A program made the position numbers and the translations under genes. Positions 1 to 64,000 of a DNA stretch of 64,000 nt are shown in pieces. Within the stretch, counting starts at the first letter, position 1. Every line of letters begins with the position of its first letter. The notes beneath the pieces are model-generated. The model had not been told where the DNA came from and searched no databases. It was given only the letters and a program-made list of their open reading frames with translations. The DNA comes from Candidatus Nitrosacidococcus sp. I8 (GTDB taxonomy: Bacteria; Pseudomonadota; Gammaproteobacteria; Nitrosococcales; Nitrosococcaceae), in assembly GCF_945836005.1 (NCBI RefSeq), contig NZ_OX241534.1:1350275-1414274 (forward strand). The letters are read 5' to 3'.

Positions 1-1
1 A

Positions 2-994
2 AGAATTATTAATTGCCGTGCTGACCTTAATCAACTTGTTCCATTTAAATATGGATGGGCTTGGGAAAAGTATTTAAGTGCTTGTGCTAACCATTGGATG
101 CCGCAAGAAATCAATATGAATGCTGATATTGCATTATGGAAAAGCCCACATGGGCTAACCGAAGATGAGCGGATGATTATAAAACGGAATTTAGGTTTTT
201 TTGTAACTGCAGATTCCTTAGTAGCTAATAATTTGGTTCTAGCAGTATACCGTCATATTACTAATCCTGAATGCAGACAATATTTGTTACGGCAAGCTTT
301 TGAAGAAGCACTACACACTCACGCTTATCAGTACTGTGTGGAGAGTTTAAGCTTAGATGAGGGAGAAATTTTCAATATGTATCGGGAGGTACCTGCGGTT
401 GCTCGCAAAGCAGAGTGGGCACTACCATTTACCCAATACCTCTCAAATTCTAATTTTAAAACAGGTACTACGGAAAATGACCAAAAATTACTCAAAGAAT
501 TGATTGCTTTTTATGTCATTTTTGAAGGAATTTTCTTTTATGTGGGATTTGTTCAAATTCTTTCCATGGGTCGCCAAAATAAAATGACAGGTACTGCAGA
601 GCAGTTCCAATACATTATGCGCGATGAATCTATGCATATGAATTTTGGAATTGATGTGATAAATCAGATTAAAATCGAAAATCCTCATTTATGGTCAAAA
701 GAATTTAAAAATGAGGTTATTTCCATGATTGAAGAAGCTGTAGAGTTAGAAACCCAATATGCTGCTGATACTATGCCTAGAGGTGTTTTAGGTCTTAATG
801 CAACTATGTTTGTAGAGTACCTAAAATATATTGCTAATCGCCGCCTTGCTCAAATTGGTCTTCCAGAGCAATATTTCGGAGTAGATAATCCATTTCCTTG
901 GATGTCAGAGGTTCTTGATCTAAAGAAAGAGAAAAACTTTTTTGAAACAAGAGTAACTGAATACCAAACAGGTGGTGCTCTAAAGTGGGAATAA
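2..994 (+). CDS. nrdB: Ribonucleotide reductase beta subunit (5' end cut by window edge)
   Basis: Radical-generating small subunit of aerobic class I ribonucleotide reductase, which makes deoxynucleotides with the NrdA subunit. The frame is open from base 2, before the first Met at 98, and reads into conserved sequence ([16 protein letters not shown]), so the gene enters from the left. The expected di-iron ligands are visible: Asp in TADS, Glu and His in the EALHTHAY motif, Glu in [10 protein letters not shown], and Glu and His in RDESMH. The Tyr that ends EALHTHAY sits where the E. coli stable tyrosyl radical (Tyr122) is found, so a tyrosyl-radical enzyme is likely and not the Tyr-less chlamydial type. 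The C-terminal tail ([12 protein letters not shown]) resembles the tail that docks on NrdA. nrdA is presumably just upstream, outside the window. Confidence 0.93.
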
Positions 995-1022
995 TTTCCT
1001 ATTTTAATTAAAAAACTCATAC

Positions 1023-1053
1023 GGGTCAGCTTAAAATAAACATTAGCTGTCCC
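1023..1053. terminator. Possible hairpin terminator after nrdB
   Basis: GGGTCAGC and GCTGTCCC form an 8-bp stem with one mismatch around a 15-base AT-rich loop. It lies between the ends of two convergent genes. There is no clear T-tract on either side, so the call is weak. Confidence 0.3.
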
Positions 1054-1066
1054 CTTACTTAGGTAC

Positions 1067-1435
1067 TTAGGGTCTTAACCCATAACTAGTATCCTGATCA
1101 AGATTCTGAAAAACATATCTAGGATGTATAAAATCTGGAGTTGGAATAAAAAAAGTAGTAAGCTCCCCTACTCCTACTAGGGTACGCCCGATAGCATTAC
1201 CAATGCCTTTAATAAAACCCCATATAACACCCACAATAATATTGTCATTGTGACTAGTACTCACAATACTTTTAGGTATTTCTAACCATCCAGTTGTAAT
1301 GTTGATGATCCCACTTCCTAATTTCCTACCTGCATTTGCACCATAAGTTGGGTTTGCAGCTACCGGTAGAGAGAAACTAAGGAAGGAAAGAGACAAAATT
1401 ATAAAAAAAACAGTACGCAATATTTTATTATTCAT
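1067..1435 (-). CDS. Exosortase system-associated small protein (TIGR04073-like)
   Basis: A small exported protein of about 122 residues with a clear signal peptide (MNNKILRTVFFIILSLSFL, cleavage likely after VAA). After it come GRKLGSGIINITTGWLEIPK and a glycine-rich hydrophobic middle (GFIKGIGNAIGRTLVGVGE), the pattern of the TIGR04073 family of putative exosortase-system-associated proteins. The function is unknown; membrane association is likely from the amphipathic Gly-rich helix. A TTG 15 bases further up would add five residues, but the ATG used here places the signal peptide at the N-terminus; neither start has a good ribosome site. Its presence agrees with the XrtA locus 30 kb away. 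The family call is from motif memory, with no search behind it. Confidence 0.72.
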   Translation of the reverse strand: MNNKILRTVFFIILSLSFLSFSLPVAANPTYGANAGRKLGSGIINITTGWLEIPKSIVSTSHNDNIIVGVIWGFIKGIGNAIGRTLVGVGELTTFFIPTPDFIHPRYVFQNLDQDTSYGLRP

Positions 1436-1773
1436 TGATCTATATTTCAAAAAATAAAAAACTTAATTTGGATAGATACTCTAGTTACATTAATAATAAT
1501 ATTTTTATTATCAATAGGTTTAATACTATTCTTATAGCAATCTTAAACTTATTCCTTAGCTTTGATATATTAACACTTTAGTAGCGTTTATAATGTAGAT
1601 AAACCCTTAATCTTTATCGAAAACTATTTCATAGCTCAGAGTAGTAATATAAATACACACAATAATCACTCAATTTCTTATGCTACTCCAAATCATAATT
1701 AAATTGCAATTCAGGGGGTTTTTATCATAAAAATTAAGACTTATCCAAAAAGATTATAATCAGGGAGACGTTT
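1436..1773. other. AT-rich divergent intergenic region
   Basis: This 338-base gap lies between the divergent small exported protein and the OmpA-type gene and must hold both promoters. It is very AT-rich with an imperfect TAATAATA/TATTATT dyad near 1490-1515. I see no ORF, no tRNA and no GG-N10-GC sigma-54 site. A weak TTGCAA (1704-1709) and CATAAA (1726-1731) pair could be a promoter for the OmpA gene, but the match is poor. GGGAG just before the ATG at 1774 is a good ribosome site. Confidence 0.5.
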
Positions 1774-2715
1774 ATGAATAATAGAGATATAACAAAAATT
1801 CTAGTAATTTTACCAATATTATTTATCACTTGTGCATCAGCACAACAGCCTATAGAAAGAGATGGGGCATGGGATAGCTACCCTTATGAGAAAGATTTTA
1901 AAGATCATAAAGGTTGGCCAGATTGTGCAGTCATGGAAGGTAACTCTGAAAATAAAAAATACTTACCTGGTAAGGAGCAAGTAATAACTTGGACAATTTG
2001 TCGATCAGATACACCGGATTCTGATCATGATGGTGTGCCAGATCATATAGATCAATGTCCTGATACCCCTGAGTGGATGAAAGTAGATAAGAAAGGTTGC
2101 CCATTGGATACTGATGGTGATGGTGTGCCCGATAGTGTAGATCAATGCATCAATACGCCAAAAGGTGCTAGGGTTAATGGTGTAGGTTGTACTGTTAAAG
2201 ATAGCGATGGTGATGGTGTACCTGATAGTGCAGATCAGTGCCCTAATACACCAAAAGGAGTAGCTGTTGATTCAGTAGGGTGCCCATTAGATAGTGATGG
2301 TGATGGTATTGCTGATTACTTAGATCAGTGCCCCAATACCCCAGAGGGGATTACTGTAAATAATCAGGGTTGCCCAGGTCCTGCAGTGCTTAAAGGCGTT
2401 CATTTTGAATTTGACTCAGCACAACTCACTCTAGATGCTCAAGGCATTTTAAATAATGTTGCTCAGTCTCTCCAAAGCCACCCAGAGTTAAATATTTCCA
2501 TTGCAGGACATACAGATAGTACAGGACCAGAAATATATAACAAACAGTTATCTCAGCTGCGCGCCGAATCTGTAATGAATTATTTAGCCTCTCATGGAGT
2601 AGATAAAGCAAAAATGACAGCAATGGGTTATGGCGAAGAGCACCCAATAGCTTCTAATCTTACTCAAGATGGGCGTGCACAAAACCGCCGAGTTGAGCTC
2701 CAAACATCTAATTAG
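1774..2715 (+). CDS. OmpA-family protein with thrombospondin type 3 repeats
   Basis: An envelope protein that probably ties the outer membrane to peptidoglycan. It has an N-terminal signal sequence (cleavage near CASA-Q), a unique segment of about 60 residues, then four Asp-rich calcium-binding thrombospondin-3 repeats of the type DSDGDGVPDSADQCPNTP. A C-terminal OmpA-like peptidoglycan-binding domain follows, with HFEFDSAQL, the AGHTDSTG loop and the closing NRRVEL. The architecture matches OmpA/MotB-type proteins without an N-terminal barrel. Start: the ATG has GGGAG about 7 bases upstream. A strong terminator follows. It stands alone between a divergent and a convergent neighbour, so it is likely monocistronic. 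Confidence 0.9.
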   Translation: MNNRDITKILVILPILFITCASAQQPIERDGAWDSYPYEKDFKDHKGWPDCAVMEGNSENKKYLPGKEQVITWTICRSDTPDSDHDGVPDHIDQCPDTPEWMKVDKKGCPLDTDGDGVPDSVDQCINTPKGARVNGVGCTVKDSDGDGVPDSADQCPNTPKGVAVDSVGCPLDSDGDGIADYLDQCPNTPEGITVNNQGCPGPAVLKGVHFEFDSAQLTLDAQGILNNVAQSLQSHPELNISIAGHTDSTGPEIYNKQLSQLRAESVMNYLASHGVDKAKMTAMGYGEEHPIASNLTQDGRAQNRRVELQTSN

Positions 2716-2730
2716 TTACTGATTTATATA

Positions 2731-2760
2731 ACGAGGGTTACTCTGTAGCCCTCGTTTTTT
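2731..2760 (+). terminator. Rho-independent terminator of the OmpA-type gene
   Basis: CGAGGGTTAC and GTAGCCCTCG form a 10-bp stem (one G-T pair) with a 3-base loop, followed by a run of six T. It ends just before the stop codon of the convergent importer permease gene. Confidence 0.88.
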
Positions 2761-2765
2761 AATTT

Positions 2766-3575
2766 CTAGCGTAACTCTATGGCTAATGTTGAAATAAGAT
2801 AGGCTGCTCCCGTGACTAATACGATGACTGATCCAGTAGGAAGATCTGGCTCGTAAGAAATAGCAAGCCCCGTAGTAGTGAAGATTGCCCCTAAGAAGGA
2901 GGCAAGGATCATCATCCCTACTAAAGATTTAGTATATTGTCTTGCAATTGCTGCCGGTAGTGCGAGTAAGGCAATGACTAAAATCAAACCTACTATCTGA
3001 ACTAAAAGTACAACGGTAATTGCAACCATACAAAGAAGAAGTAAATAGAAAAAAATAACAGGTACTCCACGTAGGTTAGCAAATTCTTCATCAAAACTTA
3101 TGGCTAAAAATTGCTTATAAAATAAAAAAATAATAAGAATAATAGCTATATCTATACCAGCCATTAAATAGAGCTGTTGTATTGATACCATAAGAATATT
3201 TCCAAATAGATATGCCATAAGATCTACATTGTAGCTAGGAGCTTGAGAGATAAAAATAATGCCAATAGCCATTCCTATCGACCAGAGTGCACTAATGAGC
3301 GTATCTTCTTGTTCTTTCCAGCGTAAATTTACCCAACCTATAACTAGTGCGGCAAGCAAAGCAGCAAATAAAGCACCTAAAAAGGGATCTTTCCCTAAAT
3401 AATAGGCAATTCCCATACCTCCTAAAATTGCATGAGCAATCCCTCCCACTAAAAAACTGATACGCTTAACAATAACAAAGCTACCTACTATACCACAGCT
3501 TAAACTTGCTAAAATGCCTGCAATTAAAGCATTCTGTAAAAAGGTAGTAGTTATTAAAGTTTCCCAAAAATTCAT
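2766..3575 (-). CDS. znuB: Zinc/manganese ABC transporter permease (ABC-3 family)
   Basis: Integral membrane subunit of a divalent-metal importer. At 269 residues it has the usual length of ZnuB/MntB permeases, with about eight hydrophobic segments. The family pattern is visible in GGIAHAILGGMGIAYYLG near residue 43 and in the long LVQIVGLILVIALLALPAAIARQ stretch. Its start overlaps the stop of the ATPase gene by 4 bases, so translation is coupled. It is the last gene of the three-gene set binding protein, ATPase, permease. Zinc is the likeliest substrate; manganese or iron cannot be excluded from sequence alone. Confidence 0.88.
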   Translation of the reverse strand: MNFWETLITTTFLQNALIAGILASLSCGIVGSFVIVKRISFLVGGIAHAILGGMGIAYYLGKDPFLGALFAALLAALVIGWVNLRWKEQEDTLISALWSIGMAIGIIFISQAPSYNVDLMAYLFGNILMVSIQQLYLMAGIDIAIILIIFLFYKQFLAISFDEEFANLRGVPVIFFYLLLLCMVAITVVLLVQIVGLILVIALLALPAAIARQYTKSLVGMMILASFLGAIFTTTGLAISYEPDLPTGSVIVLVTGAAYLISTLAIELR

Positions 3576-4318
3576 AATGAATGAATATGATCAATAATAC
3601 GCACTCTAGTACCATAGAGCTGATCAATTATTTTCCCGCTAATTGCAGCGGTTTCATGGCATACTAAAGTTTGATTTAGGCAAGCAACTCGATTCACATA
3701 GCGGGAAATAAATCCAATATCATGGGAAACCACAATAATTGTCATTTTTTTATTCAGGGTTTGAAGTAAACGAAAAAAATCCTCTTCTAATCGTACGTCC
3801 ACATGAGCAGTTGGCTCGTCTAAAATAAGTATTTCAGGTTCCATAGTGAGTGCTCTAGCAATTAATACTCGTTGATGCTGCCCCCCGGATAAATCGGATA
3901 GAGATCGCTTACTTAGCCCTAGTATTTCTACTTGCGTCATTGCTTGTTGAGCAATCTCTCTATCTTTTTGAGTGTAGTTACCGATAATTCTTGTTTTGCC
4001 CAAGCGTCCTTGAAGGACTACGGATTCTACAGTAATTGGGAAGTTATCAGTGAAACTATTATGTTGGGGTACATAACCAATAACTGATTTTCCTTTTTTA
4101 GGCAAAAGACCTAATACGGAAATATAACCTGATAAAGGTGTAAGCAGTCCTAGAATAATTTTGAGTAAGGTACTTTTCCCACCTCCGTTAGGACCAATAA
4201 TTCCTAGAAATTCTCCACTATAAATCTCAAGGTTAATATGATCGAGTACTAATGGTCCGTTGTAGGAAAAACAAATATCTCTAATTGAGATAACAGTATC
4301 AGTAGAATCCTGATTCAC
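3572..4318 (-). CDS. znuC: Zinc/manganese ABC transporter ATP-binding protein
   Basis: Cytoplasmic ATPase that drives the metal importer. Walker A GPNGGGKST is at residues 42-50, the Q-loop Gln is in GYVPQHN near 85, the signature LSGGQ is at 143-147, and Walker B ILILDEP ends near 169 with the switch His in VVSHDIG. The length of 248 residues suits ZnuC/MntA-type subunits. Both ends overlap their neighbours by 4 bases (ATGA), so the three genes form one tight operon read from the binding protein. Confidence 0.9.
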   Translation of the reverse strand: MNQDSTDTVISIRDICFSYNGPLVLDHINLEIYSGEFLGIIGPNGGGKSTLLKIILGLLTPLSGYISVLGLLPKKGKSVIGYVPQHNSFTDNFPITVESVVLQGRLGKTRIIGNYTQKDREIAQQAMTQVEILGLSKRSLSDLSGGQHQRVLIARALTMEPEILILDEPTAHVDVRLEEDFFRLLQTLNKKMTIIVVSHDIGFISRYVNRVACLNQTLVCHETAAISGKIIDQLYGTRVRIIDHIHSL

Positions 4319-5208
4319 TTCAATACGCTTGCTAATGTAGTGGCTACATGACGCAAGTTTGCTTCATAATTTTCTGAAAGTGGATCTAAAAGAATAAGTT
4401 TTGCACCAATAGATTGGGCTATTAATTGTGCATGAGTACGACTAAATTGGTTTTGGATAAAAATCGTTTTAATATTTTTTCTACGACCTAATTCAATTAA
4501 AGATGCTAAGGATTTAGCTCCCGGCTCTTTGCCCTCGTGCTCGATGGCAATCTCATGAAGGTCATAGGTTCTGGCAAAGTAACGCCAAGCAGGATGAAAC
4601 ACCATAAAATCATGCTGAGTAATATCTGATAATGCACTACGGATGAATTTATCAAGATCATTTAGATCTTGAATAAATAGTTGATAATTTTTTTCAAATT
4701 GATTTTTATAAGTAGGATCAGCAGTAATAAGTGTATCTCTAATATTTTTTGCAATAATTTTTACTAGAGGTGGGCTTGTCCAAATATGGGGATCCATAGA
4801 TTCATATGAAATCTTATTATTTCCTACTTTTTCAGAGGGAGCATCTGTCGAAATGGACAATAGGGGTATATCGTTACGATTATCTACAATCTTAATGCTA
4901 GGGTTAGTCTTTGCAATAGATTCTAACCAAATTATTTCAAGAGGTATTCCGATACGAAAGTAAAACTCTGCTTGAGTAAGTTTAACTATTTGTTTAGGAG
5001 TAGGCTCATATGTTTCCTCATTCTGCCCTTGTTTTATCATCACAGAGACCTGTACTCGGCTACCACCAATACGTTCTATAAAATATTTTTGAGGAATAAT
5101 ACTAACAAAGATAGGGATAGGGCGATTTTCTGCACGAGTACAGGTGCTGCATAACATGCATATAGCTAAAAAAGCTATTGCAAAAGAGTAGAACCAGCTA
5201 GATTTCAT
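4315..5208 (-). CDS. znuA: Zinc/manganese ABC transporter substrate-binding protein
   Basis: Periplasmic cluster A-I metal-binding protein (TroA/ZnuA type), first gene of the importer operon. A signal peptide covers about residues 1-26 (ends CTRA). Two of the usual ligand histidines are present, His141 in DPHIW and His205 in FHPAW, and a C-terminal acidic residue lies in LLDPLSE. The first ligand position, normally His before YEPTP, is Thr here (GQNEETYEPTP, residues 61-71), and there is no His-rich loop. This is a divergent subgroup and its metal preference is uncertain. The upstream 175 bases hold its promoter; I could not identify a Zur operator with confidence. Confidence 0.85.
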   Translation of the reverse strand: MKSSWFYSFAIAFLAICMLCSTCTRAENRPIPIFVSIIPQKYFIERIGGSRVQVSVMIKQGQNEETYEPTPKQIVKLTQAEFYFRIGIPLEIIWLESIAKTNPSIKIVDNRNDIPLLSISTDAPSEKVGNNKISYESMDPHIWTSPPLVKIIAKNIRDTLITADPTYKNQFEKNYQLFIQDLNDLDKFIRSALSDITQHDFMVFHPAWRYFARTYDLHEIAIEHEGKEPGAKSLASLIELGRRKNIKTIFIQNQFSRTHAQLIAQSIGAKLILLDPLSENYEANLRHVATTLASVLK

Positions 5209-5378
5209 ATTTGAATTAGGTTGAGAAATTTCCTTCTTACTATCCCTAGCTGACTATTAATAATTTTCTCTATTTTTAAACTAGAAGTTTAAGGTTTGGT
5301 TTTTAACAAAAACTTAAATAAATATTTTATAAATCAAAGACTAATTTTAGATAAGCTTAAACTTATCTATATTACGTT

Positions 5379-5440
5379 AGTAATTATTGGCAGCAGCCAC
5401 TGTTTGATTTACGCCAGTAATTATTGGCAGCAGCCACTGT
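5379..5440. repeat. Direct repeat pair at the 3' end of the orphan gene
   Basis: A 25-base sequence at 5379-5403 is repeated exactly at 5416-5440; copies start 37 bases apart. The step is not a multiple of three, so the two copies are read in different frames of the minus-strand gene: TVAAANNYW from the inner copy and SGCCQ plus stop from the outer copy. This looks like a tandem duplication that rewrote the C-terminus. Confidence 0.9.
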
Positions 5441-5635
5441 CTGAAAATTAATTGCAACGACTTGAGAGGCCGCAGTCAAGCCAGAGGCATTTTCTGCATA
5501 TTCAGATCGTAACTTATGTAATACTTCAGTATTCGGTTGCGTATATTTTACCCCCCTTCGGCTGAGGGTAACGGCCAGTTCAAAGCCTTCTTGAGGAGTT
5601 TCGGTAATCAGTGATGTTAACCAAGTATCAGCCAT
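5384..5635 (-). CDS. Hypothetical 83-residue protein
   Basis: I do not recognise this protein. It begins MADTWLTSLITETPQEGFEL, is mildly acidic to neutral, has no signal peptide or membrane segment, and looks like a small helical soluble protein. AGGA lies 9 bases before the ATG, a usable ribosome site. The last residues (SGCCQ) come from a duplicated 25-base segment read in a second frame, so the tail may be new or the gene may be damaged. It sits alone between the metal importer and a PEP-CTERM-type gene. The double Cys end recalls some peptide precursors, but no modifying enzyme is nearby, so I give no function. Confidence 0.55.
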   Translation of the reverse strand: MADTWLTSLITETPQEGFELAVTLSRRGVKYTQPNTEVLHKLRSEYAENASGLTAASQVVAINFQTVAAANNYWRKSNSGCCQ

Positions 5636-6028
5636 AGTTTTTATTCCTATCTTCTCTTTAACAACAGCTTAATAAAATTAAAAATTATTAAAATAATAAT
5701 CCTATTATTATACATTGAAAACTCCTGCCCATGAAACTAGTTAGATGCCTTGCAATTATAGGTAATAGATAAAGGTTCATTAATTTAGATAGAAATTTAC
5801 TAGAGCATTCTTAACCAAACTATACTAACAATGCATATTAAATTCAGTATGAAACCCATAAATAGGTAACATTATACAAATTTTTGTCATAAATATGATG
5901 AAAAATGCCCACTATATATTCATGCATAAAATTTATACCTCCCCTTTCCTTGCTTTATAAGTTGGCATATTTTTTGCTTAAATTTATAAGTATTTTGTTA
6001 TAAACCTATTTTAGGAGGTTTAAATTTT
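5636..6028. other. Intergenic region with a sigma-54 promoter at its right end
   Basis: This 393-base AT-rich gap separates the 83-residue orphan from the PEP-CTERM-type gene. It holds inverted ATTATT/AATAAT runs near 5677-5710, a sigma-54 promoter at 5963-5978 and the ribosome site AGGAGGT at 6013-6019. I see no further ORF. Upstream activator sites for a sigma-54 regulator would be expected between about 5750 and 5900, but I cannot define them. Confidence 0.6.
5963..5978 (+). promoter_or_regulatory. Sigma-54 (RpoN) -24/-12 promoter
   Basis: TTGGCATATTTTTTGCTT fits the -24/-12 consensus TGGCAC-N5-TTGCT, with the invariant GG (5964-5965) and GC (5976-5977) separated by exactly ten bases. The start of transcription would be near 5989, leaving a leader of about 40 bases before the ATG at 6029. 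PEP-CTERM genes in several bacteria are controlled by RpoN with the PrsK/PrsR two-component system, so the position before a PEP-CTERM-type gene makes sense. Confidence 0.72.
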
Positions 6029-6934
6029 ATGCGTTTTACTTATGCCTGCCTCTCAATATTATTTTCAATAAGTGCTTTTGAAAGCGCATATGCAGGGCCC
6101 ATTAATTTAGTTCAAAATGGGGATTTTTCTCAAATTCACCAAGTCACGGGAGGATTAGCGGTTAATTCAGGTACCCCTACTCAGCTTAATTATGCACCTA
6201 GTACTTTTAATAATGCTCCTAATGAAAAATCATATGGAGAATTTGTAAATGACTAGTCTACACTAACAAGTGGAACTATATCGGGTGGATCTGTTGCTAC
6301 TGTACTTTCTGCAAACCAGAATATTGTATGGTTTCCAAGTGCTACAGCTGCATCTACTGTAAATGCTCAAGATATGGATTCAAATGGTACTGCATCAATG
6401 CTAGTATCAGGGCAAACAAATCGCCCATTACTGCCTAGCACCGTAACTGCTCCTACAGATAATAGTGCCTTTTTAGCTATACAAGCTAATATGCCTAATA
6501 GTGGTATTGGTATAGAACAAACTATTAATGGATTAACAGCAGGTCAAGAATACAATGTAAGCTTTGATTTTGCAGCAACAATGGATAATATTGATACTGC
6601 AAAGGAAGCAGCTGGGCTTACTGCCTCTATTTTCGATGGAAGTAATAGTAGTGACCCACTTACATCATTTACAATCCCTGAAGAAACAATAACTAGCAAT
6701 AATGGGTTCCTCGGTTCTCATTCAACCCCTACCTTTAGCGGTTGGTCTTCCCAATCCTTTAATTTTACTGCTAACCAATCATCTATGGTATTGCAATTCC
6801 TAGCCAACGGAACTCCTGCAGGATTACCCCCATATGCATTGCTTACTAACGTACAGATAATTGCTGCATCCTCTAATCCTACAAATCCTGACAATCCTCC
6901 TACAACAACAGTATCAGAGCCAAAAACATTATAA
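6029..6934 (+). pseudogene. PEP-CTERM-type exported protein, interrupted by an in-frame stop
   Basis: One reading frame of 302 codons broken only by TAG at 6254-6256 (codon 76). The first part has an excellent signal peptide (ends AYA-G) and the start of a carbohydrate-binding-like fold (NLVQNGDFSQ). The second part continues it (GIGIEQTINGLTAGQEYNVSFDF), typical of exported PEP-CTERM proteins. The product would end TTTVSEPKTL and then stop. That resembles the first residues of a PEP-CTERM signal (VPEPATL) without the membrane helix and Arg tail. There are thus two lesions: the amber codon and a cut-off sorting signal. A strong ribosome site (AGGAGGT) and a sigma-54 promoter remain. Sequencing error at 6254 is possible. 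Confidence 0.75.
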
Positions 6935-6954
6935 TTTTAATTAAACTCAAGAAA

Positions 6955-6990
6955 AGATCCTGTTCAGTACAATCAGGATCTCTCTTTCTA
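6955..6990. terminator. Bidirectional terminator between PEP-CTERM pseudogene and clpA
   Basis: GATCCTG (6956-6962) and CAGGATC (6974-6980) form a perfect 7-bp stem with an 11-base loop. TCTCTTTCT follows on the plus strand and TTTTCTT on the minus strand, so it can serve both convergent genes. Confidence 0.7.
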
Positions 6991-9240
6991 GACTGGATAG
7001 GTTAAATGAAGGTTATCTTCAAGCAAGGTTACTACAACATGACCGCCATGGGCTAATTTACCAAATAGTAATTCATCTGCCAAAGGCTTTTTGATTTTTT
7101 CTTGAATGAGCCGAGACATAGGGCGAGCTCCCATAGCTTCATCATAACCATGTTCCCCTAGCCAAGCTTTTACCTCTGAATCCACTTCTAGGGTAACTTG
7201 TTTACTTTGCAGTAATAACTCTAATTCCATTAAGAATTTATCTACCACTCTACCTATAGAGGATTTACTGAGCGGTTTAAACTGAATAATAGCGTCTAAT
7301 CGGTTGCGCAGTTCAGGACTAAAGGTACGTTGAATTGCTCCCATAATATCACTTTCGTGATTTTGTTTCGTAAAGCCCATGGAGCTACGACTTGCTTCAT
7401 GAACGCCTATATTAGAAGTCATCACTAAAGTAATATTGCGAAAATCTGCTTTACGCCCATTATTATCGGTTAACATACCGTGATCCATTACTTGGAGTAA
7501 TAGATTAAATATATCTGGATGGGCTTTTTCAATTTCATCAAGCAATAAAACTCCATGGGGATTTTTGTACACTGCTTCAGTAAGTAACCCTCCTTGATCG
7601 TAGCCTACATAACCGGGGGGTGCTCCGATGAGCCGAGAAACAGTATGACTTTCCATATATTCAGACATATCAAAACGAATAAGCTCAATGCCTAGAATAT
7701 AAGCAAGCTGCCTTGTCACCTCTGTCTTTCCTACCCCTGTAGGTCCAGCAAAGAGGAATGATCCTACGGGACGATGACTATCCATCAAGCCAGAGCGTGC
7801 CATTTTAACTGCTGAGCTTAATGCTTCAATGGCTGCATCTTGCCCAAAAATAACTCTTTTTAAATTAGATTCTAGGGTTGCTAAGGTTTCCCTATCTGAA
7901 AGAGAGACTTGCTTAGGCGGAATCCGCGCTATTTTAGCAATTACCGCTTGGGCATCTTGTGCACTAATCACTTTTTTACGTTTAGAAGCAGGCAATAACT
8001 GCTGGTAAGCACCACACTCATCAAGCACATCAATAGCTTTATCTGGAAGGTGGCGATCATGAATATAGCGATCCGAGAGTTCAGCAGCAGTACGTAAAGC
8101 TGCTTGGGAAAAACGAACTTTATGGTGTTCTTCCAATCGAGATTTCAATCCTTGTAAAATCTGTATTGCTTCCTCTACTGAAGGCTCAGGAATATCTATT
8201 TTTTGAAAACGACGTGCTAAAGCTCGATCTTTTTCAAAAATATTACGATATTCTTGATAAGTAGTAGAACCAATACACTTGAGCTCGCCAGAAGTCAGTG
8301 CCGGTTTAATTAAGTTAGAAGCATCCATAACGCTACCAGAGGCGGATCCTGCACCAATAATCGTATGGATTTCATCAATAAATAGGATAGACTCTTTTTC
8401 GTTTTTAAGCTGGGATAATATCCCTTTAAATCTCTTTTCAAAATCTCCACGGTATTTTGTGCCTGCTAGCAATGCCCCCATATCTAAGCTATAGACAGTA
8501 CAATTTTGTAGAATATCTGGAATGTCTCTCTCAGTGATTTTCCATGCCAACCCTTCAGCAAGTGCCGTTTTACCTACGCCTGCTTCACCCACAAGTAAAG
8601 GGTTGTTTTTTCTTCTTCGGCATAGAATTTGAATAATACGCTCTAATTCATTAGAGCGTCCTATAAGAGGATCGATTTTTCCTTGAGCAGCTAATAAATT
8701 AAGATTAGTTGCATAAATCTCTAGCGGGGTTTTTCCAGGTGGATTTACATGCGTTGCTTCTGTTTCTTCAGAAGCGTGAGGTGCTTCTCCACTTTCTTCT
8801 TGAGATTCAACCTTACTAATTCCGTGGGAGATGTAATTGATAATATCTAATCGAGTGGTATGTTGCCGTTTTAAAAAATATACTGCTTGAGATTTCTGCT
8901 CTCCATAGATAGCTACTAATATATTGGCACCTGTAACTTCCCTTTGACCAGAAGATTGAGCCTGAAGCACAGCTCTTTGCAAGACTCGCTGGAACCCTAA
9001 GGTAGGCTGAGTATCACGATTATTTTGATTAGATAACAGTGGCGTTGTTTCATTTAAAAATGAGTTAATTTCTTCTCTTAGCTGTTCTAAATTTACATTG
9101 CAAGCACGGAGTACAGCAGCAGCTGACTCGTTATCTAACATAGCAAGTAAAAGATGCTCTATCGTTAAATACTCGTGCATTTTTTCTCGAGCACCTTTAA
9201 AGGCTTGGTTTAAACTTACTTCCAGATCCTTACTTAACAT
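6988..9240 (-). CDS. clpA: ATP-dependent Clp protease ATP-binding subunit ClpA
   Basis: Hexameric AAA+ unfoldase that feeds substrates to ClpP. Two Clp N-terminal repeats occupy about residues 1-145. The first AAA module carries [15 protein letters not shown] and the second [15 protein letters not shown]. There is no ClpB-type coiled-coil middle domain, and the 750-residue length is that of ClpA. The MGF loop near residue 618 matches the ClpP-docking loop ([ILM]-G-[FL]). clpS lies 65 bases upstream on the same strand, the standard gene pair. The linker after the N-domain is rich in Glu and Ser, which is normal variation. Confidence 0.97.
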
Positions 9241-9305
9241 AGTAAGTTATTTTACAAAGTTCCAATAATTGAGATACATGATAAATACAGAGATGAATCA
9301 AAAAA

Positions 9306-9644
9306 TTATGTTTTCTCTAAAACACATTTTAGAGGGTGTTGATGCTCTCCTGAGTATTCATTTACCTGGGCTACTTTCGTTTCAGCTATTTCATAGGTAA
9401 ATATACCGCAAATACCTTTTCCCTCTGTATGAATCTGCCACATGATATGAGTAGCCTGATCTAAGCCCATGGTAAAAAAAAACTGTAATACTTTAACCAC
9501 AAATTCCATTGGTGTATAATCGTCATTTAGCATGACTACTTTATACATAGACGGTTTTTTAAGTTCTGGCTTTTCAAATTCGGGATTTACAACATTAACG
9601 GTAGATTCACCAGGTTTTTCTCTACTTAAATAAACTGTATACAT
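9306..9644 (-). CDS. clpS: ATP-dependent Clp protease adapter ClpS
   Basis: Adapter that brings N-degron proteins to ClpA. The core motifs are visible: [13 protein letters not shown], which forms the N-end residue pocket, and [19 protein letters not shown]. Length is 112 residues with a flexible N-terminal extension of about 32, needed for delivery. It precedes clpA, so co-transcription is expected. Confidence 0.96.
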
Positions 9645-9679
9645 TAATTACCTGCTATAAAGAATATCTCTCAACATTT

Positions 9680-10003
9680 TTAAGTATTTTTAGCAGTAGT
9701 TGTTTCAGCAATTTTTTTAAGCTCCCCTTTCTCGAATAGCTCTATAATAATATCACAACCCCCTATTAATTCCCCATTTACAAACAACTGGGGAAAAGTG
9801 GGCCAATTTGAATACTGAGGTAAATGAGAACGAATATCTGGGTTAGAAAGGATATCCACATGAGCAAATTCTATGCCACTAGCTTGAAGCGCTTGAACCG
9901 CTCTGCTAGAAAAACCACATTGGGGAAATTGTGGATCGCCTTTCATGAATAAAACAATCGGGTTTGTTTCTACAATTTCTTTAATTTGTTCTATAACACC
10001 CAT
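9680..10003 (-). CDS. grxD: Monothiol glutaredoxin (Grx4 family)
   Basis: CGFS-type glutaredoxin that carries and delivers [2Fe-2S] clusters. The active site CGFS is at residues 29-32, preceded by FMKGDPQFP. The glutathione-binding segments NWPTFPQLFVNGELIGGCDI are present. At 107 residues it is a single-domain bacterial protein. It has its own ribosome site (GGAGG close to the ATG) and lies upstream of clpS on the same strand with a 35-base gap, so the two may share a transcript. Confidence 0.95.
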   Translation of the reverse strand: MGVIEQIKEIVETNPIVLFMKGDPQFPQCGFSSRAVQALQASGIEFAHVDILSNPDIRSHLPQYSNWPTFPQLFVNGELIGGCDIIIELFEKGELKKIAETTTAKNT

Positions 10004-10220
10004 AATATACCTCCAAAAAAGTGAGAGTTGCTAAGGCAAATAAACTTATTTCGATAAATGAGGCTTAAGTTTAATAATCAGTTTAGTATAATTTTACTTA
10101 AAAATATCTTACCTATAATTAGGATTCCATTGCAGATATTTCTAGTATGAAATTGTGTAACCGTAAGGGTTTTAATGTTATTTATACCATATTTTTTAAT
10201 ACAATACAGGAGATTTACTT

Positions 10221-10799
10221 ATGATTCACCGTTTACCAGATCTTCCTTATCTAATAGATTCTTTAGAACCTTATCTTTCTAAAGAAACCTTAGAGTACCA
10301 CTATGGTAAACACCATCAGACTTATGTAGACAAATTAAATGGGCTAATTGCTGGCACAGAATTTGAACACGCTTCTTTAGAAGGGATCATTACTAAATCT
10401 TCCGGAGGAATTTTTAATAATGGTGCACAGGTCTGGAATCACACTTTTTATTGGAATTGTTTAACTCCCCAAGGAAAAGGATCACCAAGTGGAGATCTAT
10501 TAGCTGCCATTAATAAAAATTTTGGCTCTTTTGCAGAGTTCAAAGAAAAGTTTAGCCAAACTGCGATTACTCTTTTTGGATCCGGTTGGGCTTGGCTTGT
10601 CAAAAATACTAATGGATCTCTTGAAATTACTACAACGGCTAATGCAGGTAACCCTCTTACAGAAGGGAAAACCCCCCTTCTAACTTGCGATGTTTGGGAG
10701 CATGCTTATTATGTAGATTATCGCAATGCACGCCCACAGTATGTAGAATCTTTCTGGAAAATTGTTAACTGGGATTTTGTTGCTAGTAATAATCGTTAG
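10221..10799 (+). CDS. sodB: Superoxide dismutase [Fe]
   Basis: Cytoplasmic enzyme that dismutates superoxide. It aligns with E. coli SodB almost end to end. Metal ligands are His27 (YHYGKHH), His74 (QVWNHTFYW), and Asp and His in CDVWEHAYY. Gln70 in NNGAQVWNH is the residue typical of the iron form, and FGSGWAWL agrees with that. AGGAG lies about 8 bases before the ATG. A terminator follows, so it is monocistronic. Confidence 0.96.
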
Positions 10800-10825
10800 A
10801 AAATAAATTTAAAATTACTTTACTG

Positions 10826-10862
10826 TGGCAGCCTTAAATTTATTTGGCTGCCATTATCTTTT
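10826..10862 (+). terminator. Rho-independent terminator of sodB
   Basis: TGGCAGCC (10826-10833) and GGCTGCCA (10846-10853) form a perfect 8-bp stem with a 12-base loop, followed by the T-rich TTATCTTTT. Confidence 0.8.
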
Positions 10863-10899
10863 AGTATATTAAAATTTAATCAGAGTATTCACATAATCA

Positions 10900-12084
10900 A
10901 TGAGCGAATCATTAATGTTAGCCTATAACCGCTTACCTGTTACATTTGAGTACGGTAGGGGAGCTTGGTTATGGGATACTGAAGGAAATCAATACCTAGA
11001 TGCCCTAGCAGGGGTTGCAGTTTGTGGACTGGGTCATGCCCATCCTGCAGTAGTAGCAGCTATTCAAAATCAAGCAGAAAAATTACTTCATACTTCTAAT
11101 ATTTATCGTATTTCTCTACAAGAAGATCTAGCAAATCGCCTAACGGCTTTATCTGGTATGGATCGTGTCTTTTTTTCTAACTCTGGTGCAGAAGCTAATG
11201 AAGCTGCTCTTAAAATTGCCCGCCGTTATGGGCATAACCAAGGAGTTGATAATCCAAAAATTGTTGTAATGACAGGTAGTTTTCATGGACGAACTTTAGC
11301 TACCCTAAGTGCAACTGGGAACCCTAAAGTCCAAGCAGGCTTTGAGCCTCTTGTCCAAAATTTTATCCGAATTCCCTACAATGATATTACTGCATTAAGA
11401 AATCTTCCTAAAGAAACCTACCAAGAAATTGTTGCTATATTACTAGAACCAGTTCAAGGAGAAGGAGGAATTATTGTTCCGAATGAGGATTATTTAGATC
11501 AAATACGCCTCATTTGTAACCAACAAGGCTGGCTTATGATGCTAGATGAAGTGCAAACAGGATTATGCCGTACAGGTCAATGGTTTGCTTTTCAGCATAG
11601 CCATCAAGCCCAACCAGATGTGATTACCCTTGCAAAGAGTCTCGGTGGTGGTATACCTATTGGAGCTTGTCTCGCTCGAGGAGTTGCTGCCGAAGTAATA
11701 CAACCAGGATCCCATGGTTCTACCTGTGGAGGTAATCCTTTAGCATGTCGCTCTGCTTTAGCGGTTTTAGATACCCTAGAGCAAGCTAATTTAGCTAGCC
11801 GTGCTGCTCAATTAGGGCAGAAAATGCTCCAATCTTTCCAAGAAATGTTTGGAAAATTACCGCAAGTTAAGGCAATTCGAGGTAAAGGGTTAATGATGGG
11901 CATTGAATTAGATCGACCTTGTGGTGCACTCATGTCTTATGCCCTAGCTGATGGGTTGCTGATTAATGTTACTGCCAATAATGTGATAAGATTACTCCCT
12001 CCCTTAATTATTACCGATGAAGAAGCTGATATTATTACTTCAAAATTAAATAACCTAATTAGATCTTTTCTCAAAAATTCCTAG
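10900..12084 (+). CDS. argD: Acetylornithine aminotransferase
   Basis: PLP-dependent class III transaminase that makes N-acetylornithine in arginine synthesis; it may also act in lysine synthesis. The Schiff-base lysine is Lys246 in TLAKSLGGGIPIGA. The glycine loop SGAEANEAALKIAR and GSFHGRTLATLSATG are typical, and the 394-residue length is standard. argF follows 27 bases later in the same direction, so this is an arginine operon. A second Met six codons in (MLAYNRLPVTF) is an alternative start. Confidence 0.94.
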   Translation: MSESLMLAYNRLPVTFEYGRGAWLWDTEGNQYLDALAGVAVCGLGHAHPAVVAAIQNQAEKLLHTSNIYRISLQEDLANRLTALSGMDRVFFSNSGAEANEAALKIARRYGHNQGVDNPKIVVMTGSFHGRTLATLSATGNPKVQAGFEPLVQNFIRIPYNDITALRNLPKETYQEIVAILLEPVQGEGGIIVPNEDYLDQIRLICNQQGWLMMLDEVQTGLCRTGQWFAFQHSHQAQPDVITLAKSLGGGIPIGACLARGVAAEVIQPGSHGSTCGGNPLACRSALAVLDTLEQANLASRAAQLGQKMLQSFQEMFGKLPQVKAIRGKGLMMGIELDRPCGALMSYALADGLLINVTANNVIRLLPPLIITDEEADIITSKLNNLIRSFLKNS

Positions 12085-12111
12085 ATTTTAAACATAGTTA
12101 GAGAAAAAACT

Positions 12112-13017
12112 ATGGCAGTAAAACATTTTTTAACTTTATTTGATTTATCTACTAAAGAATTAGAACACCTTATCCAGCGAGCAATTGAGCTGAAAATTCT
12201 TCAGAAATCAGGAGAAATCTACGAGCCATTAAAAAATAAAGTATTGGGTATGATTTTTGAAAAATCCTCTACCCGTACTCGTGTTTCTTTTGAGGCAGCT
12301 ATGACTCAATTTGGGGGTAGTGCTATTTTTCTATCTCCAAAAGACACGCAATTAGGTCGAGGTGAATCGATTGAGGATACTGCTCGTGTTCTCTCAAGAA
12401 TGATAGATGGTTTAATGGTACGTACTTTTTCTCATACCACTTTAGAGCGTTTTGCAGCCTATTCTCAAGTACCTGTAATTAATGCACTTACTGATCTTTA
12501 TCACCCTTGCCAATTACTTGCAGATATTCAAACTTATACGGAGCATAGAGGTAGTATTCAAGGACAAACCGTTGCGTGGGTAGGTGATGGTAATAATATG
12601 TGCCACTCTTATATTAGTGCTGCACAACAATTTAAGTTTAAATTACATGTTGCTACACCAATAGGTTATGAGCCTAACTCTGATCTTTTAAAAAATACAG
12701 AAAAGTATATTCAACTAATTTCAGATCCAAAAGAAGCAGTTAAAAACGCCGATTTAGTAGTGACAGATTCTTGGGCCAGTATGGGACAAGAAGAGGAAAA
12801 GGAGCAGCGATCTAGGGATTTTAAAGATTACCAAGTCAACAAAAAACTAATGATTTTAGCGAAAAAAGATGCACTCTTTATGCATTGCTTACCTGCTTAT
12901 CGAGGGAAAGAAGTGACCATTGATGTGATTGATGGAAATCAAAGCGTGGTATGGGATGAAGCAGAAAATCGTCTCCATGCCCAGAAGGCTCTACTAGAAA
13001 ATCTAATGGCAAATTAG
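12112..13017 (+). CDS. argF: Ornithine carbamoyltransferase
   Basis: Makes citrulline from ornithine and carbamoyl phosphate. The carbamoyl-phosphate site SSTRTR is at residues 52-57. The [11 protein letters not shown] motif, the ornithine-binding [11 protein letters not shown] loop and the catalytic HCLPAYRG loop are all intact. Length is 301 residues, as usual. It sits directly after argD. Confidence 0.96.
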
Positions 13018-13039
13018 AATATCAATTAACTAAATTTAG

Positions 13040-14688
<1,649 letters not shown>

Positions 14689-14748
14689 AAGAGATCCCTA
14701 TATTGATTGATTTTAGGGGAGATTATATCGTAAAATCTGGTTACATTT

Positions 14749-14823
14749 GGGCGATTAGCTCAGGGGGAGAGCACTGCCTTCACACGGCAGGGGTCACTGG
14801 TTCGATCCCAGTATCGCCCACCA
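14749..14823 (+). tRNA. tRNA-Val (anticodon CAC), CCA encoded
   Basis: GGGCGAT pairs with ATCGCCC as the acceptor stem, and CCA is encoded. The anticodon stem CTGCC/GGCAG closes the loop TTCACAC, giving anticodon CAC, which reads GUG. The T-arm carries GGTTCGATCCC. The sequence parallels the E. coli valine tRNAs. Confidence 0.95.
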
Positions 14824-14910
14824 CCTAACTGAGTGCTATAAAAGCACTAGCACACTTAGAGCTTGTTATATATAGTGTAAATACACTAGAGTGGCGGTAA
14901 TGGAGTATTC

Positions 14911-15522
14911 CTAGAGTAAAAATCCTATGCTAAAAAGCCAAAAAATATGGGGTTCTGGAACAGAGCTAACAAGTACGAAAGATCCAAATGCTTGACCACT
15001 ACAGCTAGCATTTCCTCCACAAAAATTACCTCCATCAGCACCTACAGTAATTAGTCCATTACTTGAAATGCTAATATCATTAACTAAGGCTTTAATATTA
15101 ATATTACCGGAAAGCTGATGATTAAGAGTGAGATTTGTATCAATATTATTAAAATATTGACTGAGAGTACCACCAATATTAGCACCACTATTATTAAAAG
15201 CAGCTATAGACATTACACCTGTATCATCCATAAGATCAAAAGAAAACGATATAGGAGGGCTAGAGTCATTACTTAACTCTCCTATACTAATACCACCACC
15301 GCTATTATAAGAAGGTGAATTTTCTTCCACTGAAGCAGGGATAGAATAATCATAATTATGACCTAATTGATATGAATTGTTATGGATAATGATATCCCCA
15401 GCTGTAATCCATATATTTCCTGCATGTTCATCAGAGGTAGGTACCCATTTATACATTAATGCCCCATGAGCTACATCTATGCTTATTATTGCACTGAGCA
15501 ATAATAATATTCTTATTACCAT
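14911..15522 (-). CDS. PEP-CTERM-like exported protein with a shortened tail
   Basis: Exported protein of about 203 residues. A signal peptide (MVIRILLLLSAIIS, cleavage near AHG-A) opens a beta-rich body with low charge and an FCGGNASCSG loop. The C-terminus reads VPEPHIFWLFSIGFLL and stops. It has the PEP motif and a hydrophobic segment of about 12 residues, but not the Arg-rich end that exosortase substrates normally carry. It may therefore be sorted poorly or be a decaying gene. A Met ten codons upstream (15552) is possible but puts polar residues before the signal helix. No sigma-54 site is seen upstream. The family of the body is not recognised. Confidence 0.68.
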   Translation of the reverse strand: MVIRILLLLSAIISIDVAHGALMYKWVPTSDEHAGNIWITAGDIIIHNNSYQLGHNYDYSIPASVEENSPSYNSGGGISIGELSNDSSPPISFSFDLMDDTGVMSIAAFNNSGANIGGTLSQYFNNIDTNLTLNHQLSGNINIKALVNDISISSNGLITVGADGGNFCGGNASCSGQAFGSFVLVSSVPEPHIFWLFSIGFLL

Positions 15523-15648
15523 ATAACCATTATCTCTAAGTAATATTTGCATATTATATATCTATAAATACTTAAAGACGATGATTATATAGTGTAATTT
15601 CTTTAAAAATGATTATTTATGTGACGTAAATGATCAAAAGTAGATAGG

Positions 15649-16536
15649 TTAAGATAGAGAAAGGCTCAGTCCAATATCCCAATCAGGAAGCTTTATACCA
15701 AAAGTATTTTGAATATGAGCGTTATCGAGGTGGGAGAATCTAGGCCTTCTTGCTAAGGTAGGATAATCTGAGGTTGGAATAGGAATAATTTGAGCGTGGT
15801 TACTGTTTTGTAGATTAACTCGATTATAAATAGCCTGAGCAAATCCATGCCATGAAATTTTTCCTCCACAACTTAAATGGTAAATTCCTGAATATTCATT
15901 CAGGTAATCTATAATATCTCCTCGTATTTGAGCAATAATCTGAGCTGTAGCTTCAGCAATAAATCTACTCCAAGTAGGGGTACCAAACTGATCATTGACT
16001 ACTCGAATTGTTTTTTGCTCTTTAACGAGTCGCTGCATCGTGAGTAAAAAATTATGACCTCTTAACCCGTAGACCCAACAAGTACGAAAAATTAAGTAAT
16101 TCCCCCCTATTTCAATAATAGCCCTTTCCCCAGCTAGTTTAGTTTTCCCATAGATATTAATCGGGTTAGGAATATCTCTCTCTTGGTAAGGAGTACTACT
16201 CTTTCCATCAAATATATAATCTGTAGAGTAATGAATTAGAACAGAATCTAGCTCTTTAGCAATTTCTGCTAAAACCCCAGGAGCGATACCATTAATGGTC
16301 ATAGCTAATTCCTGCTCTTCTTCCGCTTTATCTACTTGAGTATAGGCAGCTGCATTAATAATTAAATTGGGGCGATGCACCATAAGGCAAGAACGAATAG
16401 TTTCTAGTTTAGATAGATCGAGCTGAGATCGTTCTAAGGAAATAACTTCTCCTAGAGATGCAAGGGTTCGCTGTAGCTCCCAACCTATTTGGCCGGAAGT
16501 ACCGATAATAATAATTTTAAGATAGGTATTAATCAA
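15649..16536 (-). CDS. rfbD: dTDP-4-dehydrorhamnose reductase
   Basis: Last step of dTDP-L-rhamnose synthesis: NAD(P)H-dependent reduction of dTDP-4-dehydro-L-rhamnose. The Rossmann motif GTSGQIGWEL is at the N-terminus, the catalytic YGKTKLAGE follows STDYIFDG, and NAAAYTQVDKAEEE is typical of RmlD. Length is 295 residues. Its start overlaps the end of rfbC by 4 bases. The four rfb genes run B-A-C-D on the minus strand. Confidence 0.94.
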   Translation of the reverse strand: MINTYLKIIIIGTSGQIGWELQRTLASLGEVISLERSQLDLSKLETIRSCLMVHRPNLIINAAAYTQVDKAEEEQELAMTINGIAPGVLAEIAKELDSVLIHYSTDYIFDGKSSTPYQERDIPNPINIYGKTKLAGERAIIEIGGNYLIFRTCWVYGLRGHNFLLTMQRLVKEQKTIRVVNDQFGTPTWSRFIAEATAQIIAQIRGDIIDYLNEYSGIYHLSCGGKISWHGFAQAIYNRVNLQNSNHAQIIPIPTSDYPTLARRPRFSHLDNAHIQNTFGIKLPDWDIGLSLSLS

Positions 16537-17075
16537 AACAGATCAGCTTCTTTAAAGGACCTGCCTGCCTGATCTTTCATAGATATTATGGGCTGTTCTG
16601 ATAAAGGCCATTCAATAGCAAGGGTAGGATCACCCCAATAAATACACTGCTCATATTCAGGAGCATAGTAATCAGTAGTTTTATAGAGTATTTCTGCATA
16701 CTCACTGAGTACAAGAAATCCATGGGCAAATCCAGCAGGTATCCAAAGTTGGTATTTATTTTCTGCAGATAGTTGGTAACCTACCCAACAACCTAAATGA
16801 GGAGAGTTTTTCCTTAAATCAATCGCTACATCAAATACTTCTCCAGCGATAACTCGTACTAATTTACCTTGAGGCTGTTTTATTTGGTAATGCAATCCTC
16901 GTAAAACTCCTTTTTTTGATCGAGAATGGTTATCTTGAACAAATTTTATTTCTTGATTGAGTACAGCGTTTAGTTTTTTGCAATTGTAGCTTTCAAAGAA
17001 AAACCCACGATTATCTTCAAATACTTTAGGCTTAAGGACAAGCACATTTGGAACTTTTGTGAGAATTACTTCCAT
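16533..17075 (-). CDS. rfbC: dTDP-4-dehydrorhamnose 3,5-epimerase
   Basis: Cupin-fold epimerase of dTDP-rhamnose synthesis. Visible motifs are FFFESYNCKK, FVQDNHSRSKKGVLRGLHYQ with the catalytic His, and WIPAGFAHGFLVLSE. The length of 180 residues is normal. It sits 3 bases from rfbA and overlaps rfbD, within one operon. Confidence 0.95.
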   Translation of the reverse strand: MEVILTKVPNVLVLKPKVFEDNRGFFFESYNCKKLNAVLNQEIKFVQDNHSRSKKGVLRGLHYQIKQPQGKLVRVIAGEVFDVAIDLRKNSPHLGCWVGYQLSAENKYQLWIPAGFAHGFLVLSEYAEILYKTTDYYAPEYEQCIYWGDPTLAIEWPLSEQPIISMKDQAGRSFKEADLF

Positions 17076-17078
17076 AAT

Positions 17079-17963
17079 CTAAAGCAAATAATTTTTTTCC
17101 TGTAATAGCCCCAATAAATAACTTCCATAGCCACTTTTTTGCAAGGGCTGGGCCAAGCACTCAAGATTTTCAGCATTAATATAACCCATTCGGTAAGCAA
17201 TTTCTTCAGGGCAAGCTATTTTAAGTCCTTGTCTTTTTTCTATAGTTTGAATAAACAAAGCTGCTTCTAGAAGGGAATCATGAGTACCTGCATCAAGCCA
17301 AGTCATTCCTCGTCCCATGACTTCTACAAATAAGGATCCATTTTGTAAATAATACTGATTAATATCCGTAATTTCTAACTCTCCTCTTGCTGATGGAGCT
17401 AAGCTTTCGGCAATTTCTACTACTTGGTTATCATAAAAATAAACCCCGGTTATAGCATAACGGGATTTGGGTATAGAGGGTTTTTCTTCAATGCTAACGA
17501 TTTTGTGATGATGATCAAATTCAATCACACCATAACGCTCCGGATCATAGACAGGATAAGCAAATACAGTAGCTCCTCGTTGCCGATCTCTTGCATTTTT
17601 CAATAGTGTTGAGAGATCCTCTCCATGAAAAATATTATCCCCAAGAATCAGTGCGCAAGGGTTTTCTTGAATAAAGTTTTTCCCTAAAATAAAGGCTTGG
17701 GCAATTCCTGCAGGATAAAGCTGAACTTGATATGTAAAATCTACTCCCCATTGTTCTCCTGATCCTAATAGTTGTTCTAATACTGGTAAATCCCGTGGCG
17801 TTGAAATAATGAGAATCTCTCTAATTCCCCCTAACATTAAAGTAGAAAGGGGGTAGTAAATCATTGGCTTATCATAGATAGGTAAAAGCTGTTTGCAAAT
17901 AGGTTGTGTAATAGGATATAAGCGAGTACCTAAACCACCAGCTAGAATAATTCCTTTGCTCAT
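17079..17963 (-). CDS. rfbA: Glucose-1-phosphate thymidylyltransferase
   Basis: Makes dTDP-glucose from dTTP and glucose 1-phosphate. The N-terminal [14 protein letters not shown] is the nucleotide loop. [20 protein letters not shown] and ILGDNIFHG (metal Asp) follow, with [13 protein letters not shown] in the C-terminal half. Length is 294 residues. It overlaps rfbB by 4 bases. Confidence 0.96.
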
Positions 17964-19027
17964 AAACTTATTCTATCTACTCCTAATCGCTCTCTTCGGT
18001 AAGATTTTAAAACTATTTGGCACCAATCTTGATTATCTCTGTACCAAGTAATAGTTTTATGGAGTCCAGTAATGAAATTTTCTTGAGGCTGCCAGCCCAA
18101 TTCTTGGGTGATTTTTCTAGAATCAATAGCATATCTTAGATCATGACCTGGTCGGTCGACCACATAGGTGATTAAAGAACTGTGAGGAATATGGGGAGAA
18201 TGGGGAAAGAGCTCATCAAGAGCCTGGCAGATGATCTCTACTACTTCTTTATTTGTTTTTTCATTATAGCCTCCAATATTATAAGTCTCACCTGGAATTC
18301 CTTTATCCAATACTAAATGTAAGGCTCGCACATGATCATCTACATAGAGCCAATCTCGAATATTATCCCCTTGCCCATAGATGGGAAGTGATTTTCCTTC
18401 AAACCCATTTAAGATCATTAATGGGATAAGTTTCTCTGGGAATTGATAAGGGCCATAATTATTAGAGCAGTTAGTAATTAATATAGGTAATCCATAAGTA
18501 TGATACCAAGCCCTTACTAAGTGATCTGAACTGGCTTTGCTCGCTGCATAAGGAGAACTAGGGCGATAAGGAGAATATTCTTCGAATAATCCCTCCTTTC
18601 CTAGAGAACCAAAGACTTCATCGGTAGAAATATGATGAAATCGAAACTGAGCTTGAGATTTCCGATTAAGGGTTTTCCAATAATTAAGTGCTGCCTCTAG
18701 TAAGTGATAAGTACCTAAAATATTAGTATTTATAAAATCAATAGGGCTATCAATAGATCGATCCACATGGGATTCGGCCGCTAAGTTCATTACTGCACTT
18801 GGCTGATACTTAGTAAATAGCTCTGTTATAATTCCAGAGTTACTAATATCAGTATGAATAAATTGGTGCTGGGGATGGGTAGCAATTGATCTTAAAGATT
18901 CTAAACTACTTGCATAGGTGAGTTTATCTATATTAATGATATAATATTCAGTATTTTCAATAAAATAGCGTACTAATGTAGAGCCAATGAAACCTGCACC
19001 ACCAGTAATAAATATGGTTTGATTCAT
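17960..19027 (-). CDS. rfbB: dTDP-glucose 4,6-dehydratase
   Basis: NAD-dependent short-chain dehydratase, first gene of the rfbBADC operon. It has [13 protein letters not shown] at the N-terminus, [12 protein letters not shown], and the catalytic [15 protein letters not shown]. It is 355 residues long. A 92-base AT-rich gap separates it from divergent glgA and must hold the operon promoter. The rhamnose made here is a likely building block for the exopolysaccharide locus in the second half of the window. Confidence 0.96.
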
Positions 19028-19119
19028 ATATTAATAATTAATTGTAATGCTAAGGATAAAATTATTCATTGGTAAAAATTAATTAAATCATAGCAAATTA
19101 TTCGATTTGGAATATCAAC

Positions 19120-20589
19120 GTGTATAAAGTTTTATTTGCAGCAAGTGAGGTTCATCCCTTAATAAAAACCGGCGGTTTAGGAGATGTAGCAGGTATTTTA
19201 CCTACAGCCCTCTTTAAACTAGGGTGGGATGTGGGTGTTATTTTACCTGCTTACCCAAACTGCAAACAACAGCTTAAGAATCTTGTACAAGCTATTTCTT
19301 TATCTATTCCATCTGTCACTATGCCAGTCCTTATTTTAAAAGGAGAGTTACCGGGTGTACCTGTTACTTTTTGGCTAGTAGATAGTCCACGCCACTTTAA
19401 TCGCCTAGGTAATCCCTATCTAGGTGAAAATGGACAAGAATGGCCAGATAATGCCGATCGCTTTACTACCTTTTGTAAAGCAATCGTACATGCTTTTGTT
19501 ACTCATCCAGAGCAAGGGTGGAAGCCTGATATTATTCACTGTAATGATTGGCACACTGGGCTGATTCCTCCGTTATTAGATTCGGTGATCAACCGACCTG
19601 CTACCGTATTTACTATTCATAATCTAAGCTATCAAGGGGTATTCCCCCATACCACATTTAAGGAATTGCAGCTTCCCAGTTATTTATGGTCACCCTCTGC
19701 CCTAGCATTTCATAATCAACTCTCTTTTATGAAAGGTGGGTTAGTATTTTCTGATTGGCTAACTACAGTTAGTCCAAGCTATGCAAAAGAAATTATGACT
19801 CCAGAATTAGGCTGTGGGTTAGATGATATATTGCGCCAACGCTCTAAGAATCTTACGGGTATATTAAACGGAGCAGACTATGATCGGTGGGATCCAGTTC
19901 AGGATTCTCTAATTGAAAAACCTTATAGCAAAGAGAGTTGGCACGACAAGGTTAAAAATAAGTTGGCGTTACAGCATCAATTTCATTTACCTGAAAATAA
20001 AACAATTCCTATGTTTGGCTTTGTAGGGAGATTAGTTACCCAAAAAGGAATTGATTTAATCATTAAAATTTTGCCTAAGATTATTTCAAAGCAAATTCAG
20101 ATTATTTTTCTTGGAGAAGGAGAAGAGCACTACCAATCCGGCTTAGAAACGCTTGCTAGAAAATATCCTAAAAAAATAGGGCTATCTCTTGGTTATAGTG
20201 AAACACTTGCCCATAGTATTCAAGCTGGAGTAGATATTTTTCTTATGCCTTCTTATTTTGAGCCTTGTGGTCTTACTCAAATTTATGCTCTACGCTATGG
20301 TACGATTCCCATCGTACATAAAATAGGTGGGCTTGCTGATACAATCATAGATGCAACACCAGAGAATTTAGATCAGGAATTAGCGACAGGTTTTATATTT
20401 AATAATCCTACTTCTAGCGAGCTATTAAATGCTATTGAACGATGCCTTAATCTATACTCCCAACCTCATTTATGGAAAAAATTAATGCTCACTGCAATGG
20501 CACAAGACTTTAATTGGAAAAATAGTGCTAAACACTATCTCGAGCTTTATTACAAACTACTTCAAAGCCGCTTAACTATAAAGTTATAA
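19120..20589 (+). CDS. glgA: Glycogen synthase
   Basis: GT5 ADP-glucose-dependent starch/glycogen synthase, 489 residues. The substrate loop KTGGLGDVAG is at residues 16-25 and the C-terminal FEPCGLTQIYALRYG carries the catalytic Glu. The start is GTG (VYKVLFAASEVHP), the position expected for the family. No other glg gene is adjacent; it lies between the rhamnose operon and ppc. Confidence 0.95.
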   Translation: MYKVLFAASEVHPLIKTGGLGDVAGILPTALFKLGWDVGVILPAYPNCKQQLKNLVQAISLSIPSVTMPVLILKGELPGVPVTFWLVDSPRHFNRLGNPYLGENGQEWPDNADRFTTFCKAIVHAFVTHPEQGWKPDIIHCNDWHTGLIPPLLDSVINRPATVFTIHNLSYQGVFPHTTFKELQLPSYLWSPSALAFHNQLSFMKGGLVFSDWLTTVSPSYAKEIMTPELGCGLDDILRQRSKNLTGILNGADYDRWDPVQDSLIEKPYSKESWHDKVKNKLALQHQFHLPENKTIPMFGFVGRLVTQKGIDLIIKILPKIISKQIQIIFLGEGEEHYQSGLETLARKYPKKIGLSLGYSETLAHSIQAGVDIFLMPSYFEPCGLTQIYALRYGTIPIVHKIGGLADTIIDATPENLDQELATGFIFNNPTSSELLNAIERCLNLYSQPHLWKKLMLTAMAQDFNWKNSAKHYLELYYKLLQSRLTIKL

Positions 20590-20656
20590 AGTAATATTTA
20601 GGCATTTCTTAAATATCACATCGAAATTAGTTAAAAAACAAAAATATTTTAATTAC

Positions 20657-23509
20657 ATGATTAATAAGATCGGATCTCATTCTACATCGGAAGTAAATTC
20701 TACAATTAATTTAAAAGATAAAGAACTCCGTGCTCGGGTAAAACTATTTGGTAACTTATTAGGAAAAGTCATTCAGGTCCAATCAGGAGATAGAATATTT
20801 GTAGCAGTTGAAACTTTACGAAAGGGTTATATTAGCTTAAGGAAGAGTGAGAATACCTATAAAAGAATTCGATTACAGAATCTTATTAATAAGCTCAATC
20901 CAGAAACCTTGACTGAAGTAGTACGTGCCTTTAGCACTTATTTTAGTTTAGCTAATCTAGCAGAAGAGGCTTATCAATATCGCCTACGCCAGCGGCGGAT
21001 TAACGCAGGAGGCTTGCTTTGGAAAGGCTCTTTTGAAGAGACTTTACGAGAAATAAAAGAAAGTGGTGTAAGTTTAGATGAGTTACAAAATCTCCTCAAT
21101 CGCCTTGCTTATATCCCAGTAATTACTGCCCATCCTACAGAGGCAAAGCGGCGTACTGTAATGGATCATTTGCGTAAAGTATTTGTTACTAATAAATCTT
21201 TAGATGAAATGCGCCTTAGCCAGCGAGAAAAAGAGACGATTCATTATCAGCTTGCTCAAGAAATTCAAATTTTGTGGAAAACCAATGAAGTCAGGGCACG
21301 CCGCCCGCAAGTACGAGAAGAAATTATCAATGGTCTTTTTTATTTTAAGGTTAGCTTATTTCAGGCAATTCCTACTATTTACCGACAGTTAGAGGATGTA
21401 GTTAGAAAGGTATATGGGGACAGTATTACTACAAATAAAACCATTCATATTCCAAGTTTTATTCGTTTTGGTTCTTGGATCGGCGGCGATCGAGATGGAA
21501 ACCCTAATGTAACCGCAGAAACTACAATAATGGCTGCACGCCTACAAATGAGAATTGCTCTACGACATTACTTAGGTAGAGTATCTGAGTTAATGCGTAT
21601 TCTTACCCACTCAATCCCTTTAACTACACCGTCAAAAACACTTATCAGTAGTATTAATTACGATATTCGTGATTGCCCAGAGTCTTTCTTAGATGATCCT
21701 ACTCGCTTTAGCCACGAACCCTATCGCCGTAAACTCCACTTAATTCGCCATCGATTGCAAGATAATTTACAAGCTGTTGAAGTAAAACTAAAGCCAGAAA
21801 ATAAGCTTATGCCCCCAAAAGGAGTAGGATATGCTTCAGAATCACAATTTCTACAGGATCTTTATTTAATTCGGAACAGCTTAATTAGCCACAAAGATGG
21901 TAGTATTGCAAATAATGAGCTACAAGATTTAATCCGACTGGTTGAAAGTTTTGGATTTTATTTACTCAAACTAGATATACGTCAAGAATCTGCTCGCCAT
22001 ACTGAAGCAGTTGCAGAATTAGCCAGATCCCTCAAAATTCATCCTAACTATTTAGAGCTTTCCGAATTAGAGCGCCAAAAAATACTCTCTGAGCAATTAA
22101 GTAATAAGATAGTATCTATTACTGATCAAAATCAATTTTCGTCTGCTACTCAAGAAACTTTAAGTACATTTTATGCAATAAAACAAATATGTCATGAGAT
22201 TAGCCCTCGTGTTTTTGGTCACTATGTTATTTCTATGACCCACACTGCCAGTCATGTACTTGAAGTGATGTTTTTAGGGCAGGTAACAGGGTTAATTGAT
22301 GAAATAGAAGGGCAGAAATCCTGTATTTTGAAAGTTTCCCCTTTATTCGAAACTATAGAAGATTTAGATCATATTGAACCAGTTATCAGTGCATTATTGG
22401 AAAACCCAAGCTATTTATCCCTGCTTAAAAGCTCAGGGAATCAGCAGGAAATTATGATTGGCTATTCCGATTCTTGTAAAGATGGAGGAATACTTGCCTC
22501 TTCATGGAAGCTCTATGAGGCACAAAAAAAAGTAGTTTCTCTTATGAAATCATCTCAGGTAGATTGCCGTATTTTTCATGGGCGAGGCGGTACAATTGGT
22601 AGAGGAGGCGGCCCTACTTTTGACTCTATACTTTCTCAGCCTCAAGGCACCGTTCATGGACAAATAAAATTTACTGAGCAAGGAGAAGTGCTTTCATCTC
22701 GATATAGTAATTTTGAGACAGCAATTTATGAGCTCAGCATGGGAGTTAGCGGCTTGATTAAAGCCAGCATCACCACACGACCTGATCCCAAGGAAAAACA
22801 AGATTATTTAAAGATTATGGGGTTTCTAGCCAAAGAAGGTGAGAAATCTTATCGAGAATTTACAGAGAATACACCGGGGTTTCAAGATTATTTTTACGAA
22901 GCTACTCCTGTGAATGAAATTGGACTTTTAAATATTGGCTCTCGCCCATCTCACCGAAACAAGGGGGACCGCTCTAAAGCATCAGTACGTGCTATTGCTT
23001 GGGTGTTTTCTTGGGCACAATCACGGCATACATTTCCAGCTTGGTATGGAATTGGATCTGCCTTAGCAAAATGGCAGCAAGAACATCCAAACCAACTAGA
23101 AAAGCTACAACGGATGTACCGAGAATGGCCTTACTTCCGAGCTATGTTAAGCAATACCCAAATGTCTCTAGCAAAAGCAGAGCTACGTATTGCTCAGCAG
23201 TATTCACAACTATGCTTAGATCCTGAAGTAGGGGTGCAGGTTTTTGCTATGTTTAAAAATGAATATGAACGTACGGTAACTCAAGTATTACAAGTTGTTA
23301 ATGCTCAAAGACTATTAGAAGAAAATCCAACTTTAGAACTCTCTCTTAAGCGTAGAAACCCCTATCTAGATCCCTTAAATCATATTCAACTTACCCTACT
23401 AAAGAGAGTTCGAGATCCATCTTTAAGTACTAAAGAGCAGCAAGTTTGGATGGATCCTGTGCTACGTTCTATTAACGCAGTTGCCACAGGTATGCGAAAT
23501 ACCGGTTAA
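20657..23509 (+). CDS. ppc: Phosphoenolpyruvate carboxylase
   Basis: Anaplerotic enzyme that makes oxaloacetate from PEP and bicarbonate. The catalytic His159 is in TAHPTEAKRRTV. GYSDSCKDGG, FHGRGGTIGRGGGP and the C-terminal tail ending MRNTG complete the bacterial PEPC set. At 950 residues it is slightly longer than the E. coli enzyme because of an N-terminal extension. It follows glgA by 67 bases. Confidence 0.97.
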   Translation: MINKIGSHSTSEVNSTINLKDKELRARVKLFGNLLGKVIQVQSGDRIFVAVETLRKGYISLRKSENTYKRIRLQNLINKLNPETLTEVVRAFSTYFSLANLAEEAYQYRLRQRRINAGGLLWKGSFEETLREIKESGVSLDELQNLLNRLAYIPVITAHPTEAKRRTVMDHLRKVFVTNKSLDEMRLSQREKETIHYQLAQEIQILWKTNEVRARRPQVREEIINGLFYFKVSLFQAIPTIYRQLEDVVRKVYGDSITTNKTIHIPSFIRFGSWIGGDRDGNPNVTAETTIMAARLQMRIALRHYLGRVSELMRILTHSIPLTTPSKTLISSINYDIRDCPESFLDDPTRFSHEPYRRKLHLIRHRLQDNLQAVEVKLKPENKLMPPKGVGYASESQFLQDLYLIRNSLISHKDGSIANNELQDLIRLVESFGFYLLKLDIRQESARHTEAVAELARSLKIHPNYLELSELERQKILSEQLSNKIVSITDQNQFSSATQETLSTFYAIKQICHEISPRVFGHYVISMTHTASHVLEVMFLGQVTGLIDEIEGQKSCILKVSPLFETIEDLDHIEPVISALLENPSYLSLLKSSGNQQEIMIGYSDSCKDGGILASSWKLYEAQKKVVSLMKSSQVDCRIFHGRGGTIGRGGGPTFDSILSQPQGTVHGQIKFTEQGEVLSSRYSNFETAIYELSMGVSGLIKASITTRPDPKEKQDYLKIMGFLAKEGEKSYREFTENTPGFQDYFYEATPVNEIGLLNIGSRPSHRNKGDRSKASVRAIAWVFSWAQSRHTFPAWYGIGSALAKWQQEHPNQLEKLQRMYREWPYFRAMLSNTQMSLAKAELRIAQQYSQLCLDPEVGVQVFAMFKNEYERTVTQVLQVVNAQRLLEENPTLELSLKRRNPYLDPLNHIQLTLLKRVRDPSLSTKEQQVWMDPVLRSINAVATGMRNTG

Positions 23510-23526
23510 TTGATTAATCTAGTTAT

Positions 23527-25203
23527 TTATTGTACTAGCGCCTCTCCCATACCCCTTGGATCGCTTGCAGCTTCGATAATGTCTCGCTTCCAATCCCAAA
23601 ATGTAGCTTGCATGTTTCCCCAAGTGTGGGTACTTGCTTTCAAACGATGACCTAAAGCTTGTAATTTTTCAATTATTTCAGGAGGGAATGCTTGAGGCTC
23701 ATATTCTACTTCATCAGGCAAATATTGATGGTGAAATCTAGGAGAGGAGACTAATTCTATAAGATTTTTCCCTTCCATATGATTCAAAATACCCAAAAGT
23801 ACCATGGTAATGATCCGACTCCCTCCGGGAGTACCTAATACTAATACGCTATGATCATCAATTATAAAGGTAGGAGTCATGCTGGATAAAGGACGTTTTC
23901 CTGGTAATATCTTATTGGCTTTATTCCCTACTAAGCCATAGACATTTGGGACGCCAGGGGAAATGGAAAAGTCATCCATCTCATCATTGAGTAACACGCC
24001 AGTACCTGCAGGCATGAATCCAGAACCAAATGGGTAATTAATACTTAATGTTGCTGCTACCCAATTACCCTCTTGGTCAATAATTGAAAAATGAGTAGTA
24101 TCTTGCCCAGATTCCCTATATTCTGCGGCAGATAATAAATTACTAGGCGTTGCTTTATCTAAAGTAATGCTAGATCGTAATCCTACTCCATAATAAGGAT
24201 GAATAAGTTGCTCTGTAGGAATATTTACAAAATCAGAATCTCCTAAATACTCTGCCCTATCTCGATAAGCTCGTCGCATCGCCTCTATTATAAGATGAGT
24301 TTTTGATGCCTCTGGTAAACTCAATAGATTGTCTTGATTCAATATATTAAGCATTGTCATTAGTGCAATCCCACCTGCAGAGGGAGGACTTGCCGAAATA
24401 ATGGTAGCTTTACGGTATTTTCCTTTAATTATTGATCTCTCAAGTACTTTATACTGATCTAAATCCGCTAAAGTCCAAATACCCCCTGCTGTTTTTACTC
24501 CATTGACTAATTTTTTTGCAATTTCCCCTTGATAAAAACTGGCTACTCCATACTCTGCAAGTGTAGTTAATGTATATGCTAAATCAGGTTGTTTAATTTT
24601 TTCTCTGAGTTGAGGGGCTTCTCCATTTTTTAAAAAAACTTGAGCAGTACTAGGATAGTATTTAAGAATAGGTAAACGAAAATTTACCATCCGAAGGAAA
24701 TGCTCATTAGCTTCAAATCCTTGCTGAGCATAAGAAATTGCAGGAGCTAGAGTTTTTCTTAAGGGTAGTCGCCCGTAGTTTTTAGCAAGATGATCTAAAG
24801 CAGCAGGCAATCCAGGAATAGCAGCAGCAAAAGGACCATCTACTGAGTCTCTATTTCTTACAGATCCATGTTTATCCAAGTACATATTTGGCGAGGCGGC
24901 AAGAGGAGCCCGCTCCCGTCCATCAATCATAATGTCTTGGTTATCTTTAGCTCTATGTAATAGCCAAAATCCCCCTCCTCCAATTCCTGAACTATAAGGC
25001 TCTACTACTGCTAAAGCAGCACTAATAGCCACTGCCGCATCAAAAGCATTACCCCCTTCACGAAGAATTTTAGCTCCAGCTTCTGTAGCTAAAGGATGTG
25101 CACTAGCAATTGCCGCTTTAGGTGGTTTTTCTTGAGATTCAGCTAACCCAGAAAAAATAAATAGAACTATGAATACAAAAGCAGGAATAAAGCGTAAGAT
25201 CAT
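23527..25203 (-). CDS. ggt: Gamma-glutamyltranspeptidase
   Basis: Periplasmic Ntn-hydrolase that cleaves glutathione. A signal peptide spans about residues 1-23. ASAHPLATEAGAKILREGGN opens the large subunit. Self-cleavage would occur before Thr369 in DTTHFSIIDQ, the nucleophile of the small subunit, and PLSSMTPTFI and GTPGGSRII form the donor site. Length is 558 residues. It is followed on the same strand by no close partner; the ferredoxin gene lies 18 bases upstream. Confidence 0.95.
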   Translation of the reverse strand: MILRFIPAFVFIVLFIFSGLAESQEKPPKAAIASAHPLATEAGAKILREGGNAFDAAVAISAALAVVEPYSSGIGGGGFWLLHRAKDNQDIMIDGRERAPLAASPNMYLDKHGSVRNRDSVDGPFAAAIPGLPAALDHLAKNYGRLPLRKTLAPAISYAQQGFEANEHFLRMVNFRLPILKYYPSTAQVFLKNGEAPQLREKIKQPDLAYTLTTLAEYGVASFYQGEIAKKLVNGVKTAGGIWTLADLDQYKVLERSIIKGKYRKATIISASPPSAGGIALMTMLNILNQDNLLSLPEASKTHLIIEAMRRAYRDRAEYLGDSDFVNIPTEQLIHPYYGVGLRSSITLDKATPSNLLSAAEYRESGQDTTHFSIIDQEGNWVAATLSINYPFGSGFMPAGTGVLLNDEMDDFSISPGVPNVYGLVGNKANKILPGKRPLSSMTPTFIIDDHSVLVLGTPGGSRIITMVLLGILNHMEGKNLIELVSSPRFHHQYLPDEVEYEPQAFPPEIIEKLQALGHRLKASTHTWGNMQATFWDWKRDIIEAASDPRGMGEALVQ

Positions 25204-25221
25204 TTTAAAAATTATCTATTT

Positions 25222-25979
<758 letters not shown>

Positions 25980-26570
25980 CTATATTTCTTTATAAACTAA
26001 AGAATAGTTTACTTCTCCTGTCTGTTTACTACGAAATTTTACCCATGTATCAGGCAATGCTGAAAAGCCATTTTTTTTAGATTCCTCAATATAAATATAA
26101 CTTCCATGTGTAACCCAATGATTTTGTTCTAAGGACTGAAATATAGGTAATAGTAATTTAGAATCAAAAGGAGGATCTAAGAAAATAATGTGAAAAGGCT
26201 GGCTAGTACTATTTTCTAGGTAATGTAAACTATCTTGATAAATAGCTGTTATCTTTTGAGTAGCTAGATAAGTAATATTTGTTTGAAGCATTTGGTAGGT
26301 TTTTAAATTATTTTCTACCATCAGTACTTGCTCTGCCCCCCGAGAACACGCTTCAAACCCAAGCATACCACTACCAGCAAATAGATCTAAGCAGCGGGCT
26401 CCTTCAATAACAGGTTGGAGCCAATTAAAAAGCGTTTCTCTGACTCGGTTCGGTGTGGGGCGTAACCCAGGTCCTACAGGAACCTTTAATTTTCGGCCAC
26501 GCCAAGTACCACCAATAACTCGAAGATTATTTTCTAAAAAATTACTTTCACTATTTTTCGCTACTCTCAC
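25980..26570 (-). CDS. rsmD: 16S rRNA (guanine-966-N2)-methyltransferase
   Basis: SAM-dependent methyltransferase acting on G966 of 16S rRNA. VIGGTWRGRKL, the SAM loop LDLFAGSGMLGFEA and the catalytic LDPPF are present. The start is a GTG overlapping the last 20 bases of the upstream M16 peptidase gene, which suggests coupling. Length is 196 residues. Confidence 0.93.
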   Translation of the reverse strand: MRVAKNSESNFLENNLRVIGGTWRGRKLKVPVGPGLRPTPNRVRETLFNWLQPVIEGARCLDLFAGSGMLGFEACSRGAEQVLMVENNLKTYQMLQTNITYLATQKITAIYQDSLHYLENSTSQPFHIIFLDPPFDSKLLLPIFQSLEQNHWVTHGSYIYIEESKKNGFSALPDTWVKFRSKQTGEVNYSLVYKEI

Positions 26571-27861
26571 CTGCCGTTACTGTCACCATTTGATTTAAAT
26601 TAATTCTATTTTTAAATGCAGCTCGAATTTGATCGGCAGTGACCGATTCTATTTTAGAAATAAATTGATCCAAATAATCTAAAGGTAGGCGATAAAAGCC
26701 AATAGCTGCTAATTGCTGTACTTTTTTTCCATTGCTATTTAGGCTTAAAGGGAAACTACCAACGATATTTTGCTTCGCCAAAGTTAATTCTTCTGCTGTA
26801 GGACCACTTTCAATAAAATTCTTTAATGTTTGATTTAGGACTTTTAATGCTTCAGCTGCTTGTTCATTGCGAGTCTGTAATGAAAGAATATATGGTCCAT
26901 TGCTATGCATGGGCACAAAATAGCTTGACACCCCATAAGTTAGCCCTCGTTTTTCTCTCAGTTCAAGACTTAATCGAGAAACTAAGCCGCTTCCACCTAA
27001 AATATGATTTCCAACGTATAAAGGAAAGTAGTCTGGATTATCTCTTGTTATTCCAAGAGTACCTAGAATAATTGTAGTTTGTGTAGAAGGGTAGGTAATC
27101 GTATTTTCCTTTGAAGCACTGATCCCTGTTACTTGGGGTAAACTTGATGCTAGATCCCCTGTTGGAATTCCTTGTATTAAAGTTTCAGTAAGCTTTTCTG
27201 CTTGATGACGAGTAAGTGCACCTACAATGCTAATAATAGCATTTTTTTCTACATAGTATTTTCGATAGAACTCGAGAACATCACCTCGGGTAAGAGTTGC
27301 TAGCGTCTTTGTGGTTCCTAGTGATTGATGACCGTAAGGGTGATCCCTATATAAGAGTTCATAAAAGGAACGGCTGGCTAAGCTACTTGGAGATTGTTCT
27401 TGTCTTTGTAAGGCCTGCTCCATTTGGCTGCGTATCCGCATAAAAGATTTATCAGGCACAGAGGGTTTTGCTAAAATTAAAGCTGTAGTCTCTAAGGCAG
27501 AGTTCAAAACATCTTCTTTTGTTAGGCTACGCAGATTAATAATTGCCATATCTTTAGCCGAATCAGTACTAAACTGTGCCCCTAAATTATCAAAACGCTC
27601 TGCGATAGCGTCAGCGTCAAGATCCCCTGCCCCTTCATCTAATAAAGCACTGCTAAGTTGTGCAAGACCAAATTTATCTCCATCTCTTGCTGAGCCGGCA
27701 TCAAAAATAACCCGTATATCCACCATAGGTATTTCATTGGCTTGAATGAAATATACTTGAGCTCCATTGGTTGTCTGCCAATGCTCAATATTATTAGAGG
27801 TTGCATGGCCTAGAGTGGGAATAATCCACAGTAAACATAAAATAATCCTATTAAGAATCAT
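26551..27861 (-). CDS. M16 family peptidase-like protein lacking the zinc site
   Basis: Insulinase-family partner subunit. It has a signal peptide (MILNRIILCLLWIIPTLGHA) and both M16 halves. Where the catalytic HxxEH should be, it reads FGLAQLSSALLDEGAG, so it cannot bind zinc as usual and is likely the non-catalytic half of a heterodimer. The C-terminal half keeps LELREKRGLTYGV. Start: an AGGAGGG ribosome site lies 5 bases before the ATG at 27861; the frame extends 57 bases further up, but that part overlaps the previous gene and has no signal peptide. The start overlaps the upstream stop, so the two are coupled. Confidence 0.9.
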   Translation of the reverse strand: MILNRIILCLLWIIPTLGHATSNNIEHWQTTNGAQVYFIQANEIPMVDIRVIFDAGSARDGDKFGLAQLSSALLDEGAGDLDADAIAERFDNLGAQFSTDSAKDMAIINLRSLTKEDVLNSALETTALILAKPSVPDKSFMRIRSQMEQALQRQEQSPSSLASRSFYELLYRDHPYGHQSLGTTKTLATLTRGDVLEFYRKYYVEKNAIISIVGALTRHQAEKLTETLIQGIPTGDLASSLPQVTGISASKENTITYPSTQTTIILGTLGITRDNPDYFPLYVGNHILGGSGLVSRLSLELREKRGLTYGVSSYFVPMHSNGPYILSLQTRNEQAAEALKVLNQTLKNFIESGPTAEELTLAKQNIVGSFPLSLNSNGKKVQQLAAIGFYRLPLDYLDQFISKIESVTADQIRAAFKNRINLNQMVTVTAGESSEK

Positions 27862-29254
27862 GATTACCCTCCTTTGAACTAGAGGCTGTTGGTCCCTCTT
27901 GGTTTTGCTCTTTTCCATGGTTAGATATAGGTATTAATTCTCCCCTTGTTTGGTTATTTTCTATTAAAAATTCTTTTGCAACCATTTGGATCTGTTCAGG
28001 AGTAATCGCACTGACTTGATCTACATATTCATCTATGAGACGCCAATCTAATCCTACAGTCGCTAACGTGCCTAATTGCATTGCTTGATAAAAGATAGAG
28101 TCCTCTTCATATACTTGATGAGCAATGACTTGATTTTTAATCCGTTCTAATTCTTGATTGCTGACTAATTCTTTTTGCAATTTTTCTACTTGTACTAAAA
28201 GTGCTTTTTCTAATTCTTCTATAGTATGTCCTGAAGTCGGGGTACCAGAAATAACTAGCTGATCGGTAGATCGAGCATATAAATTATAATCTACCCCTGC
28301 ATTTGCAGCTATTTGACTGCCTCGCACTAGATCTTTGGAAAAACGAGAACTTTCCCCTCCATCTAAAACGCCAGATAGTACTTCTAAAGCATAAGCTTTC
28401 CATTTATCTTCCTGATTTTCTATAGTATTTATTATAGGTACTTTCCAACCTAGTAATAAATAGGGAATTTTTGCAGGTGTTTTAACAACTACTTCCCTTG
28501 ATCCAATTTGAATAATTTCTTTTTGTGGTTTAGGCGGTGTAATTTTTTCCGGCTTTAAATTTCCAAAATACTGTTTTACCAAACCATATACTTGATTAGG
28601 ATCCACATCGCCTACGACAACAACTGTAGCATTGTTAGGAGCATACCACTTTTGATACCATGCTTTTAAGTCATCAATATTATAGTTTTTAATATCGTCC
28701 ATCCAACCAATAATAGGGTGATGATAGGGGCTACTTAAAAAAGCGACACTATTAAAATTCTCATAAGTAAGTGCATTTGGATTATCTTCAGTGCGCATAC
28801 GGCGCTCTTCCATGACTACTTCTCGCTCTTTATCTAATTCTTTAGTTTGAAGTAGTAAATTTCTCATCCGATCCGCCTCTAAGCGAAAACTTACAGGTAA
28901 CTGGTCGCTCGCCATTTGCTCAAAATAAGCAGTATAATCACGACCGGTAAAGGCATTTTCTTCCCCTCCGTGGGCAGAGATAATTTGCGAAAACTCATTA
29001 GGTTTTAGGGTTTTTGTTCCCTGAAACATCATGTGCTCCAGCATATGGGAAATGCCTGTAATTCCGCCGTATTCATAGCTCGATCCTACTTTGTACCATA
29101 CCTGAGAGACCATCACAGGTGCTCGATGATCTTCCTTAACTAAAAGGGTTAAACCGTTTTCTAAGGTGAATTCGGATACTTTAGTTGATGCCCATGAGGG
29201 GGATGAACCAGCAATAACGGATAAAGATATTAAAAAATAAGTGATTACATTCAT
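27851..29254 (-). CDS. M16 family zinc metallopeptidase
   Basis: Catalytic member of the M16 pair, probably periplasmic. A signal peptide ends near WAS at residue 23. The inverted zinc motif HMLEH is at 70-74, with the downstream Glu in EREVVMEERR as third-ligand region. The second half carries the arginine-tyrosine type substrate site region. Length is 467 residues. It pairs with the zinc-less partner downstream, as in other bacterial two-gene M16 systems. Natural substrates are unknown. Confidence 0.92.
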   Translation of the reverse strand: MNVITYFLISLSVIAGSSPSWASTKVSEFTLENGLTLLVKEDHRAPVMVSQVWYKVGSSYEYGGITGISHMLEHMMFQGTKTLKPNEFSQIISAHGGEENAFTGRDYTAYFEQMASDQLPVSFRLEADRMRNLLLQTKELDKEREVVMEERRMRTEDNPNALTYENFNSVAFLSSPYHHPIIGWMDDIKNYNIDDLKAWYQKWYAPNNATVVVVGDVDPNQVYGLVKQYFGNLKPEKITPPKPQKEIIQIGSREVVVKTPAKIPYLLLGWKVPIINTIENQEDKWKAYALEVLSGVLDGGESSRFSKDLVRGSQIAANAGVDYNLYARSTDQLVISGTPTSGHTIEELEKALLVQVEKLQKELVSNQELERIKNQVIAHQVYEEDSIFYQAMQLGTLATVGLDWRLIDEYVDQVSAITPEQIQMVAKEFLIENNQTRGELIPISNHGKEQNQEGPTASSSKEGNHDS

Positions 29255-29305
29255 TTTTTACTCATATGTTAAAAATGGTAAAATGTCTAATAGATATCCA
29301 TAGTA

Positions 29306-29323
29306 TCACTATCTTTATAGTGA
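29306..29323. promoter_or_regulatory. Perfect dyad in the ftsY/M16 divergent promoter region
   Basis: TCACTAT and ATAGTGA flank a 4-base spacer in the 111-base gap between the divergent M16 peptidase and ftsY genes. It could be an operator or a leader hairpin. No regulator can be named. Confidence 0.35.
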
Positions 29324-29365
29324 ATAGTAACAAATCCTAAGGTTCCCATTTAATTTATAAAGGCT

Positions 29366-30427
29366 ATGGCAAGTTTTTTTAAGCGTTGGCAAAAATCTTC
29401 AGAAGAAAAATCTAATTCATTAGAATCAAAAAACTCTAGTGCTGATACCCTTTTTGAAGGGGATCCAAAAAATATTCAAGAAGAAGCAAAAAAATCTTTC
29501 TTTGGGCGCTTGTACGAAGGTCTTAGTCGTACTAGGAGTAATCTTACTCAAGGTATTGAAAATCTCATTCATAGTAAAAAATCGATTGATCATGCTACTT
29601 TAGAAGAAATAGAAACCTTATTACTTACTGCAGATGTAGGGATAGAGGCTACACAAGAAATTATCGCCGATCTTACCCGTCGCCTTTCTCGTAAAGAGAT
29701 CATGGATTCAAAATTACTCATGGAAGCGTTACGAGAAAATATGGAATCATTACTAGCACCCAATAATCAACCTTTTACTATTCCTAACCTTGAAGGGATA
29801 AATAAACCCTTTACCATGCTTATGGTAGGTATTAATGGAGTGGGTAAAACTACTACGATTGGTAAGTTAGCAAAAAAATTCCAAGAGGAAAGCCACTCAG
29901 TTATGCTCGCTGCAGGAGATACTTTTAGAGCAGCAGCAGTAGAACAGTTACAAGTATGGGGTGAGCGTAATCAAATTCCTGTTATTGCTCAGCATAAAGG
30001 AGCAGATTCAGCGTCCGTGATATTTGATGCGATACAATCGGCTAAGGCACGAAATATAGATATCTTGCTAGCAGATACTGCAGGTAGACTTCATACCCAA
30101 GCTAATTTAATGGAGGAATTAAAAAAAGTTAAGCGAGTCATGGGTAAGGCTGATGAAAATATGCCCCATGAAGTATTGCTTACTATAGATGCAGGTACTG
30201 GTCAAAATGCACTTAATCAAGTATTACAATTTCACCAAGCAGTCGGATTAACAGGAATTATAGTGACTAAATTAGATGGCACTGCAAAGGGGGGCATTAT
30301 TTTTGCGATCGCTAAAAAAACAGGCCTTCCTATTTACTTTATTGGGGTCGGAGAAAAAATAGATGATCTTCGCCCTTTTAACAAAAAAGAATTTGTTACT
30401 GCACTTCTTGGATTATCTCCCTCTTAA
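29366..30427 (+). CDS. ftsY: Signal recognition particle receptor FtsY
   Basis: SRP receptor GTPase that docks ribosome-nascent-chain complexes at the Sec translocon. An acidic, charged A-domain of about 50 residues precedes the NG domain. G1 is GINGVGKTTTIGKLA, DTAGR and TKLDGTAKGG are the later GTP motifs, and the C-terminal PIYFIGVGEKIDDLRPF is diagnostic. Length is 353 residues. rpoH follows 93 bases later, but the usual ftsE and ftsX genes of the gammaproteobacterial ftsY-ftsE-ftsX-rpoH order are missing. Confidence 0.95.
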   Translation: MASFFKRWQKSSEEKSNSLESKNSSADTLFEGDPKNIQEEAKKSFFGRLYEGLSRTRSNLTQGIENLIHSKKSIDHATLEEIETLLLTADVGIEATQEIIADLTRRLSRKEIMDSKLLMEALRENMESLLAPNNQPFTIPNLEGINKPFTMLMVGINGVGKTTTIGKLAKKFQEESHSVMLAAGDTFRAAAVEQLQVWGERNQIPVIAQHKGADSASVIFDAIQSAKARNIDILLADTAGRLHTQANLMEELKKVKRVMGKADENMPHEVLLTIDAGTGQNALNQVLQFHQAVGLTGIIVTKLDGTAKGGIIFAIAKKTGLPIYFIGVGEKIDDLRPFNKKEFVTALLGLSPS

Positions 30428-30448
30428 AATAAGGAACTTATCGATTAT

Positions 30449-30475
30449 TTAGCACTCTTAGCATTAGAGTGCTAA
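30449..30475. promoter_or_regulatory. CIRCE operator (HrcA binding site) upstream of rpoH
   Basis: The sequence is TTAGCACTC-N9-GAGTGCTAA, an exact match to the CIRCE consensus including the spacer length. It ends 45 bases before the rpoH start codon. A possible promoter lies just downstream: ATGGCA (30478-30483), a 16-base spacer and TATAGT (30500-30505). Bound HrcA would sit against this promoter. hrcA itself is not in the window. Confidence 0.9.
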
Positions 30476-30520
30476 AAATGGCAATAATTATTTACATAGT
30501 ATAGTAATAGTAGGAGAATT

Positions 30521-31381
30521 ATGGATATAACATTACCTTATAATCACTCAATACCTTCAATTATCGGTAATAATACCCTCGATTCTTACTATCGGGAGAT
30601 AGGTAGTATTCCAGTACTGAGTGCTGATCAAGAATATCATCTTGCTAGTCGCCTAAAAGATGATAATGATCTTGAAGCAGCAAGACAGTTGATTCTCTCT
30701 AATTTACGCTTTGTTGCCTACATTGCTCGTGGATATATCGGCTATGGACTACCACTTACTGATCTTATCCAAGAGGGAAATATTGGTCTTATGAAGGCAG
30801 TGAAACGCTTTGATCCAGAGCAGAAAGTGCGTTTAGTTTCTTTTGCGGTACACTGGATTCGTGCTGAAATCCATGAGTTTATTATACGTAACTGGAGAAT
30901 TGTTCGAGTTGCTACGACTAAAGCCCAGCGTAAACTATTTTTTAAACTACGCAGTACTAAAAAACATCTAGGCTGGCTTAATACTCAAGAAAGAAATGAA
31001 ATAGCAGCTGATTTAGCAGTTAGCCCTAAGCAAGTAATGGAAATGGAGGAACGGTTAAGTACTCAAGATAATTCCTATGATATCAAGGATGAGGATAGTG
31101 AAGAGCATACACCCGCTCCAGTAAGCTATCTTACAGATATATCTACAGATCCTGCGTATCAATTAGAGCAGCTAGATTATGGTGAAAACTATAGTAAAAG
31201 ATTGCAGCAAGCACTTACTAACTTAGATGAACGGAGTTTAGATATTGTTAACCATCGTTGGTTAAGAGATTCGAAGAGTACACTTCATGATCTAGCAGCA
31301 AAATATAAAATTTCTGCTGAAAGAGTTCGACAGTTAGAAACAAATGCTATGAAAAAACTACGTGAAACAATAGGTAATTGA
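30521..31381 (+). CDS. rpoH: RNA polymerase sigma-32 factor (heat-shock)
   Basis: Sigma factor for heat-shock genes. Region 2 has NLRFVAYIARGYIGYGLPLTDLIQEGNIGLMKAV in the usual place, and the RpoH box QRKLFFKLRS separates it from other group-3 sigmas. The C-terminal region 4 helix is AAKYKISAERVRQLETNAM. Length is 286 residues. TAGGAGAATT provides the ribosome site. A CIRCE operator lies upstream, so repression by HrcA is likely. Confidence 0.96.
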   Translation: MDITLPYNHSIPSIIGNNTLDSYYREIGSIPVLSADQEYHLASRLKDDNDLEAARQLILSNLRFVAYIARGYIGYGLPLTDLIQEGNIGLMKAVKRFDPEQKVRLVSFAVHWIRAEIHEFIIRNWRIVRVATTKAQRKLFFKLRSTKKHLGWLNTQERNEIAADLAVSPKQVMEMEERLSTQDNSYDIKDEDSEEHTPAPVSYLTDISTDPAYQLEQLDYGENYSKRLQQALTNLDERSLDIVNHRWLRDSKSTLHDLAAKYKISAERVRQLETNAMKKLRETIGN

Positions 31382-31398
31382 TCTGCCAATCCCCTTAT

Positions 31399-32175
31399 TT
31401 AGGGGGTTAATCCTGAATCCTTAAGTAGAGCATAAACATGCTCTACTGGAATTGCATAGGTAATTCCACTAGGATCTTTGAGCACATTCTCTCTACTCCC
31501 TTTTACAAAAACCATATTAATTACACCTAACACTTTACCAGTACTAGGATCATAGAGTGGGCTACCACTATTTCCAGGATAAGCGGTAGCATCTAATTGA
31601 AACACCATAAAAGGTTTATGGCTTAATTGTTGAATACGTTGTGGGTTAAGATCCCTAGTATTTCTTCCAGCAGTAGCAATAGGAACAATGGCAGATACAA
31701 TTCCTCGATGAGTTACTGGATATAATCCTAATACGGGCCCAATCGGAAATCCTGTAAAAGCAATTCGCATACCTTCTTTTACTTCCTGCATACTTCCTAA
31801 AGAAAAATGGGGTAAAGTAGGTCCGTTTATTTTTAATAGGGCTAAATCATGAATAGAATCTACAGAAACGATTTCTGTCCGATACAATTTCGGGTTAATT
31901 CCGACAAAAACTCCGATATATTCATTATGTTCAGTATCTATTTTTTCGGGTAATACATGGGCATTTGTAACTACATGTAAGCCATCTGCAACTACAAATC
32001 CAGTACCCGAATAACTAGCTTGTACTCCTCGAATAGAAGAATAAGTACCTACTCCTACTACCGATGCTTTAACATGAGCAATAGTTTCAGGAAGAGTAGC
32101 AGCAATCGCTATGTTACTGAAGATAAAATAAAAAAATAAATTTTTTAATAAAAATATAAAGATAGGAAAATACAT
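31399..32175 (-). CDS. Secreted trypsin-like serine protease (HtrA-like, no PDZ)
   Basis: Chymotrypsin-fold S1C-type protease with an N-terminal signal sequence (ends IAIAA). The triad is visible: His in VTNAHVLP, Asp in SIHDLALLKI and Ser in YPGNSGSPLYD. At 258 residues there is no room for a PDZ domain, unlike DegP/DegS. It lies next to the last gene of the exopolysaccharide locus, 34 bases downstream of it and in the same direction, so it may be co-transcribed. Function is unknown; it may process exported proteins. Confidence 0.85.
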   Translation of the reverse strand: MYFPIFIFLLKNLFFYFIFSNIAIAATLPETIAHVKASVVGVGTYSSIRGVQASYSGTGFVVADGLHVVTNAHVLPEKIDTEHNEYIGVFVGINPKLYRTEIVSVDSIHDLALLKINGPTLPHFSLGSMQEVKEGMRIAFTGFPIGPVLGLYPVTHRGIVSAIVPIATAGRNTRDLNPQRIQQLSHKPFMVFQLDATAYPGNSGSPLYDPSTGKVLGVINMVFVKGSRENVLKDPSGITYAIPVEHVYALLKDSGLTP

Positions 32176-32209
32176 GCTATTTGATATTTTTTCAGGAATA
32201 CCCCTAATT

Positions 32210-33622
32210 TTATAATTTGTTATTATTTCTATCTAATTTTCGTATTTTTACTACTCTAGGATCTATAGGCTTTTTATGCGTACTAGCGATAGATATTTTC
32301 TTACCTATTTTCTTATCGTTTGCTGTAGTAATAGCCTGATTTTGCCACTCATCCGATTCTCTTTGTAATATAGCAGCAAAGGCAACTAATCCATATAAAA
32401 AATCAAAATAGGCAAGACTTAAAAAGGTGCCAGATACACAAAACCCAGCAATAGCAATTTGTGTACCTTTCGCATAATTTTTTATATATTCTCCCTCACT
32501 AGGGAGGTTAGCTTTAGATATTTTTCCTAAGCGAAAATAGGTACTTAATAGCAGTAATATAAATAAAAACAGAACTAAAAACCCATGATCTCCCATTATT
32601 TGAAAGTAGACGCTATGAGCAGGACGAGGTCTATTACCTTTACTCCACTCCCGTATAAAAAATGCATGATCAAACCAACGTTGAGGGTTACGTATGACGG
32701 ATTCTGAATCATATAAAAATCCTGCCCCTAAAAAGGGACGCTCTTTAGCCACATTAAACGCAACCCCCCAAGCCTGAACTCGCTGCATAAATGATTCGTC
32801 CCCTTTTACTCCTTCTTCACTGGTCATGGTTTGTTGGCGTTCTAACCATTTTTGTGGCATAAAATTTTTAGCACCTAAAAAAACTATAGGCGCTATTAAG
32901 ATTACAACAATGATATATTTTCTATATTGCCAAAAAAGAAAAGAGCATACAACAAATAATCCCAGTAATGCTCCTCGAGAATAAGTGCCCATTGCAGCGA
33001 TAGCAGATAAAATAGCAGTTGCATATAAAATTCTTTGAACCCATTTATTTTCTTCAGTTCGGGCAACCATAGTGGCAAGAGGCACCATCATCATTAGTAC
33101 TAGCCCTATTTCGTTATTTCCCCCAATAAACGAACCTGGTGGTCCCCATACCGTATTATTTCCAGCAGTAAGGATTGTAAAAATACCTCCTTTCACCCCA
33201 TAAAACCCAAAAGATCCAATGATAACTAGGGTAAAGACTCTAATCCTCTCTTGCCCATAAATCATCATGGTTGTCAAAAAAGTAAATAAAAAAGTTTTAA
33301 TGACCTCTTGATAGTAGTTGAAAGCAACGTCTGGGTACCATGCAAAAGCACTGGTAATTGCAAAGTAGACTACAAAAATAGCAACGATAACTAGTTCTCT
33401 TGTCCATGGGATAGATTTACGATCCTTTGCAGCAAATATACTTAAGATGGTTACAATGGCAATAATTAAAGCTAAATGAAATCTTTCGATATTCCAACTC
33501 ATTCTATGAGGGTTCATATAACTTAACCAAGTATAAGTTAATACCCCAACCCAAGCACGCGTGAGACTCATAGGAATGAGTGTAATCATAATTGCTAAGA
33601 TAACTAAATCTCTAATTCCCAC
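32210..33622 (-). CDS. Putative O-glycosylation ligase, exosortase A-associated (Wzy/WaaL-like)
   Basis: Polytopic inner-membrane protein with about 10-12 membrane segments and a large periplasmic loop (AWYPDVAFNYYQEVIK and the GAGFLYDSESVI region). It resembles the TIGR03097 family of Wzy_C-domain ligases found in XrtA loci. It would polymerise or transfer lipid-linked glycan, perhaps onto protein. It opens MGIRDLVILAIMITLIPM, the family start. It overlaps the glycosyltransferase gene upstream by 11 bases and is the last glycan gene of the run. A charged tail of about 45 residues follows the last helix. Confidence 0.85.
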   Translation of the reverse strand: MGIRDLVILAIMITLIPMSLTRAWVGVLTYTWLSYMNPHRMSWNIERFHLALIIAIVTILSIFAAKDRKSIPWTRELVIVAIFVVYFAITSAFAWYPDVAFNYYQEVIKTFLFTFLTTMMIYGQERIRVFTLVIIGSFGFYGVKGGIFTILTAGNNTVWGPPGSFIGGNNEIGLVLMMMVPLATMVARTEENKWVQRILYATAILSAIAAMGTYSRGALLGLFVVCSFLFWQYRKYIIVVILIAPIVFLGAKNFMPQKWLERQQTMTSEEGVKGDESFMQRVQAWGVAFNVAKERPFLGAGFLYDSESVIRNPQRWFDHAFFIREWSKGNRPRPAHSVYFQIMGDHGFLVLFLFILLLLSTYFRLGKISKANLPSEGEYIKNYAKGTQIAIAGFCVSGTFLSLAYFDFLYGLVAFAAILQRESDEWQNQAITTANDKKIGKKISIASTHKKPIDPRVVKIRKLDRNNNKL

Positions 33623-34805
33623 TATTTTTCTTATAAAATAAATCTACAGTAGATTGAAATAATAAATCTAGCTCTTTTGCTTTTTGCTCCCATGTATAGT
33701 GGGTACAGATAGTTTTGCGTCCCTCTTCAGCTAATTTTTGTTGTAATATCTTATTTTTTATCACCTCTACAATTGCGTTTGCTGTTTCCTTAGCACCCGA
33801 GCGGATAAGAATATTTTCTCCTTCACGAACTGAAAGCCCACCTACTGCAGTAGGTGAGGCAATAATGGGTTTTCCCATTGCCCAAGCTTGCAATATTTTA
33901 TTTTTTATTCCTGCTCCTTTTCTCATTGGGCATGCGAATACAGTAGCTTGAGCAAGATACGGTCTTATATCCTCCACAAAACCAGTAACAATAACGTTAT
34001 TTTTTACTAACGCTAATACATCTGGGCTTGGATCTCTCCCAACCAAGATTACTTTTGCTTCTGGAATTTGCTGTTGTACATAAGGCAAAATATCCTGCAC
34101 TAGATAACATGCAGCATCGATATTAGGAGGGAACTCCATTGATCCTTCAAGGATAATAGTAGCAGGATCCTGTTCTTTTTCAGATGGGAAAAAATAATTT
34201 TCATCCACCCCATTATGAATGGTATGGATAGGAACTCTAGGGCAGGTCCATCGTAAATAACGAGCATCTAATTCGCTTACAACAGTGCACGAATCGGCCT
34301 TTCTGAAGAAATAATATTCGAACAATGCCTCTTGAATTAGGGATTTTCCTATACGGATTTTTTTTATTAAATTTGATGCTGCTCGCAAAAATCGCCAATA
34401 TTCTAAAGGACCACTATCAACAATGTCAGCGAGAAAAGGTAATTTTTTAACTTTAGGGAGGCTAACTGCAGTACCTATACCCGACATCCATAATAAGTCA
34501 TAGTTTTTTTCAGACAAGTGTTTATTAAGCCAGTGATTCATCTGTTTGCTTGGGATACTCCGTGAGATGGAGAAAGTACTTTTTATCTTTTTTAAAAAGG
34601 AACTCGATCTTTTAATCTCTGGTTTTTTAAAAACTTTAATTTTATGAAATATTTTTCTTAAAGCGGGAGGAATTTCACTATCCCCATAGCAAACCAGATC
34701 AAACTGATGTTTTACTGATAGATGGGTTACATAGTGATAAATACGTAAATTTTGACCATTATATAATGGAAAAGGAAAACGATCGCAAAGTACAAGAATG
34801 CGCAT
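33612..34805 (-). CDS. Glycosyltransferase family 4
   Basis: GT-B fold sugar transferase of 397 residues. The N-terminal MRILVLCDRFPFPLYNGQNLR and the donor-binding region IHNGVDENYF, VILVGRDPSPD and FACPMRKGAGIKNKILQAWAMGKPI mark a GT4/GT1-type enzyme, similar in outline to the PEP-CTERM-associated transferases. Sugar specificity cannot be read from sequence. It precedes the O-glycosylation ligase and follows a decayed sulfotransferase gene. Confidence 0.85.
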   Translation of the reverse strand: MRILVLCDRFPFPLYNGQNLRIYHYVTHLSVKHQFDLVCYGDSEIPPALRKIFHKIKVFKKPEIKRSSSFLKKIKSTFSISRSIPSKQMNHWLNKHLSEKNYDLLWMSGIGTAVSLPKVKKLPFLADIVDSGPLEYWRFLRAASNLIKKIRIGKSLIQEALFEYYFFRKADSCTVVSELDARYLRWTCPRVPIHTIHNGVDENYFFPSEKEQDPATIILEGSMEFPPNIDAACYLVQDILPYVQQQIPEAKVILVGRDPSPDVLALVKNNVIVTGFVEDIRPYLAQATVFACPMRKGAGIKNKILQAWAMGKPIIASPTAVGGLSVREGENILIRSGAKETANAIVEVIKNKILQQKLAEEGRKTICTHYTWEQKAKELDLLFQSTVDLFYKKNSGN

Positions 34806-34896
34806 TTTAGCAAATGCCTTAACTATAAATTACACTAATAGCAGCACTACACAATTTTTTTATATAGGCCATGACATAATTTTTCAACATCGTTGT

Positions 34897-35652
34897 TCAG
34901 CCGTAATGATAGAGCATTTTAAGATGCACAGAGTCGGCATTAACAATGCTACCTTGCCAAGAAGAGTAGAGTAAATCTAAGTAAGAGGATATTTTTTTAA
35001 AATAAGCGGAGGAATTAAGTACTAAATCATCATAGGAAATAAGCATTACCCTTAGATAATCTTGAAGTATTTTTTGCTTAAAAAGCCATATATTTCTCAT
35101 ATACCAAAAACGTGCAAAAGCATTCTTACTATCTATTCGAGACTCCTGAATAGGTCTAAGCAACTTAATAAGTTTCATCAGAAATATTTCTACCATGTCA
35201 TTCTATCTATTGGATCTCTATTTTGAATGATCTGATCAATTACATTTTCCTTGCCTTGCCAATGGTTATCTTGTGAGCTGATCGCACTATGATAATGACG
35301 AAAAACCCATAGTACTTTAGAGTGAGGGAAAATATTAAGCAGCTCAAGTAGTTTATCGGACTCGCAGAGTGCTTTCACAATAACTATAGATGCTTTTTAT
35401 TTCTTCACTAACTTGGCAATTACCTCTGAAGACCTCATTTCATAGCTATGAAATGCAGGACATCTCGTTCGTAAAATACCTCTATTTTTAGGCTACGCTC
35501 TAAAACGTCCATCATGATATTTGTGCCTGAGTACTACATACCGACCGCAAATAATATTCGTTTTGTTTTTTAGTAAAAATAGACTGAAAGTGCTTAGTAG
35601 ATAAAATGGCTGGATGAACTAGCCGGTCTTTAGTTTTTGAAGTTTTTTTCAT
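34897..35652 (-). pseudogene. Sulfotransferase family protein, multiply disrupted
   Basis: Remains of a PAPS-dependent sulfotransferase. The start ATG at 35652 overlaps the upstream amidotransferase stop (ATGA). The N-terminus KKTSKTKDRLVHPAIL is in one frame. Then, in another frame, come ILFAVGM, a TAG at 35534-35536 inside the PAPS-binding P-loop, and YSGTNIMMDVLERS. After a further shift the gene resumes with KALCESDKLLELL and HSKVLWVFRHYHSAISS. A last shift near 35190-35200 leads to the C-terminal half ending KMLYHYG. At least two frameshifts and several stops make it non-functional. The reading frames still carry recognisable protein, so the loss is fairly recent. Confidence 0.82.
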
Positions 35653-37544
35653 AATGAATAGCTTGTTTTTTCCTTTAAAGTGAGCAATTTTTCTTTTATT
35701 TGCTTTCGTTTATTTATTATTTTTGTCTCATAATATTGCATCCATTGCACAAGAATAACTAAAACCCATACTAAATCTCCATAATAAGCAGCATGCTCCT
35801 TAAGGCGTATACCGATTAGATTATCAATAATCGAGGGCTGAATTATTTTTAGATCCCGAAAATTAGCTAAGCTATCGCTTACTAGTGTATGTAGCGGTTG
35901 ATATTCTTTTAACCAAATACCGAAAGGTAGTCCAAAGCCATGTTTCTTTTTTGCGATTATTTCATCAGGTAGAAACCCTCTAAGGGCTTCCTTATAGAAA
36001 TAGCGTAGATGAGTACGCTTAACTTTTAAATGAGCTGGTAAGCAAGCAGCAAAATCACCTAACTCTTCATCTAACATAGGAAACCCAACATCAATGCCAG
36101 CAGCATTACACATACCAATGACTTTTGGTAGATCGTTATCAGCAATTGTAATTCTAAGATCAAGGCCAAGCATACGATTAATGGACTGTTGTGCTGACAC
36201 TCCATCATATAAAGATCTTAACTGTTGTAGAGGAGCGTCTGGATTAATGGAGCTAAGAAAATCTTTAGAGAAGATATTCTCTATCCCTATCCTATTGAGT
36301 GAATTATAGGATTCTAGCCTGTCTGGCATAGGCATTTTTGCTTGCTCAATGTAGCTGCCTACTTTAGAAAATCCAGGTATTTTTTGAGCTAGAGATATTT
36401 GAGTAATTGGCTCTAAGATAGTATCTTTCAAGGTTTTTGGAATTTTCCCATAGAGGGAAAATAGCCATTGTTTTGCATAGCGGCTGTTCCCACCAAATAA
36501 CTCATCTCCCCCATCCCCGCCAAGTAAGTAACTCACGTCATCTTCTTTAGCAAGCTTGGCACAAAAATAGGTAGGTACAACTGAAGAATTTCCAAATGGC
36601 TGCCCGTAAATATGGGCTATTTTTGGAATTGTAGTAACAATATCCTGTGCTGTTACATAATATTCATGATGATCCGTATTAAAATGACGGGCAGCGATGC
36701 GGGCATAATTAGTTTCATCATAGCCATCTGCTGCAAAACCAATTGAATAGGTGCGTGCTGGCTGGCCTGTTACTTCCCCTAAAAACCCTGCAACTGTTGA
36801 ACTATCTGTTCCCCCACTTAAAAATGCTCCTACAGAATTTTCCTCTCTAACAAATTTATCTACTGCTTTTTTTAGAATAATTTGTAAAGTTTTTCCGAGA
36901 TCGCTTTGGGACGGTAAGCTTTCGTGCTCTTTAAACTGATAATGCCAATAGGGCTGTATTTCAGTTTTTCCTTGACGATAATAGAGTACTTGCCCCGGTG
37001 GTAGTCTATAAATTCCTTTATAAATTGTTTCAGGAGCTGGAATCATATTGAAATATAAATAGTTATATATTGATTGGTTCTCTATTTCAGGATTCACTAT
37101 GGGGTGCATAGCAATTTCAGCTGGTGTAGGACCAAAAATTAAAGAATCTTTTACTACCGTATAGCAAAGAGAGTAAGTGCCATAGCGATCTACAGCAAAA
37201 AAAGCTTCTTTTTTAACACTATCCAGTATTGATAATACAAACGATCCTGTTAATTTGGAAAGTGCTTGAATACCGTTACGTTGAATATCATTAGCTAGTA
37301 TATTTAATATTTCTTGCTGTAAAGGTCTATCATCCCAGTAAGGGTAGCCCGCAATCGTAATTACCATACCATTCTGCTCTTTTATTAAAGTACGATAAGG
37401 TAGATGTCCTGCAATTGCCATAGATTCTTGAGTAAAAGTAGCAGAACCATCTATTGGTGTATCTTGGGCTATGCTTGATATCAAATACTGTCTTTCATTT
37501 TCAGTTTCAAGATAATATTGAAACCAACCCCATAATCCTCTCAT
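35649..37544 (-). CDS. Asparagine synthase-like protein without the glutaminase cysteine
   Basis: Two-domain asparagine-synthetase-B relative of 631 residues. The N-terminal glutaminase domain starts MRGLWGWF where active enzymes have MCGI, so the catalytic Cys2 is absent and glutamine hydrolysis is unlikely. The C-terminal synthetase domain keeps the ATP loop LSGGTDSS and LLGGDGGDELFGG. It may use free ammonia or another amine, or act as an adenylating ligase in glycan modification. Such proteins are common in XrtA exopolysaccharide loci. It lies 14 bases from the GNAT gene and overlaps the sulfotransferase pseudogene. Confidence 0.85.
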   Translation of the reverse strand: MRGLWGWFQYYLETENERQYLISSIAQDTPIDGSATFTQESMAIAGHLPYRTLIKEQNGMVITIAGYPYWDDRPLQQEILNILANDIQRNGIQALSKLTGSFVLSILDSVKKEAFFAVDRYGTYSLCYTVVKDSLIFGPTPAEIAMHPIVNPEIENQSIYNYLYFNMIPAPETIYKGIYRLPPGQVLYYRQGKTEIQPYWHYQFKEHESLPSQSDLGKTLQIILKKAVDKFVREENSVGAFLSGGTDSSTVAGFLGEVTGQPARTYSIGFAADGYDETNYARIAARHFNTDHHEYYVTAQDIVTTIPKIAHIYGQPFGNSSVVPTYFCAKLAKEDDVSYLLGGDGGDELFGGNSRYAKQWLFSLYGKIPKTLKDTILEPITQISLAQKIPGFSKVGSYIEQAKMPMPDRLESYNSLNRIGIENIFSKDFLSSINPDAPLQQLRSLYDGVSAQQSINRMLGLDLRITIADNDLPKVIGMCNAAGIDVGFPMLDEELGDFAACLPAHLKVKRTHLRYFYKEALRGFLPDEIIAKKKHGFGLPFGIWLKEYQPLHTLVSDSLANFRDLKIIQPSIIDNLIGIRLKEHAAYYGDLVWVLVILVQWMQYYETKIINKRKQIKEKLLTLKEKTSYSL

Positions 37545-37558
37545 ATCTATCCTCTTAA

Positions 37559-38683
37559 TTATGAAGTAGTATCTTTACTAAATAGGTTTCGTAAATAACG
37601 AAGTTTAGGTATTACGCTCTCTTCAAAGAAGTAAAGTATCTGAGCTATCAGAGTGCGATTATATATATATACTTCTTTTAAAGAATCAGCAGTTTCCGTC
37701 CAGCGTAGCTTATATGCATTGTCTCCTGGTCCGAAATAATAGTGTTTTAAGGGTGGTTGAAATAGTTTTTCAATAATTTTCCAATTAAGATAGGTACCCG
37801 GAGAGAGTTCTGCTTTAGAAGAATTATAATCAGCCCTTAGAGCATAAATATTATCATTGTGAATAAGTTGATACTCGCAAGCTAGTGGATCGTTATCTAT
37901 TCGTAAAATCCAGATAGATATCCAGCCACAATGGGTAGCATGTTCAGTTAATTTCTGAATAAAAGCAAGGGGGCCATTTTTATTTAAGGCACCCAGCTCG
38001 TTTTTTTTCCAGCTCGATATAGACATATTAATTACAGACTGAAGCGTCTGTTTTATTTGAGATGGATCACTTCGTATCCACTCGATCTTTATTTCTCCAG
38101 TACGTGCTAAACGACTCGCAGCAAGATTATTTCCTTTTTTAAGCCGCCTGCTACGGGTTTTATAAAATTCATCCCAGCTACTTTTTAAATCGATAAAATA
38201 ATTTCTCATTTCTTCTTTTTCTGATTGAAAGTACCCAAGAGTTATAAACTCAGTCAATAATAAATTTGCCTTAGCTGATACAGATAATCTTTTAAAATTA
38301 ATTAGATCCCACTGATTTTTATGCTTTTCAAGCCAATGAACTAAGGCAGGCACTACAACACTTTCCTTATCTAAGGCAATAATTACATCACAGAGTTGCG
38401 TATCAGGGATAATAATAAAATTAAGTACAAATAAAGATATCCCACGTATTTTCTGAGCAGATCTAATAAAAGGGCATATACCAATCAGTGTTGAGTTTTC
38501 CCATACTACTAATATCCATAGCTTTGCTCCATCTGCACGAAGCCATTGCCAAGCCGAATCAAACCACTCATAGTAGAGAAATACAGGAGCGTCCGTTTCT
38601 TGAGTTACTAAGCTATTCCATTGAGTTCTTAAACTATAAAAATGATTTTCATCTTCTACAATTTCTACTCGAATTTCACTCAT
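37559..38683 (-). CDS. GNAT-fold acyltransferase (CelD/BioF2-like)
   Basis: Protein of 374 residues with the double-GNAT FemAB-like layout. The N-terminal part has FLYYEWFDSAWQW and WENSTLIGICPFI, and the C-terminal part has ACEYQLIHNDNIYALRADYN followed by LSPGTYLNWKIIEKLF. This matches acetyltransferases of the CelD/BioF2 type found in cellulose and exopolysaccharide clusters, likely acting on a sugar or lipid-linked intermediate. It lies between the deacetylase and the asparagine-synthase-like gene in the same orientation. Confidence 0.78.
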   Translation of the reverse strand: MSEIRVEIVEDENHFYSLRTQWNSLVTQETDAPVFLYYEWFDSAWQWLRADGAKLWILVVWENSTLIGICPFIRSAQKIRGISLFVLNFIIIPDTQLCDVIIALDKESVVVPALVHWLEKHKNQWDLINFKRLSVSAKANLLLTEFITLGYFQSEKEEMRNYFIDLKSSWDEFYKTRSRRLKKGNNLAASRLARTGEIKIEWIRSDPSQIKQTLQSVINMSISSWKKNELGALNKNGPLAFIQKLTEHATHCGWISIWILRIDNDPLACEYQLIHNDNIYALRADYNSSKAELSPGTYLNWKIIEKLFQPPLKHYYFGPGDNAYKLRWTETADSLKEVYIYNRTLIAQILYFFEESVIPKLRYLRNLFSKDTTS

Positions 38684-38704
38684 TTGTTCAAATTTAATTT
38701 ATAG

Positions 38705-39682
38705 TTAGCTACACATTTCTGGCTGATAACAGAGTGCGTTTTGCATTAGCCTAAGCATAAAACGTAGTGGGGTTTGATCCCATGGCGTAAATCTGGGAAT
38801 TTGATAAGGGTCAGTTTTATATTGAGCTGCTCCCCAACTAGTAGTTACTGCTCCCATATAGCCAGCGTTTTTTACTATTTCTATATGATCTTTATTGAAA
38901 TCTATATTAGGTTTACCGTTAGGGTAGGCAAAAATATTAATAGATTTACCAAGTATTCCTTCTAGTTTTTCTTTATTAGTGCAAATCTCATTTCTCACTT
39001 CCTTAAGTGAAAGACGAGATAAGATTGGATGGCTATGAGTATGACCACCAATTTCCATCCCTTCTTGACTCAGGGCCATTACATCGTATTTACTCATCAT
39101 AAAATTATCTACAAGTGGTTTATCTGTTAAATTTAGTAGATAATCTACGACTTCTTGGCGTATGGAATAGTCTAGATGTTTTACTCTAGTAATGATATAT
39201 TTCACCGCTTGTTGGCAATGCTCTATTGTGGATAAGTCATATTGACCAAACCCATATTTATTTAAATCTAAAATACTACCATCACCTTGTTTATTTCTTA
39301 TCACTTCGATAATAGTATCATTCCACATTTGACCACCCTCTAAATACTTAGAGGTAATAAAAAAAGTAGCACATAGACCATGCTTTTTTAATATAGGTAG
39401 TGCATTTGTGGCATTATCTAAATAACCATCGTCAAAAGTAATACAGAGCACACGCTTAGGAAGGCTTTTTTTATGTAAACGCTCTATTGCCTCACCTAAT
39501 GGCAATACAGAAAAATATTTCTTTATCGTGGCCATTTGCCATCCAAAATCTTCAATATCTACTGTATCTTGGCGTAAAGGATCTGGCTTTGAAAGCACTT
39601 GGTGGTAGATTAGGATAGATAATTTATTTTCCTTTAATAGGGAATAGAATTGTTTGGGGTAAGTAGTAAATAAACTAGTCAT
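38705..39682 (-). CDS. Polysaccharide deacetylase (NodB domain)
   Basis: Carbohydrate esterase 4 type enzyme of 325 residues. The metal-binding Asp pair is in LCITFDDGYLDN and the two ligand histidines are in GGHTHSHPILS. YPNGKPN is the third conserved block. There is no signal peptide, so it may act on lipid-linked glycan in the cytoplasm or be a family variant. It is distinct from the XrtA-type deacetylase further upstream in the run. It overlaps the flippase gene by 4 bases. Confidence 0.88.
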   Translation of the reverse strand: MTSLFTTYPKQFYSLLKENKLSILIYHQVLSKPDPLRQDTVDIEDFGWQMATIKKYFSVLPLGEAIERLHKKSLPKRVLCITFDDGYLDNATNALPILKKHGLCATFFITSKYLEGGQMWNDTIIEVIRNKQGDGSILDLNKYGFGQYDLSTIEHCQQAVKYIITRVKHLDYSIRQEVVDYLLNLTDKPLVDNFMMSKYDVMALSQEGMEIGGHTHSHPILSRLSLKEVRNEICTNKEKLEGILGKSINIFAYPNGKPNIDFNKDHIEIVKNAGYMGAVTTSWGAAQYKTDPYQIPRFTPWDQTPLRFMLRLMQNALCYQPEMCS

Positions 39683-41136
39683 TTTTTATAAAAAGAAATC
39701 TTTTTCCATAAAATAGGCGGTATTTGAGCTATTTCGCAATATAGAGGATGTTGCGTTATCCGAAGAGCAAGCAGCCACGTACCAAAAATACTACATGCTA
39801 TTATTATGAGCTTGCTAATTGGAATATTTGTAAAGTCTCTATATATAAACCACACTAATACAATCGGTATTGTATTCATTAGTGTGACATATACACTCTT
39901 ATTAAGAGCTTGAATATACTGTATCGTATCTATGACAATAAATGTCTTTAGGAAAGTAAGCCATAGAATAATTTCAATAATAGTAGCTATTACCACACCG
40001 ATAGCTGCTATTTGTAGTCCATAGGAAGCTATAAGTATTAAGATAAAAAATTTAAGTATTCCACTGATAGTATTAATTTTTAGAGGTAGACTTGGGTTAC
40101 CTAATGCAATACAAAGATTTGGGTTAAAAGCAGCTAATATCTGAAAAATACCTGAGATACAAAGAATTTTAGCTACTGGAACAGAAGATGACCATTGAGA
40201 TCCATATAATAATTGGATAATAGGATCAGCAAAAAAAAATAAATTTATATAGAAAGGCCAAGCTAACCCAGTAATATAGGTCATTGTTTTTAAGTAGGGA
40301 TGTACAATATCGCCACCTTGACGATTGTATGCAGAAAAATAAGGTTGAACGACAAGTCGGATAGATTCAACAATCATAAGCTGGAAAAGAGATACAACAC
40401 CCAAAGCACGACTAAATATCCCTACTGCAGCTACATCTAACAATCTTCCAAGAACTAAATCAGTAGATCCATCGCTTATTTCTTTAGTAATATTTATGCC
40501 CATTGCTTTTGATGAAAAAGAAGCAATAGATTTTGCCTCTTTCATAGAAGGGCGTATTGGAAACCATTTTGGGCGAAAATAAGCAGCCAACGCAATTGTA
40601 GTGACCATGCTGGCTACTTGAGCCCAAGCCATACTCATATAGCTAAACCCAAGAAAAGCGAGAATAATTACGAAAATAAATCGTACTGTAAGCGCACTTA
40701 AATCAATTGAGACAGTACGATTAAAGTCCATTTCTCGATGCCAATAGGCCATGACAACATTACCAAAAGGTAGAAGAAAAGAACTCATTGATAGCACTAT
40801 CATTACCCTACCAACCCCTGGTTCTTTATAAAACTCTGCAGCAGGCTGGGCTAAAATTAAAATAATTAGCCCTAATGACCACATAACTAATAGGGAAATT
40901 CCTTGTGCTGTACGTAGTTTTTCTTTAGTCAGATTGGGTTCATAAGTTACATATTCACCAATCCCAAATTCTCGTACTGAATTAATGACTGCAACTAAGA
41001 TAGTGGCAATAGAGAAAATCCCTATTTCCTCTGGGGTTAAGATTCGGGAAAGAATCATCGTTGAGATCAACGCAAGAATCGTTGACGCATAGCGTTGTAT
41101 TGATGAGAGTAATAAGCTTTTACGAACGCTAAGCAA
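39679..41136 (-). CDS. Polysaccharide flippase (Wzx/MviN-like)
   Basis: Integral membrane protein of 485 residues with about 12-14 membrane segments, opening with RKSLLLSSIQRYASTILALIS and SRILTPEEIGIFSIATI, the usual start of oligosaccharide flippases of the MOP superfamily. The GRLLDVAAVGIFSRALGVVSL segment is also typical. It would move the lipid-linked repeat unit across the inner membrane for the Wzy-like ligase. It lies between the adenylate-forming ligase and the deacetylase. Confidence 0.88.
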   Translation of the reverse strand: MLSVRKSLLLSSIQRYASTILALISTMILSRILTPEEIGIFSIATILVAVINSVREFGIGEYVTYEPNLTKEKLRTAQGISLLVMWSLGLIILILAQPAAEFYKEPGVGRVMIVLSMSSFLLPFGNVVMAYWHREMDFNRTVSIDLSALTVRFIFVIILAFLGFSYMSMAWAQVASMVTTIALAAYFRPKWFPIRPSMKEAKSIASFSSKAMGINITKEISDGSTDLVLGRLLDVAAVGIFSRALGVVSLFQLMIVESIRLVVQPYFSAYNRQGGDIVHPYLKTMTYITGLAWPFYINLFFFADPIIQLLYGSQWSSSVPVAKILCISGIFQILAAFNPNLCIALGNPSLPLKINTISGILKFFILILIASYGLQIAAIGVVIATIIEIILWLTFLKTFIVIDTIQYIQALNKSVYVTLMNTIPIVLVWFIYRDFTNIPISKLIIIACSIFGTWLLALRITQHPLYCEIAQIPPILWKKISFYKK

Positions 41137-41177
41137 CTGTACTATCCCTTTAGATCTTTATCGTTATATAGCAATAG

Positions 41178-42527
41178 CTATGCGGTTACATGACTCACAA
41201 CGTATCTAAATTTTCCGGAGCGTTCCGGTAATATATTTTCAACTTGCTCAATTACAATATCAACATTTTCTCCAAGACGTTCTTTAAATCCTTTTTGAAT
41301 AAAAAGTGTAGTCGAATCCTTATATTGACTATTAGGTATAATTAATATTTTTGTTCTTTCTTTACTTTCTTGAATAATTTTAAAAGATTCAATTTCTGGC
41401 AAATCTCTTAGAATATAAATAAGTGCCAATCCGTGCATCACAGTACCATCAGAGGCAACAATAAAATCGGTGGTTCTTCCCTGTACTTCCTTTAGTACAG
41501 GCAAGGATCTACCACAGGTACATGGTTGATTATCTAAAATACCTATATCTCCCGTACGATAGCGAATAAAGGGGAAATCCCGAGTTGCTAGGTGGGTAAC
41601 CGTAATCTCTCCGGATTCACCTTGAGGCACAATATTACCTTCAGGATCAATAATCTCTACAATAATATCTTCAGCAGTAATATGTAATCTTCCTTTTGGG
41701 CATTCATGTGCAATAAATCCTGTATCTCGCCCACCATAGCCATTAGCTACTTTACAACCAAAGACTATCTCAATTAAATGACGTTGATCATCATAAAGCC
41801 GCTCCGAGGTAACAAAAGCGACTTCTATTCCTAAATTATTAACCTGTATTCCTTGTTTTTGAGCATGGCGTGCAAGATAAGAGATTGCACTGGGATAACC
41901 AAAAAGCATTCTAGGACGTATCCGCTGTATCTCAGAAATAAAGTAATCTAAATTATTTTGAGACATTTCAAAGGCAGGGAGTAAGTGAGTTCGAAAAATG
42001 CGATCTCGCCATTTTTTCAAGTAGTCTTGCGTATTCAATTCAATAGGTGAGCCCCATAGTACTACTTCAGGATCTCCAATATCCACACCCCACCATCGAG
42101 TAACTCGCCATTTTGCTGCTACATCGTGGCTTATTCGCTCTTTTCCCATATAAAAAATGAGGGGTTCACCACTAGATCCGCCAGTATTAAAGCGAACTAG
42201 CTTAGTAGCGTTATCTGCTTTCAGCGCATCACTATGATTTCGGATAATACTTTTAGTAAGTAGTGGAAACTTTACTAAATCTTTAGCAGAACGAATATCT
42301 TGAGATTCAATGCCATGTTCTTTGACGATTTGTTGGTAATAAGGTATATGGATAAAAGCATGCTGAATTAAATTTTGTAATCGAGTTGATTGTAACTTGA
42401 TTAAACGATCCTCAGACCACCATTGAGTTTCTTCTAATTTTTTAAAAGCCTGAACAGTAGTATGACCTTTTAAGTACTCATGGAGCGGAAATAATACTTT
42501 TGAAATAAAAGCAGTAGATGGTGTCAT
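41178..42527 (-). CDS. Phenylacetate-CoA ligase family protein (CapK-like)
   Basis: Adenylate-forming enzyme of about 450 residues. RFNTGGSSGEPLIFY is the AMP-binding P-loop region, NGYGGRDTGFIAHEC the adenine-binding motif, and FIRYRTGDIG the hinge region. CapK-like members occur in capsule and exopolysaccharide clusters, where they probably activate an acid for attachment to the glycan. The Met at 42527 (MTPSTAF) gives a 7-base gap to the upstream gene; a GTG at 42560 would overlap it. Neither has a strong ribosome site. The acid substrate is unknown. Confidence 0.83.
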   Translation of the reverse strand: MTPSTAFISKVLFPLHEYLKGHTTVQAFKKLEETQWWSEDRLIKLQSTRLQNLIQHAFIHIPYYQQIVKEHGIESQDIRSAKDLVKFPLLTKSIIRNHSDALKADNATKLVRFNTGGSSGEPLIFYMGKERISHDVAAKWRVTRWWGVDIGDPEVVLWGSPIELNTQDYLKKWRDRIFRTHLLPAFEMSQNNLDYFISEIQRIRPRMLFGYPSAISYLARHAQKQGIQVNNLGIEVAFVTSERLYDDQRHLIEIVFGCKVANGYGGRDTGFIAHECPKGRLHITAEDIIVEIIDPEGNIVPQGESGEITVTHLATRDFPFIRYRTGDIGILDNQPCTCGRSLPVLKEVQGRTTDFIVASDGTVMHGLALIYILRDLPEIESFKIIQESKERTKILIIPNSQYKDSTTLFIQKGFKERLGENVDIVIEQVENILPERSGKFRYVVSHVTA

Positions 42528-42534
42528 ATTTTTA

Positions 42535-43740
42535 TTAGTTAGCAAGTTTTTTAAATTCACCGACGAGGGTACTCACTCGATATTCCCACTGATTAGCACC
42601 AGCATAGGTACGGATCGATTCTCGGTCCCAAGATTGGCTGAGTGCAGTATCTAAAGCAGACTCTAACGCCTTTGAATCGCCAAAAGGTACAATCATGCCA
42701 TATTTTGAATCAGAAATTACTTCACGGTTACCGCCTACATCTGTGGTTATTACTGGTAATTCACAAGCCATAGCTTCTAAAAATACATTAGCCCAGCCCT
42801 CATTACGAGTTGAAAGTACAAATATATCAGCGGCGGATAGAGGCCATTTAAGATCCTTTGCTGCTATGGAGCCAAGAAAATGAACTACACCATCTAACCT
42901 AAGATCTTGAACTTGCTGCCGAAGCTGTACGCTCATATCTCCTTCAGGTCCTGATCCACCTACGATTAAGTACTGTAAGTTAGGAAATTTTTTTCTAAGA
43001 GCAGGCAATACCTCAATGACTCGATGAAATCCTTTTCGTTCTACCAATCCGCCCACAGAAATTAAAAATACCCCATTAGGATCTAGTGATAATTTTTGAC
43101 AAGCCTCAATTTTTGATACTGGAGAAAATTTTTTGACATCTACCCCATTACCTACTACTTTAATTTTTTTAGAATCAGCACCTAGCTTTACTACATATTG
43201 CTTTAATGAATCGGCTACTGAAAATACTCGTGCTGCATTTTTAAGCCCTTGAAGCATAAAGTAGCGGCGAAGAAAAAAGCGGGATAGAGGAACTTCAGTA
43301 CCTCGTAACGTAATAGTTACAGGAACCTTAAACCATTTCCCAAGTAAGGTAGCTCCATAGCCATCAGGATAGGCAAAATGAGAATCAATAATGTTAAAGC
43401 GTGGACGTAATCGCCATAAAATAGGAACAGAGCAAATTGCCATGGACCATCCATCTAGCCATCTGCCATAGCCAGGGATAGAAAAAAAACGAGGATAATA
43501 TACTTCAACCCCATCAACCCCATCTTGTATTTCCTGTTTAGGTATAGGAGGACGAAAGCTAGGGCGAAATCGTCTTAGAATGCTTTGAAATGGAAACCAA
43601 GGCGTAGGTGAAACAACTACAATAGGTAAATACTTACCCACTCGAAACATTCGCTCACGAATAAAAACCCCAGCAGTTGGTCGAGCTGAGCTGGGAAAAA
43701 GAGTTGTGAAAATAAGAAGTTTTGGACCGCCCTTATTCAT
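42535..43740 (-). CDS. Glycosyltransferase family 4
   Basis: GT-B transferase of 401 residues. The N-terminus LLIFTTLFPSSARPTAGVFIR and HFAYPDGYGATLLGK, together with donor-site motifs GNGVDVKKFSP, SVGGLVERKGFH and STRNEGWANVFLEAMACELPVI, mark a retaining GT4 enzyme. The EGWANVFLEAM segment holds the E(x7)E motif. It lies 2 bases after the next glycosyltransferase gene. Its sugar is unknown. Confidence 0.9.
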   Translation of the reverse strand: MNKGGPKLLIFTTLFPSSARPTAGVFIRERMFRVGKYLPIVVVSPTPWFPFQSILRRFRPSFRPPIPKQEIQDGVDGVEVYYPRFFSIPGYGRWLDGWSMAICSVPILWRLRPRFNIIDSHFAYPDGYGATLLGKWFKVPVTITLRGTEVPLSRFFLRRYFMLQGLKNAARVFSVADSLKQYVVKLGADSKKIKVVGNGVDVKKFSPVSKIEACQKLSLDPNGVFLISVGGLVERKGFHRVIEVLPALRKKFPNLQYLIVGGSGPEGDMSVQLRQQVQDLRLDGVVHFLGSIAAKDLKWPLSAADIFVLSTRNEGWANVFLEAMACELPVITTDVGGNREVISDSKYGMIVPFGDSKALESALDTALSQSWDRESIRTYAGANQWEYRVSTLVGEFKKLAN

Positions 43741-43742
43741 TA

Positions 43743-44954
43743 TTACTCAATCAAGGAGTTATAGATACTTTGATAGCCTGAAACACTTTTTGCCCAAGTT
43801 CTCTCTGTTTCTACAAATTCTCGTGCTGTTTTACTTATCCTTGTCCAGCCATCACGGCTTCTAATGATATGAGCTAGGAATTCTACTAATGTCTCTGGGC
43901 TATCCGGTGGAAATAAGAACCCTGTTTTTTTATCTTCAATGAGTTCTCGGTGACCTCCAATATTAGAGGCAGCAACCAATCTGCCTTGTGCCATAGCTTC
44001 TAAAGGTTTAAGAGGTGTAACTAATTCAGTTAAACGCATGGATAACCGTGGATAGACTAGCACATCAATAGCATTGTAGTAATGCTCTACTTCAGTATGG
44101 GAAACACGGCCAGTAAATAAAATTTTCTTATCAAGTTTAAGCTCTTTAGCTAGTACTCTCAGCCCTTCATCCTCTGGACCTCCACCTACGAGAATAAGAC
44201 GAACATTAGGTTCGGCTACAAGTAATTTAGGTATAGATTGAATGAGCAGAGCAAGACCTTCATAAGCATAAAATGATCCAATAAATCCTAATATTGGGCC
44301 ATCGCCTAAATTTAGAGATTCTCGAGTGATCGCTGAAGTGGTAGATAGGGATTTATCTATTAGAAACCGATCTGTATCTACTCCATTAGGAATTACGGTA
44401 ATTTTATCTGGTGAGATACCTCGAGCGATAATATCTTCTCTTAACCCATTACAAATGGTAGTAATAGCATTTACGTGTTTAAACACATAGGTTTCTAAGT
44501 TACGACTTAACTTATATCTCAATCCTCCTTCCCGGTGTGTCCCATGATCCACTGCAGCATCTTCCCAGAAAGCACGGCATTCATACATCACAGGTAATCC
44601 CGTTTTTCTTCCTGCAGCTAAGGCAGCTACTCCGTTAAGCGATGGGGAGTGAGCATGGAGAATATCAGGTTTTTCCTGCTGAATGACATCTATGATGCGG
44701 TTTTTAAGACTTTGAATAACAGAGGTCTGCACCAATATAGGTACCGATTCTAGAAAATTATTTCTAGGTAAAGTACGGTAAAACCGGAAATCCTCTATTT
44801 CTTCTATATCAGCAGAGCATTTTCCTTGCTTTGCACTGGTGACTTGAGTAGTTTTCCAGCCTAATGCCTTCTGTTGCCTCAAAATAGCTAAGGTACGAAA
44901 AGTATAACCACTATGAAGCGGTATTGAATGATCAAGAATGTGAAGAATTTTCAT
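43743..44954 (-). CDS. Exosortase A-associated glycosyltransferase (TIGR04063-like)
   Basis: GT4 enzyme of 403 residues. Its start MKILHILDHSIPLHSGYTFR is the hallmark of the Daro_2409-type family that occurs only beside XrtA. AHSPSLNGVAALAAGRK, PNGVDTDRF and KPLEAMAQGRLVAASNIGGHRELIEDKKTG complete it. It follows the amidotransferase gene by 67 bases and precedes the next GT4. Confidence 0.9.
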   Translation of the reverse strand: MKILHILDHSIPLHSGYTFRTLAILRQQKALGWKTTQVTSAKQGKCSADIEEIEDFRFYRTLPRNNFLESVPILVQTSVIQSLKNRIIDVIQQEKPDILHAHSPSLNGVAALAAGRKTGLPVMYECRAFWEDAAVDHGTHREGGLRYKLSRNLETYVFKHVNAITTICNGLREDIIARGISPDKITVIPNGVDTDRFLIDKSLSTTSAITRESLNLGDGPILGFIGSFYAYEGLALLIQSIPKLLVAEPNVRLILVGGGPEDEGLRVLAKELKLDKKILFTGRVSHTEVEHYYNAIDVLVYPRLSMRLTELVTPLKPLEAMAQGRLVAASNIGGHRELIEDKKTGFLFPPDSPETLVEFLAHIIRSRDGWTRISKTAREFVETERTWAKSVSGYQSIYNSLIE

Positions 44955-45021
44955 TCTAGGCTCTAAATTTATTCTTATTTTTTATATAGGTAATGGTAGC
45001 TTTTAATACTAATTATCTAGT

Positions 45022-46911
45022 CTAATGTAAACTCCTTCGTAAGAAGGATTCAAACATAAGTAAAGACCAAATAGGGGCACTATGATCTCGTTGTCCTGAA
45101 AGATGTTGATCCACAAGATTTTGTAGCACTTTCATTTCAAAAATACCTGAATCTGCTAGACTACCCCCAGCTACTGCAGCTTGTACTCGATCTCGTAATG
45201 GTCCGCGAAACCAGATGGCTAAAGGTACTGCAAACCCCATTTTGTGCCGATATAGGATTTCATTAGATAAATAAGGACGTAGGGCGTGTTTAAAAATATA
45301 TTTACCTTGCCTTTTTTGATATTTGAGATGAGGAGAAAGGCTACTTACCCATTCTACAAATGGGTGATCCAATAAAGGTACCCGTACTTCAAGACTATGG
45401 GCCATACTGGCCCGATCTACCTTAGTTAAAATATCTCCAGGCAAGTAGGTTTTCATATCTAGGTACTGCACTTGAGATAAGGGATGATCAGGTCCATCCA
45501 CGGCATGATTTCGTAACACTTCAATTCCGTTATAGCCTTGTAGTTCTTTTTGCATTTTTTCGCTAAATAAGCTATTTCGTAGTTGATCAGGAATAATTGC
45601 TATATTATTAAAATAACCCTCTATGCTATCCTGAGCAAGAGCTTGAAAAGTGGTTTTCCCTCGAAATATTTTAGGTGCCCAATCAAGTTTGGGGTATACA
45701 TGTCCTAGCCAACCAAATATAGGTTTTCGAAAATTTAAGGGAAGTAAATTTCGTATTTTTTCTTCCCGCAAATGCCATCGATAGCGTCGATAGCCACCAA
45801 ATAATTCATCACCTCCATCACCGGAAAGGGCCACTTTAACCTGTTGCCGAGCAAGCTCACATACTCTATAAGTGGGGATCGCTGATGAATCTGCGTAAGG
45901 CTCATCATAAATTTCAGCTAGACGATCGAGCAAGCCAAAATCATCTTGATCCACCTGCATGTCATAATGATTTGTTTGATAGCGTTGAGAGACTTGTTGC
46001 GCATAATAAGCTTCATCAAACTTTGGATCAGAAAATCCGATAGAACAAGTACGTACTGGCTGTTCAGAAAGGCCTGCCATCATAGCGACCACAGCACTAG
46101 AATCCACTCCTCCAGAAAGAAAAGCACCTAGCGGGACATCGGCAATCATTCTCATATCTACCGATTCTCGAAGCTTCTCAATGAGCGTTTCTCCAATGGT
46201 ATCCTCGGATCCAGTCGAATTAGTATTGAAAGTTACATTCCAATATTGTTTTGGTTTAGGCTCCTTAATGCCAGGATATAAAGTAAGGGTATGACCAGGG
46301 GAGAGTTTATAAATATTTTGGAAAATAGTGCGAGGATCAGGAATATATCCAAAGGCAAAATAATCCTCTATCGCAAAATAATCAAGCTGGCGAGATAGGT
46401 TAGGATAGGCAAGTAAAGATTTAAGCTCTGAGCCAAAAATAAATTGCCTGTCAGGTGATATCGTATAATAAAAAGGTTTTATTCCTAATCTATCTCGAGC
46501 TAAAAATAAGATTTTCTTATTTTGATCCCAAATGGCAAAAGCAAACATACCTCGAAAGTAAGTGACGCATTGCTCGCCCCATTCTTCCCAAGCATGAACA
46601 ATGACTTCTGTATCGCATTGAGTCCGAAAGGTATGTCCTCGATTCTTGAGCTCATCCATGAGACCTTTGAAATTATAAATCTCCCCATTGTAAACTACCC
46701 AGACTGTACTATCTTCATTGGTTAGCGGTTGATGCCCTGAAGATAAATCAATGATAGATAAACGACGGTGGGCAAGACCAACACCAGGTTCCATATATAC
46801 CCCATCGTCATCTGGTCCTCGATGACTGAGTACATTGTTTATTTTAGAGAGTATTTGAGGATCGATAGGACGATAGCCATCAAGATCAAAAATTCCTGCT
46901 ATACCGCACAT
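45022..46911 (-). CDS. asnB: XrtA system amidotransferase, asparagine synthase type
   Basis: Glutamine-dependent asparagine-synthetase-like amidotransferase of 629 residues, matching the TIGR03108 group of exosortase A loci. The N-terminal MCGIAGIFDL has the catalytic Cys2, and VVYNGEIYNF and HRGPDDDG form the glutaminase site. The synthetase half has LSGGVDSS and ALSGDGGDELFGGYRRY. Both active sites look intact, in contrast to the relative at 35649-37544. It probably amidates a sugar acid or related group on the exopolysaccharide. It lies 54 bases after wecB. Confidence 0.9.
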   Translation of the reverse strand: MCGIAGIFDLDGYRPIDPQILSKINNVLSHRGPDDDGVYMEPGVGLAHRRLSIIDLSSGHQPLTNEDSTVWVVYNGEIYNFKGLMDELKNRGHTFRTQCDTEVIVHAWEEWGEQCVTYFRGMFAFAIWDQNKKILFLARDRLGIKPFYYTISPDRQFIFGSELKSLLAYPNLSRQLDYFAIEDYFAFGYIPDPRTIFQNIYKLSPGHTLTLYPGIKEPKPKQYWNVTFNTNSTGSEDTIGETLIEKLRESVDMRMIADVPLGAFLSGGVDSSAVVAMMAGLSEQPVRTCSIGFSDPKFDEAYYAQQVSQRYQTNHYDMQVDQDDFGLLDRLAEIYDEPYADSSAIPTYRVCELARQQVKVALSGDGGDELFGGYRRYRWHLREEKIRNLLPLNFRKPIFGWLGHVYPKLDWAPKIFRGKTTFQALAQDSIEGYFNNIAIIPDQLRNSLFSEKMQKELQGYNGIEVLRNHAVDGPDHPLSQVQYLDMKTYLPGDILTKVDRASMAHSLEVRVPLLDHPFVEWVSSLSPHLKYQKRQGKYIFKHALRPYLSNEILYRHKMGFAVPLAIWFRGPLRDRVQAAVAGGSLADSGIFEMKVLQNLVDQHLSGQRDHSAPIWSLLMFESFLRRSLH

Positions 46912-46965
46912 GATAAGATTTTATAAAAGATGGATAATAAATTTTCTAAAATTGAGTTCTTAGAG

Positions 46966-48081
46966 CTAATTTAATAAAATTTCTTTAATTCGAAAAGCCG
47001 CTTTACCATCCCACAATTCTGGAATACATCCTGTTTTTCCACCTGTTGCAAGTACATCATGAACAGCAACCATAACTTGGTTCGGATTTGTACCTACAAT
47101 AGTGTTTGTACCTTCTTCTACAGTAATAGGACGCTCCGTATTATCACGGAGGGTAATACAAGGCACCCCTAATGCAGTGGTTTCTTCTTGAATACCTCCA
47201 GAATCAGTTAATACTAATTTAGCTCTATCCATTAAACCTAGCATTTCTAAGTATCCCACTGGAGGAGTAAAGATTATATTTAATGATTGTTCTAATATCT
47301 CTAGTAACCCATTTTTCTTAAGGGCAGCATTTGTTCGAGGATGTAGGGGAAAAATAATAGGAATTTGCTCGCTTATACTTTGTACCAATAAAAGTATATC
47401 CCTTAATACTAAAGGATTATCTACATTGGCAGGTCGATGCAGGGTAAGTACTGCGTAATTTTTATTAAGCTCTTTAAGCAGTATCTTTTTATTAAGATTT
47501 TTTAAAGTCTCTATCGGAGGTATAGCTTTCAAGCGATGGTTTTGCAAGCTATCAATCATGACATTGCCTACAAAATGGATGCGTTTTTCTTCTATTCCTT
47601 CTTGAAGTAAATTTTCTTTTGCAGATCGCTCAGTAGTAAAAAGAAAATCAGATAGCTGATCGGTTAAAACTCTATTGATTTCCTCAGGCATAGAACGATC
47701 AAAGCTACGCAAGCCTGCCTCTACATGAGCTACAGGAATTTGTTTTTTAGCGGCTACTAAGGCACAAGCAATGGTTGAATTAACATCGCCTACAACAAGT
47801 ACTAAAGATGGATTATTCTCATCAATAATAGGTTCAAAGCGTTGCATAATCGTGCCAGTTTGCCAACCATGGTTACCACTGCCTACTTCTAAATTAATAT
47901 CTGGCTTAGGAATTCCAAGCTGTTGAAAAAACAACTCCTGCATAGCAGAGTCATAGTGCTGGCCTGTATGGACGAGTGTTAACGGTACTGCCCCATTAAG
48001 AGCCCCCATGATAGGGGCAATTTTAATAAAATTAGGGCGTGCACCTACAATGCACATTATTTTTTTGTTGGTAAGACTCAT
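46966..48081 (-). CDS. wecB: UDP-N-acetylglucosamine 2-epimerase (non-hydrolysing)
   Basis: Makes UDP-ManNAc from UDP-GlcNAc. GARPNFIKIAPIM, VHTGQHYDSAMQELFF, VVGDVNSTIACALVA, HVEAGLRSFDRSMPEEINR and LTDSGGIQEETTALGVPC are the expected blocks. Length is 371 residues. Its place in the run suggests ManNAc or a derivative in the glycan. No UDP-ManNAc dehydrogenase (wecC) lies in the window. Confidence 0.94.
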   Translation of the reverse strand: MSLTNKKIMCIVGARPNFIKIAPIMGALNGAVPLTLVHTGQHYDSAMQELFFQQLGIPKPDINLEVGSGNHGWQTGTIMQRFEPIIDENNPSLVLVVGDVNSTIACALVAAKKQIPVAHVEAGLRSFDRSMPEEINRVLTDQLSDFLFTTERSAKENLLQEGIEEKRIHFVGNVMIDSLQNHRLKAIPPIETLKNLNKKILLKELNKNYAVLTLHRPANVDNPLVLRDILLLVQSISEQIPIIFPLHPRTNAALKKNGLLEILEQSLNIIFTPPVGYLEMLGLMDRAKLVLTDSGGIQEETTALGVPCITLRDNTERPITVEEGTNTIVGTNPNQVMVAVHDVLATGGKTGCIPELWDGKAAFRIKEILLN

Positions 48082-48125
48082 TATTTTTATATACTAATAA
48101 ATTAACGCCTGCTCATAGATTATTT

Positions 48126-49268
48126 CTATGTAGCTGCTAATAATGAATTATAAACGCTTATATAATTATCTACCATTGTTTGAATTGCAAATTTTTTTTC
48201 TACTCGGTCTCGACCTGACTGACCATGGTTTTTTATCAGTTGAGCATTATTAATATAGGTAGCTAACGCCTTTGAAGTTGCTTTATAGTCTGCCTTTGAA
48301 ACGAGTATACCTGTATCTTCAGCCACTAATTCTGGATTACCTCCCACGTGAGTAGCAATCACAGGTAACCCTGTTGCCATCGCTTCTAAAATAGTATTAG
48401 AAATACCTTCAGCAAGCGAGGGTAAAACAAAAATATCCATAGATTGTAATAATATAGGAATATCTTTGCGATCCCCTGTAAGCCAAATTAAATCCCCTAA
48501 TTTTTCTTCTTCTATTAAATCTTCGATTTGGGATCGTAGAGATCCATCTCCTACGAGAATAAGCCGTAAAAACTTCTTACTATTAGGTATTTGTTTTACT
48601 AAATGAATAAAGGCTTGAATTAAAGTAATTTGATCCTTTATTGGTTCTAACCGACCTACCGTGCCAACAATTAAGCAATTGCTATCTGCAAACCCTGAAG
48701 GTAATACTGATTGATCTTTTTTGGGGTAAAAGCGTTCTGTATCCACGCCATTATAAATAGGTGTAATACGAGATATAGGAATACCTACACTCTGGTGTAA
48801 ATAATTTGCAGTAGGTTGAGATAAGGCAATATATTGATGGACAAAAGGTCGGTGTAGTTGTCTTATCAAGCGATAACGCCAATTTTTTCCCTCTGGATCA
48901 TGAATATCCCAGCCATGCTCCCCATGAATACGAATTTTTACTCCAGCAAAAGCAGCAGGACCTTGCATTTCTAATGCTGCAAGGTTACGTGTATGCACAA
49001 TATCTGGTTTTACATCACGCAATAATTTCCAGGTACGAGAATAAATTGAAAGATCTCTACCCTCTTTTTTATGTAATTCATAAATAGGAATATCAGAGTG
49101 AAGTCGTTTCGAGAATTCTGTTGTATGCTTGATACATATAATGTGGTGTTTGTATTGACTATCGGTATGATTAACAATATTGACTAATCCATTTTCTAGC
49201 CCACCTGTTTGCAAGCGAAAAATAATATGTACAATGGTTGGACGGTTTTTTTTATAATGAGTGGACAT
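48126..49268 (-). CDS. PEP-CTERM/XrtA system glycosyltransferase (TIGR03088-like)
   Basis: GT4 transferase of 380 residues, the type called sugar transferase 2 in XrtA loci. Visible are VHIIFRLQTGGLENGLVNIV, IHGEHGWDIHDPEGKNWRYR and IYNGVDTERFYP, with the donor site LPSLAEGISNTILEAMATGLPVI. The GEHGWD segment is characteristic. It lies 8 bases after xrtA, so co-expression is expected. Confidence 0.91.
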   Translation of the reverse strand: MSTHYKKNRPTIVHIIFRLQTGGLENGLVNIVNHTDSQYKHHIICIKHTTEFSKRLHSDIPIYELHKKEGRDLSIYSRTWKLLRDVKPDIVHTRNLAALEMQGPAAFAGVKIRIHGEHGWDIHDPEGKNWRYRLIRQLHRPFVHQYIALSQPTANYLHQSVGIPISRITPIYNGVDTERFYPKKDQSVLPSGFADSNCLIVGTVGRLEPIKDQITLIQAFIHLVKQIPNSKKFLRLILVGDGSLRSQIEDLIEEEKLGDLIWLTGDRKDIPILLQSMDIFVLPSLAEGISNTILEAMATGLPVIATHVGGNPELVAEDTGILVSKADYKATSKALATYINNAQLIKNHGQSGRDRVEKKFAIQTMVDNYISVYNSLLAAT

Positions 49269-49276
49269 ATTATTTA

Positions 49277-50845
49277 TTAATTACATGACAACATTGATCT
49301 TGGCGAAGTAATTTCTGGAGTTTCATTTAGAAATTTCAATAAAAGCCTCTGAGGCTCTTCTACTTCTACTGTATTTACAATATCGGTAGCCACTGCGATT
49401 AATATAGATCCATTCATTTGAGGATGAAGCAATTTACTCCAAGCCTCAAGCATTTTTGCCTTAATTAAATTTATTGTCTGCCACCCAGAAATGTCATACC
49501 AATACCAAACTAAGCGATAACCATTACTTGATCGCATAACTAATTCTCGTGCTTGAAAATTTTTTCCTTCTAAAGAAACAAGACGGTTTTCTTCTGAAAC
49601 TCGTTGCCATACCTCATTATCGTAAAGATGGTTTTGAGAGTTAATCAGCTCTGAGTCTTGAGATTCATCTGCATAATAAATTGTAAGAAGTTGTACTTCC
49701 TTATTTTTTTCATTATTTAATGAATACACTTGGCGAGTATTTTGTTCCATTGATGGGAAATTTGGCTCCCAAACATCATTTGGATGAGATGGGTCTGACC
49801 AATTTAAGCTGCCTTTAGGAATAGATACAGTACAAGCAGCATTTATTGATTGTTTATATAACTGAGTTGCACTTATTGGCCCCAAGCTAGCTGCTGTGAT
49901 GAGTAATAATCCCGTTAAAATAAATTGTTTTTTCGGGTTAGAAGCGTTGCTATTAATAAGAGGATCGACTAGTACAGAATTGACTATATTAGATTCGCGC
50001 CAGAAAGATCCTACCCAAAATAAGAAAAAAATAACTACTCCAAAAAATATCCAACCATAGATAATATGATCGATTCCTGTCGCAAGTTTCATACTACTTA
50101 GATAGGCAATCATAATAATCATATAAGCACGAATACCGTTAGCAACGATAGGTACTATTATTGAAAATAAAATAAATATCGCTCGTTTATAATAGTTCTG
50201 ATAGCTTAAATAAGCATAAAGTGTGCCTAGCGCAAGGGAAGAGATAAGATATCTGAGCCCACTACATGCCTCTGCTACTTCAAAAGTTCCAGAAGGAATA
50301 GTAATATAGCGACCCTCTAAGTATACGGGTACTCCAGTTATTTGGAGACCTTTTACTGAAACATAAGCAGTAAAATCTTGTAATGGAGGAATTAATGCCT
50401 CGCCAATAGGTACTGCAAAAAATAAATAAGCAAGCGGAAATGTTAGAGCACGTACTACTCTATTCCCGAGAATACCCCATATTATACCAATAAGAAGTGT
50501 AACAAATAATAGTTGCTGTGCAACCTGCACTGCTGCAATATGAGCTAGTAACCATCCTATGGCGATTAGAAAAATAAATGCTATAGCAATAGGTTGTGGT
50601 TTTGGTTGAATTTGTTGAAGTTCTTTTCTTCTTGTCCAAATCATATAGCCGCTAATAGGAAAGATAAGGATTCCATGGGCAAAGGTTTCAGATCGTAGCC
50701 AAATAGATACAGTAGAAATAAGTGTATCTCTATAAATCAACAATAAGGCAATAAGGATAAAGCTCATTATACTGACAGCAAATACCCATCTAGAGCTCCA
50801 ATTGGTATGTACTTGGTATTTATATTTCTCTTTTGTAGTATTCAC
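49277..50845 (-). CDS. xrtA: Exosortase A with C-terminal EpsI domain
   Basis: Inner-membrane transpeptidase that cleaves PEP-CTERM signals and attaches the proteins to a surface anchor. About eight membrane helices cover residues 20-290. The catalytic triad is visible: Cys194 in EVAEACSGLRYL, Arg239 in NGIRAYMIIM and His260 in GIDHIIYGW. After residue 300 comes the EpsI/DUF3485 periplasmic domain (SLEGKNFQARELVMRSSNGY). The 522-residue length is that of XrtA fused to EpsI. All active residues are intact, although the two PEP-CTERM-like genes in the window have damaged tails. Neighbours are the usual XrtA partners. Confidence 0.95.
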   Translation of the reverse strand: MNTTKEKYKYQVHTNWSSRWVFAVSIMSFILIALLLIYRDTLISTVSIWLRSETFAHGILIFPISGYMIWTRRKELQQIQPKPQPIAIAFIFLIAIGWLLAHIAAVQVAQQLLFVTLLIGIIWGILGNRVVRALTFPLAYLFFAVPIGEALIPPLQDFTAYVSVKGLQITGVPVYLEGRYITIPSGTFEVAEACSGLRYLISSLALGTLYAYLSYQNYYKRAIFILFSIIVPIVANGIRAYMIIMIAYLSSMKLATGIDHIIYGWIFFGVVIFFLFWVGSFWRESNIVNSVLVDPLINSNASNPKKQFILTGLLLITAASLGPISATQLYKQSINAACTVSIPKGSLNWSDPSHPNDVWEPNFPSMEQNTRQVYSLNNEKNKEVQLLTIYYADESQDSELINSQNHLYDNEVWQRVSEENRLVSLEGKNFQARELVMRSSNGYRLVWYWYDISGWQTINLIKAKMLEAWSKLLHPQMNGSILIAVATDIVNTVEVEEPQRLLLKFLNETPEITSPRSMLSCN

Positions 50846-50912
50846 AGCGATTTTCCTTTTTGTGAGAAAGGTGTTTTAAACTTATCTAAGTTGAAGATTA
50901 AGTCAAAAATTG

Positions 50913-52127
50913 TTATTTATTGAGTAACTGGGAGAGGAATTGAAGATGATGCTCCCAGCGATAATTAGTAAATACGTAATTTCTTCCAATTTTACCTGTT
51001 CCTAGCTCATCTCCTTTACGTAATAAATTAATCCCCTTTATAACGAGATCCTCAACATTCCTACCTATTAGAGCAAGACAAGCCTGTGGTAGCTCAATAC
51101 CTTCTGCTGCCTCTGGTGTAGCTAATACGGGCTTAGCCATTGCCATGGCTTCAAGCACTTTATTTTGAATTCCTCGCGCAATACGTAGTGGTGCAACCAC
51201 ACCACTAGCATGGGCTAAATAAGGACGTACATCAGGTACTGATCCAGTCACATAAACCCGATCATGAGAAGTGAGCGCACGTACTGATTTTGCTGGATGA
51301 GATCCTACAATATAGAAACAGGCAGAAGGAACTTCCTTTAAAATTTTAGGAAAAATATGTTTTGTAAACCAAATCACTGCATCGATATTAGGACGATAAT
51401 CCATGGCGCCAGTAAAAACCAAGGCTTTATTTTCTGGATTATAGGGGGAAGGAAAACAATGATCTGGAGAGAAGAAATCTATATCTACCCCATTAGAGAT
51501 GGAAAAAACCCTTTCTGATAAATCTGGTGCTAAGGTACAAAACAATTTTGCCTCTGCTGGTGAAACAAATATTGAAGCATCTACCTGACCAGCTACTTTT
51601 TTCTCAAAATCTAATAAAGTATTCGCCTCTCGTTTATAGATCCATGAAAGAGGAAAAAATGAAGTTTTACTATAGGCTCGCCATTTCTCTGAATCCACAT
51701 CTACAAAATCAACTATAGTAGATAGGCTTGCTGGTAGATATTTCAAATACTGTGCCATCGTAGATGAAAAAACAACCACTTGCTTTAAACAATAATGTTT
51801 AGCTATATCTTGTACCCATTTAGCCATAGAAGAATCTTGGTAATAGGCAAGTCCAAGAGGTTTTTTGGTAGTTAACGCTATAAGCGATCGAAATAATGCT
51901 TGATTTCGAGATAAAGGATATAGCTGTACTTTACCTTTACATAACTTTTGAAGATAGGCAGCATATTGCCAATCATCAGGATCATCAATAAAAGCCCCTA
52001 CATGTACTCGATAATAACGGGCAAGAAAGCTTAATAAATGATAAGAGCGTACCTTATCTCCTTTGTTCGGAGGATAGGGTATTCTATGGGCAAGAAATAA
52101 TAAATCGCCCTTTGATTCAATATCCAT
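50913..52127 (-). CDS. PEP-CTERM/XrtA system glycosyltransferase (TIGR03087-like)
   Basis: GT4 enzyme of 404 residues of the sugar transferase 1 type. LLFLAHRIPYPPNKGDKVRSYHLL is the family's N-terminal mark, and FVDVDSEKW, ISNGVDIDFFSPD and GVVAPLRIARGIQNKVLEAMAMAKPVLAT follow. Its stop lies next to the exosortase region (67-base gap), and its start abuts the FemAB-like gene with no gap. Confidence 0.92.
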   Translation of the reverse strand: MDIESKGDLLFLAHRIPYPPNKGDKVRSYHLLSFLARYYRVHVGAFIDDPDDWQYAAYLQKLCKGKVQLYPLSRNQALFRSLIALTTKKPLGLAYYQDSSMAKWVQDIAKHYCLKQVVVFSSTMAQYLKYLPASLSTIVDFVDVDSEKWRAYSKTSFFPLSWIYKREANTLLDFEKKVAGQVDASIFVSPAEAKLFCTLAPDLSERVFSISNGVDIDFFSPDHCFPSPYNPENKALVFTGAMDYRPNIDAVIWFTKHIFPKILKEVPSACFYIVGSHPAKSVRALTSHDRVYVTGSVPDVRPYLAHASGVVAPLRIARGIQNKVLEAMAMAKPVLATPEAAEGIELPQACLALIGRNVEDLVIKGINLLRKGDELGTGKIGRNYVFTNYRWEHHLQFLSQLLNK

Positions 52128-53186
52128 TTATCCAAGGTTACGAGCAATGAAAGGCCCTATAAACCGGGCTAGTGGTAAAGGTAGACGTTTCCACGCTTCA
52201 ATAAAAAAGCGATAGCGAGGATTAAGTGGGTTTTTCTCTGGTATTTTATCTGCTTTAATGAGTTTATATTCATAATACAGAGGTTCCGGTTTAAAGCCCC
52301 AATGGGTTTTAAAATGATAAGAACCTGTGTAGAGTTTACTCCGTCCATAGTCAAAAATTTTTATTCCACACTCGGCAGATCGACGCATAAGCTCCCAATA
52401 CATAAAATCATTAGCTTTCACATCTCTTGCTTTTGCCGATCCTCCCCCATAATAAGGCAATACCTCATCTCGGAAATAAAAACTCATTACGCTACTCACT
52501 GGATAGTAATTGTGCAATATGGTGAGTATTTCACAGCGTTTTCCAAAGACTTCCTTAAGTATTTGAAAATAATGCTTTGGAAAAACAGGGGTGCCTAAAT
52601 TACGAGTACTTTCGGAGTAGAGCTGAAAAAAGCGGTTAATATCGGTATCTATAATGCCTAATAAACCTGTATCTATACCTTTTCGTACCATAGCCCGTTG
52701 TTTTCTAGGAATAGCAGCAAGGTTTTTATCTGAATCTGGATCAATTTCCTTGCGGAAAGTAACGTAAAGATTGCTACGACTCCAAGTAGGCTCTCTTAAT
52801 TTAAGATTACGCAGTTCGAGATAGTCTACCCCTAAATCCCATGCTAGCTTATGGGCTGCTTGGGTTAAAAACTTACATGCTTCCTCAGATCCTATAGCAC
52901 CACCATAAACACAAAATGGGGTTGAAATTAGAGCATTCCCAAATAAATAGCTATGAATATGTCCTAAAGGAAGTACGCCTATAATCTGCTCTTTTTGTTC
53001 TGCATATAGATAATAAGCTTTGTGCTGGTAAGCTCGTTCTAATACTTCCTTCCAGCCCGAGAGATGAAAAAAAGTACCTTCCGGGTTAGATTCCACAAAC
53101 TGATTCCAGATTATCTCATGCTCTTTATTAAGGTATTTAATGCGTATCCCTAGTACTTTATCTTCTAATAGTGGTGTGTTATTCAT
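52128..53186 (-). CDS. FemAB-family PEP-CTERM system-associated protein (TIGR03019-like)
   Basis: Double-GNAT protein of 352 residues related to the FemAB aminoacyl transferases. YAEQKEQIIGVLPLGHIHSYLFG, STPFCVYGGAIGSEEA, AAIPRKQRAMVRKGIDTGL and FDYGRSKLYTGSYHFKTHWG are the family's blocks. In XrtA loci it may add an amino acid to the anchor glycan or lipid; that role is inferred from context. It lies directly between the XrtA deacetylase and the TIGR03087 transferase. Confidence 0.91.
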   Translation of the reverse strand: MNNTPLLEDKVLGIRIKYLNKEHEIIWNQFVESNPEGTFFHLSGWKEVLERAYQHKAYYLYAEQKEQIIGVLPLGHIHSYLFGNALISTPFCVYGGAIGSEEACKFLTQAAHKLAWDLGVDYLELRNLKLREPTWSRSNLYVTFRKEIDPDSDKNLAAIPRKQRAMVRKGIDTGLLGIIDTDINRFFQLYSESTRNLGTPVFPKHYFQILKEVFGKRCEILTILHNYYPVSSVMSFYFRDEVLPYYGGGSAKARDVKANDFMYWELMRRSAECGIKIFDYGRSKLYTGSYHFKTHWGFKPEPLYYEYKLIKADKIPEKNPLNPRYRFFIEAWKRLPLPLARFIGPFIARNLG

Positions 53187-53199
53187 AGTGAATTGCTAT

Positions 53200-54048
53200 T
53201 TACATTTTTAAGGCAAAAACCCGATCAATACGATCCCAATGAAAGTCGGAAATAAGCTGTACTAATCGTTTTTCCATCCTCTCAAGATTAAGATAATGGC
53301 GGATACGGGTTTTTAATTTAAGGTTCTTTTGCCGAGGTTGTTCTGGATCAATTTCCCAAGGATGAAAATAAAAAATACAAGGTTGGTTGTCTTTTTGGTT
53401 TACTCTGCGTAGCGCCCAACGGGATAAGTGATAAGGAAAAAGCCTGAAGTACCCGCCTCCACCGCAGGGAAAATTTTGTTTAAATAAGCTAATTGTACTA
53501 ATTGGGATTTCAAGTAGTAGTGCATTAGGTGTTTGAAATGCAAACCTAGGTGCCTCTGGCATTCCATAAAGATCATGGTGCACTGGATAAATACTAGAAC
53601 TATAACGATAGCCAGTATCTGCTAATATCTCATGCGCCCACAAATTATTCCTACCAATAGAATAGCTTGCTGCTCGATAGCCTACAACTGGGATTCCAGA
53701 TAAATCTTCTAGTAATTTTTTAGTGTGAGATACATCCTTTTTAAAACTATCAGGATCTTGATTAATAACCCGTGTGTGGTTATAACCATGGGATGCAAGC
53801 TCATGGCCTGATTCCACAATACGACGTACTAAATTAGGATAACGCTCTGCTACCCAACCTAGCATAAAAAAAGTGGCACAGATCCTATGATCGGAAAAGA
53901 TTTGCAAGATTCGATCCGTATTTTGTTCAACTCGTGTAGTTAAAGTATCCCAAGAATCTCTAGAAATTACTCTTTCAAATGCAGAGACTTGAAAATAATC
54001 TTCTACATCTACACTCATTGCATTGGTAAGATTGTTTTTTTTTATCAA
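53200..54048 (-). CDS. XrtA system polysaccharide deacetylase (TIGR03006-like)
   Basis: NodB-type deacetylase of 282 residues. MSVDVEDYFQVSAFE carries the catalytic Asp pair, GHELASHGYNHTRV the metal histidines and YRAASYSIGRNNLWAHEIL the third motif; FPCGGGGYFRLFPY is distinctive of the exosortase-associated family. The likely start codon lies just before IKKNNLTNAMSV; the Met before SVDVEDYF is a possible later start. It is the first enzyme gene downstream of the outer-membrane protein gene. Confidence 0.93.
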   Translation of the reverse strand: MIKKNNLTNAMSVDVEDYFQVSAFERVISRDSWDTLTTRVEQNTDRILQIFSDHRICATFFMLGWVAERYPNLVRRIVESGHELASHGYNHTRVINQDPDSFKKDVSHTKKLLEDLSGIPVVGYRAASYSIGRNNLWAHEILADTGYRYSSSIYPVHHDLYGMPEAPRFAFQTPNALLLEIPISTISLFKQNFPCGGGGYFRLFPYHLSRWALRRVNQKDNQPCIFYFHPWEIDPEQPRQKNLKLKTRIRHYLNLERMEKRLVQLISDFHWDRIDRVFALKM

Positions 54049-54099
54049 AAAAAGGATTCCTCTAAGTTTGTTAAACCCTAAACTAAAACTATAGGGTAC

Positions 54100-56145
54100 T
54101 TAAAATCTTGCCATAATCATTGCCATAATCATATTTAATTGATAATCTCCCCCAGTACTACCTAAATTACCAAAGCCTCCAAGCCCTCCTAATCCACCTA
54201 GTCCACCGAATGATCCGAGAGCGTTCATATCCGGCATCTCACCCTGTCCATGAATATATCGTAGCATCACATTAACTTTAGGATCTAACCTATGATAGAA
54301 ACTAAAAGAAGCATTCCACATTTTACCTGTGCCAGAAGCACTTGGGGAAGATGCAGAGCTTGGTACCGAAAATTGAGTATTCATCATCATACCACCAAGA
54401 AAAATGCCTGTACGCTGATCAAACTGCCAAGTCCAATAGGCTGATCCACCTTGTAATTTTTCTTTATCTCCTCTAGTTTGAAAGTCCCTATCCATTTCAA
54501 ACGCATTGAACATCAATCTAGTTTTAGTAGTTAACTTATGGGACCAATAGGCATTCATCATAGTACTCAAAAAAGCTTCATTAGTTATTCCGGGTAGTGT
54601 AATAATTGGTCCATCATTTAATCCTTCTTGAGAAAATAAGAGTTGATCGAAAGTAAGGAACTGTTGGCTATACATTACACCAACACTATCCTTTTTTGTA
54701 TTATAGCGAGCATTAAAAAAGCCCGTAGGTCCAAAAAAACGCTCTCCATAAGCACCCTGAATAAAAGTTCTTCGATTTGGTTGATAAGATAGTCCTGTAT
54801 ACCACATCATCCCAGTAGGCCTACTTAAAGGGTTGCCATTGGCTGTTCCTCGCTGAAAATTATTCTCTTCATAGCCTACTATTCCAAATGCAGATAATTT
54901 TTGAAATATACGAGCTCTTCCCATAATCATTTCAGAACCAAAGCTAGTGTCTGACATATTTCTACTATTTAAGTAATAGTGGCTTGTAAATGCTGACCAG
55001 CCAAAACGATCTCCAAATGCAGGACCACTTTGTATAGAACCCATCACCATATCTGAACTAGTACCTGCTAGATCACCAGGGGCAATCACTAATTGTTGGC
55101 GTCCATATATTGCATTTCCGGATAAGGTATCTCCCCAATTCCAACAATAAGATGGAAAGGCTTGCGCAGTGATAATGGTAGAGATGCTATTAGCATCTGC
55201 TGCATTTCCAAAACCACCGAGCCCACCTAAGCCTAAACCACCCATTCCCATGCCGCCCATGCCCATACCGCCCATGCCCATACCGCCCATACCGCCCATA
55301 CCGCCCATACCGCCCATACCGCCCATACCGCCCATACCGCCCATACCGCCCATACCGCCCATACTGCCCATGCCACCCATGCCACCCATGCCACCACTAT
55401 TATTTCTATTTCCTGCACAGGATCCACCGCCCATGCCGCCCATGCCGCCCATGCCACCCATGCTGCCCATGCTGCCCATGCCACCCATGCCACCCATGCC
55501 ACCCATGCCACCCATGCCACCCATGCCACCCATGCCGCCCATGCCGCCCATGCCACCCATGCCTAGACCTCCAAACCCGCCCATACCTAGACCTCCAAAC
55601 CCGCCTAATCCACCAAAATTACCAAAGCTTCCAAAAGGAGATAGCACAGGATTATCTAAAATTTGAAATCCCATAAGACCTACATTTATAAATAAATGAT
55701 TTTTAATTGCCTCTGCACTTGTTATACTGTACAAATCATGAAAAAGTCTATTTGAAACATTTTCATTGGCAAATATCATATCTTGTAAAAAATACCTAGT
55801 GCTTGTTTTAACACGCCCTCCTATTTTCTGAAAAGAAAATCCCGGCATGATCTGGGTGATATAGGTACCTTGAGTTTCTCCTGATGTGCTAAGACCAGCA
55901 TTATCTAGATATCCCTCACTTAGCATAAGCATGGGGTAGAGTTTCCATGACTTACCAGGACCTTCCTTAGCTTTTTCAGCAGTAGGTTTTTTTCCTAGGG
56001 CAGGTCTGTCGTCAATGGGTTCTTTAGTAGTAGGATTTTCAGCAGTAGGTTTTTTAATATTAGTGGGGAGATCTCCAAAAGAAAGGCTACTTACTAATAA
56101 AAGGAGTAACCCAACAGAAAGAGCAGGATAGTTTAATAACTGCAC
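54100..56145 (-). CDS. XrtA-associated outer-membrane barrel protein (TIGR03016-like) with Gly/Met-rich insert
   Basis: Predicted outer-membrane beta-barrel of 681 residues, probably the export or anchoring pore of the XrtA locus. A signal peptide ends near residue 24, then a Lys/Pro/Glu-rich linker, then barrel sequence that resembles the family (LSEGYLDNAGL, YITQIMPGFSFQ, GERFFGPTGFFNARY) and ends in Phe (MAMIMARF). Between about residues 171 and 310 the protein is almost only Gly and Met, with GGM repeats and some Leu and Phe. A single break (SCAGNRNNS) lies in it. A shorter Gly/Leu run occurs near the C-terminus. Known relatives are usually about 450-550 residues and lack this insert. Regulation is with the upstream kinase gene, 32 bases away. 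Confidence 0.88.
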   Translation of the reverse strand: MQLLNYPALSVGLLLLLVSSLSFGDLPTNIKKPTAENPTTKEPIDDRPALGKKPTAEKAKEGPGKSWKLYPMLMLSEGYLDNAGLSTSGETQGTYITQIMPGFSFQKIGGRVKTSTRYFLQDMIFANENVSNRLFHDLYSITSAEAIKNHLFINVGLMGFQILDNPVLSPFGSFGNFGGLGGFGGLGMGGFGGLGMGGMGGMGGMGGMGGMGGMGGMGGMGGMGSMGSMGGMGGMGGMGGGSCAGNRNNSGGMGGMGGMGSMGGMGGMGGMGGMGGMGGMGGMGGMGGMGMGGMGMGGMGMGGLGLGGLGGFGNAADANSISTIITAQAFPSYCWNWGDTLSGNAIYGRQQLVIAPGDLAGTSSDMVMGSIQSGPAFGDRFGWSAFTSHYYLNSRNMSDTSFGSEMIMGRARIFQKLSAFGIVGYEENNFQRGTANGNPLSRPTGMMWYTGLSYQPNRRTFIQGAYGERFFGPTGFFNARYNTKKDSVGVMYSQQFLTFDQLLFSQEGLNDGPIITLPGITNEAFLSTMMNAYWSHKLTTKTRLMFNAFEMDRDFQTRGDKEKLQGGSAYWTWQFDQRTGIFLGGMMMNTQFSVPSSASSPSASGTGKMWNASFSFYHRLDPKVNVMLRYIHGQGEMPDMNALGSFGGLGGLGGLGGFGNLGSTGGDYQLNMIMAMIMARF
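55220..55635. repeat. 9-base tandem repeat array coding for GGM units
   Basis: About 415 bases of near-tandem 9-mers (plus-strand CCGCCCATA, CCACCCATG, CCGCCCATG). They encode Gly-Gly-Met units on the minus strand. Two homogeneous blocks (about 55268-55360 and 55430-55560) flank a short non-repeat at about 55395-55425. The period of nine keeps the frame whatever the copy number. Confidence 0.93.
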
Positions 56146-56177
56146 TATTATTTTTATAATTTTAACGGGAGTTATAG

Positions 56178-57065
56178 TTAGTTAGAATTATTTTCTCCAT
56201 ACCCGTAGCCATAACTATAAGATGATCCCATAGATTGCTGACTTTTATTCATTACTGCCCAAACAACTTGTTCTGTTTGATCTAACATAGCAACTGCTTC
56301 TTTTGCTGCAGTTTGTAATGTATTACCCGCACTTATTACAAATATTATTTGACTCATGAAGTGAGCTAAAACACTAGATTGGGTAGTCATTAATAAAGGT
56401 GGTGTATCAAAAATAATTACCCAGTGTGGATGTTTTTTAGCAATATTAGTTATAAAACCCAACATCTGCTGACTGGCAAGTAATTCTGTTGCAAAGGGAT
56501 GATTTTCCCCAGAACCAATAACATAGAGACTCGGAATATTAGTATTAAGGATTACATCTGATTCGTATGCTGTGCCTTGTAATATTTCCATTAGCCCGTG
56601 CTTTTTTTGAATCCCGAATATTTTACTTGTCTCTGGTTTGATCGTATCTGCATCTATTAGTAAAACTTCATGGTTATATTCCATTGCAATACTAATCGCA
56701 AGATTAACTGCAGTAAATGTTTTGCCCTCTCCTTGTAAAGCGCTAGTTACCATTAATAAATTATTTGGGCTATCATCAAATTGTTCGTTTTTAAAAATAG
56801 TTTTTAGAATAGGTCGTTTAATTAAACGGTACTCTTCTGCAATTCTACTTTTAGGATTTTTTGGTGTAATGAAACCTCTTTGTTCAAGAATATCTAAATT
56901 TAAATCGATTCTCTCTCCTATAAAGGCTTCAGTCGGATTATCCGAATGATGTAGATTATGTTTTTTAACATGCGTTGGTTGATGATTTAAAGGGGATGGT
57001 GGTTCCAAAGCAAAACTAGGCACAGATGTTTTTTTCTGTGCCATCGCCTTTTCAATACTACTCAT
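56178..57065 (-). CDS. XrtA-associated tyrosine autokinase (TIGR03018-like)
   Basis: Cytoplasmic BY-kinase of 295 residues that works with the chain-length regulator to control glycan synthesis. Walker A GEGKT is at 112-116, Walker A' LLIDAD at 135-140 and Walker B VIIFDTPP near 216. The C-terminal tyrosine cluster SSYSYGYGYG has Tyr283, 285, 287 and 289 as autophosphorylation sites. The first 45 residues are a flexible linker. It lies 81 bases after the chain-length gene. Confidence 0.93.
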   Translation of the reverse strand: MSSIEKAMAQKKTSVPSFALEPPSPLNHQPTHVKKHNLHHSDNPTEAFIGERIDLNLDILEQRGFITPKNPKSRIAEEYRLIKRPILKTIFKNEQFDDSPNNLLMVTSALQGEGKTFTAVNLAISIAMEYNHEVLLIDADTIKPETSKIFGIQKKHGLMEILQGTAYESDVILNTNIPSLYVIGSGENHPFATELLASQQMLGFITNIAKKHPHWVIIFDTPPLLMTTQSSVLAHFMSQIIFVISAGNTLQTAAKEAVAMLDQTEQVVWAVMNKSQQSMGSSYSYGYGYGENNSN

Positions 57066-57146
57066 ATAAAAACTGTCCTAGTTTTATTTATATATGACTC
57101 TCTATATTAATACACTGACATTAATAAAAATTTAACCTTGATAGCT

Positions 57147-58688
57147 TTAGATATGAAATTTACTAAAAATATTTATATTAAGGATATAGTTGACCATTAT
57201 TAGGCTATATCCAGCACTTAATATAGTTAGCGTGAAGGAAAAAAGTATTAAATTAATCCTCTGTTTTTTTATTATTTGAGGTGTAAGAATCATTGAGACG
57301 GATCCTAATACTGGAATTTCTACTGTACTTTCAAATCGTTGTCGGGTATAAAAAACAGGTTTTAACATAAACAGAAAAAAAGAAAAGGCAATGCCAGCAC
57401 CTATAGAGAGAACAAATGCAGCCGTAGCTAATAAAGGTCGATTTGGAGCAATAGGTACCGTAGGTTTAGTTGGTGGATCTATAATACGGAATTTTATACT
57501 CTCTGGAGATTCATCTACGTCTCTACCCATTTTTGCTGATTGACGACGCTCTAATAATTCTTCATAGTTTTTTTTATAAACTCCGTAGTCTCGTGTAAGA
57601 TTTGCTAATTCTGCCTCTACTTTAGGTAAGGTATCTACTAAGCCTTTTAAACGATTTATGTTCGATTCTAAAGAATTAATGTGTGCCTTTTGAGCTGCTA
57701 TTTCAGCATCAGCCTCTGCCAAACTAATTTGCATTTGTTGTTGGTAGTAACTTATTTTTTTGGATTCTCCTGAGGTTTCTTTTGAACTTGTAGTTTTCTT
57801 TAAGGGTTTATCGATTAAAGCATCAAGTTTTTTTTGTAGCTCTACAATACTGGGGTGTTTATCCGTATATTTAAGCAGTAATTCATCTAATTCATCTTGT
57901 AATTCTTGAATATGCTCACTATTTGCATTTGGACTAATAAAAATGCTCTCCTCACCATCTTCTGTCTTACCGCTTAGCTCGCGTTTAATCGCATCTCGCC
58001 GATCTGTTGCTATTTTCAATTCAGTATGAGCCTGTTCTAGATCAGCCATTTTTCCTTGGAGCCGAGAATAATAACCTTCCTTTTCATTGGGCATTAATCC
58101 CACATGTTCCCTTTTAAAGTTCATTAATTTTTCTTCAGAATCATTTAATAGCTCTAAATAAGATTTGATTTGCTTGTCTAGAAACTCCCCCGCCTGATAA
58201 GATTTGCTTTGGGATGTACCTAGGGTATTTTCTACAAAAATATCTAAAATTGTTTGCACTACTTTTTGTGCTAAAAAAGCACTACCTGCTTGATATGAAA
58301 TCTCAAATAAATTATCCTGAGTCCCTTTTAACTTAATTTCTTTTTGCAGTTTTTCTACTAAATCTTCCTCTTCTTTGCCAGTAGTAAAAGATAAATTCAT
58401 ATCAGTCTCAGCGATTACTTTCTCTAAATTAGGACGGCTTAGTAGTGTTTTTGTGATAATAGAAAGGCGCTGATTTATATTAGGGCGAACTGCTAATCCT
58501 TGAAGTAGGGGACCTAATAGGGATTCTGTATCTACATAAACTCTTGCTTTAGATTCATACTCATCAGGCATGTTAATTACAAAAAGCCAGCCAGAAATAG
58601 CAACTGCCCATACTATTACCATACCGTACCAGCGATAACGCTTAATTCCACTCCAATATTCGTAAACTAATAGCCAAATCTCATGCAT
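57147..58688 (-). CDS. XrtA system polysaccharide chain-length determinant (TIGR03007-like)
   Basis: Inner-membrane co-polymerase of the Wzz/PCP-2a type, 513 residues. One membrane helix at about 22-40 (GMVIVWAVAISGWLFVI) and a second near 425-450 flank a large periplasmic region with coiled coil (DEADA-rich) and a GNVR-like segment (YEELLERRQSAK and ESIKFRIIDPPTKP). A further pair of helices lies at the C-terminus. It sets glycan length with the kinase and Wza-like protein. It starts 14 bases after the export gene. Confidence 0.92.
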   Translation of the reverse strand: MHEIWLLVYEYWSGIKRYRWYGMVIVWAVAISGWLFVINMPDEYESKARVYVDTESLLGPLLQGLAVRPNINQRLSIITKTLLSRPNLEKVIAETDMNLSFTTGKEEEDLVEKLQKEIKLKGTQDNLFEISYQAGSAFLAQKVVQTILDIFVENTLGTSQSKSYQAGEFLDKQIKSYLELLNDSEEKLMNFKREHVGLMPNEKEGYYSRLQGKMADLEQAHTELKIATDRRDAIKRELSGKTEDGEESIFISPNANSEHIQELQDELDELLLKYTDKHPSIVELQKKLDALIDKPLKKTTSSKETSGESKKISYYQQQMQISLAEADAEIAAQKAHINSLESNINRLKGLVDTLPKVEAELANLTRDYGVYKKNYEELLERRQSAKMGRDVDESPESIKFRIIDPPTKPTVPIAPNRPLLATAAFVLSIGAGIAFSFFLFMLKPVFYTRQRFESTVEIPVLGSVSMILTPQIIKKQRINLILFSFTLTILSAGYSLIMVNYILNINIFSKFHI

Positions 58689-58702
58689 AAATTTTCTCTT
58701 GC

Positions 58703-59341
58703 TTAAAAGAAGGACTCAGGAATAATCAAGATATCCCCAGGGAGCATTTGAATATTTGCAGTAATATCTCCGCTTTTAACTAAATCATTGAGTCGTACTC
58801 TATATTCCTTTACCGTACCATTTACGGTACGTATTAATGTGGATCTATTTCCAGCCGCAAATTCTGTAAGACCACCTACTTGAATCATGACATCCAGTAG
58901 ACTCATATTTTCTATGTAACTCAGTGCTTGAGGTTCAGCCGCTTCCCCTGCTACTCTAATTTGTTCACTAAATCGACCTACAAAACCAGATACCATCACT
59001 GTAACGATTGGTGTTTTTACAAAAGTAGATAATCTACTCTCTATATCATGGGCAAGCTCAGCAGGGGTTTTTCCACTAGCTTGAAGATCTTCAATTAGAG
59101 GAGAATTAATCCTCCCATCAGGACGCACAGCGATGCTACTTGAAATATCTTCATTTCCCCATACAAAAATCTCTAATTGATCCCCAGGACCAATAATATA
59201 GTAGGGAGCTTTTTCTGTTTGGGTAGCGATAGCAGGAGCCAGCGGCTTACTTGCACAACCAAAAAGAAAAATACTTACAATCATAGGCTGTACAAAAAGT
59301 AAAAACCAAAATTTATGGTTTTTAAAAAATATTTTTAGCAT
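58703..59341 (-). CDS. XrtA system polysaccharide export lipoprotein (TIGR03027-like)
   Basis: Wza-related periplasmic/outer-membrane export protein of 212 residues, first gene of the long minus-strand run. A lipoprotein signal ends LFGC at about residue 29. YIIGPGDQLEIFVWGNEDIS opens the Poly_export domain and IRVAGEAAEPQALSYIENMSLLDVMIQVGGLTEFA the SLBB domain. It lacks Wza's C-terminal helix. The gap to divergent prsT is 257 bases. Confidence 0.93.
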   Translation of the reverse strand: MLKIFFKNHKFWFLLFVQPMIVSIFLFGCASKPLAPAIATQTEKAPYYIIGPGDQLEIFVWGNEDISSSIAVRPDGRINSPLIEDLQASGKTPAELAHDIESRLSTFVKTPIVTVMVSGFVGRFSEQIRVAGEAAEPQALSYIENMSLLDVMIQVGGLTEFAAGNRSTLIRTVNGTVKEYRVRLNDLVKSGDITANIQMLPGDILIIPESFF

Positions 59342-59598
59342 CTTAGTATTTACTATAAAAAAACCAACATTTTACATAAGAAATTTTTTTAAGAATTTAA
59401 TCTTTAAACAAGAAATTAATATTTACCATTAGTTTATATTAGTAATAATTAGCATTCTAATATTATATTTAAAAATATTGAGATATATGTATTTATTTTT
59501 AATAAGAATTTAGGGTATTCTCTAAGATAGAAAGGCTTTTATAAGCTATAAAAAAATTTTTTAATTAAATTAACTTTGTATATAAACTAAGTATAGTT
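59342..59598. promoter_or_regulatory. Divergent promoter region of the XrtA locus
   Basis: The 257-base gap between the export gene (minus) and prsT (plus) is very AT-rich with many A and T runs. Both transcripts must start here. No GG-N10-GC sigma-54 site is seen; a near-match at 59534-59546 has spacing 9. No operator could be identified. Confidence 0.5.
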
Positions 59599-62388
59599 AT
59601 GGTCATATTTCGTATTAACAGGAAATTAAATACTGTTGTATTACTAGTATCGCTTTTCTTAATAGGCTGTAATAAAGATCTTACTCCTGAAGAATATATT
59701 GCCCGTGCAAAGGAGTATCAAGAAAAACAAGACATAAGCTCGGAAATTATAGAGCTAAAAAATGCACTACAAAAATCTCCAGATAATACTGAAGCACGCT
59801 TCTTGCTTGGAAAGGCTTATATACAAACAAGTAATGGAGCAGCTAGTGAGAAAGAGCTAGAAAAAGCAATTAAATTTGGATTGCCTCCACAAGATGGAAT
59901 TATTCCTCTGACTCGTGCTCTATTTTTGCAAGGTAAGTTCCAGAAAGCGATAGATAATATTGCCAAATATCCAGATTTACCTAAAAACATTGAAGAGGAG
60001 TTATTACCTCTACAAGGAGAGGCTTACTTAGGATTAAATAACTTAGAAGAAGCAAAGAGATATTATAACGCTGCACTTAAAATTAATCCTAACAATCGAG
60101 ATGCCAATCTTGGAAAAGCTAAAATAGAAGCTGCTCAAAATGAATCTGATAAAGCACGCAATAGAATCAACAAAATACTAGAAAATTCCCCTGAATTTGC
60201 TCCTGCATGGAATTTATTGGGAAACCTAGAAAGGTATCAAGGAAATGCAGAAGCTGCTGAGCAAGCTTATGGAAAAGCAATTGAATTCAGGAAACACAAT
60301 GAAGATGATCGTTTAAATAGAGCACTTGTACGTATTTTTCTTAAAAACTATGAAGGTGCAGCACAAGATCTTGATATTTTAAAAAAGAAAAACCCTAATC
60401 ATCCTACTGTTAACTATGGTTATGGATTATTAAATTTTGAGCAAAAAAAATATCCTAATGCTGAGGAAGATTTTCAGAAAGTACTTAATGTTCAAGAATA
60501 TACTCCTGCTCTTTTTTATTTAGGATTAACCCAATATAGGCTAGGTAAGCTAGAACAGGCAGAGACAAGCCTAGCTCAGTTTGTAGCTCAATCACCAGAC
60601 AATAGCACTGGTGCAAAGCTATTAGGAGAGATACGGCTTAGTAAAGGTGATTACAATGGCGCCAAATCAATACTAAGTAAAGTACTTACCAAAACACCTA
60701 ATGATTCACAGGCACTTGCTTTAATGGGAGATGTTGCTTTGAAACAAGGTAACCCAGAAGAAAGTGCAGAGTACTTCCGTAAGGTAACTGTTGAAAACCC
60801 AGAATCAGCTCTTGCTTATTCAAAATTAGGATTAAGCTTAGATCTATTAGGAAGACATGATGAAGGTACAGCAGCACTAGAGAAAGCAAGGGATTTAAAT
60901 AACCAAACGCCCCAAGCAGATCTATTAGTAATTCTAAGCTATTTACGTGCTCATGAGTTTGATAAAGCTATAGAAAATGCGCAGTTAATGCGTCAAAAAT
61001 ATCCAGATAACCCTACTCCATTCACCCTAATGGGAGGGGCGTATCTTGGAAAAGGAGATAGTGATAAAGCGAAAACTGCTTTTGAGGAAGCACTAAAAAT
61101 TGCCCCTGGAGATCCTAATGCATCACATCAATTAGCAAGTCTTGCAATTCTAAACAATAATCTTGAAGAAGCAACTACTCTTTATAAGCAAGTGCTTAAA
61201 ACATATCCTAATGATTTGCAAACCATGCTCAGGCTAGCAGATTTAGAGCAGAAAAAAGGACAGGTTAAAAAAACTAAGGAACTTATTGAACAAGCCATAG
61301 AAACTAACCCTAAAGCACTAGCACCTCGAATGATTTTGGCTGATTATTATATTAAGGCAAAACAGCCAAAACAAGCCTTAGAAACCCTTGCTGATATACA
61401 GGCAGATAATCCTGAAAATCCTGCACTCATCGCACTGACTGGAAAAGCACAGCTTGCGGCAGGACAAACAGGTACCGCATTGGATTTATTTAAAAAATTA
61501 GTTCGGTTACAGCCTGAATCAGCAGCAGCACACTATGAGCTTGCTAAAGCGTATAACCAAATGGGGCAAGCTACTGAAGTAAAAAAATCCCTTAAGAATA
61601 CGCTAGATTTAGATCCTCACTACCTAGCCGCTCAGCTACAAATGGCCTATATTGAGATGAGTGAAGGGAAAATGGATAAAGCGAATGAATATCTACAAAG
61701 TGCGGAAAGGGACCATCCTGATAATCGAGAAGTTATTAATTTAAGAGCGGGTTTTGCTCTCAAAGAAAACCAGCCTGAAAAAGCGATAGAAACTTATCAA
61801 CAAGCACAGAATCGCTTTCCTGATAGTAACTATTGGCCAATACAGCTCTCTCAGCTTTATTGGAGAACTAATCAACAGCAAAAAAGTTTAACCACGCTAG
61901 AAGCATGGTTAAAAAATCATCCTGATGATTTCAGTGCAAGACTTATGTTAGCCAACAATTACCTCATCTCTGGTAAAAATGATCAGGCTAGAACATCGTT
62001 TACTAAACTCCATGATCAAGCACCAGAAGATATCATTGTATTGAATAATTTGGCTTGGTTAATGCGGGATGAAAACCCAAAGAGGGCACTTGGCTATGCA
62101 CAACAAGCCTTAACTTTAGATCCAGATAATCCTGAAGTAATGGATACTCTGGGTACTTTATTACTAAAACAGGATCAACCTAAAAAAGCCTTAAAATTAT
62201 TAGAAGAAGCAGCTAAGAAACTACCTAAGAATCAAACAATTCAGTTTCATAGGGTTCAAGCACTTATACAGAGCAAGCGTACCGATACTGTAGGTGCTAA
62301 AAAACTGCTGCAGGATTTGCTCTCTTCCGATGATCCATTTTTAGAACGTGATGAAGCAGAGTCTATGCTAAAGAAATTAGGGGGCTAA
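59599..62388 (+). CDS. prsT: PEP-CTERM system TPR-repeat lipoprotein PrsT
   Basis: Large TPR protein of 929 residues, the TIGR02917 type that marks XrtA loci. A lipoprotein signal with lipobox LIGC (residues 26-29) is followed by some 20 or more 34-residue repeats of the kind ALKINPNNRDANLGKAKI and ALKIAPGDPNASHQLASLA. It is likely an outer-membrane-tethered or periplasmic scaffold for secretion of glycan or PEP-CTERM proteins. It is transcribed away from the rest. The last helix ends at KKLGG, close to a hairpin pair. Confidence 0.93.
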   Translation: MVIFRINRKLNTVVLLVSLFLIGCNKDLTPEEYIARAKEYQEKQDISSEIIELKNALQKSPDNTEARFLLGKAYIQTSNGAASEKELEKAIKFGLPPQDGIIPLTRALFLQGKFQKAIDNIAKYPDLPKNIEEELLPLQGEAYLGLNNLEEAKRYYNAALKINPNNRDANLGKAKIEAAQNESDKARNRINKILENSPEFAPAWNLLGNLERYQGNAEAAEQAYGKAIEFRKHNEDDRLNRALVRIFLKNYEGAAQDLDILKKKNPNHPTVNYGYGLLNFEQKKYPNAEEDFQKVLNVQEYTPALFYLGLTQYRLGKLEQAETSLAQFVAQSPDNSTGAKLLGEIRLSKGDYNGAKSILSKVLTKTPNDSQALALMGDVALKQGNPEESAEYFRKVTVENPESALAYSKLGLSLDLLGRHDEGTAALEKARDLNNQTPQADLLVILSYLRAHEFDKAIENAQLMRQKYPDNPTPFTLMGGAYLGKGDSDKAKTAFEEALKIAPGDPNASHQLASLAILNNNLEEATTLYKQVLKTYPNDLQTMLRLADLEQKKGQVKKTKELIEQAIETNPKALAPRMILADYYIKAKQPKQALETLADIQADNPENPALIALTGKAQLAAGQTGTALDLFKKLVRLQPESAAAHYELAKAYNQMGQATEVKKSLKNTLDLDPHYLAAQLQMAYIEMSEGKMDKANEYLQSAERDHPDNREVINLRAGFALKENQPEKAIETYQQAQNRFPDSNYWPIQLSQLYWRTNQQQKSLTTLEAWLKNHPDDFSARLMLANNYLISGKNDQARTSFTKLHDQAPEDIIVLNNLAWLMRDENPKRALGYAQQALTLDPDNPEVMDTLGTLLLKQDQPKKALKLLEEAAKKLPKNQTIQFHRVQALIQSKRTDTVGAKKLLQDLLSSDDPFLERDEAESMLKKLGG

Positions 62389-62404
62389 TTACCTAATTTA
62401 GGGA

Positions 62405-62460
62405 CCCTTCAATCCTTAAAGGATTGAAGGGGGGGTTCGCTAATAAAACTAGCGAACCCC
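62405..62460. terminator. Two adjacent perfect hairpins between convergent genes
   Basis: Hairpin 1 (62405-62431): CCCTTCAATCCTT pairs with AAGGATTGAAGGG, 13 bp with one spare base. Hairpin 2 (62432-62460): GGGGTTCGCTA pairs with TAGCGAACCCC, 11 bp with a 7-base loop. Hairpin 2 includes the stop codon of the sugar transferase gene. Neither is followed by a T-run, so they may block transcription in both directions or act at RNA level. Confidence 0.65.
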
Positions 62461-63846
62461 TCTTCCTGTAACTACTACTTCAGCTGTTTGAAGTAAAATC
62501 ATAAGATCGAAGAAAAACCCATAGTTCTTTACATAATAAAGATCATATTCAAGTTTTTTAAGCGCATCATCTTCTGTACTTCCGTAGGGGTAACTAATCT
62601 GAGCCCATCCTGCTAATCCTGGTTTAATTCGATGCCGTTCATTGTAATAAGGAATTTTTTTAGCAAGAGTCTCAACAAATTCTGGCCGCTCTGGACGAGG
62701 ACCTACAAAACTCATTTTTCCTTGAATAATATTAAAGATTTGAGGTAACTCATCAATTCGAGTACGCCGTAACCACCAGCCAATAGGGGTTATTCTCGAG
62801 TCGTTACTTGCAGCCCAGCGTGCCTTTCCATCCGCCTCTGCATTTTGATACATGGTACGGAATTTCCAAATTCGAAAAACTTTACTCCCCTCTCCTACAC
62901 GATTTTGATAGTAAAAAATAGGGCAACCGCTTTCTAAAAAAATAGCAATAGCTGCAAAAATCAAAAGAGGAGCACAAAGTATAAGCAGAATAATACTGAT
63001 GGCAATATCGGATGTACGCTTACCTATTTTACGTAAAAAATAGCCTTTAAATCCTGTAGCGAGCAACAGCCAACGAGGATCCATAATATCAATCTTGATT
63101 TTACTGGTAGTGCGTTCAAAAAAATCAAGTATATCTGTAACCTCAATACCTAGTAGACGACAGCTCAGTAACGCATCAAAAGGTAGATTATCTCTACACT
63201 CATTAGTTGCAATAATAATTTCATCTACATTTTCCTGTATCGCATATTTCTGCAGAGAAGAAATATTAATTTCAACCAGATTTTGATTTGAAATCAAAAT
63301 AGGTTCATCAGGAATCGGAATATAACCGATAATATGAATGCCAAGCTGATTAAAATTATCATGCATGTTCTCTAGGGTTTTAGCCCGGTTACTTGCCCCT
63401 AAAATGAGTAATCTTCGCTGTAAAGCCTTTAAATTAAGAAGATAAGAAAAAGTAAATCGAGTTGATAATAGAGCAAAAAAGGTAGTGATAATATCAGCAG
63501 TAAAAATACGCTTACCTAGATAAAGATCTGGAATAAAATAAAGAACAATTCCCAGTCCTAATGCAGCTAAAAATATAGCTGCAGCAATATGGTAAAAAAT
63601 ATCAATTCTTTCTTGGGATTGGCGGCGGCGATATAACCCTGCAATCACAAGTGAGGCGGTAACAATCAATACGTAGATAGTTGCATTTATCCATGTTGCC
63701 TCTATACTCTCTTTAGGAAGGTCGGACCAGCCTAAAAAAATAGTATAAATGGCAAGCCAGATACTAGGTAGTAAGATAACGACTTCAAAAAATGCAAGTA
63801 ATAAAAAACTTGCTCTTACATAATGATTAAGGAATCGAATACTCAT
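62449..63846 (-). CDS. Initiating XrtA system sugar transferase (TIGR03013-like)
   Basis: Polyprenyl-phosphate hexose-1-phosphate transferase of 465 residues, which starts the repeat unit on the lipid carrier. The N-terminal half has four to five membrane helices and a CoA-binding-like domain (RLLILGASNRAKTLENMHDN). The C-terminal catalytic domain has KFRTMYQNAEADGKARWA, RRTRIDELPQIFNIIQGKMSFVGPRPERPEF and GLAGWAQISYPYGS. It lies at the edge of the locus, convergent with prsT. Its last codons form part of a hairpin. Confidence 0.94.
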   Translation of the reverse strand: MSIRFLNHYVRASFLLLAFFEVVILLPSIWLAIYTIFLGWSDLPKESIEATWINATIYVLIVTASLVIAGLYRRRQSQERIDIFYHIAAAIFLAALGLGIVLYFIPDLYLGKRIFTADIITTFFALLSTRFTFSYLLNLKALQRRLLILGASNRAKTLENMHDNFNQLGIHIIGYIPIPDEPILISNQNLVEINISSLQKYAIQENVDEIIIATNECRDNLPFDALLSCRLLGIEVTDILDFFERTTSKIKIDIMDPRWLLLATGFKGYFLRKIGKRTSDIAISIILLILCAPLLIFAAIAIFLESGCPIFYYQNRVGEGSKVFRIWKFRTMYQNAEADGKARWAASNDSRITPIGWWLRRTRIDELPQIFNIIQGKMSFVGPRPERPEFVETLAKKIPYYNERHRIKPGLAGWAQISYPYGSTEDDALKKLEYDLYYVKNYGFFFDLMILLQTAEVVVTGRGVR

Positions 63847-63896
63847 AATTAATTATTTAGTACTTAAATTTAAAGATGGTTATTATTATTTTTAGC

Positions 63897-64000
63897 TTAA
63901 AGATCTAGGGTAGGACCAATAGAGATAATACCGTAGGGATTTATAGTTGGATGGCTTCGAAAATAATGATTACGAATATGATTCCAATGGACAGTTTCTG
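63897..64000 (-). CDS. Glutathionyl-hydroquinone reductase-like protein (partial, C-terminus only)
   Basis: Only the last 33 residues are in the window; the gene continues past the right edge. The reading frame ends HWNHIRNHYFRSHPTINPYG with IISIGPTLDL after it. This matches the C-terminus of the YqjG/PcpF-type glutathione transferases, which typically ends with INPTGIVPxGP. It is about 50 bases from the sugar transferase start and in the same direction. The call rests on this tail alone. Confidence 0.6.
   Translation of the reverse strand, partial: ETVHWNHIRNHYFRSHPTINPYGIISIGPTLDL

Follow-up and report, generated by a model that had tools for sequence, protein, structure and literature searches.

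A CIRCE element interlocked with a sigma-E-type promoter before rpoH in Candidatus Nitrosacidococcus sp. I8: a predicted HrcA operator that recurs in beta- and gammaproteobacteria

The rpoH gene of Candidatus Nitrosacidococcus sp. I8 is preceded by a perfect CIRCE element, and we think it likely that this inverted repeat serves as a working HrcA operator inside the rpoH promoter, where HrcA activated by GroEL would block a sigma-E promoter. The window, that is, the whole stretch of 64,000 nucleotides analyzed here, belongs to a genome of 1.85 Mb in a single contig. The element reads TTAGCACTCTTAGCATTAGAGTGCTAA, with both arms, TTAGCACTC and GAGTGCTAA, intact and separated by nine nucleotides, and it is the sole match in the 64 kb window at three mismatches or fewer, for which shuffled sequences predict 0.02. 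It begins 21 nt after the ftsY stop codon, and 45 nt separate it from the ATG of rpoH, whose product scores above the equivalog cut-off for sigma-32 (Table 1). An initial annotation had reported an exact CIRCE at this place and this distance from the ATG, and both statements were borne out.

Table 1. Positions in the window of the genes, the operator and the putative promoter elements around the start of rpoH.
Feature	Position	Strand	Basis or remark
ftsY (SRP receptor)	29366..30427	+	NCBIfam TIGR00064, 367 bits (cut-off 261)
Sigma-E-type -35, GGAACTT	30433..30439	+	7/7; at -16..-10 from CIRCE start; register conserved across 149 loci
CIRCE operator TTAGCACTC-TTAGCATTA-GAGTGCTAA (predicted HrcA binding site)	30449..30475	.	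0 mismatches; before rpoH in 6/6 family genomes
Sigma-E-type -10, TCTTA	30456..30460	+	Last two left-arm and first three spacer bases; 16 nt from GGAACTT
TGCTAAAAA, counterpart of the extended -10 TGCTAAAAT (sigma-70 type)	30470..30478	+	CIRCE right arm; imperfect
Shine-Dalgarno of rpoH, AGGAG	30512..30516	+	Direct sequence reading
rpoH, sigma-32, 286 aa	30521..31381	+	TIGR02392 equivalog, 387 bits (cut-off 323)

The genes that such a control would need are found in this genome. The hrcA gene, whose presence the initial annotation presupposed, is there and intact (TIGR00331, 317 bits, cut-off 197), has no internal stop and is conserved along its whole length within the family; the sigma-E gene, rpoE, is present as well (TIGR02939, 293 bits, cut-off 236). 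Perfect CIRCE copies number two genome-wide, one before groESL and one before rpoH, and a third match, with two mismatches, falls within an open reading frame (G000:C1:309143). Of the further copies that the initial annotation proposed to look for before groES and dnaK, the one at groESL is there and the one at dnaK is not, the hrcA-grpE-dnaK region of this genome being devoid of CIRCE. The interval between grpE and dnaK carries CTTGAAA-N12-CCCCAATA, a sigma-32-like promoter that we take to be a near match to the consensus for this factor. Since dnaK lacks CIRCE but has a sigma-32-like promoter, HrcA would reach it via rpoH; judged by CIRCE, the HrcA regulon here would comprise groESL and rpoH, with dnaK following through sigma-32. 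Upstream of rpoE itself (locus L177, about 2064-2140, minus strand) we noticed TGAACTA-N16-TCTC(TGA), which resembles a promoter for sigma-E self-control and would fit a conserved sigma-E recognition sequence.

The anatomy of the promoter became visible when 149 non-redundant CIRCE-rpoH regions were aligned on CIRCE, with 35 groESL CIRCE loci as the control and with the positions of promoter elements left unconstrained by the search pattern. The flanks of the aligned loci are nearly information-free with three exceptions: GGAACTT in a fixed register at -16 to -10 from the CIRCE start; a T and an A at spacer positions 1 and 3, which extend the final two bases of the left arm to TCTAA, TCTTA or TCTCA; and A-A-T after the right arm, yielding TGCTAAAAT. 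GGAACTT-N16-TCTAA resembles a sigma-E promoter, its -10 being drawn from the left arm and spacer of CIRCE, and TGCTAAAAT, built by the right arm, resembles an extended -10 of the sigma-70 type. At -16, five or more of the seven positions of GGAACTT are matched in 75 of the 149 rpoH loci versus none of the 35 groESL loci; within -17 to -14 the count rises to 111 of 149, other offsets giving 0 to 8. With six or more positions required in that same interval, 84/149 loci match; 1000 shuffles averaged 0.74 and never exceeded 5. The spacer between -35 and -10 in these 84 measures 16 nt in 50 loci, 17 in 17, 15 in 10 and 14 in 7. The final A of the sigma-E-type -10 is found in 91 of 104 loci with the -35 versus 15 of 38 without it (p=3e-8); as this spacer base tracks the -35, HrcA preference alone does not account for it. 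This dependence over 142 loci and the shuffles indicate that the sigma-E-type element is, in general, genuine. The T that completes the extended -10 is likewise a feature of rpoH, being present in 140/149 rpoH loci versus 5/35 groESL loci.

In the window, the sigma-E-type sequence (GGAACTT, 15-17 nt, TCnnA) is complete as GGAACTT-N16-TCTTA, 30433-30460. Its exact form, GGAACTT-N16-TCNNA, occurs only twice genome-wide, and a genome scan that tolerated one mismatch did no better than the reversed control, so by itself the motif predicts nothing outside rpoH. Where a TGnTATAAT-like element would be expected, and where the class consensus is TGCTAAAAT, the window has TGCTAAAAA(T), in which the final T is replaced by A and appears one base later. 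No other genome of the family has the exact -35: in two relatives GGAACCT stands one base farther out, three others have nothing convincing, and TGCTAATAT is carried by five of the six genomes. Because GGAACTT is perfect and the extended -10 imperfect here, and the opposite holds in the relatives, the promoter sequence of this genome is best read as sigma-E, and that of its relatives better as sigma-70. A second GGAACTT occurs in two relatives about 6 nt 3' of CIRCE, before the rpoH ATG. We also looked for sigma-70 promoters 3' of CIRCE (30478-30519), where two consensus matches were at the level of chance (shuffle mean 1.1) and one of them overlaps the ribosome-binding site, and for autoregulation of rpoH by sigma-32, for which the best upstream match, 9/15 positions, was not convincing. 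A plausible promoter had been noted beside the operator, which was correct in part: the elements backed by conservation overlap CIRCE, and the downstream matches are at chance.

Comparison of six family genomes from three genera showed CIRCE before groESL and before rpoH in all of them, both copies having a single mismatch in G005, a genome in which the gene 5' of rpoH is not ftsY and CIRCE is nevertheless retained. The arms of the rpoH CIRCE are thus perfect in five genomes and the sequence around them has diverged. Before hrcA, the element is found in two of the six only, and the four genomes whose hrcA operon is without CIRCE retain the one at rpoH; self-control of hrcA was therefore lost or gained within the family, whereas groESL and rpoH keep their operators. 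The conservation before rpoH that the initial annotation had proposed as a check extends far beyond the family. We scanned 370 gammaproteobacterial genomes (in the GTDB sense, betas included) for the combination of CIRCE, a start codon and an RpoH-specific motif; 101 of them matched, and the reversed control never did. HrcA is encoded in 277/370 of these genomes and in 99 of the 101 with the site (Fisher p about 1e-12, a value that ignores relatedness, the genomes coming from many families). As 178 sampled genomes with hrcA did not match the strict pattern, the link is common and not universal. Two genomes, G123 and G282, have CIRCE before rpoH and no hrcA match; in them, hrcA falls in a gap or else the site is left over from its recent loss. 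The three genomes sampled from the other family of this order have neither hrcA nor the site.

A scan of named genomes yielded at least 80 CIRCE-rpoH loci, and among the matches listed are Nitrosomonas europaea, Pseudoalteromonas, Rheinheimera, Methylocaldum, Dyella, Crenothrix, Leucothrix and a Desulfuromonadaceae. The last of these is the one deltaproteobacterial locus sampled, and it has neither a strong GGAACTT nor the extended -10. The sequences keep their register across many lineages and co-occur with hrcA; the CIRCE-rpoH link is widespread and no local oddity. In E. coli, ftsE and ftsX lie between ftsY and rpoH; here the ftsY-ftsE-ftsX-rpoH cluster is reduced to ftsY-rpoH, and a genome-wide search found no ftsX above the family cut-off, only weak matches that are probably permeases of the LolC/MacB type. 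The initial annotation had suggested that the loss of ftsEX may have helped fix the site, and the absence of ftsX is confirmed genome-wide; however, ftsX stands upstream on the same strand at 57/101 CIRCE-rpoH loci, so that the loss is not needed for CIRCE and the proposed fixing role is unsupported.

HrcA might act on a sigma-70 promoter only, either the extended -10 of the right arm or a promoter further upstream, with the sigma-E-like element of this genome unused. The extended -10 is indeed the most constant extra feature of the aligned loci, it is present in five of the six family genomes as TGCTAATAT, and lineages without GGAACTT (Pseudoalteromonas, Rheinheimera, N. europaea and some methanotrophs) keep CIRCE and, mostly, this element. 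Nonetheless, we judge this explanation unlikely, as the genome under study combines an imperfect extended -10 with a perfect GGAACTT and the dependence between -35 and -10 speaks for a sigma-E-type element in general.

Two further explanations do without a repressor altogether, and both appear to us far less probable. The repeat could form an RNA hairpin of 11 pairs in a longer rpoH transcript and act on stability, attenuation or as a thermosensor, and it is known that CIRCE in the 5' leader affects mRNA stability in Bacillus subtilis. Such a role is very improbable here: the region folds only weakly better than shuffles (z -1.58), the spacer varies freely in the family while the arms are fixed to the CIRCE consensus, the site follows hrcA, and transcription beginning within CIRCE would leave the hairpin out of the RNA. 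The related idea of a known RNA thermosensor or other known RNA family was dropped, Rfam giving no match at 30300-30900. An inert relic, for which one could invoke the relatives that lack CIRCE at the hrcA operon, is the least credible of all in view of the arms preserved amid diverged surroundings and of the strong class-wide association of the site with hrcA.

Returning to an HrcA operator inside a sigma-E-type promoter, we infer HrcA binding, repression and promoter use at rpoH from the arrangement of the elements. The sigma-E holoenzyme would recognize GGAACTT-N16-TCTTA and begin transcription near 30466, in the CIRCE spacer. An HrcA dimer bound to CIRCE would, given the overlap, cover the -10, the start point and the weaker extended -10 of sigma-70 type and so repress rpoH. 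In the HrcA family, GroEL is needed to keep HrcA active; unfolded protein would titrate GroEL, HrcA would leave, and groESL and rpoH would be released jointly, after which sigma-32 would raise dnaK from its sigma-32-like promoter, which is without CIRCE. Full activation of rpoH by envelope stress, via sigma-E, would require HrcA to be off. The central idea of the initial annotation, that HrcA links GroEL to rpoH, is sustained by hrcA, the groESL CIRCE and conservation, but not its details concerning dnaK, ftsEX and the place of the promoter. A wider proposal is that in much of the beta- and gammaproteobacteria the rpoH region is a fused HrcA operator and sigma-E promoter, in which CIRCE would supply two -10 elements, that of sigma-E and the extended one of sigma-70, and HrcA would gate the sigma-E input to sigma-32, an AND-gate of three regulons within about 50 bp, and that the control of E. 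coli rpoH would have derived from it after the loss of HrcA; we consider the chances of this proposal to be even.

A close relative of the operator is that of groESL, likewise a perfect CIRCE and served by the same repressor in the same genome; it differs in that its CIRCE follows a sigma-70-like promoter, TTGACT-N17-TATTAT, and groESL CIRCEs lack GGAACTT in register and, as a rule, the T completing TGCTAAAAT. For the promoter, the counterpart is in the textbook organism, E. coli, where sigma-32 is controlled mainly by translation and proteolysis and rpoH has a sigma-E promoter, P3. We found TGAACTT-N16-TCTGA at -120 from E. coli rpoH and no CIRCE, and PF01628 (HrcA) had no match in E. coli. 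The two promoters are alike in having GAACTT-N16-TCTNA before rpoH; E. coli, however, has neither hrcA nor CIRCE, while in our genome the operator includes the -10. Control of rpoH by sigma-E is also known in Pseudomonas aeruginosa (PMC9866376). As for CIRCE upstream of rpoH, it was predicted in Geobacter sulfurreducens (Rodionov et al., 2004, Table 8; PMC545781), with a perfect TTAGCACTC-N9-GAGTGCTAA at -51 from rpoH and another CIRCE at groESL. That organism differs from ours in being a deltaproteobacterium whose hrcA-grpE-dnaK-dnaJ also carries CIRCE (PMC545781). On the strength of the 2004 Geobacter prediction, HrcA control of rpoH is not new (PMC545781); the portion of that account considered here describes no overlap with a sigma-E promoter. 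The literature that we searched held no account of CIRCE overlapping an rpoH sigma-E promoter, a search outside of which lay RegPrecise, Ueki and Lovley (2007; G. sulfurreducens RpoH) and Permina and Gelfand (2003; HrcA regulons of beta-, gamma- and epsilonproteobacteria), and either paper may list more HrcA-rpoH cases. What we did not find described, and what appears to be the new part, is the anatomy, a sigma-E-type promoter interlocked with CIRCE at rpoH.

If this picture is true, a large share of the beta- and gammaproteobacteria would also regulate rpoH through a repressor that senses GroEL and sits exactly on a sigma-E promoter, and three classical protein-stress circuits would be joined at one promoter. 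It would explain how HrcA could influence dnaK where dnaK has no CIRCE, and it would offer a simple, testable model in culturable species, among them Nitrosomonas europaea, which has HrcA and no clear sigma-E element, and Dyella or Aromatoleum, which have HrcA together with one.
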